From Acidilobaceae archaeon (GTDB taxonomy: Archaea; Thermoproteota; Thermoprotei_A; Sulfolobales; Acidilobaceae): a stretch of 42,310 nucleotides of DNA. The position numbers and the translations under genes were made by a program. Below, one piece after another: positions 1 through 42,310 of the stretch (positions are counted from its first letter, which is position 1; the number at the start of each line of letters is the position of its first letter). Location: contig JANXEI010000001.1 in assembly GCA_025058835.1 (NCBI GenBank), positions 1 through 42,310 of the forward strand, read 5' to 3'. The notes under the pieces are model-generated. The model worked only from the letters and a program-made list of their open reading frames with translations, made no database searches and was not told the origin of the DNA.

Positions 1-54
1 ACGGCACGCGTTCAATCAACGTGAACATGAACTTTCAACTCCATGCACGGATTC
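1..54 (-). CRISPR. Edge of a minus-strand CRISPR array (one repeat visible)
   Basis: Positions 32-54, read on the minus strand, give GAATCC, then GTGC, then ATGGAG and TTGAAAG, which is 23 nt. This is nearly the same as the plus-strand repeats at 303-453. TCCGT and ATGGA can pair as a short hairpin with one G-U wobble. The 3' end of the repeat points left, so positions 1-31 would be most of a spacer and the array would continue outside the window. With only one repeat visible, its status as the leader-proximal repeat of a longer array is inferred. Confidence 0.6.
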
Positions 55-302
55 AGCCTTACGGCCCCCTCGAGCCGGGCTCTCCAAAAAGTAAAAGTAC
101 GGCCAGAGCTTAAATATTCGACTTTCTATATAGAAACGCACACACCTAAACTCGGCAGAGGGGGACGGGGGGTAGGGGCAGAAATATTATGCAAACCACA
201 TCAGAGAAGAACATCTAGCACTCAGCCTGTGCTACGTTTTCTAGATTGCTGCCCCCCAGAGGGGGTAGAGGGGGTCCAGGAGTTTACATAAGCAGAGCTG
301 GA
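55..302. promoter_or_regulatory. Region between divergent CRISPR repeats; putative leaders
   Basis: This 248-base stretch separates the left (minus) and right (plus) repeats and has no credible gene. On the minus strand an ATATTTAAGC element at 110-119 is a plausible TATA box for the left array. On the plus strand an AAATATTA element near 183-190 could serve the right array. A perfect 14-base palindrome lies at 123-136. Several G tracts occur at 160-177 and 260-276, with a C6 run at 252-257 that could fold against the following G5 run. The stretch is not as A/T-rich as typical crenarchaeal leaders, and the leader role rests only on position. Confidence 0.4.
123..136. repeat. Perfect palindrome in the CRISPR leader region
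   Basis: TTTCTATATAGAAA reads identically on both strands. It lies 69 bases from the minus-strand repeat and just upstream, in the minus direction, of the putative TATA element at 110-119. This is a natural position for a dimeric regulator such as a Csa3-type winged-helix protein. No direct evidence links it to the Csa3 encoded at 10286. Confidence 0.45.
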
Positions 303-453
303 GAATCCATCGCATGGAGTTGAAAGAACTACCACTTCCGCCACTACATCCTGCCGGCCGCCCAAAGGAATCCATCATGGAGTTGAAAGGGAGCTGGCCG
401 GCTAGGAGGCCCGGCTGAGAGACAGAGTAGAATCCGTCACATGGAGCTGAAAG
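303..453 (+). CRISPR. Short degenerate CRISPR array, three repeats and two spacers
   Basis: Repeats lie at 303-326 (24 nt), 368-389 (22 nt) and 430-453 (24 nt). They share GAATCC at the 5' end, ATGGAG in the middle and TTGAAAG or CTGAAAG at the 3' end; the GAAAG terminus is typical of crenarchaeal type I-A repeats. The inner TCCAT/ATGGA arms form a small hairpin whose loop differs in each copy (CGC; a single C; CAC with a G-U pair). Spacers are 41 nt (327-367) and 40 nt (390-429). The first spacer reads open in its first frame, as expected if taken from a coding region. The sequence drift among repeats suggests an old or inactive array, although the hairpin is retained in every copy. Confidence 0.8.
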
Positions 454-544
454 TATAAGTAACAAGAAGCTGCAAAAGGAGCTCCTGGAGCATTAGAAGA
501 GAGGCGCGTAAACGCGGAACAGGGCCCCCAGCCTTTTTCCCTCG

Positions 545-551
545 TTTTAAG
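545..551 (+). promoter_or_regulatory. TATA box for the 555-residue gene
   Basis: TTTTAAG lies 43 bases before the ATG at 594 and predicts a transcript starting near 572-576 with a leader of about 20 bases. The match to the crenarchaeal TATA consensus is good. It gives the gene embedded in the CRISPR locus its own promoter. Confidence 0.5.
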
Positions 552-593
552 CCTTGGCAAGCTTTCTCTAGTTGGAGCAGAAGGGAATAGCTT

Positions 594-2261
594 ATGGACA
601 GGGACAGCATATCAGAGGCATGCAGAGCCCTCATGAGGCAGAAGCTCTCCCACTATCAGTCCCTTTTCGAGGGGAGGCTGCAGGACACGCTTAGGGGAAT
701 AGCTAGGGACTCCCAGGTCTCCAGCCTGGCTGAGGGGCTGATAGGGGGCCTAGAGAGGGTATATGCTTATTCAAAGCTCAGGCTCAGTGAAGGTTTAGCC
801 TCTGGGGAGGGAGCAGAGAAGCTTAGGGAGTTCGAGAACAGTATGCTCGAGGCCTCTCCCCCATACATTAGGGACAGCATAGACAAGGTGCTTCACGGCA
901 ACACAGCCATGAGCTCCACCTTCTCTGAAGCTATTAACGTGCTGGATGCCCTAGAGGCCATCAGCTTCACTGGCTTCATGAGGACAATAAGCTTAGTGGA
1001 GCACATGGCGTATCGTGAGTTCCTTGAAGCATTTGGGCAGGAGCTGGAGCGTGTAGCGAACGGGATGCTAGATAGCTTGTATGCACGCCACAGATTAGAC
1101 CCAGGCACTCCCTCCCTTACTGCTAAGGCCATCTTGCAGGTCGTGAAGCCACTGGCACATGATGGCTATGAGAAGAAGCTGATGAGCGAGAGCTACAAGG
1201 TGAATAGAGAGGGAGCTCAGGTCACCGTGTATCCTCCCCTAGAGGGGGAAGGGCTCCTCAGGCTGCTCAGTAGCACTGTCGACACGGCTCTGAGCATTAA
1301 CTCTAACGACTTGGAGAGGATGGTCCTTGACAGCTTCGTTTCTGTGGGCTACCGGAGGGAAGAGCTGGACCCCGATGTAATCAAGATACTAGCCAACATA
1401 GTCAGGGACCTCCTGATTGAGGTAGGCCAGCGCAGGGAGATAATTGCCAAGAGCTTGGAGCTAGCCGGCTCTAAGCTCGTGCCCAAGTTAAGTCATGGCT
1501 TAGTGCAGGACCATGCACTCTACTCCCTCTTCGCCTCGAGGATCCTAGCCCTAGCCCCCCGCAGTCCCGATGATTACATGGCAGTCAAGAGGGCTGTGCT
1601 GAGGGGGCTGTGGGGCCATGAAGTGCACTATAGCATAGAGCAGCTGGTGGACTTTACGGGGCAAGATATGCAGTCCTCCATATACCTCAGCACGATAAAG
1701 GGGAAGCTATTCATGGAGGAGGAGAGGAACAGGGTAAAGCTGAAGGAGCTGTTCAGCGACGAGAGCATAGACTTAGATACGAGGCGCAGGCTAACGCTCC
1801 TATACAATGAGGTCTTCTCCCCGGGCAGTAATGGCAGCTTGAGCCAGGTAATAGCTATCTGTGGCTTCGCGGCTAAGCTAACGAGGCTAGAGTCCACGAG
1901 AGCATGGCTCACTTCTACGGTGAGCAGTATACCAGTGCTCCTCGAGCTAGCAACAGAGCTATCTGAGGCTTTAAAGAGGAGAGGGAGGGGAGGCTCACTG
2001 ATAGCAAAAGTGAGTGAGGACTACGTGAAGGAGACCCTGCTGCCAGGAGTGGTCTCCATGGTGCCCATAGCTGCATATTACTTCGATGTAATGGAAGCTC
2101 CCCACCTTCACCGTGAAGACAAAGCCTGTGCCATAAGGGCCCTCACTATGCAGCTGGTGACGGACACGTCATACAGAGAGGTGGTTAAGATAACGGAGAG
2201 GATAAATGACATCATCATCAGTCTAGCCCGCGCAGAGAGCCGTGCTTCCAGGAGACGGTAG
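594..2261 (+). CDS. Unknown 555-residue helical protein within CRISPR locus
   Basis: I do not recognise this protein. It runs 555 residues from an ATG and appears almost entirely alpha-helical and soluble. I see no signal peptide, membrane segment, P-loop, zinc-binding Cys pairs, HD, DEDD or other nuclease signature. Charged helical stretches alternate with Leu/Ala-rich segments throughout. The C-terminus is basic (ends RASRRR), and an RRGRGG patch lies near residues 463-468. It sits between the third plus-strand CRISPR repeat (430-453) and an orphan repeat (2387-2410), with its own TATA box and no co-directional partner within 250 bases. The open frame is long and intact, and codon use resembles the cas operon more than the GC-rich neighbours. 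Possibilities are a CRISPR accessory or inhibitory factor, or cargo of an element that entered the array. That it is a real gene is fairly secure; its function is unknown. Confidence 0.8.
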   Translation: MDRDSISEACRALMRQKLSHYQSLFEGRLQDTLRGIARDSQVSSLAEGLIGGLERVYAYSKLRLSEGLASGEGAEKLREFENSMLEASPPYIRDSIDKVLHGNTAMSSTFSEAINVLDALEAISFTGFMRTISLVEHMAYREFLEAFGQELERVANGMLDSLYARHRLDPGTPSLTAKAILQVVKPLAHDGYEKKLMSESYKVNREGAQVTVYPPLEGEGLLRLLSSTVDTALSINSNDLERMVLDSFVSVGYRREELDPDVIKILANIVRDLLIEVGQRREIIAKSLELAGSKLVPKLSHGLVQDHALYSLFASRILALAPRSPDDYMAVKRAVLRGLWGHEVHYSIEQLVDFTGQDMQSSIYLSTIKGKLFMEEERNRVKLKELFSDESIDLDTRRRLTLLYNEVFSPGSNGSLSQVIAICGFAAKLTRLESTRAWLTSTVSSIPVLLELATELSEALKRRGRGGSLIAKVSEDYVKETLLPGVVSMVPIAAYYFDVMEAPHLHREDKACAIRALTMQLVTDTSYREVVKITERINDIIISLARAESRASRRR

Positions 2262-2386
2262 TGAGCCATAACACGTGTAAATGAAGAAAACTATGGAGCA
2301 CCGCTATTACGATGGCGCATGACAACAGCAGCCCCCGTCCAGCCCCCACTCCTCCGCGGGGAGAGCAGAAGGGTCAGAGCATAGAG

Positions 2387-2410
2387 GAATCCAGCACATG
2401 GAGTAGATGA
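2387..2410 (+). CRISPR. Orphan, decayed CRISPR repeat
   Basis: GAATCC then AGCAC then ATGGAG matches the 5' two thirds of the repeat at 430-453, differing at two of the first 17 bases. The 3' end reads TAGATGA instead of CTGAAAG. TCCA and TGGA can still pair. Leader-distal terminal repeats commonly decay from the 3' end, so this may be the old end of the 303-453 array, now separated by the 594-2261 gene. No other repeat lies at the expected 62-65 base spacing on either side. Confidence 0.55.
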
Positions 2411-2517
2411 CGTGCTCTCCTCAACGAGCATCCAGAGGAAGGCTGCAGTAGAGCAAGTCACGGCATGGGGAAAAGCTTTAACCCTCTCCATATGTGAATC
2501 CCCCGCAAGGAGCAGAG

Positions 2518-2721
2518 ATGGGCGGCAAGCACGGGAAGTTCGCGTACGTGAAGAGGAAGGACGGCCTTTACGTGAAGGTGAGGTTGCTCAAGAGCAGGGA
2601 GCAGGACCCCAGCAAGTACCTCGTCGTGGGGCCTGCCGTGAGGAGCCCACCGCCCGGCTTCGAGCTCATGAAGGAGGAGGAGTTGCCGGAGGGGAAGAGG
2701 GAGGAGCTCTACAAGGCCTAG
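2518..2721 (+). CDS. Small conserved crenarchaeal protein, unknown function
   Basis: A 67-residue basic protein starting MGGKHGKFAYVKRKDGLYV. The beta-rich pattern, with KRKDGLYVKVRLLKS and then YLVVGPAV, resembles small single-domain proteins conserved in crenarchaea (I recall a DUF5622-like family, not verified). I chose the ATG at 2518 because AAGGAG at 2508-2513 is a well-placed ribosome binding site; the ATG at 2494 lies upstream of that site. A TATA-like CTTTAA at 2475-2480 precedes it. The gene ends 17 bases before the glycosyltransferase start, so the two are probably co-transcribed. Its function cannot be read from the sequence. Confidence 0.75.
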   Translation: MGGKHGKFAYVKRKDGLYVKVRLLKSREQDPSKYLVVGPAVRSPPPGFELMKEEELPEGKREELYKA

Positions 2722-2738
2722 CCCCCTGGGGGCTATCT

Positions 2739-3776
2739 TTGAAGCTCACCGTAGTCATCCCCACGTACAACGAGGCAGAGAACGTCCCGAAGCTCATCCC
2801 TGCGCTGAGGAGGGCGCTGGAGGGCATAGACTACGAGCTGCTCTTCGTAGATGACGACAGCCCCGACGGCACGTGGAGAATTGTGGAGGAGGAGCAGCGC
2901 AAGGACGCCAGGGTGAGGCTGCTGAGGAGGGTGGGGAGGAGGGGGCTGGGGAGCGCTATTGTGGAGGGCATAAGGGCTGCGAGGGGGGAGTTCGTGGTCG
3001 TCATGGACGCGGACTTCCAGCACCCGCCTGAGCTGGTGCCCCTCCTGCTAAGGGAGGCTGAGAGGGGCGCGGAGGTGGTGGTGGCGAGCAGGTACAGGCA
3101 GGGAGGGGGCGTGAGGGGCTGGAGCCTTGCCCGGCGGGTCATAAGCTGGGGGGCCTCCCTCTTAGCATACCTCCTGCTAGGCGAGGCGAGGAAGACCTCC
3201 GACCCCGTCTCGGGCTTCTTCCTAGTGAAGAGGGGCTTGAACATGGAGGGGGTGGAGGGGAGGGGCTACAAGGTGCTCCTCGAGATCCTGGCAGCCAACC
3301 CTGGGGCGAAGGTAGCTGAGGTGCCCTATGTGTTCTCCCCGAGGGCGGCAGGGAGGAGCAAGCTGGGGGCAAGGGACATAGCAGATTACGCCCTCCAGGT
3401 GATCTGGCTCTCCCGCCCTCTCCGCTTTGCGCTGGTGGGAGCCAGCGGCGTCCTGGTCAACCTGGGCTCCATGGCCCTCCTCCTCTCCCTGGGCCTCCCC
3501 GTGGACCTCGCCAGCCTCACGGCGATAGAGCTCAGCATAGCCTGGAACTTCTCCCTCCACGAGCTCTGGACCTTCGGCTCTGGTTTCTCGAGGGGGGTGC
3601 TGAGGAGGTACCTGGGCTATCATGCCTCTGTGCTTGCAGGGGCCCTCACCCAGTACCTGGTCATGAGGCTGCTCTACACGCTCCTCTCCCTCAACCCCCT
3701 CCTGGGCCAGCTCATCGGCGTGTTCGCGGGCTTCCTCCTCAACTATGCCCTCTCCCGCAGCCTAGTCTGGAGGTGA
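2739..3776 (+). CDS. Dolichol-phosphate mannosyltransferase-like GT2 with GtrA-type membrane domain
   Basis: A 345-residue family 2 glycosyltransferase that probably moves a sugar from a nucleotide donor to a polyprenol phosphate at the membrane, feeding glycoprotein or glycolipid synthesis. The N-terminal GT-A domain shows VVIPTYNE (5-12), DDDSPDGTW (38-46) and the metal-binding DAD (90-92) followed by FQHPPEL, as in DPM1 enzymes. From about residue 225 there are four hydrophobic segments (RFALVGASGVLVNLGSMALL and later), matching the GtrA-like tail fused to many archaeal DPM proteins. The start is TTG at 2739, after GGGGG at 2728-2732; the long in-frame extension upstream overlaps the small gene and is unlikely. 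The exact sugar is not determinable. A partial sugar nucleotidyltransferase lies at the far end of the window but is not linked. Confidence 0.88.
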   Translation: MKLTVVIPTYNEAENVPKLIPALRRALEGIDYELLFVDDDSPDGTWRIVEEEQRKDARVRLLRRVGRRGLGSAIVEGIRAARGEFVVVMDADFQHPPELVPLLLREAERGAEVVVASRYRQGGGVRGWSLARRVISWGASLLAYLLLGEARKTSDPVSGFFLVKRGLNMEGVEGRGYKVLLEILAANPGAKVAEVPYVFSPRAAGRSKLGARDIADYALQVIWLSRPLRFALVGASGVLVNLGSMALLLSLGLPVDLASLTAIELSIAWNFSLHELWTFGSGFSRGVLRRYLGYHASVLAGALTQYLVMRLLYTLLSLNPLLGQLIGVFAGFLLNYALSRSLVWR

Positions 3777-3804
3777 TTTTACTGGAAAAAACGATATTTA
3801 ACGG

Positions 3805-3824
3805 TGTTAAATAAATATATATAG
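3805..3824 (+). promoter_or_regulatory. Strong promoter of the molybdoenzyme operon
   Basis: An A/T-only run around 3808-3822 (TTAAATAAATATATATA), in otherwise GC-rich DNA, is a strong TATA element. It lies about 40-50 bases before the TTG at 3861, and GGAGTGAGG at 3851-3859 supplies the ribosome binding site. The same run is preceded by a T-rich stretch (3777-3800) that may end the upstream transcript. Confidence 0.6.
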
Positions 3825-3860
3825 GCTTACATTATATTTGTATATGATGAGGAGTGAGGT

Positions 3861-6380
3861 TTGGTAAGCCTCACGAGAAGAGATTTTGTTAAGCTCGCCG
3901 GCGCCTTTGCTGGCCTTGCCCTCGTGGGCGGGGCTGCATATGCTGCTAGAACACAAGTGCAAAGGATGGCCCTGGCGCAGAAGAAGGAGCCCCTGGAACT
4001 CCAGTACGTCCGCACCTTCTGCAGCATGTGCGGTGCCCTATGTGGCATAGAGGTCGTCCTCAACGGGGGGAAGCCCATAGCGGTGAGGGCCATAGACGGC
4101 CAGCCGCAGACGGGAGCCTGCGGGAGGGGCGCCTCCCTCCCATGGCTTTACGACAACCCCCTCAGGCTGAGGAAGCCGCTGAAGAGGGTGGGCGAGAAGG
4201 GGGAGGGCAAGTTCGTGGAGGTGGACTGGGACACGGCGCTTAACGAGATAGCGGCAAAGCTGAAGGCCATAGTGGAGAAGCACGGCTTCAAGTCAATAGC
4301 AATAACGCACCACGACATATGGAGCGGGTACATGGGCTTGTTCCAGTACCTGTTCGGCACTCCTAACAGGGTAGATCACAGCGGCTCCTGCTTCGGCCAT
4401 GGTACTGTGGCGAGGAGGCACACCTTCGGCATAGAGCACCACAGGTTCGTGGACCCAGACTATGACAACGCGAACTACGTGCTGGCCGTGGGCCGCACCA
4501 TAAGCACTGCCAGCATGGGCGTCGTGAACAGGGTGATGAGGAACGAGAACCTCAGGATAGTGGTAGTGGATCCGAGGGCGCCGGAGATAGCGTTCACTAG
4601 CGCAGAGTGGATCCCCATAATACCTGGGACCGACGCGGCCTTCCTGCTCTCCCTGATCCACATCATAATATCGGAGCGCCTCTACGACGAGGAGTTCCTG
4701 ATGCGCTTCACCAACGCGCCCTTCCTCATAAAGCCCGACGGGAGGCCTCTCGTGGAAGCAGACATAAGGGAAGGAGGGGGGACCACAGTCTACCTGGTCA
4801 TGGACGCTGCCGCCACTCCTCCCTCTCTAGCTGATCACAGGCGCGCTACCAGGCCCCTGCTCCTCCTGCCCGAGGAGCGCAGAGAGGTGACGCTGAAGGA
4901 CGGCAGCAGTGTGAGGGTAAAGACTGCCTTCGAGCTCCTGGCAGAGAGGGCAGCAAAGTATCCCCCAGCAGAGGCCTCGAAGATCACTGGAATACCCAAG
5001 GACACCATTGTGAGGATAGCTAGGGAGTTCGCGGCTTACAGGGGGGTGGCTGACGACACCTGGTATGCTGCAAAGAACGGCAACGAGTACGACGTGGTGA
5101 GGGCGCTTCTGATCCTCAACGCCCTCGTGGGCAACATAGACAGGCGCGGCGGCCTGGTGTTCAGGGAGGACCAGGGCTTCCCCTCCTTCGTGACTGAGAG
5201 GACCGTGGAGGGCAGGAGGGTTGCGGAGACCGTTTACGGCGCAAGGATGCCAGAGGCCATGTTTGCTGACAGACATGCGCCGAGGGTCGACAGGGTCAAG
5301 TACCCGGAGAACACGTCCACCTTCGACGTGGTCTTCGATGCCATACTGAAGGGAGACCCCTACCCCATCAAGGCGCTCTTCCTCATCGGGAGCTCGCCCA
5401 TGGCTAGGGAGATGAAGACGAGCAAGGTCATAGAGGCCTACAAGAACCTGGAGCTGCTCGTCGTCATAGACGTGCTGCCGCAGGACGATGTGGATTACGC
5501 TGACTACGTGCTCCCAGACACCATCTTCCTTGAGAGGGACGAGACCACGGACATCAAGTGGAGCCTGCACGCAGCCACTCACGTGCAGAAGAAGATGCTG
5601 GACCCGCCGCCGGACGTAGACGCGAGGGACGCGCTATGGATCATGTTCGAGATAGCGAGGAGGGCCTTCCCAGAGAGGGCATACGCGCTGGGCTGGAAGG
5701 ACGAGTACGCAGATCACAAGCGCTACCGCGAGGAGTTCATGAAGAGCTTCGAGGAGGCCGTGAAGTCCAGGCTAGCGAGCAATTGGCGCATGGACGTGGC
5801 CGTGGTCAGGAGGGAGCTGGACGAGAAGGGTTACATAATGTTCAAGCCCAAGGAGTTCGGCGTGAGGCCCTACAGGACCGCTCTGCCCACTCCCTCTGGG
5901 AAGGTGGAGATCTACTCTCTGCGCGCCGTAACGGTAGGCATGGATCCGCTGCCCGACCAGAGGCCTCCCCTGTACACCCTGCCGAAGGCTCCCAACGAGT
6001 TCTACCTCGTGAACGGCAAGTCGCCCAACGTGAGCGTCCACGCAGCCCTCATGGAGCCCATGAAGTACCTCATAGAGAGGAGCGTCTGGATGAACCCGAA
6101 GGACGCAGAGAGGCTCGGCATCAAGGACGGAGACCTCATAGAGCTAGAGGGCATTGACACGGGAGTAAAGAGGCGCGCGAGGGTGAAGGTCACCGAGAGG
6201 GTGAGGGAGGGCGTGCTGTTCACCTATGCCCAGTCAGCAGGCAGGACCTCCAAGCTGCTGCCGCCCGATCACTTCGCCCGCGAGGGGATCAACCCTCACC
6301 ACCTGAACGACGCAAGGCCTGCCCCGGGCACGGGAGGCAACACGCACAACACGAGCGTGAGGGTTAGGAAGGTGATGTGA
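3861..6380 (+). CDS. Molybdopterin oxidoreductase catalytic subunit (polysulfide/thiosulfate reductase type)
   Basis: An 839-residue catalytic subunit of the DMSO reductase superfamily. The N-terminus carries a Tat signal (LTRRDFVKLAG followed by a hydrophobic stretch), so the folded enzyme is exported to the outer face of the membrane. A 4Fe-4S site is formed by C54, C57, C61 and C87. The predicted molybdenum ligand is C177 in HSGSCFGHG, which favours the Psr/Phs/Sre and arsenate-reductase branch over Ser-ligated DMSO reductases or the SeCys/Cys formate dehydrogenases. The C-terminal molybdopterin-binding domain ends in an N-rich tail (GGNTHNTSVRV). TTG at 3861 fits the ribosome binding site at 3851-3859. 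It is followed one base later by the FeS subunit and then by a membrane anchor. Reduction of elemental sulfur or polysulfide is the likeliest role; thiosulfate, tetrathionate or arsenate cannot be excluded. Confidence 0.85.
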   Translation: MVSLTRRDFVKLAGAFAGLALVGGAAYAARTQVQRMALAQKKEPLELQYVRTFCSMCGALCGIEVVLNGGKPIAVRAIDGQPQTGACGRGASLPWLYDNPLRLRKPLKRVGEKGEGKFVEVDWDTALNEIAAKLKAIVEKHGFKSIAITHHDIWSGYMGLFQYLFGTPNRVDHSGSCFGHGTVARRHTFGIEHHRFVDPDYDNANYVLAVGRTISTASMGVVNRVMRNENLRIVVVDPRAPEIAFTSAEWIPIIPGTDAAFLLSLIHIIISERLYDEEFLMRFTNAPFLIKPDGRPLVEADIREGGGTTVYLVMDAAATPPSLADHRRATRPLLLLPEERREVTLKDGSSVRVKTAFELLAERAAKYPPAEASKITGIPKDTIVRIAREFAAYRGVADDTWYAAKNGNEYDVVRALLILNALVGNIDRRGGLVFREDQGFPSFVTERTVEGRRVAETVYGARMPEAMFADRHAPRVDRVKYPENTSTFDVVFDAILKGDPYPIKALFLIGSSPMAREMKTSKVIEAYKNLELLVVIDVLPQDDVDYADYVLPDTIFLERDETTDIKWSLHAATHVQKKMLDPPPDVDARDALWIMFEIARRAFPERAYALGWKDEYADHKRYREEFMKSFEEAVKSRLASNWRMDVAVVRRELDEKGYIMFKPKEFGVRPYRTALPTPSGKVEIYSLRAVTVGMDPLPDQRPPLYTLPKAPNEFYLVNGKSPNVSVHAALMEPMKYLIERSVWMNPKDAERLGIKDGDLIELEGIDTGVKRRARVKVTERVREGVLFTYAQSAGRTSKLLPPDHFAREGINPHHLNDARPAPGTGGNTHNTSVRVRKVM

Positions 6381-6381
6381 G

Positions 6382-6945
6382 GTGAGGCTCGCGTACCTCT
6401 GGGACTCCCGGAAGTGCATTGCCTGTGGTGCTTGCATAATCAACTGTGCAGCAAACTATCCTGAGCTGAGGTTCGAGAAGGAGCCGAACCCGATGTGGAA
6501 GTGGCTGGGCGCAAACATAAGGAGAGTCATAAGGGAGAAGGGGAAGCCGGAGCTCAGGCTCCTCTCCTGCCAGCACTGCGAGAACGCTCCCTGCGTCACT
6601 GCCTGCCCCACCGGCGCCTCCTACATAGAGCCAGAGACAGGGCTAGTCAAGCTGAACAAGGACAAGTGCATAGGCTGCAAGTCCTGCATAGTGGCCTGCC
6701 CCTATGGCGCCAGGTGGCTCCACCCCAAGACCATGTACCCGGAGAAGTGCCCAGGGCCTGTGTGTGAGCAGCTCATAGCCCGCGGCGAGGAGCCGCTCTG
6801 CGTGGCAGTTTGTCCTGCAGAGGCGAGGGACTTCGGAGACATCGATGACCCGCAGAGCAGCATAAGCCAGAAGATCAAGCGCCACAGGGTGTCTAGGATG
6901 CTGGAGCACCTGGGCACTGAGCCCAAGTACTTCGTGGTGAGGTGA
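6382..6945 (+). CDS. 4Fe-4S ferredoxin subunit of the molybdoenzyme (PsrB/DmsB type)
   Basis: A 187-residue electron-transfer subunit that carries electrons between the membrane anchor and the molybdenum subunit. Cysteine groups typical of four 4Fe-4S clusters are visible: CIACGACIINC near residue 13, CQHCENAPCVTACP near 69, CIGCKSCIVACP near 95, and a fourth split set CPGPVC with CVAVCP near 120-145. There is no signal peptide, consistent with export bound to its Tat-bearing partner. The GTG start lies one base after the stop of the catalytic gene, so translation is coupled. Length and cluster order match PsrB/PhsB/DmsB proteins. Confidence 0.9.
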   Translation: MRLAYLWDSRKCIACGACIINCAANYPELRFEKEPNPMWKWLGANIRRVIREKGKPELRLLSCQHCENAPCVTACPTGASYIEPETGLVKLNKDKCIGCKSCIVACPYGARWLHPKTMYPEKCPGPVCEQLIARGEEPLCVAVCPAEARDFGDIDDPQSSISQKIKRHRVSRMLEHLGTEPKYFVVR

Positions 6946-6946
6946 G

Positions 6947-8077
6947 ATGCGCGGGCTGATCTTGGCTGGGGTAGGCCTCCTGCTGATCTTGGCAGGCCTC
7001 TCTATAGCCGTAGCCGGCTGGTTCACGAAGTCCGTTCACCTAGTCCCGTGGGGGGTAATGCTGTCTGCCTACGTCTTCTTCTCCCTCATGACGGCAGGCT
7101 CGAGCATGATCAACAGCATATACACGCTCTTCGGCTACAAGGGGCCTGCTGGAGAGCTGCAGAACATAGTAAAGGCCGGCGTTTGGTTCTCGCTTGCCAG
7201 CGCCCTCCCTGCCTGGACCACTATACTCCTCGACCTAACTAAGCCCTTGAACTCCTACTGGCTCCTCCTCGGCTTCCAGCCCGCCTCCAGGATTGCCTGG
7301 ATGGCCCTCCTCTACGGCATCTATGCTACTGTGCTGATAGCAGAGCTGCTCTACGTGCTGAGGTACGAGCCGGCGAAGGAGGTGGTGAAGGGGCTAGCCG
7401 CGGTCAAGCTGGCCATTTCTCTAGCGCTGGTGATCGTCTCCCTCATGCTCTACCCCAACCTCGGCCAGGTCTTCGGCGTCATGACCTCTGTGCCGGGCTG
7501 GTTCGGGGCACACATGGGCCTCCTGTTCCTCATAGGCGCCTTCTATCTAGGGGCAGCGGGCCAGGCGCTGTTCCTCTACCCATACATCAAGCGCTACGGC
7601 AGCTTCTTTGCAGGCTTCTACGGCCGCATCATGATCATCTCCACTGCCCTCCTCACAGTAGCGATTGCCTGGATCTTCATAACTGCAAGCCACCTGCCCA
7701 TAGCCTGGGTCAACTACGAGAAGGTGCTCTTCTCAGCGCCCTTCTGGCTCATCCAGGTGCTGCTGGGCATAATGGGCGTGGCAGCGCTAGCTCTGCTAGC
7801 CCTGTCGCGCGGTTACCTGCAGGCCCTCCCCATAGCATCGATATTTGCTATAGTGGCAGCAGCGTACATGGCATACTACCTCATAGTCTCGCCGCAGCTA
7901 GTCCTCCCTGAGGTGCTGGAGGGGCTGACGAGGGTGGTAGACTACCACATAGCTGGTGACGAGCTGATGGTGGTCTTCGGCGCCACCCTCGTGGGCCTCG
8001 GCGCCTACTCTCTGGGCATGGGCATACTGCCGCTGGGCGCAGAGGAGAAGCCCAAGAGGCTCTTCATACTCAAGTAA
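6947..8077 (+). CDS. NrfD/PsrC-type membrane anchor subunit
   Basis: A 376-residue polytopic membrane protein with about ten hydrophobic segments, beginning with GLILAGVGLLLILAGLSIAV. Position and topology match the NrfD/PsrC family, which binds quinone in the membrane and passes electrons to the ferredoxin subunit. Charged residues lie mainly in loops. The C-terminus ends in a short basic tail. ATG at 6947 follows the previous stop by one base, completing an A-B-C operon. A T-rich stretch immediately after the gene marks the likely end of the transcript. Confidence 0.87.
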   Translation: MRGLILAGVGLLLILAGLSIAVAGWFTKSVHLVPWGVMLSAYVFFSLMTAGSSMINSIYTLFGYKGPAGELQNIVKAGVWFSLASALPAWTTILLDLTKPLNSYWLLLGFQPASRIAWMALLYGIYATVLIAELLYVLRYEPAKEVVKGLAAVKLAISLALVIVSLMLYPNLGQVFGVMTSVPGWFGAHMGLLFLIGAFYLGAAGQALFLYPYIKRYGSFFAGFYGRIMIISTALLTVAIAWIFITASHLPIAWVNYEKVLFSAPFWLIQVLLGIMGVAALALLALSRGYLQALPIASIFAIVAAAYMAYYLIVSPQLVLPEVLEGLTRVVDYHIAGDELMVVFGATLVGLGAYSLGMGILPLGAEEKPKRLFILK

Positions 8078-8103
8078 CTTTTTACTTCTAACTCCTTTTT
8101 CTA
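8078..8103 (+). terminator. Oligo-T terminator after the molybdoenzyme operon
   Basis: Directly after the stop codon come TTTTTACTTCT and then CCTTTTTCT, two T5 runs in a GC-rich genome. Archaeal RNA polymerase terminates at such runs without a hairpin. The same tract may also hold a weak promoter for the acylphosphatase gene. Confidence 0.5.
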
Positions 8104-8115
8104 CCCGATCCTCCC

Positions 8116-8391
8116 TTGAGGGCAAGAGTTAGGATCAGGGTTTACGGGCTGGTGCAGGGGGTAGGCTTCAGGGCTTGGGTTGCGAGGAAAGCAACGAGCA
8201 TGGGCATAGACGGCTACGTAAGGAACGAGGCTGACGGCACTGTGCTAGTGGAGGCAGAGGGGGAGAGGGAGGCCTTGGAGAGGCTGGTGGAGCAGTGCAG
8301 AAGGGGGCCGCCGGCAGCAAGGGTGGAGAGGGTGGAGGTTGAGTGGGGGGAGAGCATCGGGGAGTTCAGGGGGTTCGAGGTGAGATGGTAA
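8116..8391 (+). CDS. acyP: Acylphosphatase
   Basis: A 91-residue enzyme that hydrolyses acyl phosphates. The signature GLVQGVGFRAW holds catalytic R19, and GYVRNEADG holds N37, matching the Arg/Asn pair of the family. Length and the alpha/beta sandwich pattern are standard. TTG at 8116 is the only start giving the full first strand (VRIRVYG). It overlaps the next gene by 7 bases, so the two are coupled. The substrate in vivo is not known. Later in this window an ADP-forming acyl-CoA synthetase, which makes acyl phosphate as an enzyme-bound intermediate, is encoded, but no direct link is seen. Confidence 0.93.
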   Translation: MRARVRIRVYGLVQGVGFRAWVARKATSMGIDGYVRNEADGTVLVEAEGEREALERLVEQCRRGPPAARVERVEVEWGESIGEFRGFEVRW

Positions 8392-8606
8392 CGCTGGATA
8401 TGCGCGGGAAGAGGTGCCCAGAGCCCTTCGTGGAGATAGTGAGGGCCTTCATGGGCATGGGCTGGAAGGGGGAGGTGAAGGTGATCATGGACAGCAAAGA
8501 TTGCGCAGAGTTCGTCAAGAGCTATGGAGAGGACCTAGGGTTTCAGGTGAGCTATGAGGCAAAGGGGGACCACTTCGAGCTAACAGTGCGGAGGGGCGGG
8601 TCGTAG
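8385..8606 (+). CDS. TusA/SirA-like sulfur carrier protein
   Basis: A 73-residue protein with the TusA-type active-site motif RGKRCPEP, where C11 would carry persulfide sulfur. The fold pattern (beta-alpha-beta-alpha-beta) and length match the family, which relays sulfur between enzymes in tRNA thiolation, cofactor synthesis or dissimilatory sulfur metabolism. The ATG at 8385 lies inside the acylphosphatase gene, and GAGGTGAG just before it may serve as ribosome binding site. Its placement 300 bases after a sulfur-reductase-type operon suggests, but does not prove, a role in handling sulfane sulfur there. Confidence 0.85.
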   Translation: MVTLDMRGKRCPEPFVEIVRAFMGMGWKGEVKVIMDSKDCAEFVKSYGEDLGFQVSYEAKGDHFELTVRRGGS

Positions 8607-8678
8607 AGAGGGTTCCTCACCTCTCCGCAGTCAACGCCCCACTCATCCCCGCCCAGCTCCTCCTCTCTCTCGAAGGCT

Positions 8679-9503
8679 TTAACCTCTGAGCCACCCTCTC
8701 CGCCAACCTTCAAAGAGCAGGAAGCCCACGCCGTAGCAGAGGGAGGCCAGAGAGATGACTAGCACAAGCCCCTCCGTCCTGCTCATCATTATCTCTAGAG
8801 ACCTCAGGGAGGTGCTGAGGAGCTCCAGGAGCTGCTGCTCTGTGAGCTCTCCAGAGAGGGCCTGCGAGATCTCTGCCCTCAGCTCATCGAAGGGCCTGAA
8901 TATGCGGTACACCTCGAACGCGCCGTACCCATATATCATCCCGCCCAGCACGAAAAGGGAAGCCCCTACCCTGCTCCCCTCAGCGGGGTAGAGCAGGACG
9001 AGGAGCCCCCTCACGAGGGGGAGGGCGAGCGGCGCTCCGAAGAGGAAGGGGAGGGCCCAGGCGAGCTCCAGCCCCTCAATGGCTCTCTTGAGGTCCTCGA
9101 GCCCCTCTATGCGGCCCAAGAAGGGCCTTGCAGTATATGCTATGGCCAGGAGGACGAGGAGGGTGCTCAGGACCTCCGCGGCCCTGAAAGCGACCTTAAC
9201 CCTCCAAGGCCATCTAGCCATGACGACCTCCCAGTCCCTTGCCAGGAGGAGGCTCCCGGCTATCCATACAAGACTCACCAAGATTATGGTCGTCGAGTGG
9301 GAGTCAAGAAACGAGTAGAGGTTGTTCATGCCCTCGATCAGCGCCCTTTCTGCCCCCTCTACGGTGCCCTCAGCAAGGGACCTCTCCCTTGCCCTGCCTA
9401 GCTCCCGTGCTATGTAAGCAAACACTGCTACGTAATACACGAGCAGGAGGCCCGCTGAGAACTTGACCAGACCTCCTACTGCTCCTAGAATCAAGGCTTG
9501 CAC
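8679..9503 (-). CDS. Multi-pass membrane protein, unknown function
   Basis: A 274-residue protein I do not recognise. It has about six hydrophobic segments: near residues 5-30, 72-88, 110-127, 150-168, 182-203 and 248-265. Between the last two is a soluble helical region (FRPFDELRAEISQALSGELTEQQLLELLSTSLRSL) that could form an amphipathic or coiled-coil domain. The start is GTG at 9503 with a TATA element (TTTAAGCCC on the minus strand) about 20 bases upstream, so the mRNA is probably leaderless. It is divergent from the phosphatase gene and has no operon partner. No transporter signature is visible. Confidence 0.7.
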   Translation of the reverse strand: MQALILGAVGGLVKFSAGLLLVYYVAVFAYIARELGRARERSLAEGTVEGAERALIEGMNNLYSFLDSHSTTIILVSLVWIAGSLLLARDWEVVMARWPWRVKVAFRAAEVLSTLLVLLAIAYTARPFLGRIEGLEDLKRAIEGLELAWALPFLFGAPLALPLVRGLLVLLYPAEGSRVGASLFVLGGMIYGYGAFEVYRIFRPFDELRAEISQALSGELTEQQLLELLSTSLRSLEIMMSRTEGLVLVISLASLCYGVGFLLFEGWRRGWLRG

Positions 9504-9514
9504 CCAGGTAGCGA

Positions 9515-9535
9515 GTTAGGGCTTAAATGTATAGG
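9515..9535. promoter_or_regulatory. Divergent promoter between membrane protein and phosphatase genes
   Basis: GGGCTTAAATGTATAGG contains a TATA element usable in both directions: TTTAAGCCC for the minus-strand gene starting at 9503, and TTAAATGTATA for the plus-strand gene starting at 9566. Spacing suits a leaderless minus transcript and a short-leader plus transcript. Confidence 0.45.
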
Positions 9536-9565
9536 TATTGGCCTCTCCCCTAGCCCCGAGGACCC

Positions 9566-10258
9566 ATGGAGATAAAGCTGGTGGCAGTGGACGTGGACGG
9601 CACCATAACGGAGTCCTCCCGCGACCTCAAGCTGAGCCACGAGGGCATAGAGGCGGTGAGGAGCCTCACCTCTGCCTTCACGGTGGTGCTGGTAAGCGGC
9701 TCCAGCCTGCCCGTTGTTGCTAGCCTCACCTACTACCTGGGGACTAACGGCCCTATAGTGGCAGAGAACGGCTGCATAGTGCTGTACAAGGACCTGACGG
9801 AGGAGCACATCTGCAGGAGGAGGCCCCCGGAGGAGGCCCTGGAAGCTATAGAGAAGCTGGGCTTCAAGAGGGCTTGGCACAACAAGTACAGGCACTACGA
9901 CATCTCCTTCAAGCCGCCGAGGAACTTCAGCAGAGAGCTGCTGGAGAGGGCAAGAAAGGTGGCAGAGGAGCACGACCTCGCATTGATCTGGTCTGGCTTT
10001 GCCTTGCACGTGCAGGAGAAGGGGGGAGGGAAGGATAGGGGGGTAGAGGCAGTGCTCAGGAAGCTGGGGCTGGAGTGGGGGAACGTGGCGGCCGTAGGGG
10101 ATGGGGAGAACGACATACCGCTCCTCTCCAGGGCAGCCCTCTCTGCAGCCACAGCAGACAGCTCGGAGGAGGTGAAGAGGGCTGCAAAGCTCGTGCTGAG
10201 CAAGCCCGGCGGGAGGGGGCTCTGGGAGTTCGCGCAGATGCTCCTCCTGCCCTTATAA
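9566..10258 (+). CDS. Archaeal phosphoglycolate phosphatase, HAD superfamily
   Basis: A 230-residue HAD hydrolase of the Cof/archaeal phosphoglycolate phosphatase group. Motif I is DVDGTIT (residues 9-15) with the nucleophile and acid Asp pair; motif II is LVSGSS; motif IV is GDGENDIPLL. A C2-type cap fills the middle of the protein. It probably removes phosphate from 2-phosphoglycolate or a similar small sugar phosphate in the cytosol. ATG at 9566 is in the usual position six to eight residues before motif I. It ends 27 bases before csa3, so read-through into csa3 is possible although the functions are unrelated. Confidence 0.85.
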   Translation: MEIKLVAVDVDGTITESSRDLKLSHEGIEAVRSLTSAFTVVLVSGSSLPVVASLTYYLGTNGPIVAENGCIVLYKDLTEEHICRRRPPEEALEAIEKLGFKRAWHNKYRHYDISFKPPRNFSRELLERARKVAEEHDLALIWSGFALHVQEKGGGKDRGVEAVLRKLGLEWGNVAAVGDGENDIPLLSRAALSAATADSSEEVKRAAKLVLSKPGGRGLWEFAQMLLLPL

Positions 10259-10285
10259 GCCTAGGAGGGCCTCTCCTCTGGAGCA

Positions 10286-10924
10286 ATGAAGTGCCTGGTA
10301 GCAACGCTGGGGTTTGACGCGGACTTCGTGCTCAGGAGGCTCATGAAGGAGGAGCAGGGGAGGCTGGTGTGCCTAGCGCTCCACGTTGAAGAGCAGGCCT
10401 GGAGCAGGGTGGAGAGGGCCTTCGCGCTGGTGAAGTACTACTGCGAGACGAGGCGCATGGAGTGCGAGCTGCAGAAGATAGGCAAGGAGAACGTGCTGGG
10501 AGAGGTCCTGGAGGTCCTCGAGAGGGAGCTGAAGAGGTGCGATGTCCTCACCCTCTACCTCACCGGCGGGCCTAGGCTGCTCGTCGCCTCTGCCATCTTT
10601 TCCTCCCTCCTCCTACCTCCATGGGAGGGGGAGAGGGTGACGCTTGAGGTGGAGGGGGAGGGCTTTGAGGCGAGGCTAGAGGTTTCCATGAAGGCCTTCT
10701 CAGCGCTGCTTAGCATGGACGAGATAGAGAAAGCTATAGTTGCGGAGGCGCTGAAGGGGCCCGTTAGGCCCTCGGAGCTGCCAAAGAGGATAAAGATCGC
10801 TAAGTCCACAGCGTACAGGAAGGTGAAGGAGTTGGAGAAGATGAGGGTGCTCGTGAAGCGGGACGGAGCAGCGGTAGAGGAGTACTTCCTTTCTGAAGAC
10901 CTCAGGAGGGCAATAAGGGTCTGA
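10286..10924 (+). CDS. csa3: Csa3, CARF-domain CRISPR-associated transcription factor
   Basis: A 212-residue regulator. The N-terminal ~130 residues form a CARF (Rossmann-like) domain: VATLGFDADFVLRRL at the start and the ligand-loop motif LTGGPRLL near residue 95. This fold binds cyclic oligoadenylates in related proteins. The C-terminal ~70 residues form a winged helix (PSELPKRIKIAKSTAYRKVKEL), with a basic recognition helix. Csa3 proteins control adaptation genes, arrays or interference operons of type I-A systems. The gene lies 206 bases upstream of csa5 in the same direction, and the intervening DNA contains a tandem repeat just before the cas promoter that is a candidate binding site. 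Whether this copy activates or represses cannot be told. Confidence 0.9.
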   Translation: MKCLVATLGFDADFVLRRLMKEEQGRLVCLALHVEEQAWSRVERAFALVKYYCETRRMECELQKIGKENVLGEVLEVLERELKRCDVLTLYLTGGPRLLVASAIFSSLLLPPWEGERVTLEVEGEGFEARLEVSMKAFSALLSMDEIEKAIVAEALKGPVRPSELPKRIKIAKSTAYRKVKELEKMRVLVKRDGAAVEEYFLSEDLRRAIRV

Positions 10925-11060
10925 GGGGCCATGAGAGCAGTGCTCCGCTTTGTGCTCGCTCCCGTCCGAGATCTGTGGGGGGAGAACCAAAACGTAGACT
11001 GTGGTTTCAAACGCGAGACTAGAAGGGCAGGCGCCGGCAGAGGTATTTAAAATAGTGCCA

Positions 11061-11096
11061 ATGAAGATATATGAAGATATCAGATAAAATTTATAA
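11061..11096 (+). promoter_or_regulatory. Promoter and putative operator of the cas operon
   Basis: Two perfect tandem copies of ATGAAGATAT occupy 11061-11070 and 11071-11080, one helical turn apart. They also give an inverted pair GATAT/ATATC. Immediately downstream AAAATTTATAAGG (11086-11098) is a good BRE/TATA element, which predicts transcription from about 11115-11120, just before the ATG of csa5 at 11131. A repeat placed next to the TATA box suits a regulator that competes with or recruits TBP/TFB; Csa3 is the obvious candidate. The intergenic stretch 10925-11060 shows nothing else I can name. Confidence 0.6.
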
Positions 11097-11130
11097 GGCC
11101 TGCCTCCCGACCTATTAGGTGGTGTAGAGA

Positions 11131-11520
11131 ATGGGAAAAGAGTCCAAGATATATAACTCGCTCATTAGGGTCCTAGCCTTTCACGTAAGAAGAGGGAACT
11201 ATGCATATACCGACATCCTGTCGAATGCCCTAAACATCGATGCGATAGAGCGTGCGCTGTACGATGCTGTGAGGGACTACCATTCTCTGTGTGCTCGCGG
11301 GCTAGAGAAGGGAGCTATGGAGGAGTGCTGCCCCTCTGTTGAGGATGTCCAGTGGGCGCGGAAGGAAGTTGATGAGCTGTTCGAGATGTATGATGCGGGG
11401 CCGCATATGTATATAGAGTTCCTCAGATTGACAAGAGAGATCGCGATAAAAGCTATCACGGAGAGTCTTAAAGTGTGTAAGGGTAAGGAGGGTGGTGGCA
11501 GTGGTTCTCAAGCCCAGTGA
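11131..11520 (+). CDS. csa5: Csa5, small subunit of type I-A Cascade
   Basis: A 129-residue helical protein in the position and size of Csa5, the small subunit that lines the type I-A effector complex beside Cas7. Visible features are a basic N-terminal helix (SKIYNSLIRVLAFHVRRGNYAY) and a central acidic helix with a CC pair (EECCPSVEDVQWARKEVDEL). ATG at 11131 follows the promoter closely. The last 20 bases overlap cas7 if the latter starts at 11501. Sequence conservation in this family is low, so the call leans on operon position as well as pattern. Confidence 0.82.
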   Translation: MGKESKIYNSLIRVLAFHVRRGNYAYTDILSNALNIDAIERALYDAVRDYHSLCARGLEKGAMEECCPSVEDVQWARKEVDELFEMYDAGPHMYIEFLRLTREIAIKAITESLKVCKGKEGGGSGSQAQ

Positions 11521-13015
11521 CAGGGTAACCCTCTCCCTCTCTGCTCGCGTCCTCATTAATGCTGAAGCTCTGAACATGGCAGAGACCGTGGGCAACGTCA
11601 GCAGGCACAGAAAGGCACCAGTTGTTGTTCCAGATAAGCAAGGGCAAGGGTACTACCTTTTCTATGTGCCGGCAGTAAGCGGCGAGTCCATAGCTCACCA
11701 CTTCCAGAAGACATTCGTGTCTATAGCGAAGGCGAAGGGCCTCCAGGTGCCAAAGCTGGAGGAGCAGGGATACTTCCTTAAGTACGCGAGCGAAGAGGTG
11801 CTAAGGAACCATTATCCAGAGATAAAGACAGAGCTAGACAACAAGATGGCAGAGCTATACAATAAGAAGAAAGAGTTAGAGGAGAAGTTAAAAAAGAAGT
11901 TAGAGGAGAAGTTAAAGGCACAAGAGATAGACATAGAGGAGAAACAGGAAGATATCAAGGGGGCTGTCAAGGAGGCAATCAGGAAGGAAATCAATATGAT
12001 CATTTTAGAGGAGAAGAAAGACGATAAATATATCGAGGAGGTGATAGAGAAGGTTATCGAGAAGGCGAAGAAGGAGGCCAAAGAGGCTAAAAACAAGATC
12101 AGTATAGTAGAGTCGCAAAAGAAAGGCAGGAAGAGGGGGGGCGGTAAACCAAAAGGATTAGGTGAACTAGTCAAAGAGGCCATCCAAGAGGCTATCGAGG
12201 AGGCAGTCGAGAGGATCAGTATGTGCAAGATGGAGAGAGTGCTTGTAGGAAGGAATGCAGTAGCTGACGTAGCAGGTTTCTTCTTCACAGGAGAGGGAAT
12301 GCCGGGCCTAAAGAGAGTTTCCCGAATTCACTTCTCCTACCTAATCCCTGCTCTCGAGACCGTGGAGCAAGGAGTCGTTAATACCCAGTCTCAGATACAT
12401 GTAAGGTACAGTCCGCAGGCAAAGGAGGGAGAGCAAGCTCTCTTTTACGTGGAGGGATCAAGTGCCCTGTATACCCTCTCCGTAGTCTTTGTTGCGAGCG
12501 ACGTGGGCAAGCTAGAGTACTGCATAGACGAGAGTAGCTCCGAAACGCAAGGGGGGAGCAGCCAAGAAGAAGCAAAGAAAGAGGAGGAGAGGGAGAAGAT
12601 AGTAGACCAAAAAGAAGCAGAGAGGGAGGAGAATGAGAGGAAGAACAGAGTAGAGGCGGCCCTCGACGCTCTCCTTGTCCTCCTCGACAGCATGACGTTC
12701 GGGGCAAAGCGCGCCCGCTACCTGCCTCACTGGCAGTACGACAGCATAGTGGCAACAGTCTCTAAAGGGCCCGTAGACTTTGTGGTCTCGCCAGCCTCCA
12801 ACCCGCACTACATCCAAGAGACCGTGAATAGGGCTAAGAGTATCAAAGGAGTTTTCGAGAACATAAGCATCTTTGTTTATGCGAGGAACCCCGATAGCGT
12901 CAAGCATCTCCAGCAGGAGCCAGGCGTTACCGTCTATAACACGCCCACCGACGTGCTAGCAGCTGCGGCAAACAAAGTGCGCGAGCTAATGGGAATAGCT
13001 CCTCAGGTGCCCTGA
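11501..13015 (+). CDS. cas7: Cas7 (Csa2) backbone subunit with large charged insertions
   Basis: The Cascade backbone protein that binds crRNA. The N-terminal part (RVTLSLSARVLINAEALNMAE, then VPAVSGESIAHHFQ) and the later DVAGFFFTGEG, RVSRIHFSYLIPALE and VEGSSALYTLSVVF are typical of the Csa2/DevR family. The protein is about 504 residues against roughly 320 for usual Csa2. The excess lies in two inserts: residues ~109-238, a Lys/Glu-rich predicted coiled coil, and ~343-382, rich in E and K. Removing both leaves a normal-sized protein. I prefer GTG at 11501, nine bases after GGAGG (11487-11491); GTG at 11492 overlaps that site. A 24-base tandem repeat lies within the first insert. The core frame is intact, so the gene is probably functional. 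Confidence 0.9.
   Translation: MVLKPSDRVTLSLSARVLINAEALNMAETVGNVSRHRKAPVVVPDKQGQGYYLFYVPAVSGESIAHHFQKTFVSIAKAKGLQVPKLEEQGYFLKYASEEVLRNHYPEIKTELDNKMAELYNKKKELEEKLKKKLEEKLKAQEIDIEEKQEDIKGAVKEAIRKEINMIILEEKKDDKYIEEVIEKVIEKAKKEAKEAKNKISIVESQKKGRKRGGGKPKGLGELVKEAIQEAIEEAVERISMCKMERVLVGRNAVADVAGFFFTGEGMPGLKRVSRIHFSYLIPALETVEQGVVNTQSQIHVRYSPQAKEGEQALFYVEGSSALYTLSVVFVASDVGKLEYCIDESSSETQGGSSQEEAKKEEEREKIVDQKEAEREENERKNRVEAALDALLVLLDSMTFGAKRARYLPHWQYDSIVATVSKGPVDFVVSPASNPHYIQETVNRAKSIKGVFENISIFVYARNPDSVKHLQQEPGVTVYNTPTDVLAAAANKVRELMGIAPQVP
11874..11916 (+). repeat. 24-base-period tandem repeat within cas7
   Basis: AGTTAGAGGAGAAGTTAAA occurs at 11874-11892 and again at 11898-11916. The period is eight codons, so the reading frame is kept (KELEEKLKKKLEEKLKA). 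It lies inside the charged insertion and points to growth of that insert by local duplication. Confidence 0.8.
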
Positions 13016-13030
13016 AAGTAGGGTCGGGAA

Positions 13031-13951
13031 ATGAGGCTAGCCTCCCTTTTTTCTCGGGTTTCCCTTCATTGGGGCTTTGTGGTTAGGCTGCCGGGCGCTA
13101 CTGCAGCCCAGCCGGCCCTTCCCATTCCCCCTGTAACTACTGTCGTGGGGGCGTTCTCAGCCCCCCTCTTCAGGCTTCTCGGAGTGCCCTTCGGGAACCC
13201 CTCCATAATTAAGGGAGGCAGGGCGATATTGAGCGAGCACTTTGAGTGCTCCCTACGCTCTACCCTCGCCGCAGCCGCTGGCCTTTCGGGAGAGGGAGGG
13301 TTAGTGATGTACCAGGAGCTTACCAAGATAGCGACCTCTCCCTACAAGGGTGGGAAGGACTGGTGGGATAAGGTGAAGATGAAAATCGGCACTCCAGGCT
13401 TCTACAACAATTTCATACCGACTGCACAAGCAGTTCAGGCGGTGGGGGCTTCATATGGGCCTGGGACACGGCTAGATTTGGCATGGGTGCTCGACGTAGA
13501 TGAGTTAGCTGACTGTCTCGCGAAAAGGGGAGTGAAGGCCTCGAGGGCAGATGTAGAGGCTGCATTAGCGCTCGCGGCCCACGGCGTGAGCAGGCTGGGC
13601 TCGAAGGAGGGCATAGCATCTGTGATGGAAGGGAAGTATATAGATAAGATAGAGATTATATACAAGGGGAGCATTAAGACGCGCTTCTACGTGCCAGAGA
13701 GATGCGTGGAGCCCCTTAGCGAGGAGGTGGGCAAGGCTCAGCTCTGGGACACAAGCTACCAGCCGGCTACATACTATGCGCCAGGTGTTCTCTCGAAGAC
13801 TTTATGGGTATCGTCCTCCCCCCTCGAGTACAGGCTACTGGATGATATGGGCTGCGCGGCATATAAGCTAGTGAGCGAAAAAAGAATTGGAGAAAGCAAA
13901 AAAAGAATAATATTGGGAATAGTGGTGGGTGAGAAGCCAAGAGAGAAGTAA
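13031..13951 (+). CDS. cas5: Cas5 of type I-A Cascade
   Basis: A 306-residue RAMP protein that caps the 5' handle of the crRNA in Cascade. The N-terminus (SLHWGFVVRLPGATAAQPALPIPPVTTVVGAFSAPL) shows the family pattern of a first beta strand followed by a PP-T-GA helix start. ATG at 13031 lies 15 bases after the cas7 stop with GGGTCGGGAA upstream. Unlike its neighbours it has no long charged insertion, only a basic C-terminal tail (SEKRIGESKKRIILG). The next gene starts 19 bases after its end. Confidence 0.88.
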   Translation: MRLASLFSRVSLHWGFVVRLPGATAAQPALPIPPVTTVVGAFSAPLFRLLGVPFGNPSIIKGGRAILSEHFECSLRSTLAAAAGLSGEGGLVMYQELTKIATSPYKGGKDWWDKVKMKIGTPGFYNNFIPTAQAVQAVGASYGPGTRLDLAWVLDVDELADCLAKRGVKASRADVEAALALAAHGVSRLGSKEGIASVMEGKYIDKIEIIYKGSIKTRFYVPERCVEPLSEEVGKAQLWDTSYQPATYYAPGVLSKTLWVSSSPLEYRLLDDMGCAAYKLVSEKRIGESKKRIILGIVVGEKPREK

Positions 13952-13970
13952 AGGGTGAGGAGGCACGAGC

Positions 13971-15266
13971 GTGAGCATCCCTCTGTTACCCGTGAGCACC
14001 CTCGGGCGGAGCTTCCAACTCCTTGCCCTGGCTCTGGGAGACACAGAGGGCCAGGCAAAAATTGATGAGGAGACAGACTCGATAGAGTTCCCTTCAAAGG
14101 ACGCCTATGTCAGATTCGTAAAGAACGCATACGAAGCCCTCTATGACCTCCAAGTCGGCAAAGTTCTGCTGCTGAAAAACGATGTGCCACCGAATGTTGA
14201 GGAAGAAATGTGTGGCAGGGAAGAAGAGGAGGAAGAGGAGAGGTCGGAAAAGAAGGGGAAGAGGTCACAGAAGGAAAGGAAAGAGAAAAAGTCACCAAGG
14301 CTCTATGGTAGCGACTATTCGCTAAGTGTTATCACTCTAAAAACTCAACAAAAATCAATACAAACTCAACAAAAATCAACGTTGAGAGATGAGCTAAGAG
14401 GCCGTAATGTCTGTCAGGCGGCGACTTCATACGTGAGGAGAGTTATTACGGAAAAGGGGGCACTTGGGAAATTCCTTGAGAAGCTACCAATAGTGCTTAG
14501 GGCTACCCTGTACAATGAAGAGAGGCCGTCTATGGGTATCGCTAGGAAGAGCAATATGATATACCTCGACAGCGTCGGAATGGCTTTCTTAGGTATGGTG
14601 GCGAGCTTCGTGGGAACTAAGAAAGACTTAGAGGAGAAGGAGGTGGAGTACTACGTGGTCCCCACAGACCTCACAGATCCCACTTACGTTTTCGCGGTGC
14701 TCCAAGTCCTGAAGCTGCCGGGAGAGGAAGAAAAGCTCCCTTCCATCGTCCAGAGGCTGGAAGAGAACGTCGGCCTGTCTTCAGATCTCGCTACTTATCT
14801 CGCCCTCTTATACAGGGCTATTATAGCGGAGGAAGCAGGGAAGAACGCCTTCGGGCTCGCAGAGAAAGCGGCATATGAGAGGTTCCTCATCGTGAAGGTG
14901 ATGGCTGGTGGGAATAGGCCTAACGTCTCGTGGATGGCACCCTTATCTCTCTCCGTGCCCTTGGAGGTGGTGAGGGAGCAGAGGCTGGAGAGAGCTCTGA
15001 AAAGCATATACGACCTGATACCTTTTGTAGAGGGAGGAGGGAGTTATAAAAAGAGGGCTAAGGATGTGGTGAGAGAGTGCTTTAACTCCCTCGCTCTCTC
15101 TATATTCACCAACGTTCACTCTGTGGGAAGGAAAGAGCTTCTCTACAAGTGCTCACGCGCCTCTTTAGTGGCTCTTCGCGAGGCGGAGGAGAAGGACAGG
15201 GAAGATGAGAAGACTCCCCATTTCCTGAGGGCAGTAAAAGAGATCATTGAAGCCTTGGGGATGTAA
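13971..15266 (+). CDS. Cas8a-like large subunit of type I-A Cascade
   Basis: A 431-residue protein at the place where the type I-A large subunit is expected, between cas5 and cas3'. Its similarity to Cas8a2/Csa4 is weak by eye: KVMAGGNRPNVSWMAPLSLSVPLE in the second half is the most family-like stretch. The large subunit recognises the PAM and helps open target DNA. A Glu then Lys/Arg-rich insertion spans residues ~80-113 (CGREEEEEEERSEKKGKRSQK), followed by a heptapeptide repeat TQQKSIQ/TQQKSTL. GTG at 13971 follows GGTGAGGAGG. It ends one base before the cas3' ATG. The assignment is mostly positional. Confidence 0.68.
   Translation: MSIPLLPVSTLGRSFQLLALALGDTEGQAKIDEETDSIEFPSKDAYVRFVKNAYEALYDLQVGKVLLLKNDVPPNVEEEMCGREEEEEEERSEKKGKRSQKERKEKKSPRLYGSDYSLSVITLKTQQKSIQTQQKSTLRDELRGRNVCQAATSYVRRVITEKGALGKFLEKLPIVLRATLYNEERPSMGIARKSNMIYLDSVGMAFLGMVASFVGTKKDLEEKEVEYYVVPTDLTDPTYVFAVLQVLKLPGEEEKLPSIVQRLEENVGLSSDLATYLALLYRAIIAEEAGKNAFGLAEKAAYERFLIVKVMAGGNRPNVSWMAPLSLSVPLEVVREQRLERALKSIYDLIPFVEGGGSYKKRAKDVVRECFNSLALSIFTNVHSVGRKELLYKCSRASLVALREAEEKDREDEKTPHFLRAVKEIIEALGM
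14341..14379 (+). repeat. 21-base-period tandem repeat within cas8-like gene
   Basis: AAACTCAACAAAAATCAA occurs at 14341-14358 and 14362-14379, a perfect 18-base match with a period of 21 (seven codons). It encodes two TQQKS units just after the charged insertion and has a base composition unlike the rest of the gene. Confidence 0.85.
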
Positions 15267-15267
15267 G

Positions 15268-17385
15268 ATGTGCGAGCCATGCGGAAGGGAAAGGCAGCTG
15301 AGAGATGCCATAATGAAGGCCCTATCTGAGGGGAAGAAGCTGATCTTCGTCTTCGCCCCCACGGGCTACGGCAAAACGCGCGTCTCCCCCTACCTCCTTC
15401 ACGCGGCTCGCGAGAAAGGCCTTGCCTCTCGGCTGATCCATGTGGTCCCCACGCGCGCTCTCGTGAAAGAAATATACGAGGAGAAGTTCAAGGGGCCAGC
15501 AAAGGAGTGTGGCATCCATGCGGCCTATCAGTCGCTAGACAGGCTCTGCGAAGGTATCAAGAGCCCCTACTTCCTGGCGGAGCTCGTCGTGACCACCCTG
15601 GAGAGCTTTATCCTGAACGCCTTCAAGCTGCCCCCTGCAGAGTTTACTAAGGTCGTCAAGCGTTCCGCCAGGGAGTCCGCTAAGGTCGTCAAGTATTCCA
15701 CCGAGGGGCACTACTACCCCTCCGTGCTGGCACTCCTCTCCTCCATAGTCGTCTTTGACGAGGCGCACCTCTACATATCGGAGGCAGAGGGGAAGCCCGT
15801 TACTCTCGTTGTGGCTGCTGCGAGGGCTCTCCTGGAGATGAACGTGCCGGTAATCATATTGACTGCGACTATGCCTGTAGTGCAATTTGAGTACGTGTGG
15901 AAGGCGTTGAAAGTGAGAATGGATGACGTGAAGGTGCTCTACCTCTGCCCAGCCCCAGGCAGCTGCAAGCAGGCAGAGAAGATGAAGGAGGAAGGCTACG
16001 ATGTGGAGGAGATACAAGATGACCCACAGAGGTTCAATAAGATAGAGTGGAGGACGAGCGTTGTAAGCTACAAGGCTGCCCTGGATATAGCCAAGAAAAA
16101 GTGCCAGAATGAGCTGGTTCTCTGGGTGTCCAACACTGTCGGCGGAGCTGTGAGAGCGTTCGACCAGTTAGATGGCTGCGAGAGAGTCCTGATACATGGG
16201 AAGCTGAGCGAGCTAGACAAGGAAGCTGCTATAAAGAAAATGGAGGAGCTAAAGGGAGAGCTAGGGGAGGAACGGGGCGACAATCGCTCCAGTCCCTGCA
16301 CCTCCGAGAAGAGCATGAAAGAGCGAGAGGAAGAGCTAGACAAGAAAGCTGCCAGAGAGAGAAAGGGCATAATCGTGGCAAGCCCCATTGCAGAGGTGGG
16401 GTTGGACATAGATGCTACAACCCTCATATCTGAGGCGACGAGCATAGAGAGCCTTGTGCAGAGGGCGGGAAGGCTATACAGAAAGAGGAGCGAAGGCAGG
16501 GCTGAGGTTATTGTGATCGAACCCGAAGAGGAAAAGGAGGAAAAGAAGGGCGTGAGGGAGAGTGCGGAGAGCGAAGAGGAGAAAATGAAGAGGGCGATAG
16601 ATATGGTGATACAAGAGATAGAGAACCGCCTTGAGCAGGGGCCTGCTGCCATAGACTGGAGGTCACCAGCCGCACTCGGGGGGAGAATCTCCTATGTAGA
16701 GCTCATGGAAAGCCTTACAGAGAAGAGAAGGGAAGATTATTCAGAGGATCACTCGAAGAGGGGAGGGAGAGGGAAAGGCAAGGAGAGAAGGGAGGGTGAG
16801 AAAAGAGAGGAAGATTACTCGCTGAGTACGTCCTATGCTGAGCTCTTCAAAGGCATTGTTATGTTTGACTCTAGACCACGCCAAGTCCTTGAGGCCCTCA
16901 GTAGCGTACCAGGTGCAAGAGAAGACCATGGCGCTCTCCTCCATAGCCTCTCCCTCGTGAAAGTGAAGGTAGGCGAGAAGGAGAGGGAGAATACTATCGA
17001 TTGTCCTTTTCTTCCTCGCCTACGGATAGATTATGTTATCATCAGCACAACTGACCTGAAACGAGACTGGGTGAAGTGGGAGATGGATAGGAAGGAGGTA
17101 GAGATAGAAGCAATAGTGCGGTATTCAGGTACGGAGAAGAAAGAAACGTTCTACTCCAGAGCGCTTGCTAACGTGCTGCTCTTCGGAGGGGAGAAGGGGA
17201 GGAGCATGAACATTCACGACATCAGGAAAATTATGGACGAGCTCACGAAGAGAGCAGAGGAGAAGCTAGAGCAGGAGGGAAGGAAGGGCGTCCGTCCTAC
17301 CATCATAGATTACTTCTTGGTAGCGAGGGAGGGGGCATACTCTCCTGGAAGGGGGTTGGGAGTAGATGAGGCCCCTAGAGAGTAG
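15268..17385 (+). CDS. cas3': Cas3' helicase of type I-A CRISPR-Cas
   Basis: A 705-residue superfamily 2 helicase that unwinds target DNA for the separate Cas3'' nuclease. Walker A is APTGYGKT (30-37), the DEAH box is at residues 164-167, motif III is LTATMP, and motif VI is QRAGRLYRKR from residue 398. ATG at 15268 follows the cas8-like stop by one base; an in-frame TTG at 15247 would only add seven residues inside the upstream gene. Charged inserts appear near residues 330-365, 418-445 and 485-520. The first contains a near-copy of a 20-base segment lying 123 bases upstream, which suggests in-frame duplication. It overlaps cas3'' by 20 bases. Confidence 0.93.
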   Translation: MCEPCGRERQLRDAIMKALSEGKKLIFVFAPTGYGKTRVSPYLLHAAREKGLASRLIHVVPTRALVKEIYEEKFKGPAKECGIHAAYQSLDRLCEGIKSPYFLAELVVTTLESFILNAFKLPPAEFTKVVKRSARESAKVVKYSTEGHYYPSVLALLSSIVVFDEAHLYISEAEGKPVTLVVAAARALLEMNVPVIILTATMPVVQFEYVWKALKVRMDDVKVLYLCPAPGSCKQAEKMKEEGYDVEEIQDDPQRFNKIEWRTSVVSYKAALDIAKKKCQNELVLWVSNTVGGAVRAFDQLDGCERVLIHGKLSELDKEAAIKKMEELKGELGEERGDNRSSPCTSEKSMKEREEELDKKAARERKGIIVASPIAEVGLDIDATTLISEATSIESLVQRAGRLYRKRSEGRAEVIVIEPEEEKEEKKGVRESAESEEEKMKRAIDMVIQEIENRLEQGPAAIDWRSPAALGGRISYVELMESLTEKRREDYSEDHSKRGGRGKGKERREGEKREEDYSLSTSYAELFKGIVMFDSRPRQVLEALSSVPGAREDHGALLHSLSLVKVKVGEKERENTIDCPFLPRLRIDYVIISTTDLKRDWVKWEMDRKEVEIEAIVRYSGTEKKETFYSRALANVLLFGGEKGRSMNIHDIRKIMDELTKRAEEKLEQEGRKGVRPTIIDYFLVAREGAYSPGRGLGVDEAPRE
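16210..16352 (+). repeat. Imperfect direct repeat, 123-base spacing, within cas3'
   Basis: GAGCTAGACAAGGAAGCTGC at 16210-16229 recurs with one change at 16333-16352. The spacing equals 41 codons, and both copies read ELDK(E/K)AA in the helicase frame. The stretch between helicase motifs IV and V is correspondingly longer and more charged than usual. Confidence 0.7.
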
Positions 17386-18382
17386 CTGGCCTGTAGCATT
17401 TTACAGTAGTAAGGTGAGAGTGCCGCTGTCAAAGCACTTGGCAGCAGTTACCCTCTGCGCTGCGGAGCTCTTCTCGCATGAGCTTCCTCTCTTGAAGGAG
17501 AGGCTCTCGTCCCTCTTCGAGGAGGGACGGGAAGGGGAGAAGCAAGAGGAGAGGCTCCCCCACTCCATTGGGAGAACCCTCCTGCTCGCAGCAGCCCTGC
17601 ACGACCTCGCGAAGGCCTCCCCGCGCTACTACTATGCTTTTCTTAAAAAGGGCAGCGGGAAGATCTCCTTTATGTACCATGAGCTGGCCTCTGCATACAT
17701 AGTATATAGGTCTGCAGTCCATGAGAGTCGGGAGATGAGAAGGATCTTCTGGACAGCAGCAAAGGTCATAGCACGCCACCATGCTGCAATGGAGGGCCGT
17801 CACCCGCAGGACATAGGAAAGGTGAGAGGGGGGGAGTCGTTATCCGATGTGAGAGAGCGGGTAAGCAGTATCCTTCAAGGCCTTTGGCAACCGGAAGCGC
17901 AGAAGGTGGTAGACAAAGTGATAGAGGAAGTGAGAAGCAAGCTGGAAGAGAGCTCCTCGAGGTTCACAGGCTATGTGGCTAACGAGATGAGGGCTGCTCG
18001 CGACATGCTAGATCATGTGAGAGATCAGATCCCCCGCATCCCCCGCATAGTAAAGTCCTTCAGGAAGAGCAAGGGTTCAGACCTCTTTGATATCCTGCGT
18101 AGGGACGTTGAGCAAGTCATTAACATACTTGCAAAGGTGTATGATGAAGATAACAAGAAGAACTACTACCCCATCATCGCTCCCCTCTCAGGGGCACTCA
18201 TCATAGCAGACAACCTCGTGGCAGACTACGAGAGGAGGACATCTGACGACAAGGCCTCCCCAATCTATATGAGGCACTGGCAGAAGGAGCTAATGAGGAG
18301 AGGCAGGGACATCAGCTCCCTCTCTTGCCTCCAGTACGTTGAAAGCTACGTCTCCAAATCCAATGCTCCTGCTCTTCCCTAG
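17366..18382 (+). CDS. cas3'': Cas3'' HD nuclease of type I-A CRISPR-Cas
   Basis: A 338-residue HD-family nuclease that degrades DNA opened by Cas3'. The metal-binding HD pair is at residues 79-80 (LHDLAKASPRYY), followed by YHELASA and ARHHAAMEGRHP, matching the H-HD-H-H-like pattern of stand-alone Cas3'' proteins. The C-terminal half is a helical domain. ATG at 17366 lies within the end of cas3', giving a 20-base overlap and translational coupling. Its last 93 bases are also coding on the other strand, for the C-terminal end of Cas6. Confidence 0.9.
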   Translation: MRPLESSWPVAFYSSKVRVPLSKHLAAVTLCAAELFSHELPLLKERLSSLFEEGREGEKQEERLPHSIGRTLLLAAALHDLAKASPRYYYAFLKKGSGKISFMYHELASAYIVYRSAVHESREMRRIFWTAAKVIARHHAAMEGRHPQDIGKVRGGESLSDVRERVSSILQGLWQPEAQKVVDKVIEEVRSKLEESSSRFTGYVANEMRAARDMLDHVRDQIPRIPRIVKSFRKSKGSDLFDILRRDVEQVINILAKVYDEDNKKNYYPIIAPLSGALIIADNLVADYERRTSDDKASPIYMRHWQKELMRRGRDISSLSCLQYVESYVSKSNAPALP

Positions 18383-19231
18383 CCCCATCCTAGCAACAAA
18401 GCCCAGCAGCCTGTCCGTTACCCTCTCCATCCTCTTGCTCCCCAGCACGTATATTACGTAGCCAATGGGCCCCCTCACCTTACTCAGCTTCCCGTCCCGA
18501 GACCTGTATAGCGCAGTCACGGGCTTCAGCTTGTAGTTCAGCTCGTACATAAAAACGTCTGCAGCCCTCCCCACTGCATAGGGCATGTAGCTCTCCCTCG
18601 CCTGCTCGCCCCTCACTATTGCTATCCACTCCCTCGCTGCGGCAGAGAGGAGGTAGGCAGGCGTGGGCACCAGCTTGTAGGCCTGCCCCAGCTCCCTTAT
18701 GCTCTTCCTACCGCGAAGCCGCGGGGGCGTCATGAGCTCGATGGGCAGGAGCAGCGGGGTCCTGATGCTCATCTTGAAGGGCCTCCCGGCCTCGAGCCCT
18801 ATGCTCAGCCTCTTCACCTCCTCCACGTCTATCCTGCTGACGGAGAAGAAGAGGCTCTCACTGCCTATCCTTACCTTCCCCTTGCACCCCATGGAGGCCT
18901 CCAGGGCCTCTGAGGGGTCCTCGGCGTATATCGCTACCCTCCCCTCCAGCCTCTCCCCCGCCCTTGCGATCACCATCTTCCCGGTGGAGAAGAGGGCCAT
19001 GTTCCCTCTCATGAGGGCAGTGACCCTAGCCTCTTTCATGGCCTTCCTCCCCTTCATCAGCTCGGCGAGCTGGGGGAGGCAGCCAGAGAAGATTGCCTGC
19101 TTCGTCACGCGGGAGGTGAAGGGAGGGAGGATCACGTCTGCCTCGGGCGGCACGAACTCTAGGGTAGTGGTGATCACGTAGCCCCGAGCCCCATCTATCA
19201 AGGAGAGGAAGAACTCCCTCAGCGTCCCCAC
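18290..19231 (-). CDS. cas6: Cas6 crRNA-processing endoribonuclease
   Basis: A 313-residue ferredoxin-fold RNA endonuclease that cuts the CRISPR transcript within the repeat. The glycine-rich loop GLGKSRSIGFGDV near the C-terminus is the hallmark of the family. The N-terminal strand (GYVITTTLEFVPPEADVILPPFTSRVTKQAIF) also fits. GTG at 19231 is preceded by a TATA element (TATTAAGCC on the minus strand) about 20 bases upstream, suggesting a leaderless mRNA made independently of the main operon. The gene is convergent with cas3'' and overlaps it by 93 bases; the glycine loop lies in that overlap. The short TCCAT/ATGGA hairpin of the repeats in this window is a plausible substrate. Confidence 0.92.
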   Translation of the reverse strand: MGTLREFFLSLIDGARGYVITTTLEFVPPEADVILPPFTSRVTKQAIFSGCLPQLAELMKGRKAMKEARVTALMRGNMALFSTGKMVIARAGERLEGRVAIYAEDPSEALEASMGCKGKVRIGSESLFFSVSRIDVEEVKRLSIGLEAGRPFKMSIRTPLLLPIELMTPPRLRGRKSIRELGQAYKLVPTPAYLLSAAAREWIAIVRGEQARESYMPYAVGRAADVFMYELNYKLKPVTALYRSRDGKLSKVRGPIGYVIYVLGSKRMERVTDRLLGFVARMGLGKSRSIGFGDVAFNVLEAREGADVPASPH

Positions 19232-19245
19232 CAGGAGAGAGAGGA

Positions 19246-19258
19246 GGCTTAATAGTAA
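19246..19258 (-). promoter_or_regulatory. Promoter of cas6
   Basis: On the minus strand, TTACTATTAAGCC lies with its centre about 20 bases before the GTG at 19231, consistent with leaderless transcription. cas6 can therefore be expressed separately from the csa5-cas3'' operon. Confidence 0.45.
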
Positions 19259-19312
19259 TACTCCCCTTCCTGGGGCTTAGGTCTCGGGGGGCTAGGAGAG
19301 AAGGGGAGAGAG

Positions 19313-19561
19313 ATGGGAGTAAGCGATGTAATGGCAGCGCTCCAGAGCATAGCTTCGCTGGTGCCGAGCATAGAGGCGAACGTGAGCTATTACCTAGCGC
19401 TCGCCGGCTTCAGCACTCTGCTTCTCATCGGGGCCTTCCTCCTGGGCTTTGGAATAGCGAGGCTGGTGAGCTTCACCCTCCACAAGCCCCCCATCTTCCT
19501 TGCCCAGCTGGTGGTGCTGAGCGCCATATTCATGGTCCTGTTGGCCTTCATCCTGCCGTGA
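19313..19561 (+). CDS. Small two-helix membrane protein, unknown
   Basis: An 82-residue protein with two strong hydrophobic helices (about residues 27-51, [21 protein letters not shown], and 60-82, ending [10 protein letters not shown]). The short loop between them is basic and carries a PP pair (HKPPIF). I do not recognise the family. GGGGAGAGAG before the ATG at 19313 is a good ribosome binding site. It is convergent with the ATP synthase subunit D gene, overlapping it by 14 bases. It is divergent from cas6 and therefore probably unrelated to CRISPR. Confidence 0.65.
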
Positions 19562-20204
19562 CTTCCGCCCTCGCCTCCAGCTTTTTCTTGATCATTTTCA
19601 GCCTTATGAAGTCCTCCCTCATGCGCTGGTCCAGCACCCCCTTCACGAACCTTATGGCTGTGGCATAGCTGGGCAGAATGGCATAGTCAAGGGCGTTTAT
19701 GAGCCTCTGGGTGTCCTTCAGCTCCTCTATGAGCCTGTTGAGGGTGGTCTCGTACTCTGCAAGCCTGAGGAGGGAGGGGATGAGCTCCCTCAGCCTGAGG
19801 AAGCTGTCCGAGAGGGAGTGGTGAGCGTCAAGGGGGAGGAAGAGAGGGGGTAGGGTGGACTTGTCCAGGGAGAAGCTGGGGACGCGGACTGCAAAGAGGA
19901 CCCTCTGGCTCACGTTTACCCTGAGGCTCTCCTCTGCCCCAGCTACGTAGCCCTCCGCCCTCTCTATCCCCTCAGCGGCCAAGCCCACGTAGTACCTCTG
20001 GAAGAGGTCCTGGAGGGAGCCGTAGACCTCCTTCTGGTACTTGGAGTACTCGTCGGCATAGCTCTTGATGTAGTGGAGCAGCACCTCCCTCTTCTCCTCC
20101 ATGAGCTTCCTCACGCGCTTCAGCATCCTCTCCTCCCTCCTCAGCTTGATGAGGTTGATCTTCGTGGGGAGGACGCGGCGGGGGTCTATTGCCAAGCCCC
20201 TCAC
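19548..20204 (-). CDS. atpD: A-type ATP synthase subunit D
   Basis: A 218-residue subunit forming the central rotor shaft of the A-type ATP synthase. The N-terminus [21 protein letters not shown] and the C-terminal [40 protein letters not shown] are characteristic: two long helices that pair as a coiled coil. The start GTG at 20204 overlaps the stop of atpB (20201) in a GTGA junction, so it is translationally coupled to subunit B. Length is normal for the family. Confidence 0.93.
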
Positions 20205-21592
20205 CCAGACCTGTAGGCTGGGTGGTACTTCTTGATGTACTCCTCCCTTATGTTGGTGAGCTCCTCCTCAGGGAGCGTGGAGAGGATGTCCCAGGCTATG
20301 CCGAGGGTGTCCTCTATAGATCTGTTCTCCCTCTCCCCCTGCGAGAGGAACCTCCGCTCGAAGAGATCTGCGAACTTGAGGTACCTGCGCTCCCTCTCGC
20401 TGAGGCTCTCCTCTCCCACTATGGTTGCCAGCCCCCTCACCTCCACGCCCCTGCTGTAGGCAGCGTAGAGCTGGTTGCTCACCTCCGAGTGGTCCTCCCT
20501 CGTCTTCCCCTTCCCTATGCCCTCCTTCATCAGCCTCGAGAGGCTCATGAGGACGTTTATGGGCGGGTAGATGCCCTTGTTGTGCAGATCTCTGCCCAGC
20601 ACTATCTGCCCCTCAGTGATGTAGCCCGTGAGGTCTGGGATGGGGTGCGTTATGTCGTCGTTGGGCATGGTGAGGATGGGCATCTGGGTTATGCTCCCCT
20701 TCTTGTCATGAGTCCTCCCTGCCCTCTCGTATATGCTTGCCAGATCGCTGTAGGTGTAGCCCGGGTAGCCCTGCCTCCCTGGCACCTCCTCCCTGGCGCT
20801 GCTGATCTCCCTGAGCGCCTCTGCGTAGGAGGTCATGTCAGTCAAGATCACGAGCACATGCATGTCCCTCTCGAAGGCCAAGTACTCAGCAAGGGTGAGG
20901 GCGGCCCTTGGCGTGAGGAGCCTCATCATGGCAGGCTCATCTGCGAGGTTAACGAACATGGCGACCCTGCTCAGAGCCCCGGTCTCCTCGAAGAACCTCT
21001 TGAAGAAGAGGAAGTCGTCGTACTTTATGCCCATGGCAGCGAAAACAACGGCAAACTCCTCCTCCTTCCCCCTCACCGTTGCCTGCCTTGCTATCTGGGC
21101 CGCCAGCTTGTTGTGAGGCAGGCCTGAGCCGCTGAATATGGGGAGCTTCTGCCCCCTCACGAGCGTGTTCATCCCGTCTATGGCGCTAATGCCCGTCTGG
21201 ATGAACTCCGAGGGGTATGCTCTAGCATAGGGGTTGAGGGGGGCGCCGTTTATGTCCCTCACGTCCTCAGGGATTATCCTGGGCCCCGAATCGATAGGCT
21301 CCCCCAACGAGTTGAAGACCCTGCCGAGCATGTCCTCCGAAACAGGGATCTCGAGGGTTTTGCCCAGGAAGCGGACTGTGGTGCCCTGCAGGCTTATGCC
21401 GGTGGTGCCCTCGAAGACCTGCACCACGGCAGCCCTCTTCGACACCTCTAGCACCTTCCCCCTCCTCTTCTCCCCGCTCTCCAGCTCCACCTCCACGATC
21501 TCGTCGTAGGAGACTCCGCTCACTCCCTCTATGACCAGGAGGGGTCCCTTGATCTCAGAGATCTTGGCGTATTCCCTCACTCCCACAGCCAA
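20201..21592 (-). CDS. atpB: A-type ATP synthase subunit B
   Basis: A 463-residue non-catalytic subunit of the A1 head. It begins [30 protein letters not shown] and contains the degenerate nucleotide site [18 protein letters not shown] in place of a true P-loop, as expected for subunit [17 protein letters not shown] and [19 protein letters not shown] are further hallmarks. The gene for subunit A is not adjacent, although A-B-D is a common archaeal order; this operon starts at B. A TATA element at 21622-21632, shared with the divergent dehydrogenase gene, would drive B and D. Confidence 0.96.
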
Positions 21593-21621
21593 GGCTCTTC
21601 CCGAGCAGGACGTCCCCTTGA

Positions 21622-21636
21622 GCCTTTAAGCATTTT
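21622..21636. promoter_or_regulatory. Divergent promoter for atpB-atpD and the hydroxyacid dehydrogenase
   Basis: GCCTTTAAGCATTTTAG provides TTTAAG for the plus strand, about 22 bases before the GTG at 21650. It also provides AAAATGCTTAAAGG for the minus strand, 30-40 bases before the atpB ATG at 21592. The whole spacer is only 57 bases. Confidence 0.5.
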
Positions 21637-21649
21637 AGCCCGTCCAGAT

Positions 21650-22672
21650 GTGCGGCTGGAGGTGCAGGGGTTGCCAAAGCTGTTCGTGACCAGGGAGACG
21701 TTCCCAGAGGTCCTCCAGAGGCTCTCCAAGTACTACGAGCTAGAGGTGTGGGACAGGTACCAGGAGCCCCCCTACGAGGTGCTCCTCAGGAAGGCCAAGG
21801 AGGCAGACGCGTTCTTCAGCCTCCTGACGGATAGGATAGACTGCAACCTGCTCTCGGCGTCGAGGTTGAGGATAGTTGCTCAATACGCCGTGGGCTTCGA
21901 CAACATAGACGTGAAGTGCGCCACCGAGCACGGGATCTACGTGACGAACACTCCCGGCGTGCTGACGGAGGCTACGGCAGAGCACACCTGGGCCCTCATA
22001 CTTGCTGTTGCAAGAAGGATAGTGGAGGCTGACCACTTCGTGAGGTGGGGGGAGTGGTGGAGGCTCTCCACTGCCTGGCACCCCCTCATGCTCCTCGGCA
22101 CAGAGCTGGAGGGCAAAACGCTCGGCATTGTGGGGCTGGGGAGGATAGGGAGCAGGGTGGCTGAGATAGCTAAGGCCTTCAGGATGAGGGTCCTGTACTA
22201 CGACGTGGAGAGGAGGAAGGAGCTGGAGGAAAAGCTGGGCATAGAGTACAAGGAGCTGGACGAGCTGCTTGCCGTTTCCGATATAGTCACCCTCCACACG
22301 CCCCTCACTCCTGAGACGAGAGGCCTCATAGGCGAGGAGAGGTTGAGGAGGATGAAGAGGACGGCCCTCCTCATAAACACGGCCCGCGGGGCTGTCGTGG
22401 ACACCAACGCGCTCGTAAAGGCTTTGAGGGAGGGATGGATCGCGGGGGCTGCGCTAGACGTCTTCGAGAGGGAGCCCCTCGAGCCCAACCACCCTCTCAC
22501 GGCTCTCAAGAACGTGGTGCTCACTCCCCACGTTGCCAGCGCCACGCGGGAGACGAGGATGAGGATGGCTGAGCTCGTGGCGGAGAACCTCATAGCCTTC
22601 TACGAGGGGAGGGAGCCTCCCACGCTGGTAAACAAGGAGGTAGTGAAAAAGAGGGCGCCGGGCTTTGGCTAG
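21650..22672 (+). CDS. D-2-hydroxyacid dehydrogenase (glyoxylate/hydroxypyruvate reductase type)
   Basis: A 340-residue NAD(P)-dependent oxidoreductase. The Rossmann motif GIVGLGRIGSRVAEIAKAF, the signature INTARGAVVDTNAL, the catalytic Arg within that segment, the Glu in DVFEREPL and the His in LTPHVASAT are all present. Archaeal homologues reduce glyoxylate or hydroxypyruvate. GTG at 21650 gives a leaderless start about 22 bases from the TATA box; the overlapping ATG at 21648 is out of frame. The stop codon lies within CTAG, which is also the stop codon of the protease gene on the other strand. Confidence 0.9.
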   Translation: MRLEVQGLPKLFVTRETFPEVLQRLSKYYELEVWDRYQEPPYEVLLRKAKEADAFFSLLTDRIDCNLLSASRLRIVAQYAVGFDNIDVKCATEHGIYVTNTPGVLTEATAEHTWALILAVARRIVEADHFVRWGEWWRLSTAWHPLMLLGTELEGKTLGIVGLGRIGSRVAEIAKAFRMRVLYYDVERRKELEEKLGIEYKELDELLAVSDIVTLHTPLTPETRGLIGEERLRRMKRTALLINTARGAVVDTNALVKALREGWIAGAALDVFEREPLEPNHPLTALKNVVLTPHVASATRETRMRMAELVAENLIAFYEGREPPTLVNKEVVKKRAPGFG

Positions 22673-25245
22673 CTCCTCTTGCGGAGGAGGTAGCCTGCCA
22701 AGGCCAGTGCTATGACTGCTACGAGCCCGGAGAGCAGGGTTAAGAGCCTGGTGAGGTCGTGATCTCCCCTCAGCTCCCCAACCTCTTTCTCCCTCTCTGC
22801 CACCTCTTCCTCCACCGCGTTAAGTTCCTGCGCAAGAGCGCCGAGGGCCTGCTGGAGCGCCCTGGCGTCCCCCTCTAGCTTTGTCACCCTCTCCGCCTCT
22901 GCCGCTATGGCTGCCGCAAGCGTGGAGTTAGCCCTCGCCAGCCTCTCGCCTACTGCAAGGAGGTCTACCCTGGCTGCCCTTAGCCCCTCCTCCAGGCTCC
23001 TCGCAGCTGACTGGAGGGCAGCTATTGCCTGATCGATCCTCGCCACCTCCCTCCTCCTCTCCTCTGCTTCTCTGCTCAGGTCGGCCCTCACGGCCTCCAG
23101 AGAGGCCCTGACTGCTAGGAGCGAGGCGTTGAGGCTCCTCAGCGAGGACTCAAGCAGAGATATCCTGGCGGTCAACAGCTGGAGGGTCTCGAGAGATCTC
23201 TCCACGCTCCTAGTCAACAGAGGGGCGCCGATGACTATGGAGAGGTTCGTGTTGTCCGGGGATCCCAGCAGGGAGTACATGAGGTAGAGGCTTATGATGT
23301 AGGTGCCCCTCTGGGAGAAGATGTAACCGGAGCCGGTGAAGATGGAGGTGAAGTCGCCGGAGGGGGAGGTGATGGTCAACGTGGGGATGCCCACAGAGCC
23401 TGCTCTAGTTACTATGGCCGTCGAGACGGGCTCGAGGAGGGGCTCCTCTACGTTAACGTAAAGCGTCACCGTCTCAAAAAGGTCTCTGGTAGCTATGGAG
23501 GTGTCCACGCTCTTGTAGAACCTCAGGCCCTCCGTGCTCAACCTCACGGGGGAGGTCACTGTGAAGGGGAAGCGATAGACGGAGCTGTTAGTCTGTAGGA
23601 GCACATAGCCGCCGTAGGTGCCCGGCTCCAGGTCTTTGAAGGTCACGCGAAGGCTTGCGGTGGCGCGGGGGGAGAGGGAGAGCTCCTGGGGGGCGCTGAA
23701 GAGGGAGCTCGCGTCCCTGAAGGTGTACAGCTCAGACACGTCCAGCCCGATCCTCAGGGAGAGGGACCTGTTCAGGAGGTTCGTGACCCTCAGCTCCATG
23801 CTGCCGGAGGAGGCCAGGAGGTGAGCATATGGGAGGCCGTTCAGCTGCACCCTCACCTCCCTTCTGAGGGCGCTCCTGAGATCTATCTGACCTGCCCCCT
23901 GATCTGCTACCGTGATCCTGGGAGGCTCTATAATCAATTCCGAGATCAGCTCCTTGTACCAGTCAGGGAGGAGCCACAGGGCCTCTGCGCTCTGCGGCCT
24001 CACGTCCCTGGCTGTCTGCATGAGAGCTGCCATCACCTCCCTCGGCGTCGCCTCTACTCCCTGCTGCCTGAAGTGCTGGATCAGGATGGCTGCTGCGCCC
24101 GACACGAAGGGCGTGGACATGGAGGTGCCGGTGAGGAAGTCTGCCTCACCTATTTCTGTGGGGATGGAGGAGTAGATGAAGACCCCCGGCGCCACCACGT
24201 GCGGGACCATGAGCCCGGGGAGGGCAGGCCCTTTCGAGCTGAAGAAGGCCAGCATGTCGTCCTCAGGCTCCTGCGTGCCCATGTGACTGGCGGCGCCCAC
24301 GCATATCACTCCGTTAGCGAGGCAGAGGGCGTTGTAGAAGTTAAGGCTCCAGCCGTTTCCTGCCGCTACCACCACTACCTTGCTCCTCGCCGCCCTCTCT
24401 ATGGCCTCGAGCAGGGGGAGCTTCAGCTGGCCCGTCTTGACCGCATATGCCAACTCTGGCGTTAGATAGAAGCCTAGGCTCATGCTGATCACATCTGCCT
24501 CGTCGCCGCTGTCCGGCTTCCCGTCAGGCCCCAGGAGCGCCACCTCCACGGCCTTTATGAGGACCGTCTCCGTGGTGCTCTCACAGTAGTATTCCGGGGA
24601 GAACGCTATGATGTCGTAGAGGTCGACCCCGGGTGCCACGCCCGGGTACTCCGGGTTCTGGCTGGCAACTATGCCTGCCACGTGGGTCCCGTGATATCTC
24701 GGCATTTCATAGCTCGGCATTAGGCCCTTCCCGCAGTAGTCCACCACGCCGCTCTCGGTAGCGTCTACCTCCCACTTCACCACGCTCTTGCCAGCCCTCA
24801 ACAGCCAGGGGTGATCGTTCTCTATGCCAGTGTCTATGATGGCTACCTTCACCCCTGTCCCGTTAAGGCCGAGCCCCCAGGCAAAGGGAGCTCCTACGGT
24901 AGGGGTGCCCTCTGCCAAGAACGGCTGCACTGGGTGGGAGAAAGGCCTTATCAGCCGGAGGGCCCTCTCCTGCGCTACCAAGAAGCCCTTCTTGGACAGC
25001 TCGCCGGCCAGCCGGGGGGAGCCTTCGAAGGCCACTCCCCCTATGAGCCTGAACTCTTCGATTACCTTTCCTCCCATTGACTCCACGGCCTTTCTCGCAT
25101 GCTCTGCAGAGGCCCCTATGACTATGTACCTCCCGGTAAAGCCTACGTCGCCTGCCTCAGGACGGGGGAAGAGGGGGGCGGAGGCTGAAGCGGGTATGCT
25201 CAGGAGGAGCAAAAAGAGGAAGACCATTGCTCTCGCTCTCAGCAT
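22669..25245 (-). CDS. Secreted membrane-anchored subtilisin-like protease with coiled-coil stalk
   Basis: An 858-residue S8 serine protease. It has a signal peptide (MVFLFLLLLSIPASASA) and an inhibitor-like propeptide region to about residue 115. The catalytic triad is Asp in IDTGIENDHPW, His in YHGTHVAG and Ser in GTSMSTPFVSG. A beta-rich region follows the protease domain. Residues ~690-825 form a long heptad-rich coiled coil, and a membrane helix with a basic end (ALALAGYLLRKRS) closes the protein. This layout recalls surface-layer-associated archaeal proteases such as the tetrabrachion-bound protease of Staphylothermus, in which the coiled coil ties the enzyme to the cell surface. Its likely role is extracellular peptide use. 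TATA elements lie at 25276-25295. Confidence 0.88.
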   Translation of the reverse strand: MLRARAMVFLFLLLLSIPASASAPLFPRPEAGDVGFTGRYIVIGASAEHARKAVESMGGKVIEEFRLIGGVAFEGSPRLAGELSKKGFLVAQERALRLIRPFSHPVQPFLAEGTPTVGAPFAWGLGLNGTGVKVAIIDTGIENDHPWLLRAGKSVVKWEVDATESGVVDYCGKGLMPSYEMPRYHGTHVAGIVASQNPEYPGVAPGVDLYDIIAFSPEYYCESTTETVLIKAVEVALLGPDGKPDSGDEADVISMSLGFYLTPELAYAVKTGQLKLPLLEAIERAARSKVVVVAAGNGWSLNFYNALCLANGVICVGAASHMGTQEPEDDMLAFFSSKGPALPGLMVPHVVAPGVFIYSSIPTEIGEADFLTGTSMSTPFVSGAAAILIQHFRQQGVEATPREVMAALMQTARDVRPQSAEALWLLPDWYKELISELIIEPPRITVADQGAGQIDLRSALRREVRVQLNGLPYAHLLASSGSMELRVTNLLNRSLSLRIGLDVSELYTFRDASSLFSAPQELSLSPRATASLRVTFKDLEPGTYGGYVLLQTNSSVYRFPFTVTSPVRLSTEGLRFYKSVDTSIATRDLFETVTLYVNVEEPLLEPVSTAIVTRAGSVGIPTLTITSPSGDFTSIFTGSGYIFSQRGTYIISLYLMYSLLGSPDNTNLSIVIGAPLLTRSVERSLETLQLLTARISLLESSLRSLNASLLAVRASLEAVRADLSREAEERRREVARIDQAIAALQSAARSLEEGLRAARVDLLAVGERLARANSTLAAAIAAEAERVTKLEGDARALQQALGALAQELNAVEEEVAEREKEVGELRGDHDLTRLLTLLSGLVAVIALALAGYLLRKRS

Positions 25246-25275
25246 AGATCACCGGGGCCAAAAAGATCTAGACTG

Positions 25276-25306
25276 CCTTATAAGCGATCCTTTAAAGCTA
25301 TAAGCC
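25276..25306. promoter_or_regulatory. Divergent promoters for the protease and tRNA-Gly
   Basis: CGCTTATAAGGC on the minus strand (centre near 25281) lies about 36 bases before the protease ATG. CTATAAGCC on the plus strand (25299-25306) lies about 28 bases before the first base of tRNA-Gly, a spacing that predicts little or no 5' leader on the tRNA. Confidence 0.55.
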
Positions 25307-25329
25307 TCCACGAGGGCATTCTGTAAGGC

Positions 25330-25408
<79 letters not shown>

Positions 25409-25425
25409 CGCTGGGCTGAGAGGAG

Positions 25426-26721
25426 TTGGGATGCCTAGCCATCTATTGGTTCAAGAGGGACTTGAGGTCTCGGGACAACAGGGCCCTGATAAGGGCTCAC
25501 CAGCTGGCAGATAGGGTAGCCCCTCTCTTCATCATAGATCCAGAGCTGCTCTCCAGCCTCTCGATAGGCAAGGACGACCCGAGGCTGGGCTTTGTGCTGA
25601 GCGCTGCAAGGAGCCTAGCCAAGGAGCTCCCCCTTCACGTTCTGTACGAGAGGACTGAGGAGGCCTTTGAGAGGGCCCTCAGCGGGAGAAAGGTGGATTA
25701 CGTCGTTACAGCAAAGCCCCTCACCTGGAGCGGGAGGGAGAGGGTCGAGAGGGTGAGAAGAGTTGTGGAGAGGCACGGGGCGAAGCTTGTGGAGGTGGAG
25801 GACGAGACCCTGGCGGATCTGAAGAGCTTTGGGAACCACCAGACCTTCACCTCCTTCTACGGGGAGTGGAGGAAGAAGGTGGACGGGGCAGTCTCTGGCA
25901 CGCCTAGGCTGAGGACGGCAGAGCTGGACCTGCCCAGGGCGGAGGAGGGCCTCAGGGCCGTAGAGTTCACGGGGCCCATGGTGTGGAGCGCTGAGGCCTG
26001 CAGGGAGAGGCTTGAGAGCTATGACTTCGGCAAATATGCAGAGACGAGGAACTTCCCTGGCGTGGACAGCTCCCTCCTCTCCCCCTGCATCAGGTTGGGC
26101 ATCCTGTCGGTAAGGGAGGTCTATGAGAAGGCTCTGCCTAGGTCTGAGGCATTCGTAAGGCAGCTGGCCTGGAGGGAGTTCTACTATTGGGTAGCCTACA
26201 GGTTCCCGGAGACGAGGCAGCTAGAGCTGAGGAGGGAGAGGAGGAAGATCAAGTGGGAGAACGACCCTGAGCTCATGAGAGCCTTCGAGGAGGGGAGGAC
26301 GGGCTATCCGATAGTAGATGCAGGCATAAGGGAGCTCAAGAGGAGGAAGTGGGTGCACAACAGGGTGAGGCTCATCCTGGGGAGCTTCCTCACGAAAGAC
26401 CTCCTCGTGGACTGGAGGTGGGGAGAGGAGCTCTTCAGGAAGCACCTGGTGGACTACGACGAGATGGTAAACTTGGGCAACTGGCAGTGGGTAGCTTCGG
26501 TGGGCATAGACCCGGTGCCGCTTAGGATATTCAACCCAGTGGAGCAGGCAAAGAAGTACGACCCGGAGTGCGCTTATATAAAGCGCTGGCTCCCGGAGCT
26601 CTCGAGCTACCCATGCTATCAGCTCCAGGATCCCCTCAGGTTCAGGATAAAGGGTTACGTGGAGCCAATAGTGGATCACTACGAGAGGGCTAAGAAGGCC
26701 AAGGAAGCCTTTAGGGCATAG
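25426..26721 (+). CDS. Deoxyribodipyrimidine photolyase (class I CPD type)
   Basis: A 431-residue flavoenzyme that repairs UV-induced pyrimidine dimers using light. The N-terminal antenna domain begins LAIYWFKRDLRSRDNRAL. The FAD-binding domain carries RQLAWREFYYW, GRTGYPIVDAGIRELK, WVHNRVRLILGSFLTKDLL, DWRWGEELF and NWQWVASVG, all signature elements. TTG at 25426 is the only start that keeps the first strand, although GAGAGGAG lies too close to act as a normal ribosome binding site. The gene starts 17 bases after tRNA-Gly with no promoter between, so it may share that transcript. Confidence 0.93.
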   Translation: MGCLAIYWFKRDLRSRDNRALIRAHQLADRVAPLFIIDPELLSSLSIGKDDPRLGFVLSAARSLAKELPLHVLYERTEEAFERALSGRKVDYVVTAKPLTWSGRERVERVRRVVERHGAKLVEVEDETLADLKSFGNHQTFTSFYGEWRKKVDGAVSGTPRLRTAELDLPRAEEGLRAVEFTGPMVWSAEACRERLESYDFGKYAETRNFPGVDSSLLSPCIRLGILSVREVYEKALPRSEAFVRQLAWREFYYWVAYRFPETRQLELRRERRKIKWENDPELMRAFEEGRTGYPIVDAGIRELKRRKWVHNRVRLILGSFLTKDLLVDWRWGEELFRKHLVDYDEMVNLGNWQWVASVGIDPVPLRIFNPVEQAKKYDPECAYIKRWLPELSSYPCYQLQDPLRFRIKGYVEPIVDHYERAKKAKEAFRA

Positions 26722-26738
26722 CTCCCTACCTTTCCCGG

Positions 26739-27596
26739 GTGAGAGGGCTGAAGTTCGAAATACTGGACGCAACGCCCCTCGGCGGGGGCTTCAGCTCTGT
26801 GTACCTAGTGAAGGGGGAAAAGGCCGCCCTAATAGATGCGGGGCCTGCCAACGGCGGGCAGAAGGTGCTAGAAGCCCTTAGGGCTCTGGGGGAGGAGATC
26901 CATTACGTGGTCCTCACGCACGTCCACATAGATCACGGGGGGGCTGCGGGGATCCTCTCCTCTGCCTTCAACGCTGAGGTTTACGTGCACCCAAGGGGCG
27001 CCAGGCATATAGTTGACACCAGCATGCTATGGGAGCAGTCTCGGCAAGCGCTGGGGCCCGTTGCAGAGTACTACGGTGAGCCCACAAGGGTGGAGGGGGG
27101 CAAGGTCAGGATAGCAGAGCACGGGGAGAGCCTTGACCTCGGCGGGCTGAAGCTTAGGTTCCTCCACACCCCCGGTCATGCAAGCCATCACATGAGCGTC
27201 CTGGTAGGGGAGGTAGTCGTAGCGGGGGACTCTGCAGGAGTGGTCGTGGACGGGAGCGTCAGGGTTCCCACTACTCCCTTCCCCTTCAAGCCAAAGCAGT
27301 ACATCGAGAGCATAGAGGTCATGGAGAGGGCAGGGCCGCAGAGGGTCTACCTCTCCCACTTCGGGCTTGCCGGAGGGGCTGAGTATCTGGCGTGGCACAA
27401 GGAGGAGATAGTTAGGTGGTTGGACTCTGTGGCTGAGATGGTGAGGAGAGGGGTCACGGACGCGCATCAGGTGGGAGAGCTCCTGGCAGAGAGGTTGGAG
27501 AACGCAAAAAAGGCCCGCGAGTCGAGGATATCGCACCTGTACTACAACACCGTGGCAGGCCTCACGCGAGCTGTCCTTGAGGGAGAGTGGCCCTGA
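26739..27596 (+). CDS. Metallo-beta-lactamase-fold hydrolase
   Basis: A 285-residue MBL-fold protein. The zinc motif is THVHIDHGG (H61, H63, D65, H66), followed by HTPGHASHH, VVAGDSAG and the late YLSHFG histidine. This arrangement is typical of glyoxalase II-like or thioesterase-like members. The substrate cannot be inferred. It follows the photolyase by 17 bases in the same direction and is convergent with the THI4 gene, overlapping it by 35 bases. The GTG start at 26739 gives a normal N-terminal strand (LKFEILDATPLGGGFSSVYLV). Confidence 0.85.
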   Translation: MRGLKFEILDATPLGGGFSSVYLVKGEKAALIDAGPANGGQKVLEALRALGEEIHYVVLTHVHIDHGGAAGILSSAFNAEVYVHPRGARHIVDTSMLWEQSRQALGPVAEYYGEPTRVEGGKVRIAEHGESLDLGGLKLRFLHTPGHASHHMSVLVGEVVVAGDSAGVVVDGSVRVPTTPFPFKPKQYIESIEVMERAGPQRVYLSHFGLAGGAEYLAWHKEEIVRWLDSVAEMVRRGVTDAHQVGELLAERLENAKKARESRISHLYYNTVAGLTRAVLEGEWP

Positions 27597-28353
27597 GGTC
27601 TCTCAACACCTCCTCTGCTACCTTTTTCCCGCTTAGCAACATGCCTCCGAAGATGGGGCCCATCCTTGGGAAGCCGTAGTATGCTGCCGTTGCCATTCCC
27701 GTCACGTAAAGGCCAGGAGCTACCCTCCCGCTTCTCTCAGATACGAGCTTCTCAGAGAGCTCCGCATATGCCGATCTCTCTCCCCTTACGCTGAGCCCCA
27801 GCTCTGGCACCTTCCTCGCCACTATGCTCAACACCTCTGCTCCGTGCCCTGTGGCATCGACGAGGGCCTTGGACTCTGTGTATATGGGGTCTACGTGAGA
27901 CTGACTCAACTCTATGGGAGACCACACCCACATAACTCCAGTGATCCTGAGCGGCTCTTTCCTGTAGATCACGTCGCTGACGTGGGCGCCGAGGAGCACC
28001 CTGGCTCCGGCCTCTATTGCCCTGAATGCCAACTTCGCAATGAGCTCCGCAGGGTCAACGACGTAGAGCCCACTGCCCCCCTCTACCCTTCTGACGCCGA
28101 AATCCGATAGCACCCCCAGCGCCTCCTCCTGGACCACGACGCGGGGCAACATGTTACCCCCTGGCCCTATGCCGCCGCCGAAGGAGAACCTCCTCTCGAA
28201 CACTGCTACCTTCAGCCCCTCCCTTGCCAAGTAGTATGCTGCTGTGAGGCCTGAGGGGCCTGCGCCTACTATGAGCACGTCAACCTCTGCCAGCTCGTCC
28301 AGGTCCTTGAGGGCTGCCCTCACTATAGCCCGCGTTATCTCAGCCTCTCTCAT
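27562..28353 (-). CDS. thi4: Archaeal THI4, sulfide-dependent thiazole synthase
   Basis: A 263-residue flavin-fold enzyme that makes the ADP-thiazole precursor of thiamine from NAD, glycine and sulfur. The dinucleotide site is VDVLIVGAGPSGLTAAY (24-40), and GGGIGPGGNMLPR follows. At the place where yeast Thi4 has its sacrificial cysteine, this protein has H153 (SQSHVDP). That is the archaeal form, which uses free sulfide catalytically instead of consuming its own cysteine. The ATG at 28353 follows a TATA element (CATATTTATGC on the minus strand), so the mRNA is probably leaderless. A sulfide-rich habitat would fit both this enzyme and the sulfur-reductase operon. Confidence 0.9.
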   Translation of the reverse strand: MREAEITRAIVRAALKDLDELAEVDVLIVGAGPSGLTAAYYLAREGLKVAVFERRFSFGGGIGPGGNMLPRVVVQEEALGVLSDFGVRRVEGGSGLYVVDPAELIAKLAFRAIEAGARVLLGAHVSDVIYRKEPLRITGVMWVWSPIELSQSHVDPIYTESKALVDATGHGAEVLSIVARKVPELGLSVRGERSAYAELSEKLVSERSGRVAPGLYVTGMATAAYYGFPRMGPIFGGMLLSGKKVAEEVLRDLRATLPQGQLA

Positions 28354-28421
28354 TCTTCATCGCATAAATATGTGCAAGGGAGAGGGAATATGTCAGCATG
28401 CTGAGCCATAAGAAAGGTGAG

Positions 28422-28496
28422 GGCCCGGGCCGGGATTTGAACCCGGGACCTTCGGGTCCACAGCCCGACGCTCTAACCAGCTGAGCTACCCGGGCC
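28422..28496 (-). tRNA. tRNA-His (anticodon GUG) with encoded G-1
   Basis: On the minus strand the acceptor GCCCGGG (28495-28489) pairs with CCCGGGC (28429-28423). The extra 5' G is encoded at 28496 and faces discriminator C at 28422, the identity pair for histidine. The anticodon loop is CTGTGGA, giving GUG. The T arm is CCGGG-TTCAAAT-CCCGG. CCA is not encoded. A TATA element (AGATATAAGC, 28530-28521) lies at the right distance and overlaps the mdh stop codon. Confidence 0.95.
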
Positions 28497-28522
28497 ACCC
28501 AGCTCTCTCGCTGGCCTTAGGC

Positions 28523-29452
28523 TTATATCTTGTACTCTTGAGGCAAGGCCCTTATGAGCTCCCTCACCGCTTCTACGCTCTTCATGAAGCCCTCCCTCTC
28601 TTCCTCGTTGAGCGGGAGCTCCAGCACCCTCTCCACTCCCCTCCTGCCCAGGATCACAGGCACCTCTGCCACCACATCCCTCAGCCCGTACTCGCCGTCA
28701 AGGTAGATGCTGGCAATGAACGCCTTCTTGGCATCCCTCTTGATCGCCTCTGCCATGAGCACTAGCCCGAGGCCTGGAGCATAGCTGCTGCTGTACCCCC
28801 TCAGCTTGGTGATCGCAGCGCCTGCCTGCACCGTCTCCTTTGCTATTTCCTCCACCTCTCCCTTGCTGAGGAGGGAGGTGAGGGGAACGCCGCCTACGGT
28901 GGAGAGCCTGGGCACAGGATACATGGCTTCGCCGTGCATGCCTATTACCACTGGGCTTATGGATGAGTAGCCCACCCCGAGCTTCTTGGCAGCATAGTAG
29001 GCGAGCCTTGCCGAGTCGAGGAGGCCGCTGAAGCCTATGACCCTCTCGCGGGGGAAGCCCAGCTTCTTGTACATAACGTACACCATCGCGTCCAGGGGGT
29101 TGGTCGTCATGATCACTATCGATTCTGGAGCGAACCGCCGGATCTTGCTGGCCACATCTGCAACTATGGCCGCGTTGTCTGCTAGGAGCTGCTCCCTCGT
29201 CATGCCCGGCTTCCTGGCTTTGCCCGCAGTAACCAGCACTATCTCGCTCCCCTCCAGGAGCTGGAAGTCCTCAGAGCCCACGAACTCAACGTCTGCCCCC
29301 AGGGCCGCTGCTGCATGGCCGAGGTCGAGCGCCTCCCCCTGCGCCAACCCTGGCACTATGTCAACTAGGACAATGCGCCTGTCGAGGCCGCGGAGGAGGG
29401 CTGCAAAGGCAGCCGACGTCCCGACGCGCCCAGTGCCAACTATGGCTATCAT
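28523..29452 (-). CDS. mdh: Malate dehydrogenase, NAD-type
   Basis: A 309-residue LDH/MDH-family enzyme that interconverts malate and oxaloacetate. The nucleotide motif GTGRVG lies at residues 6-11, and D31 at the end of the second strand favours NAD over NADP. The substrate-binding arginines lie in GKARKPGMTREQLL, and the catalytic pair is Asp in LLDSARL and His in GMHGEAMYP. I chose ATG at 29452 (MIAIVGTG) because it is the usual N-terminus and a TATA element (TTTATAAACC on the minus strand near 29483-29492) lies at leaderless or short-leader distance. A longer in-frame start at 29506 would include that promoter. Confidence 0.93.
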   Translation of the reverse strand: MIAIVGTGRVGTSAAFAALLRGLDRRIVLVDIVPGLAQGEALDLGHAAAALGADVEFVGSEDFQLLEGSEIVLVTAGKARKPGMTREQLLADNAAIVADVASKIRRFAPESIVIMTTNPLDAMVYVMYKKLGFPRERVIGFSGLLDSARLAYYAAKKLGVGYSSISPVVIGMHGEAMYPVPRLSTVGGVPLTSLLSKGEVEEIAKETVQAGAAITKLRGYSSSYAPGLGLVLMAEAIKRDAKKAFIASIYLDGEYGLRDVVAEVPVILGRRGVERVLELPLNEEEREGFMKSVEAVRELIRALPQEYKI

Positions 29453-29482
29453 GTCTATCGCCGAAAAACAAGGTTTTTCTAG

Positions 29483-29492
29483 GTTTATAAAT
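29483..29492 (-). promoter_or_regulatory. Promoter of mdh
   Basis: TTTATAAACC on the minus strand, about 30-35 bases before the mdh ATG at 29452. It lies in the 47-base gap after the aldo/keto reductase stop at 29500 and supports the shorter mdh start. Confidence 0.55.
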
Positions 29493-29499
29493 GTAGAAA

Positions 29500-30459
29500 T
29501 CACCAAGTGACGTAAGTTATCTTCAGCCTCTTGCTCGCCTCATCAAGAGAGCGCCAGTCCTCAAATGAGAGCCTCCAGCCCACTGCCCCTACGTTCTCCT
29601 CCACCTGCGAGGGGCTCCTTGCACCTACTATCGGCACGATAACGTCGCTGTAGGAGATGAGCCAGTTGAGCGCTACCTGCGCAGGAGTCTTGCCGTATTT
29701 GTTCCCTATTTCCCTGATCACGTTAACCAGCTCGAGCACTTGCGAGTAGTTCTTGGGGTGGAACAGGGCTTCGTTCATGCGCACGTCCTGTAGCCTCCCA
29801 GCCTCCTCTAGGCTGTACTTCCCTGTGAGGGCCCCCTTGCCCAGGGGGCTCCAGGCCATGAGGGTGAGGCCGTTAGCCTCGGCGTAAGGGATGTGCTCTG
29901 CCTCGGCCCACCTCTCTGCCAAGTTGAACCTCACCTGGAGGGCCACCAGGTCCTCTCTTGCCAAACAAGCCCTCGCTGCCTCCGCGAGCTCTACAGGGTA
30001 GTCGCTCAGCCCTAGGTAGTTGACGGCTCCCACGTTGACTGCCCTCTCGAGGGCCCTCATGTAGGTGCAGGTGGGGAAGTTGTGCCATGCCGGAGGCCAG
30101 TGGATCAGCAGCAGGTCTATGCTCTCCGTCCGCAGCCTAGCTAGAGACCTCTCGATGGCTCTCGGCACGTCCTCTGGGGAGAGGAACTCGCCGGGGATCT
30201 TGGTGGCGATCACCACCTCGTCCCTCTTCACGCCCAGCTCCTGGAGAGCCCTCCCCAAGAAGTCCTCGCTCATCCCCCTGCCGTATATCATGGCTGTGTC
30301 AATGAAGTTGATGCCAACCTCCAAGGCCTTTGCGACTATCGACTTGGCAAGGCCGTAGTCCTTCATCCCCCAGGCCTCGCTGAACTGCCAGGCGCCGAGG
30401 GAGAGCCTCGAGATCTTAAGGCCTGTGCTCCCGAGCTCCGTGAACTCCACCCTCACCAC
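29500..30459 (-). CDS. Aldo/keto reductase
   Basis: A 319-residue (beta/alpha)8 NADPH-dependent oxidoreductase. The family tetrad is visible as Asp in FIDTAMIYGRG with the Tyr that follows, Lys in IATKIP and His in LLIHWP. Further signatures are YLGLSDYPVE, MAWSPLGKGALTGKY and VPIVGARSPSQVEENV. The substrate is unknown. The GTG at 30459 starts one base after the aIF2-beta stop, so it is probably part of the pyrF-pyrE-aIF2-beta transcript despite an unrelated function. The mdh gene downstream has its own promoter. Confidence 0.9.
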   Translation of the reverse strand: MVRVEFTELGSTGLKISRLSLGAWQFSEAWGMKDYGLAKSIVAKALEVGINFIDTAMIYGRGMSEDFLGRALQELGVKRDEVVIATKIPGEFLSPEDVPRAIERSLARLRTESIDLLLIHWPPAWHNFPTCTYMRALERAVNVGAVNYLGLSDYPVELAEAARACLAREDLVALQVRFNLAERWAEAEHIPYAEANGLTLMAWSPLGKGALTGKYSLEEAGRLQDVRMNEALFHPKNYSQVLELVNVIREIGNKYGKTPAQVALNWLISYSDVIVPIVGARSPSQVEENVGAVGWRLSFEDWRSLDEASKRLKITYVTW

Positions 30460-30460
30460 C

Positions 30461-30883
30461 CTATATGGGCTTCACAGCCTGCTCCGCTCCGCATGCCTCA
30501 CAGATCAGCGACCAATTCCTTTCCCTCCTTAACAGCTTTGTGTCTATGCTCCCGCAGGTGGGGCAGCGCACATAGGCCTTCTCGAAGCGCTGGAGGAGCT
30601 GCTCTATCGGCTTCTTAGACACCTTTATGCCAACCCTGAGCTGGCCGCTGTTCTCATCGTAAGAACCCCCCGCGTTGAGCTCCCTGAGCAGGTAGCGCGT
30701 CAGCACGGCAGGCTCCCTCTTTAGCTTCATAGATATCTCTCTGAAGTTCTTTATTATGGTTTGATCTCCCACCCTGATCAGCTCTGGTTCCGGCAGCGCA
30801 ATGCCCTCTGCCTCAGGCCTCGGAGGGATCTTCTTGTACACCCTCTCGAGCAGCCACCTGTAGTCCTTGAGCCTCTCCTCCAA
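30461..30883 (-). CDS. Translation initiation factor aIF2 subunit beta
   Basis: A 140-residue subunit of the archaeal initiator-tRNA carrier aIF2. The central domain KNFREISMKLKREPAVLTRYLLRELNAGG and the zinc ribbon CPTCGSIDT...LICEACGAE at the C-terminus are diagnostic. TTG at 30883 follows GGGGGGAG on the minus strand. It lies 11 bases after pyrE and 1 base before the aldo/keto reductase, within one operon. Confidence 0.95.
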   Translation of the reverse strand: MEERLKDYRWLLERVYKKIPPRPEAEGIALPEPELIRVGDQTIIKNFREISMKLKREPAVLTRYLLRELNAGGSYDENSGQLRVGIKVSKKPIEQLLQRFEKAYVRCPTCGSIDTKLLRRERNWSLICEACGAEQAVKPI

Positions 30884-30894
30884 GCTGCTCCCCC

Positions 30895-31425
30895 CTATCT
30901 CCTCTGGCCCTTATAGTTAGCCATTATCTCCTCAACGGTGGCAACGCTCACGAGCCGAACCCCGAGCGCTGCCAGCCTCTCCCTGGCGCCCTGCAGCCTG
31001 TCCACCAGGACCAACGCTCCTCTCACTTCGCAGAGGGACCTCACTGCTAGCACAGCCCTCTCCAGCGAGCCGCCTGTGGTAGCTACGTCATCTATCACCA
31101 CGCACTTACCTCTCGGCTCCCCCTCCACTAGGCTGCCCGTTCCATGAGCCTTAGGCTCTGACCTCACATATGCCACGCCTTTCCCCATGAGCAGGGCTAT
31201 GGCTGAGGCCCAGGGTATCCCCGCGGTCGCTACCCCTACGGCAACGTCGAAAGGCTCCAGCTCCCTTGCCCTCCCTGCCAGGAGCTCTGCCGCCCTCCTG
31301 AAGCTCCTGCCATCCCCCAGCAGTTTCCTGAGGTCTAGGTAGTAGCTGCTCTTAGCCCCTGAGGTGAGCGTGAACTCCCCGAAGAGGAGGGCTCCTCTAG
31401 CCTCTATCAGCTCAGCCAGCTCCAC
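30895..31425 (-). CDS. pyrE: Orotate phosphoribosyltransferase
   Basis: A 176-residue enzyme of pyrimidine synthesis that joins orotate to PRPP to make OMP. The PRPP loop CVVIDDVATTGGSLERAV and the N-terminal FGEFTLTSGAKSSYYLDLR are standard. GTG at 31425 overlaps the end of pyrF by 14 bases, giving a coupled pair whose products catalyse successive steps. Confidence 0.96.
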   Translation of the reverse strand: MELAELIEARGALLFGEFTLTSGAKSSYYLDLRKLLGDGRSFRRAAELLAGRARELEPFDVAVGVATAGIPWASAIALLMGKGVAYVRSEPKAHGTGSLVEGEPRGKCVVIDDVATTGGSLERAVLAVRSLCEVRGALVLVDRLQGARERLAALGVRLVSVATVEEIMANYKGQRR

Positions 31426-32086
31426 CTGAGCTCCCCAGGACCAGCTGGTGCTGCAGGTTAATAGCTCGAGCTGTAGCTAGAGGGTCCTTCGACCTCGTTA
31501 TGTATCTCCCCACGATCTCGTAGTCAGCCCCCGCTCTCAGGGCGCTCCCCGGCAGGGCCCCCTGGGCTCCCACTCCAGGCGAGAGGATCTTCTGCGTGAA
31601 CCCCCTCTGCCTGATGGCAGCGATCACGGCAGGCCTAGTTGCTGGGGCGACTATGCCCCATGGCTCAGCCCTCCTTATGACCTCCAGCACCCTCTCGAAG
31701 GCAGGATCGATTACCTCCTCGCTCCCGCTGTGACTCATGGACGCGACTAGGATGAGCTTCACCCCCATCTCCTCCGCACCCCTCCTCAGCCCCTCTATAG
31801 CTCCAGCGTAGCCAACGAAGGCGTGGGCTATCACCGCGTCCACGAGGCCCCTCAGCGCTGAGACCGAGGAGAGCATGACCGGCTCTATGTCCGCTAGCTT
31901 CAGGTCGGCTATCAGGCTCTTGTCGCAGGCCCCCCTAATCTCTCTTAAGGAGCTCGAGCCGTAGCGCAGGAGGAAGGGGAGGCCCACCTTCACCCCCCAA
32001 ATCTCCCTGCAGAGCTCCCCTGCCAGCCCTACCCAATAGCGGAGCGGCTCCCCCTCCGGATCGAAAGCTACTATGAGCCTGCTCAA
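31412..32086 (-). CDS. pyrF: Orotidine 5'-phosphate decarboxylase
   Basis: A 224-residue enzyme converting OMP to UMP. It shows IVAFDPEGE at the N-terminus, KVGLPF, the catalytic array DLKLADI and the phosphate loop SPGVGAQG. The C-terminal tail is slightly extended and Gly-rich. TTG at 32086 lies about 28 bases from the centre of a TATA element at 32114-32119, so the mRNA is probably leaderless. UMP kinase, the next enzyme, is encoded at 34708 beyond the lipoate genes. Confidence 0.94.
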   Translation of the reverse strand: MSRLIVAFDPEGEPLRYWVGLAGELCREIWGVKVGLPFLLRYGSSSLREIRGACDKSLIADLKLADIEPVMLSSVSALRGLVDAVIAHAFVGYAGAIEGLRRGAEEMGVKLILVASMSHSGSEEVIDPAFERVLEVIRRAEPWGIVAPATRPAVIAAIRQRGFTQKILSPGVGAQGALPGSALRAGADYEIVGRYITRSKDPLATARAINLQHQLVLGSSGGAG

Positions 32087-32110
32087 GGCGAGCTCCCTGT
32101 GATCATGTTC

Positions 32111-32121
32111 AAGGTTATAAC
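32111..32121. promoter_or_regulatory. Palindromic TATA element between pyrF and the lipoate operon
   Basis: AGGTTATAACT contains the symmetric TTATAA. It lies about 28 bases from the pyrF TTG on one side and about 36 bases from the lipoyl-domain ATG on the other, so a single element could serve both divergent transcripts. Confidence 0.5.
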
Positions 32122-32152
32122 TCTCTCCTCCCCCATCAGGGGAGGGGAGTCT

Positions 32153-32416
32153 ATGGAGCGCCAGGTGTTGTTGCCCCTGGAGCTGTGGCCGCGAAGGGGA
32201 GGATGGGTAGGGAAGGTGGTCTCGGTCCTCAAGCAGCCTGGGGAGAGGGTGGAGAAGGGGGAGGCTTTGCTGGAGGTGGAGATAGAGAAGGCCATCCTGG
32301 TCATAGAGTCTCCTTACAGCGGTAGGGTGAAAGAGATCTCCGTCGCGCCCGGGAAGACCGTTTGGCCTGGCACCCCCGTCGCGAAGGTGGAGGTAGATGG
32401 AGAAGGTAAGGCTTAG
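32153..32416 (+). CDS. Free-standing lipoyl-domain protein
   Basis: An 87-residue protein that is a complete biotinyl/lipoyl domain and nothing else. The modified lysine lies in [13 protein letters not shown], close to the ETDKA pattern of 2-oxoacid dehydrogenase E2 domains, and [24 protein letters not shown] supplies the symmetric half. ATG at 32153 follows GGGGAGGGGAG; a longer start at 32099 would overlap the promoter. It overlaps lipA by 20 bases. No E1, E2 catalytic core or E3 gene accompanies it, so its partner enzyme is unknown. Being encoded with the enzymes that make and attach lipoate, it is probably their substrate. Confidence 0.87.
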
Positions 32417-33275
32417 GGTATCGCTCGGCGACAGGTACTACAAGGTCCTCCAGACCGTTTCCAGCCTAGGGATCGCGACAGTTTGCGAAGGAGCTCTCTG
32501 CCCTAACGTGTTCGACTGTTGGGGAGGCGGCGTCGCCACCTTCATGATCATGGGGGACACCTGCACGCGCGGCTGCAGGTTCTGCTACGTCAAGAAGGGC
32601 ACCCCTCAACCCCTCGACCCCGAGGAGCCGAGGAAGGTGGCTGAGGCCGTGAGGGCCCTTGCGCTGGACTACGTCACCATAACTTCAGTAGACCGGGACG
32701 ACCTGCCTGACGGGGGCGCAGCTCACTTTGCCGAAACGATAAGGGCCGTCAAGGAGATGAACGAGGGGGTGCTGGTGGAGGTGCTCACCCCCGACTTCTC
32801 AGGGGACAGGAGGGCTGTGGAGAAGGTAGTAGCAGCAGGCCCAGAGGTCTTTGCCCACAACATAGAGACGGTGAGGAGGCTAACGCCCATAGCAAGGGAC
32901 AGGAGGGCTGGGTATGAGCAGAGCCTCGAGGTGCTGAGAATTGCAAAGGAGGTTAACCCGCGGGTAGTGACCAAGTCCTCTATCCTGCTAGGCATGGGGG
33001 AGGAGGTGGGGGAGGTAGAGGAGGCGATGAGGGATCTGAGGAGCGTGGGCGTGGACGTGCTGGTGCTCTCCCAGTACCTGAGGCCCAGCCCGAGGCACCT
33101 CCCCTTGAGGAAGAGGTATACGCTCTCAGAGTTCAAGCAGCTGGAGGAGCTGGGGCTCAGGCTGGGCTTTGCCTACGTGGTCTCCCACCCTCTGGCGCGG
33201 ACCTCCTACAAGGCAAAGGAGGCCTACCTCGAGGCAAAGAAGAGGATGGCCCTTGTCCCTGAGGGTCATATTTGA
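32397..33275 (+). CDS. lipA: Lipoyl synthase (radical SAM)
   Basis: A 292-residue radical SAM enzyme that inserts two sulfur atoms into a protein-bound octanoyl group. The auxiliary-cluster motif is [12 protein letters not shown], and the SAM-cluster motif is [23 protein letters not shown] and the C-terminal RTSYKAKEA, which supplies the serine ligand of the auxiliary cluster, complete the LipA pattern. Length is normal. ATG at 32397 lies inside the lipoyl-domain gene, and the end overlaps the first ligase gene, so the cassette is translationally coupled. Confidence 0.95.
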
Positions 33276-34029
33276 CGGCCCCCGCGATCCTTGGCTCAAC
33301 ATGGCCCTGGACGAGGCCCTCGCAAGGCACGCGAGCGATGTGCTCAGGATATACATGTGGTCTCCTGGCGCAGTGAGCATAGGGAGGAGGCAGTCCCCCT
33401 CCTCGGTCAGGCGGGAGGAGCTGGAGAGGTTGGGCCTAAAGCTCGTGAGAAGGCCCACGGGGGGCGCTGCCATATTCCACGCAGAGGGGGGAGAGCTGAC
33501 CTACAGCGTGGTCTTGGGAAAGGGGCACCCTTTCTATGCGCTCGACGTGGCCTCCTCTGCAGCGAAGATAGCAGAGGGGATCGTGCTGGCCATCAAGGAG
33601 TTAGGGGGAGAGGCGCAGCTGAGGGGCTACAGCTCCCAGGGGGAGAGCGAGTACTGCTACCTTAACCCGGCTGCCAGCGATGTCCTAGTGCGGGGCAAGA
33701 AGGTCTCCGGGAGCGCGCAGAGGAGGGAGTGGGGGGTCCTCCTCCAGCACGGCACTCTCCTCCTCAGCAGCGATGCAGGCCTCGCGGCCAGGCTCATAGA
33801 GGGCGCTGCCGATGTGACTGCTGGGCTCTTCGAGCTCATGGGGGAGATCCCGGTGTCTAGGGCAATGAGGGCCCTGGCAGAGGGCTTCACGAGGGCGCTG
33901 GGCTACAGGGACTTCCAGCCCTCCTCCTTCTTGCCAGAGGAGCTGGAGACAGCGCTCAGGCTCTACCATTTGAAGTACTCCCGCCCCTCCTGGAACCTGG
34001 AGGGCAGGCTTGAAGCTGGTGAGGTGTGA
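33253..34029 (+). CDS. Lipoate-protein ligase A-like protein 1
   Basis: A 258-residue member of the LplA/LipM/BirA fold. It begins [22 protein letters not shown] and contains [21 protein letters not shown] and the catalytic-lysine motif GKKVSGSAQ, followed by LLQHGTLLL. This resembles single-domain ligases or octanoyltransferases that load lipoyl domains. TTG at 33253 follows GAGGA and keeps the whole first strand. It overlaps lipA by 23 bases and the second ligase by 20. Whether it uses free lipoate or octanoyl groups cannot be told from sequence alone. Confidence 0.88.
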
Positions 34030-34681
34030 CGTAAGAGATCCTCGCGAGTCCGTGAGGCTCGAGGAGCTCCTCCTCGAGAGGGCAAAGAGGGGCGGGGAGG
34101 AGGTCATAAGGATATGGTTTAACCACCCCTCTGTCGTCATAGGCTACTCCCTCAAGGAGTGCGAGGAGGTGGACTGCGAAGAGGCCAGGAGGCTGGGGAT
34201 ACCCATAGTTAGGAGGGTGAGCGGCGGGGGGGCTGTGTATCATGACCTCGGCAACATAAACTTCACGATAGTGAGGAGGTGGGAGGGGCTCAAGGGGGTG
34301 GACGAGGCATATGAGGAGTCGACCAGGGTAGCCATGAGGGCCCTCGAGCTGTTAGGCCTCAAGGGCCATGTGGAGAACGGGAACGACGTGGTCGTGGGGG
34401 AGCACAAGGTCTCTGGCGCTGCAGCAGCCATAAGGAGGGATGCATATCTAGTTCACTTCACCTTCCTCGTGGCCACGAACATGGAGGTACTGAAGAGGGT
34501 CATCCTGCCCAGGCTCGACAGGGTTGCCAGGGGGGAGGTGACGCCTGCCAAGTACAACCCAGCAAACCTCAGGGACCTGGCAGGGGTGAGGGTGGGGGAG
34601 GCGCTCGAGGCGCTGAGGAGGGCGGCAAGGGAGCTCTACCCGATAGAGCAGGAGGGCGGCTGCGAATTATTAGCCCTCTGA
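34010..34681 (+). CDS. Lipoate-protein ligase A-like protein 2
   Basis: A 223-residue paralogue of the preceding protein. RRVSGGGAVYHDLGNINFTI and HKVSGAAAA are the canonical LplA ligand-binding motifs, here closer to classical LplA than in protein 1. VIGYSLKECEEVDCEEARRLGIPIV precedes them. The small C-terminal accessory domain needed for lipoate activation in bacterial LplA is mostly missing; in archaea that domain (LplB) is often a separate gene, not seen here. TTG at 34010 follows GGAGGGC. Two tandem ligases beside LipA suggest divided tasks, such as octanoyl loading and lipoyl transfer. Confidence 0.88.
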   Translation: MKLVRCDVRDPRESVRLEELLLERAKRGGEEVIRIWFNHPSVVIGYSLKECEEVDCEEARRLGIPIVRRVSGGGAVYHDLGNINFTIVRRWEGLKGVDEAYEESTRVAMRALELLGLKGHVENGNDVVVGEHKVSGAAAAIRRDAYLVHFTFLVATNMEVLKRVILPRLDRVARGEVTPAKYNPANLRDLAGVRVGEALEALRRAARELYPIEQEGGCELLAL

Positions 34682-34707
34682 CCCTCTCCGCTCTGGGATG
34701 AGGAGGG

Positions 34708-35424
34708 TTGAAAGCGCTGAGGGGTGATGCGGACCAGGCTCCCGACCGTCCCATCGTGGTCAAGGTGAGCGGGAGGCTCCTCAGCCCCCCAAGGCCCCAA
34801 TACTTGAGACGCCTCAGGGAGGCGCTCTGGAGGAGCGCAGATATCAGGCCTGTGGCTGTGGTTACTGGAGGCGGCCCGCTCTCGCGGGAGTACATAGCTG
34901 CCCTGAGGGAGCTGGAGGTGCCGGAGGCCCTCCTTGACGTCATGGGCATTAACGCTGCAAGGCTCAACGCCCTCTCCCTGGCCTTAGCCCTCTACCCCCG
35001 CTCCCCCCCGAGGCCTATGGTCACGCTAGAGGAGGCCCTCGAGGCCCTCTCGAGGAGCTTCATTCCCGTGCTCGGCGGGCTCCAGCCGGGCCAGAGCACT
35101 AACGCCGTAGCCCTCTCCCTTGCAGAGGCCCTGCGGGCAGAGGTGGTCGTCAACATGCTCTCCGGGGTAGCCGGCGTTTACAACCCACCGCCCGGCAGGG
35201 AGGGGAGCAGACTGCTGGAGAGGGTGAGCTACGAGGAGATGGAGTCCCTCATCTCCCAGTTCCCCCAGCTGGCCGGCACTTACGAGCTGCTAGATCGCGT
35301 GGCTTTGCAGATAGCCATGAGGAGCAAGGTGAGGGTCCTCTTCGTGAACGGCGAGGAGCCTTCGGTAGTGGAGAGGGTGAGCAGGGGGGAGAGGGTGGTG
35401 GGGACGCTCATGGGTCCTTTATAG
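34708..35424 (+). CDS. pyrH: UMP kinase, archaeal amino-acid-kinase family
   Basis: A 238-residue kinase converting UMP to UDP. VVKVSGRLL opens the fold, VVTGGGPLSREYI binds phosphate, GGLQPGQSTNAVAL and VVNMLSGVAGVYNPPP follow, and YELLDRVALQIAMRSKVRVLFVNG matches the C-terminal part of archaeal PyrH. The start is uncertain: TTG at 34708 touches GGAGGG, which is too close for a normal site. It lies 26 bases after the second ligase gene and may be the end of the same operon, rejoining the pyrimidine theme of pyrE-pyrF. Confidence 0.85.
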   Translation: MKALRGDADQAPDRPIVVKVSGRLLSPPRPQYLRRLREALWRSADIRPVAVVTGGGPLSREYIAALRELEVPEALLDVMGINAARLNALSLALALYPRSPPRPMVTLEEALEALSRSFIPVLGGLQPGQSTNAVALSLAEALRAEVVVNMLSGVAGVYNPPPGREGSRLLERVSYEEMESLISQFPQLAGTYELLDRVALQIAMRSKVRVLFVNGEEPSVVERVSRGERVVGTLMGPL

Positions 35425-35450
35425 GCTAAAACGGATCGCGGGGGAGAAGC

Positions 35451-36605
35451 TTGAGAGATGTGCTACTCTCTTACGCGGCCGTTGCCCTTATCAGGGCAGC
35501 AGGGGCCCTCTTCATGGTCTCCCTTGCCCTCACCCTCGACCTGTCTCCCACCCTCCACGGCCTCGTGCTGGCCTCGTATGCTGTAGTAGAGGCCCTAGCT
35601 GGCATAGCAGCTGGCGTGGCTTACGAGAGGTTTGGAGCTAGGTTTTCCCTTGCTGCGGCAGCGCTCTACCTAGCCATCGGTTACTTCCTCATGACCTCTA
35701 GCACCTCGCCCCTCCTGCTCATAGCTCTCAACGGCATAGCGGGCGCGGCAGCTGCCCTTGCCCTCGTCTCCACCCTCTCGCTCCTGGCAGAGGAGACGAG
35801 GGGGAGGGAGAGGAGCAGGCTCTTCGGATCGGGAGCCTTTGAGGCAGTCAACCTAGGAGGGTACGCCATGGGCTTTGCTCTGGCCTTCCTGCTGGAGTAC
35901 CTGGGAATGCTCCGAGGCTATTACTCCTCTGCAATCCTTGCCTCCCTTGCCTTCCTCCTCTCCCTCTTCATCTCTGGCAGGGGGAGCGGGAGGATCAGCT
36001 ACGAGGTGAGCCGCGACTCCCTCAAGCTAGTCCCCATATGGTTTGGGATGGCGTCCTTCATAGGCCTAGCGTTCATGGCCCCGAAGATCCTCAAGGAGCT
36101 GGACGTGGGCCTCCTCGACGGCACCTCTGCAGAGGGGATGGTGAGCCCCCTGCTGATCGTGGGCCTCGCAGGCGCCTCGCTTGGACTGCTCGCTGCGAGC
36201 TACGTTGCCACAAAGATAGGGAAGTTCAGGGCCCTCCTGGCAGGCTCCCTCTCTGCCCCGGCGGCCCTCGCAGTGCTTGGCATCTATTACGAGACCCTCC
36301 TGGAGAGCCTGCTCTACCTCCCTCTCCTCGCCCTCCTCGCCCTGCCAGTCATGCTGCTGCCGCCCTCCTTGCTGGCCTATCTCGGAGATTACACGGACAA
36401 GCTCCGCTCCAGGGGCTCTGGCATGGGCATTTATGTGACAGTGCTCGGTCTCGGCATTGGCTTCGGCGAGTACGTGGTGGGCGGCTACCTGTTCCAGGTT
36501 GTCGGCTTCACCGGCGCAATGCTGTTCCTTGCCGTCTCTTTCTTTTTCCTCTCCTTGCCGAGCCTCTACCTCCTCTCCCAGGACTCTAGGAGAAGGCCCT
36601 CCTAG
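35451..36605 (+). CDS. Major facilitator superfamily transporter
   Basis: A 384-residue polytopic membrane protein with about twelve hydrophobic segments and the MFS loop motif GVAYERFGARFSLA after the second helix. EETRGRERSRLFGSGAFEAVNLGGYAMGF lies between helices 4 and 5. The substrate is unknown. TTG at 35451 follows GGGGGAG, and a TATA-like TTTATAGG lies near 35418. It is convergent with the next gene, overlapping by 20 bases. Confidence 0.85.
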   Translation: MRDVLLSYAAVALIRAAGALFMVSLALTLDLSPTLHGLVLASYAVVEALAGIAAGVAYERFGARFSLAAAALYLAIGYFLMTSSTSPLLLIALNGIAGAAAALALVSTLSLLAEETRGRERSRLFGSGAFEAVNLGGYAMGFALAFLLEYLGMLRGYYSSAILASLAFLLSLFISGRGSGRISYEVSRDSLKLVPIWFGMASFIGLAFMAPKILKELDVGLLDGTSAEGMVSPLLIVGLAGASLGLLAASYVATKIGKFRALLAGSLSAPAALAVLGIYYETLLESLLYLPLLALLALPVMLLPPSLLAYLGDYTDKLRSRGSGMGIYVTVLGLGIGFGEYVVGGYLFQVVGFTGAMLFLAVSFFFLSLPSLYLLSQDSRRRPS

Positions 36606-37341
36606 CAAGGAGGAGGAGGGCTACGAGCACTGCGATTCCTAGGAGCGCTACGGAGAAGCCCCAGGGGATCCTCCAGATCTCTGGAGCCTTCACCGTCAAG
36701 TAGAGGTAGTCGGCGTTGTTGTCTGGGAACGTGTCCTCTCCCACCACCTCTATTCTCAGAGGGCGCGAGTACTGGAGCTCTTTCAGGAGGGGGAAGATCA
36801 TGGGGTTCTCCTCTACTTTTAGGTAGAACTCGTAGACATAGTTGTCTATGAGGATTATTTCCTCCTCCTTGAGCAGCTTGCCCTCCCTCTCGTCCACTAT
36901 CCTTATCTTAGCCTTCTCTCCAGCCACGTTAGTTCTGAGGGCGACAGAGACCTTCAACCAGGTGTCCTCCTTCACGTCCATGAACTTGCCCCCCCTTGCC
37001 ACAACGGACAGCCTCGTCTCGGGGGCCAGCTGGAGCTCCCGCCTCTCCCCGTTCACCTCCACGATCACTGACCTAGCCCACGGGAGGGTGAGGACTATCT
37101 CTACCGAGCCCCGGGGCGGCACTGCGCCGCGCGACAAGATCCTTCTCTCCTCGCCCTGCTGGACGTAGATTAAGTAGGCGCTCTCCCTCTCCTCTCTGTT
37201 GACTATGACTACTTTCACGCTGTCCCCAGGGATGAGCTCCCCCTCTACTGTGGTCTGCAGCGGCTCAAAGGCTACCTGAGCGCTCCCGGGCGCGAGGAGC
37301 AGGAGAAGAGCAAGGGCCGGCAGCAAAGCTCCTCCCTGCAT
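36586..37341 (-). CDS. Secreted, C-terminally anchored beta-rich protein, unknown
   Basis: A 251-residue protein I do not recognise by family. It has an N-terminal signal peptide (GALLPALALLLLLAPGSAQ), about 190 residues of beta-strand-rich sequence resembling one or two immunoglobulin-like domains (GDSVKVVIVNREERESAYLIYVQ and so on), and a C-terminal membrane helix (GFSVALLGIAVLVALLLLARR). It would sit on the outer cell surface. It lies 7 bases downstream of the acyl-CoA synthetase gene in the same direction, so it shares that transcript. Confidence 0.75.
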   Translation of the reverse strand: MQGGALLPALALLLLLAPGSAQVAFEPLQTTVEGELIPGDSVKVVIVNREERESAYLIYVQQGEERRILSRGAVPPRGSVEIVLTLPWARSVIVEVNGERRELQLAPETRLSVVARGGKFMDVKEDTWLKVSVALRTNVAGEKAKIRIVDEREGKLLKEEEIILIDNYVYEFYLKVEENPMIFPLLKELQYSRPLRIEVVGEDTFPDNNADYLYLTVKAPEIWRIPWGFSVALLGIAVLVALLLLARRAFS

Positions 37342-37348
37342 AGGGGGC

Positions 37349-39397
37349 TTATGGAGCCTTTAGCTTGATCTTAGTATCGAGCACGACCAGCTCTCCTTCC
37401 CTCAGCGCTAGGGGGTTTACGTCTATCTCAGCCACTTCAGGGTTCTCTTCCATGACTTTGCCCAGGACTGCCAAGGCCCTCGCTGCTTCTCCCTCCTCCA
37501 GCCTGCTCCCCCTGTACCCCCTCAGCAACTCCCCCAGCCCCGCCTCCCTCAGCATTTCCCTCACGTCCCCTCTGCTCAGGGGCGAGAGCCTGAAGGAGGC
37601 GTTCTGGAGCAGCTCCACAAGGAAGCCTCCCAGGCCCACGAAGAGGGCTGGACCGAAGAGGTTATCCCTTATGGCTCCCATGGCAATCTCCACCTCTGCG
37701 CTCACCATCTCCTCCACTAGCACCCCCTCTAGCCTGAGCCCCCTGCCCCTTGCCCTGCTCACCATCTCCTCGAAAGCCCTCGCCGCCTCCCGCGGCTCCA
37801 CCCTTAGCTTTACCCCTCCTACCTCTGTCCTGTGTATTACATCTGGGGAGAGCAGCTTCATCGCCACTGGCCCCCCTATCCCCTCTGCCAGTGCCCTCGC
37901 CTCCTCTGCGCTCCTGGCAACGCCCCCTCTGGGCACCCTCAGCCCGTAGGAGCTCAAGACCCTCTTTGCCTCGTGCTCCAGGAGGAACCTCCTCCCCTCC
38001 CTCACTGCAGCCTCTACTATCTCTCTTGCCCCCATCCCTCCAGCCACCTCCTCCGCCTCCTGCTCCTGGCCCTCCCTCCTCAAGGCCCTGACCATTGCTA
38101 GGGCCTCTTGAGGGCTGGAGGCGACTGCGATGCCCCTCCTCCTCAGCTCCCTCGCGAGCCCCTGAGCGTACTTGCCCCCTGCCATGAGCACTATGAAGGG
38201 AGCGCCTGCTTCCCTCAGCTTTGCGGAAAAGGCCACGAAGTTCTCCGAGTCCATCGCTATGGTCTGGGGTTGGTTTACTAGCACGAGCGAGTAGCCCCGT
38301 GCCAAGATCTTCTGCGCTACCCTCTCGTAATGCTCTGCAAGAGCGCCGCCAGAGAGGTCTATGGGGTTGTTCAGGGCCATGAAGGGAGGCAACACCTCCC
38401 TCAGCTCTCTTGCAAGATCTTCTGGGAGCTCCCTGAGCTTCACTCCCCCCTCTTCTAGAGCATCTGAGAGCAGCACTCCCATGCCGCCGGTGTTTGTCAC
38501 AGCTACCAGCTCCCCCATTCGCCCCTCGACCTTGCTCAGCGCCTCGAGGGCTGCCACGAACTCCTCAGGGCTCCTCGCGACCACCGCTCCGGATTGCCTT
38601 AGAGCCCCCTCCACCAGCTTCCTCTGCTTTGCGAGCGCTGCTACATGCGTGGCTGCAGCCCTCGAGCCGCTCTCGGTAGAGCCCCCCTTTAGCACCACCA
38701 GGGGCTTCCTCCTCGAGGCCCTCCTCATAGCCTCATAGAGTTCCCTGCCCTCCCCCGCGCTCTCCAGGTATAGCCCGATGGCCTTTGTGGAGGGGTCAAG
38801 GGAGAGGTGCTCGAGTAGCTCCCACACCTTTACGTCTGCAGCGTTGCCCACGCTGGCGAAGCGGCGCAGGCCTATGCTCCTCTCGCTCATGTAGTCGAGG
38901 AAGAGGGAGCCCAGAGCTCCCGACTGGGAGATCAGGGAGACCCCTCCCCTCTCCGGGATCCCCTGCCTCTCCAGCGACATGAAGGTGGCGTTGAGGGGGG
39001 TCTCTAGGTCTATGATCCCTACACAGTTAGGCCCTAGGACTCTCATGGAGTAGCGCCTTGCTATCCTCTTCACCTCCTCCTCCAGCTCCCCCTGCCCTGC
39101 CTCCCCGAAGCCGCCGCTGTAGACTATGGCAGCCCTAGCTCCTCCCTCCCCGCTCTGCTCCAGCACCTCAGGGACAGAGGAGGAGGGCGTGATGATCAGG
39201 GAGAGTTCTGCGCTCACCTCCCTCATGCTCTTGTGAGCCGGGCGGCCTAGGATGCTGCCGCCTCTGGGGTTCACCAGGAAGACCTCTCCCTTAAAGGTGG
39301 AGAGGACGTTCTCTGCCAGCCCCCTGCCCAGGGAGCCCGGCCTCTCGCTCGCCCCTGCTATGGCTACGCTCTTGGGGGAGAAGAGGACCTCTATCAT
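37349..39397 (-). CDS. ADP-forming acyl-CoA (acetyl-CoA) synthetase, fused alpha and beta
   Basis: A 682-residue enzyme that makes ATP from acyl-CoA, ADP and phosphate, a main energy-conserving step in peptide- and sugar-fermenting archaea. The alpha part begins SPKSVAIAGASERPGSLGR (CoA-binding) and includes LISQSGALGS and the histidine in RAAATHVAAL that carries phosphate. The beta part is an ATP-grasp domain with GGPVAMKLLSPDVIHRTEVGGVKL and ends IDVNPLAL. In some archaea alpha and beta are separate; here they are fused in alpha-beta order. ATG at 39397 overlaps the stop of the Sm gene in an ATGA junction. Confidence 0.93.
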   Translation of the reverse strand: MIEVLFSPKSVAIAGASERPGSLGRGLAENVLSTFKGEVFLVNPRGGSILGRPAHKSMREVSAELSLIITPSSSVPEVLEQSGEGGARAAIVYSGGFGEAGQGELEEEVKRIARRYSMRVLGPNCVGIIDLETPLNATFMSLERQGIPERGGVSLISQSGALGSLFLDYMSERSIGLRRFASVGNAADVKVWELLEHLSLDPSTKAIGLYLESAGEGRELYEAMRRASRRKPLVVLKGGSTESGSRAAATHVAALAKQRKLVEGALRQSGAVVARSPEEFVAALEALSKVEGRMGELVAVTNTGGMGVLLSDALEEGGVKLRELPEDLARELREVLPPFMALNNPIDLSGGALAEHYERVAQKILARGYSLVLVNQPQTIAMDSENFVAFSAKLREAGAPFIVLMAGGKYAQGLARELRRRGIAVASSPQEALAMVRALRREGQEQEAEEVAGGMGAREIVEAAVREGRRFLLEHEAKRVLSSYGLRVPRGGVARSAEEARALAEGIGGPVAMKLLSPDVIHRTEVGGVKLRVEPREAARAFEEMVSRARGRGLRLEGVLVEEMVSAEVEIAMGAIRDNLFGPALFVGLGGFLVELLQNASFRLSPLSRGDVREMLREAGLGELLRGYRGSRLEEGEAARALAVLGKVMEENPEVAEIDVNPLALREGELVVLDTKIKLKAP

Positions 39398-39657
39398 TGC
39401 GAGAGGGCCTGCTCCGCTGCTATTTCAGGGTTGAAGCTAATGTACTGCAAGGTGCTCCCTCGTATCAGCACCCTGCCTATCCTCGCAACGATTTGCTTCC
39501 CTCCCCTCACCTCAACTGCGTCGTCCAGGATCAAGTTCATGGTAGCGTCCGTGACCCTCAGCACCCCCACGTACTCCGTGCCGTCCTTTAGCTTCACGTA
39601 AATCTGAGTGTTTATTGCCTCACGCAGGTACCTCATGGGGTTCGTGAACTCGCTCAT
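39394..39657 (-). CDS. Archaeal Sm-like protein (SmAP)
   Basis: An 87-residue RNA-binding protein that forms heptameric rings. The Sm1 motif (IYVKLKDGTEYVGVLRVTDATMNLILDDAVEV) and Sm2 motif (GRVLIRGSTLQYIS) are clear. An unusual N-terminal helix (NPMRYLREAIN) is common in crenarchaeal versions. ATG at 39657 is followed upstream by a TATA element (AGCTTAAATAAAG on the minus strand, 39688-39700). It heads the transcript carrying the acyl-CoA synthetase and the anchored surface protein. Confidence 0.94.
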   Translation of the reverse strand: MSEFTNPMRYLREAINTQIYVKLKDGTEYVGVLRVTDATMNLILDDAVEVRGGKQIVARIGRVLIRGSTLQYISFNPEIAAEQALSQ

Positions 39658-39742
39658 GATCTTAGCCCACGGAAATACACATCTATCTTTATTTAAGCTT
39701 TACGGCCTTCCCTCAAGCCTAGAAAAGCGGAGGGCTCCATCT

Positions 39743-40018
39743 CTAGTCCTTCACCGTTTCCAAAACGGATATTATCTGCCACATCCGCGTCCTCGTGTGC
39801 ATTGGCATGTTGGGGTCCTGGCTCACCTCGTCAAGGATGCTGACGGCGTTGGCAGCTCTCACGCCAGGGGACAGCTTCGCGTCCCTAAGCTGGGTGAGAG
39901 CGTTTACTGCAGCCCTCCTAATGTTCCTCGGCACAGCCGTGTCGTTCACAATGGCTGAGAGCAGAGCAACGGCGTACTTGATTTTGGCCTCGTTCGGGGA
40001 CTCCCCAGACATAGACAT
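39743..40018 (-). CDS. UPF0147 family protein
   Basis: A 91-residue helical protein of the archaeal UPF0147 family: [31 protein letters not shown] followed by [34 protein letters not shown]. Its biochemical role is not established. I chose the ATG at 40018, placed after GGGGGGT; a GTG at 40021 and an ATG at 40012 are also in frame. A TATA element (ATAAAAATATAGG on the minus strand, 40051-40063) lies about 40 bases upstream and overlaps one usable by the divergent GH57 gene. Confidence 0.92.
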
Positions 40019-40049
40019 CACCCCCCGAATACTCCGGGAAGTGTTTTCC

Positions 40050-40064
40050 TATATTTTTATCCCC
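40050..40064. promoter_or_regulatory. Divergent promoter for UPF0147 and GH57 genes
   Basis: CCTATATTTTTATCC holds A/T-rich elements for both strands. It lies about 35-45 bases before the UPF0147 start (minus) and about 25-35 before the GH57 ATG at 40088 (plus), which also has GGGGAGGAGAG directly upstream. Confidence 0.5.
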
Positions 40065-40087
40065 CTCTGGAACGCTGGGGAGGAGAG

Positions 40088-41494
40088 ATGGAGCTAGTGC
40101 TCTTCCTGGAGGTGCACCAGCCGCTCCGCATGAGGCCCGTGCTGCTCCACCCCCCAGGCTCCCAGCCCTCGGAGCTCCAGGACCTCTTCGAGTGGGAGGT
40201 CAACAGGGAGATATTCCGGCGGGTGGCAGAGAACGTGTACCTCAAGACCTCGCGCCTCCTCCTCGAGTCCTTGAGGGAGAACGAGGGGTTCAAGGTCACC
40301 TTCAGCCTCTCGGGCCTTGTGATAGAAGCGATGGAGAGGTGGAGGCCGGAGGTCCTGGACATATTTGCGAGGATGTTGGACACCGGGAGGGTCGAGCTGG
40401 TGGCGCAGACCTACTACCACTCCATTGCCTGGCTCCTCGATAGGCAGGAGTTCGTGGAGCAGGTGAGGGAGCATGTGAACAAGCTGAGGGAGGTCTTCGG
40501 CTACGTGCCCAGGGCTGCTGAGAACACTGAGTTCATATACGATAACGATCTTGCCTGCACCCTGCACAAGATGGGCTTTCGCGCCACTGTGACGGAGGGA
40601 GTGGAGCAGCTCAGGGGCTTTCGAGGCCCCAACCATGTGTACAGAGCTTGGGGATGCGACATCAGGGTTCTCCTCAGGAACTACAGGTTGAGCGACGACG
40701 TGGGCTTCAGGTTCAGCCAGAGGCAGTGGGACCAGTACCCCCTCACTGCCGACAAGTACGTGAGTTGGATAAGCTCCTCGCCGGGAGAGGTGGTGACCAT
40801 AGCCATGGACTACGAGACCTTCGGGGAGCACCACCAGGAGGGGACGGGGATCCGCGAGTTCCTCCGCTGGCTCCCCAGAGAGGCAAGGAGGAGGGGGGTT
40901 AAGTTCTCCACCCTCAGCGAGGCTGCCCTCGGCCATGAGCCTGTGGGCGCCATAGACGTGCCGCCCTGGAGCCCCGTGAGCTGGGCAGATGAGAGGGACG
41001 TCTCTGCTTGGCTAGGCAACGAGGTCCAGAGGGTTCACGCCGAGGCGCTCCGGAGCCTTTACCCCTATGCGAAGGCCCTCGGCGGCGATCACATGAGGCT
41101 CTGGAGGCTCATGTCCGTCAGCGATCACTTCTACTACCAGGCAACGAAGACGGGCCCGGCTGGGGAGGTGCACAGTTACTTCAACCCTTACGGCAGCCCC
41201 TACGTGGCTCAGCTCCTATACCAGAGGGCCCTTGCTCTCTTCCTCCAGCAGCTCAGGGAGGGAGCCCAGAGGGATCCCTGCCGCTTCCTCGAGAGGTTCA
41301 GGGCTCCTGACCACTTGTGCTTCTACCCCTCAGATCCCGCAGAGGGGAGGGCCTGCAGCCTCGAGGAGCTCCTCCAGGGCCTGGAGAGGGGGGGAGCGTG
41401 GGAGGAGCACTTGCGGAGAGGGCACATAGAGAGGTGGGCAAGGGAAGTGCTCTTGATAGATCTACAGAGGGCTCTAGATTGCAAGAAACTTTAA
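40088..41494 (+). CDS. Glycoside hydrolase family 57 alpha-amylase-like enzyme
   Basis: A 468-residue GH57 enzyme acting on alpha-glucans. The first region is FLEVHQP. The predicted nucleophile is E148 in ENTEFIYDND, and the acid/base is D241 in IAMDYETFGEHH. HSIAWLL is the second conserved region. No signal peptide is present, so it acts in the cytosol, probably on glycogen-like polymer or in glucan branching or degradation. The C-terminal part is helical (DPCRFLERFRAPDHLCFYPSD). Sequence alone does not separate amylase from glucanotransferase. ATG at 40088 is well supported by its ribosome binding site. A sugar nucleotidyltransferase follows in the same direction. Confidence 0.9.
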   Translation: MELVLFLEVHQPLRMRPVLLHPPGSQPSELQDLFEWEVNREIFRRVAENVYLKTSRLLLESLRENEGFKVTFSLSGLVIEAMERWRPEVLDIFARMLDTGRVELVAQTYYHSIAWLLDRQEFVEQVREHVNKLREVFGYVPRAAENTEFIYDNDLACTLHKMGFRATVTEGVEQLRGFRGPNHVYRAWGCDIRVLLRNYRLSDDVGFRFSQRQWDQYPLTADKYVSWISSSPGEVVTIAMDYETFGEHHQEGTGIREFLRWLPREARRRGVKFSTLSEAALGHEPVGAIDVPPWSPVSWADERDVSAWLGNEVQRVHAEALRSLYPYAKALGGDHMRLWRLMSVSDHFYYQATKTGPAGEVHSYFNPYGSPYVAQLLYQRALALFLQQLREGAQRDPCRFLERFRAPDHLCFYPSDPAEGRACSLEELLQGLERGGAWEEHLRRGHIERWAREVLLIDLQRALDCKKL

Positions 41495-41528
41495 GGCTCG
41501 CATTTCCCTGTACCGCGGGTGCTCTGTC

Positions 41529-42310
41529 ATAGCAGTATCTAAAGCCCTCATACCTATTGGCGGCTTAGGAACCAGGCTCTACCCCATAACGGTCGAGACC
41601 TCGAAGGCAATGGTGAGGTTCCTCAACACCTTCCTCATAAACTTCATCCTGCAGAGCCTGTCCATCGAGGGAATCGAGGAGGTCTACCTGGGCGTGAGCG
41701 GTTACTTCAACTACAAGGCCCTTCACGATCACCTGGGCAACGCGCTGAGGGTGAGGACTCCCAAGGGGAACTACAGGCTCGTGAGGATCAGGTACCAGCC
41801 GAACGAGGACAGCGTAGGGAATGCCCACTCTGCCAGGATACTCCTCCACTACTACCGCCTGAGGGAGCCAGTGCTAGTGCTGCAGGGGGACACCGTAGCT
41901 AAGGTGAGCGCGAGGAGCATGTACAAGAGGCACGTGGAGACGGGGGCCTTCATGACAATTGCGCTCAAGGAAGTGAAGGACGAGAGGGAGCTGAAGCACT
42001 TCGGCGTGGCGAGGCTTGACGAGTCGTGGATGATAAAGGGCTTCGTGGAGAAGCCCAAGAACCCAAGCGAGGCCCCCTCCCGCTGGGTCAACACCGGGAT
42101 ATACATGCTGTCAGAGGAGATGATAGACTTCCTGCTCTCTGAGGAGTTCGGGGAGATGGTGAAGCAGGGGAAGGGGGACTTCGGCGCCAACGTGATCCCG
42201 CGCATAGTGGAGGAGGGGAGGCCTGTGGCGGGGCACAAGCTGGAGGGCTACTGGTTCGACATAGGGACGCCGGAGCGCTATCTGGAGGCAAGCCTGTACC
42301 TCCTGAAGGC
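41529..42310 (+). CDS. Sugar nucleotidyltransferase, 3' end cut by window; start codon unclear
   Basis: An enzyme of the NTP-transferase family that makes NDP-sugars (glucose-1-phosphate thymidylyl- or mannose-1-phosphate guanylyltransferase type). The frame reads SKALIPIGGLGTRLYPIT, the nucleotide-binding loop, then VLQGDTVAKV in place of the usual GD metal site, HFGVARLDE, GFVEKPKNP and NTGIYMLS, all in family order. It runs off the window at 42310. The start is odd: upstream to the in-frame stop at 41475 there is no ATG, GTG or TTG. A TATA element (ACTTTAAGG, 41488-41496) predicts transcription from about 41515-41522, so I place the start provisionally at ATA 41529; CTG 41508 is the alternative. 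Confidence 0.82.
   Translation, partial: MAVSKALIPIGGLGTRLYPITVETSKAMVRFLNTFLINFILQSLSIEGIEEVYLGVSGYFNYKALHDHLGNALRVRTPKGNYRLVRIRYQPNEDSVGNAHSARILLHYYRLREPVLVLQGDTVAKVSARSMYKRHVETGAFMTIALKEVKDERELKHFGVARLDESWMIKGFVEKPKNPSEAPSRWVNTGIYMLSEEMIDFLLSEEFGEMVKQGKGDFGANVIPRIVEEGRPVAGHKLEGYWFDIGTPERYLEASLYLLK

Follow-up and report, generated by a model that had tools for sequence, protein, structure and literature searches.

The 42,310-nt stretch of DNA analysed here (the window) forms the left terminus of C11, a 606-kb contig of an Acidilobaceae genome (29 contigs, 1.19 Mb, an estimated 92.65% complete), and its position 1 is the contig edge itself. The left side of the window is occupied by a pair of divergent CRISPR arrays that have a leader region in common (55-302). 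One of these arrays is represented by its end, a minus-strand repeat (GAATCCGTGCATGGAGTTGAAAG, 32-54), and is cut by the contig edge. The other lies on the plus strand and comprises a leader-proximal repeat (303-326), a 41-nt spacer (327-367), a second repeat shortened by two bases to 22 nt (368-389), a 40-nt spacer (390-429) and a third repeat (430-453), both spacers being read directly from the sequence. This third repeat forms the left border of a repeat-free insert of 1933 nt (454-2386, plus strand), which is closed on the right by a terminal repeat of the same orientation with a worn 3' end (2387-2410, plus strand); i.e., with the leader on the left, the insert is placed within the array, immediately before its last repeat. 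For comparison, the normal spacers of the genus have a median length of 42 nt and a 95th percentile of 48 nt.

The leader region has a copy at the right end of the contig. Specifically, positions 188-302 together with the first repeat recur there in inverted orientation (C11:605966-606103; 139 nt, 97.8% identical), and the contig breaks within this copy, which adjoins host-type genes. Inverted leader copies at both contig ends could permit a 600-kb inversion. Genome-wide, about 20 repeats were found, against 282 in a congeneric sister species with the same repeat (Acidilobaceae isolate SKW39, hereafter G003). Part of this spacer shortfall may stem from assembly loss, since several arrays of the present genome end at contig edges.

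The insert carries an intact ORF with an ATG start (594-2261, plus strand), and a TATA-like TTTTAAG at about position 545 is a putative promoter element. The encoded 555-aa protein (62 kDa, pI 6.1) has a high content of Leu, Ser, Glu, Ala and Arg; its last 30 residues are basic, and it lacks a clear transmembrane segment. It is helical in low-confidence models; AlphaFold predictions from the single sequence reached a mean pLDDT of 37.7 for the whole protein and 39.0 for the C-terminal 340 residues, and were unusable. The GC3 of the ORF is 0.67, vs 0.74-0.96 for the housekeeping genes of the window. Cut-off ORFs are possible at both edges of the insert, each of them weak: a candidate 3' end of a gene begins 2 nt past the left repeat (455-496, plus strand; ISNKKLQKELLEH and a stop), its 13 codons being also the length of one spacer, and a candidate start of a further gene (MAHDNSSPRPAPTPPRGEQKGQSIE...), occupying 2312-2386 of the insert, enters the terminal repeat and stops there (2312-2410, plus strand). 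If real, these two fragments would suggest that foreign sequence extends right up to the repeats on either side. The sole long direct repeat that flanks the insert is the CRISPR repeat, with no duplication of spacer-like sequence. The borders lack terminal inverted repeats and a target duplication, and no transposase match was found; the insertion of an insertion sequence or transposon was rejected on these grounds. An Rfam scan of positions 1-2600 returned no match.

The identity of the terminal repeat was assessed through its core, GAATCCNNCNCATGGAG, which occurs without mismatches 14 times in the 1.19-Mb genome, once in the copy at 2387 and otherwise exclusively at CRISPR loci (the window array, C11:579k, the right end of C11, C22 and C23). 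Because every other exact copy of the core stands at a CRISPR locus, a chance match at 2387 is very unlikely. The repeat matches 17 of the 21 specified positions, whereas the maximum elsewhere (window positions 2500-42310) is 15 of 21, in agreement with the initial annotation, which had recognized here an orphan repeat with a decayed 3' end. Its mismatches are confined to the final six bases, and over its first 18 bases, GAATCCAGCACATGGAGT, it is identical to the repeat at the leader-distal end of the C11:579k array; a decayed 3' end is common in the repeat farthest from the leader. The two repeats that flank the insert differ, the left one bearing one substitution relative to GAATCCNNNNCATGGAGTTGAAAG and the right one its worn 3' end.

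Host sequence common to G003 begins at 2516 and includes a DUF5622 gene, a glycosyltransferase gene and a molybdopterin oxidoreductase operon. At the syntenic place, G003 has neither the array nor the 555-aa gene, and a putative cysteine synthase gene adjoins the DUF5622 gene. The array is thus bordered by host DNA on its right side, from 2516, while its left side reaches the contig edge. Behind the glycosyltransferase gene and the molybdopterin oxidoreductase operon, about 8 kb beyond the insert, lies a set of type I-A genes (10286-19231): csa3, cas11a, cas7, cas5a, cas8a, cas3 helicase and HD genes, and cas6. The GC3 of the cas genes (11131-18382) is 0.57-0.66, below the 0.74-0.96 of the other genes of the window; this suggests recent acquisition of the entire cas operon.

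Relatives of the 555-aa protein were sought widely. Pfam, PADLOC and PHROGs profile searches gave no match at E <= 10, and a PDB search gave no relative. NCBIfam yielded just TilS_C (E 0.013) and bcl-2 (E 0.066), two unrelated families that were rejected because both scores fall below the curated cut-offs. Phage and plasmid collections and IMG/VR contained no homologue of the gene and no source element, and genome searches from the genus up to the phylum Thermoproteota (five genomes of the same genus and several hundred further ones) returned chance-level matches only, with E values such as 0.0036 (398 genomes) or 0.0065 and 0.014 (229 genomes). The initial annotation had described the gene as full-length, intact and of no family known to it, and had proposed to ask whether its homologues are repeatedly found close to CRISPR repeats or cas genes. 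The first two points stand, as the ORF is an uninterrupted 555 codons whose coding frame is backed by two foreign spacers (see below) and the Pfam, PADLOC, PHROGs, NCBIfam and PDB searches all lacked a usable match; the recurrence was not seen, with zero homologues in the genomes searched.

The evidence on the origin of the gene comes from CRISPR spacers. A set of 298 usable spacers, from this genome and three genomes of the same genus that share the repeat, was compared with the 42-kb window. Two of the 278 spacers examined from G003 match within the 555-aa gene, one at 1098-1141 on the plus strand (37/44, 84%; contig C15, JAOAKH010000023.1) and one at 785-824 on the minus strand (32/40, 80%; contig C2), whereas outside these two sites no spacer matches the window better than 26/38 (68%). 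When the insert was shuffled 100 times with its dinucleotides preserved, the top match reached 72% (mean 62%) and the top second match 65%. An independent blastn search, with the insert as query and 214 genomes of the order as database, placed the C15 spacer at the top (E 1.9e-6). When other weak DNA matches in the order were inspected for flanking CRISPR-like repeats, many such repeats were present only at the G003 locus, a confirmed array, and at L091. A third G003 array of 68 spacers, which serves as a negative control, gave no further match to the gene.

The similarity extends to the protein level. The translated spacers align with the gene product as DPGSPSLTARAILQ vs DPGTPSLTAKAILQ and SEDLASKEAAEKL vs SEGLASGEGAEKL, scoring 63 and 41; across 20 shuffled proteins the best scores mostly fell within 28-33, apart from one outlier of 39 and one of 49. 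Seven of the 12 codons changed between the G003 spacers and the gene are synonymous, and in frame the changes are synonymous or conservative. Since the spacer differences fit its reading frame, 594-2261 is a real coding frame. Pattern scans of IMG/VR and GTDB with the two spacer-derived peptides recovered no element; the GTDB scan retrieved the G003 spacer itself and seven matches in bacterial records. Regarding the flanks, CCT adjoins the 785-824 site and would fit the CCN PAM of Sulfolobales (PMC4390879), and the 1098-1141 site has TTA instead. The true targets of the G003 spacers are relatives of the gene, not this copy. Spacers are mostly drawn from mobile elements, and for this reason the gene or a close relative would be carried by an element that infects the genus. 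To judge from the matches, the gene looks like a CRISPR target rather than a part of the immune system.

A second piece of this kind is found on contig C22 (approximately 222759-223209), where 451 nt separate two complete repeats that differ by one substitution, adjacent to the leader and hence in the newest position. Besides an 86-codon ORF that has a ribosome-binding-like sequence, the piece includes the start of a CopG/RHH (ribbon-helix-helix) gene (Pfam PF01402, E 1.6e-5) that is truncated at the first base of the repeat; i.e., foreign-type coding sequence abuts the repeat as a spacer would, with no spacer remnant. A search for the source element of the 451-nt piece found none. Long gaps between repeats also occur in G002, another genome of the genus, with 436 nt (L058 3338-3773) and 707 nt (L059 706-1412), the latter holding a beta-lactamase-family gene (PF00144) that reaches the repeat edge. 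The same genome contains many scattered remnants, of one to three repeats each, of a second repeat type, GAATCCATTCAATGGAATTGAAAG (L056, L057, L058, L059, L060, L061 and L063), some of them 0.5-1.2 kb apart with ordinary DNA between.

Collectively, we interpret positions 454-2386 as a pseudo-spacer, a 1.9-kb virus or plasmid fragment that separates the final two repeats of a short chromosomal array associated with type I-A (probability roughly 0.8). The origin of the insert in a mobile element, as read from the sequence comparisons, is very probable. Presumably the whole 1933 nt is foreign and arrived in a single event, the gene being the part of the segment from which its foreignness is deduced, and presumably the gene, where it now stands, plays no part in CRISPR. 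The approximately 42-nt segments at the edges, which could be old spacers, count against the pseudo-spacer reading. That DNA had entered the array and split it was already suggested in the initial annotation, and this is supported by the foreign-type DNA between co-oriented repeats and by the lack of array and gene at the corresponding place in G003. The 555-aa gene would be an ordinary gene of an element infecting this archaeal genus, and its relatives would reside on circulating elements targeted by sister-species spacers. As a guess made with low confidence, its product could be structural or replication-associated in a virus or plasmid.

Entry into the array would have taken place either through the CRISPR adaptation machinery, acting on an over-long prespacer, or through recombination between element and array. 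Over-long capture by Cas1-Cas2-Cas4 has a chance approaching even, favored by repeats that are in register, by the absence of transposon marks and by the newest position of the C22 piece. For the window insert, two features argue against capture: the flanking repeats are unequal, whereas a fresh capture would start with identical ones, and the position is the old, leader-distal one. Entry by recombination with a matching spacer or with a repeat is a serious contender at somewhat under even odds, and other routes have a small share. It is a tentative idea, based on two sequenced loci in one genome (1933 and 451 nt), that type I-A adaptation here repeatedly captures prespacers of a kilobase or half a kilobase; arrays would then be an entry door for whole foreign genes, and the intact 555-aa gene may be expressed from the array.

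The strongest alternative dispenses with aberrant spacer capture altogether and has an element recombine homologously with an existing spacer or repeat, followed by deletion. It is one of the two routes proposed by the authors who described SiL-E1, a comparable insert in Sulfolobus islandicus (PMC3718332). Short repeats are known to recombine in Sulfolobales, and the leader-distal position and unequal repeats fit such an event better than a fresh capture, but the only long direct duplication around the insert is the CRISPR repeat, with nothing spacer-like beside it, and on C22 the foreign coding sequence meets the repeat edge with no remnant of a spacer. We regard this alternative as possible and carry it at clearly less than even weight.

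A different geometry would result if a leadered mini-CRISPR array had arrived on the element, as in the viruses SPV1 and SPV2, and element and mini-array had integrated next to a host repeat. The presence of just two to three repeats and a leader unlike those of the other arrays of this genome would suit such an arrival. However, the worn terminal repeat separates the insert from the host block beginning at 2516, which puts foreign DNA inside the array and not around it, and the second leader copy, at the opposite contig end, adjoins genes of host type; a mini-array is accordingly improbable. Fusion of element DNA to array repeats by metagenome misassembly might be suspected in a 29-contig assembly with breaks inside CRISPR leaders, but it is quite improbable in view of the unique array sequence left of the insert and the host DNA right of it, of 24-nt repeats that are far shorter than usual k-mers, and of two such loci in one genome in addition to published isolate cases. 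Most improbable of all is retention of the gene at the array because it serves as a CRISPR accessory, regulator or anti-CRISPR: the gene is intact with a promoter-like TTTTAAG upstream, its GC3 is near the values of the cas genes, the distance to a complete type I-A interference operon is 8 kb and anti-CRISPR genes are often found on mobile elements, but all PADLOC and Cas models lack a match, no homologue turned up in the five same-genus and several hundred further genomes, host metabolic genes intervene before the cas operon, 555 aa is large for an anti-CRISPR, and the gene is targeted by sister-species spacers.

Of the CRISPR-related roles proposed initially, mobile cargo is upheld by the two matching G003 spacers, whereas effector, regulator and inhibitor are not, given the missing PADLOC and Cas matches, the missing homologues and the distance to the cas genes. 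Nothing ties the 555-aa gene to these genes, and a CRISPR function is not supported. The pseudo-spacer reading carries a caution for annotation, as an unknown gene beside CRISPR repeats may be the target of the system and not its component. Fragments of mobile elements between repeats had been seen before in two strains of Sulfolobus, without being explained; the two pieces in an Acidilobaceae genome, the third genome to show them, suggest a phenomenon that recurs and can be studied. It is relevant to the question of how tightly spacer length is controlled during adaptation, and to CRISPR arrays as a possible route of gene gain.

Several known systems resemble the locus in part. The mini-CRISPR arrays of SPV1 and SPV2 are likewise short, leadered and adjacent to mobile-element genes in Thermoproteota, but there the array lies within a viral genome, whereas here foreign DNA lies within a chromosomal array bordered by host genes (PMC6858448). 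Racrs, the solitary-repeat RNA anti-CRISPRs, share with it a lone CRISPR-like repeat near a mobile-element gene, although the orphan repeat of the window is where an array ends, in decayed form and next to host genes (PMC10651486). In CRISPR locus F of S. solfataricus, an 899-bp fragment partially matching a pNOB8-like plasmid lies between two repeats, an irregularity of a type that a review describes as rare (PMC4390879, section 4.5). That fragment is shorter, the array is leaderless, the plasmid match is only partial and no targeting by spacers was reported. A further parallel is SiL-E1, approximately 2 kb of pING1-like plasmid DNA between identical repeats in CRISPR_2 of S. islandicus LAL14/1, which its authors call a pseudo-spacer and attribute either to an error in the processing of protospacers or to recombination with a spacer that matched (Jaubert et al., 2013; PMC3718332). 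Both cases consist of about 2 kb of gene-bearing mobile-element DNA between two repeats of a crenarchaeal chromosome, and SiL-E1 is missing in related strains. SiL-E1 has identical flanking repeats followed by further spacer-repeat units, whereas the right repeat here ends the array and has decayed in its final six bases; in the identity of its flanking repeats, the C22 piece is nearer to SiL-E1 than the window insert is. Additionally, SiL-E1 has five ORFs and a known source (82% to pING1-like plasmids), whereas the origin of the present insert is deduced from sister-species spacers. With its uncharacterised protein, the window locus belongs with SiL-E1 and locus F, a kind that is rare and already described.
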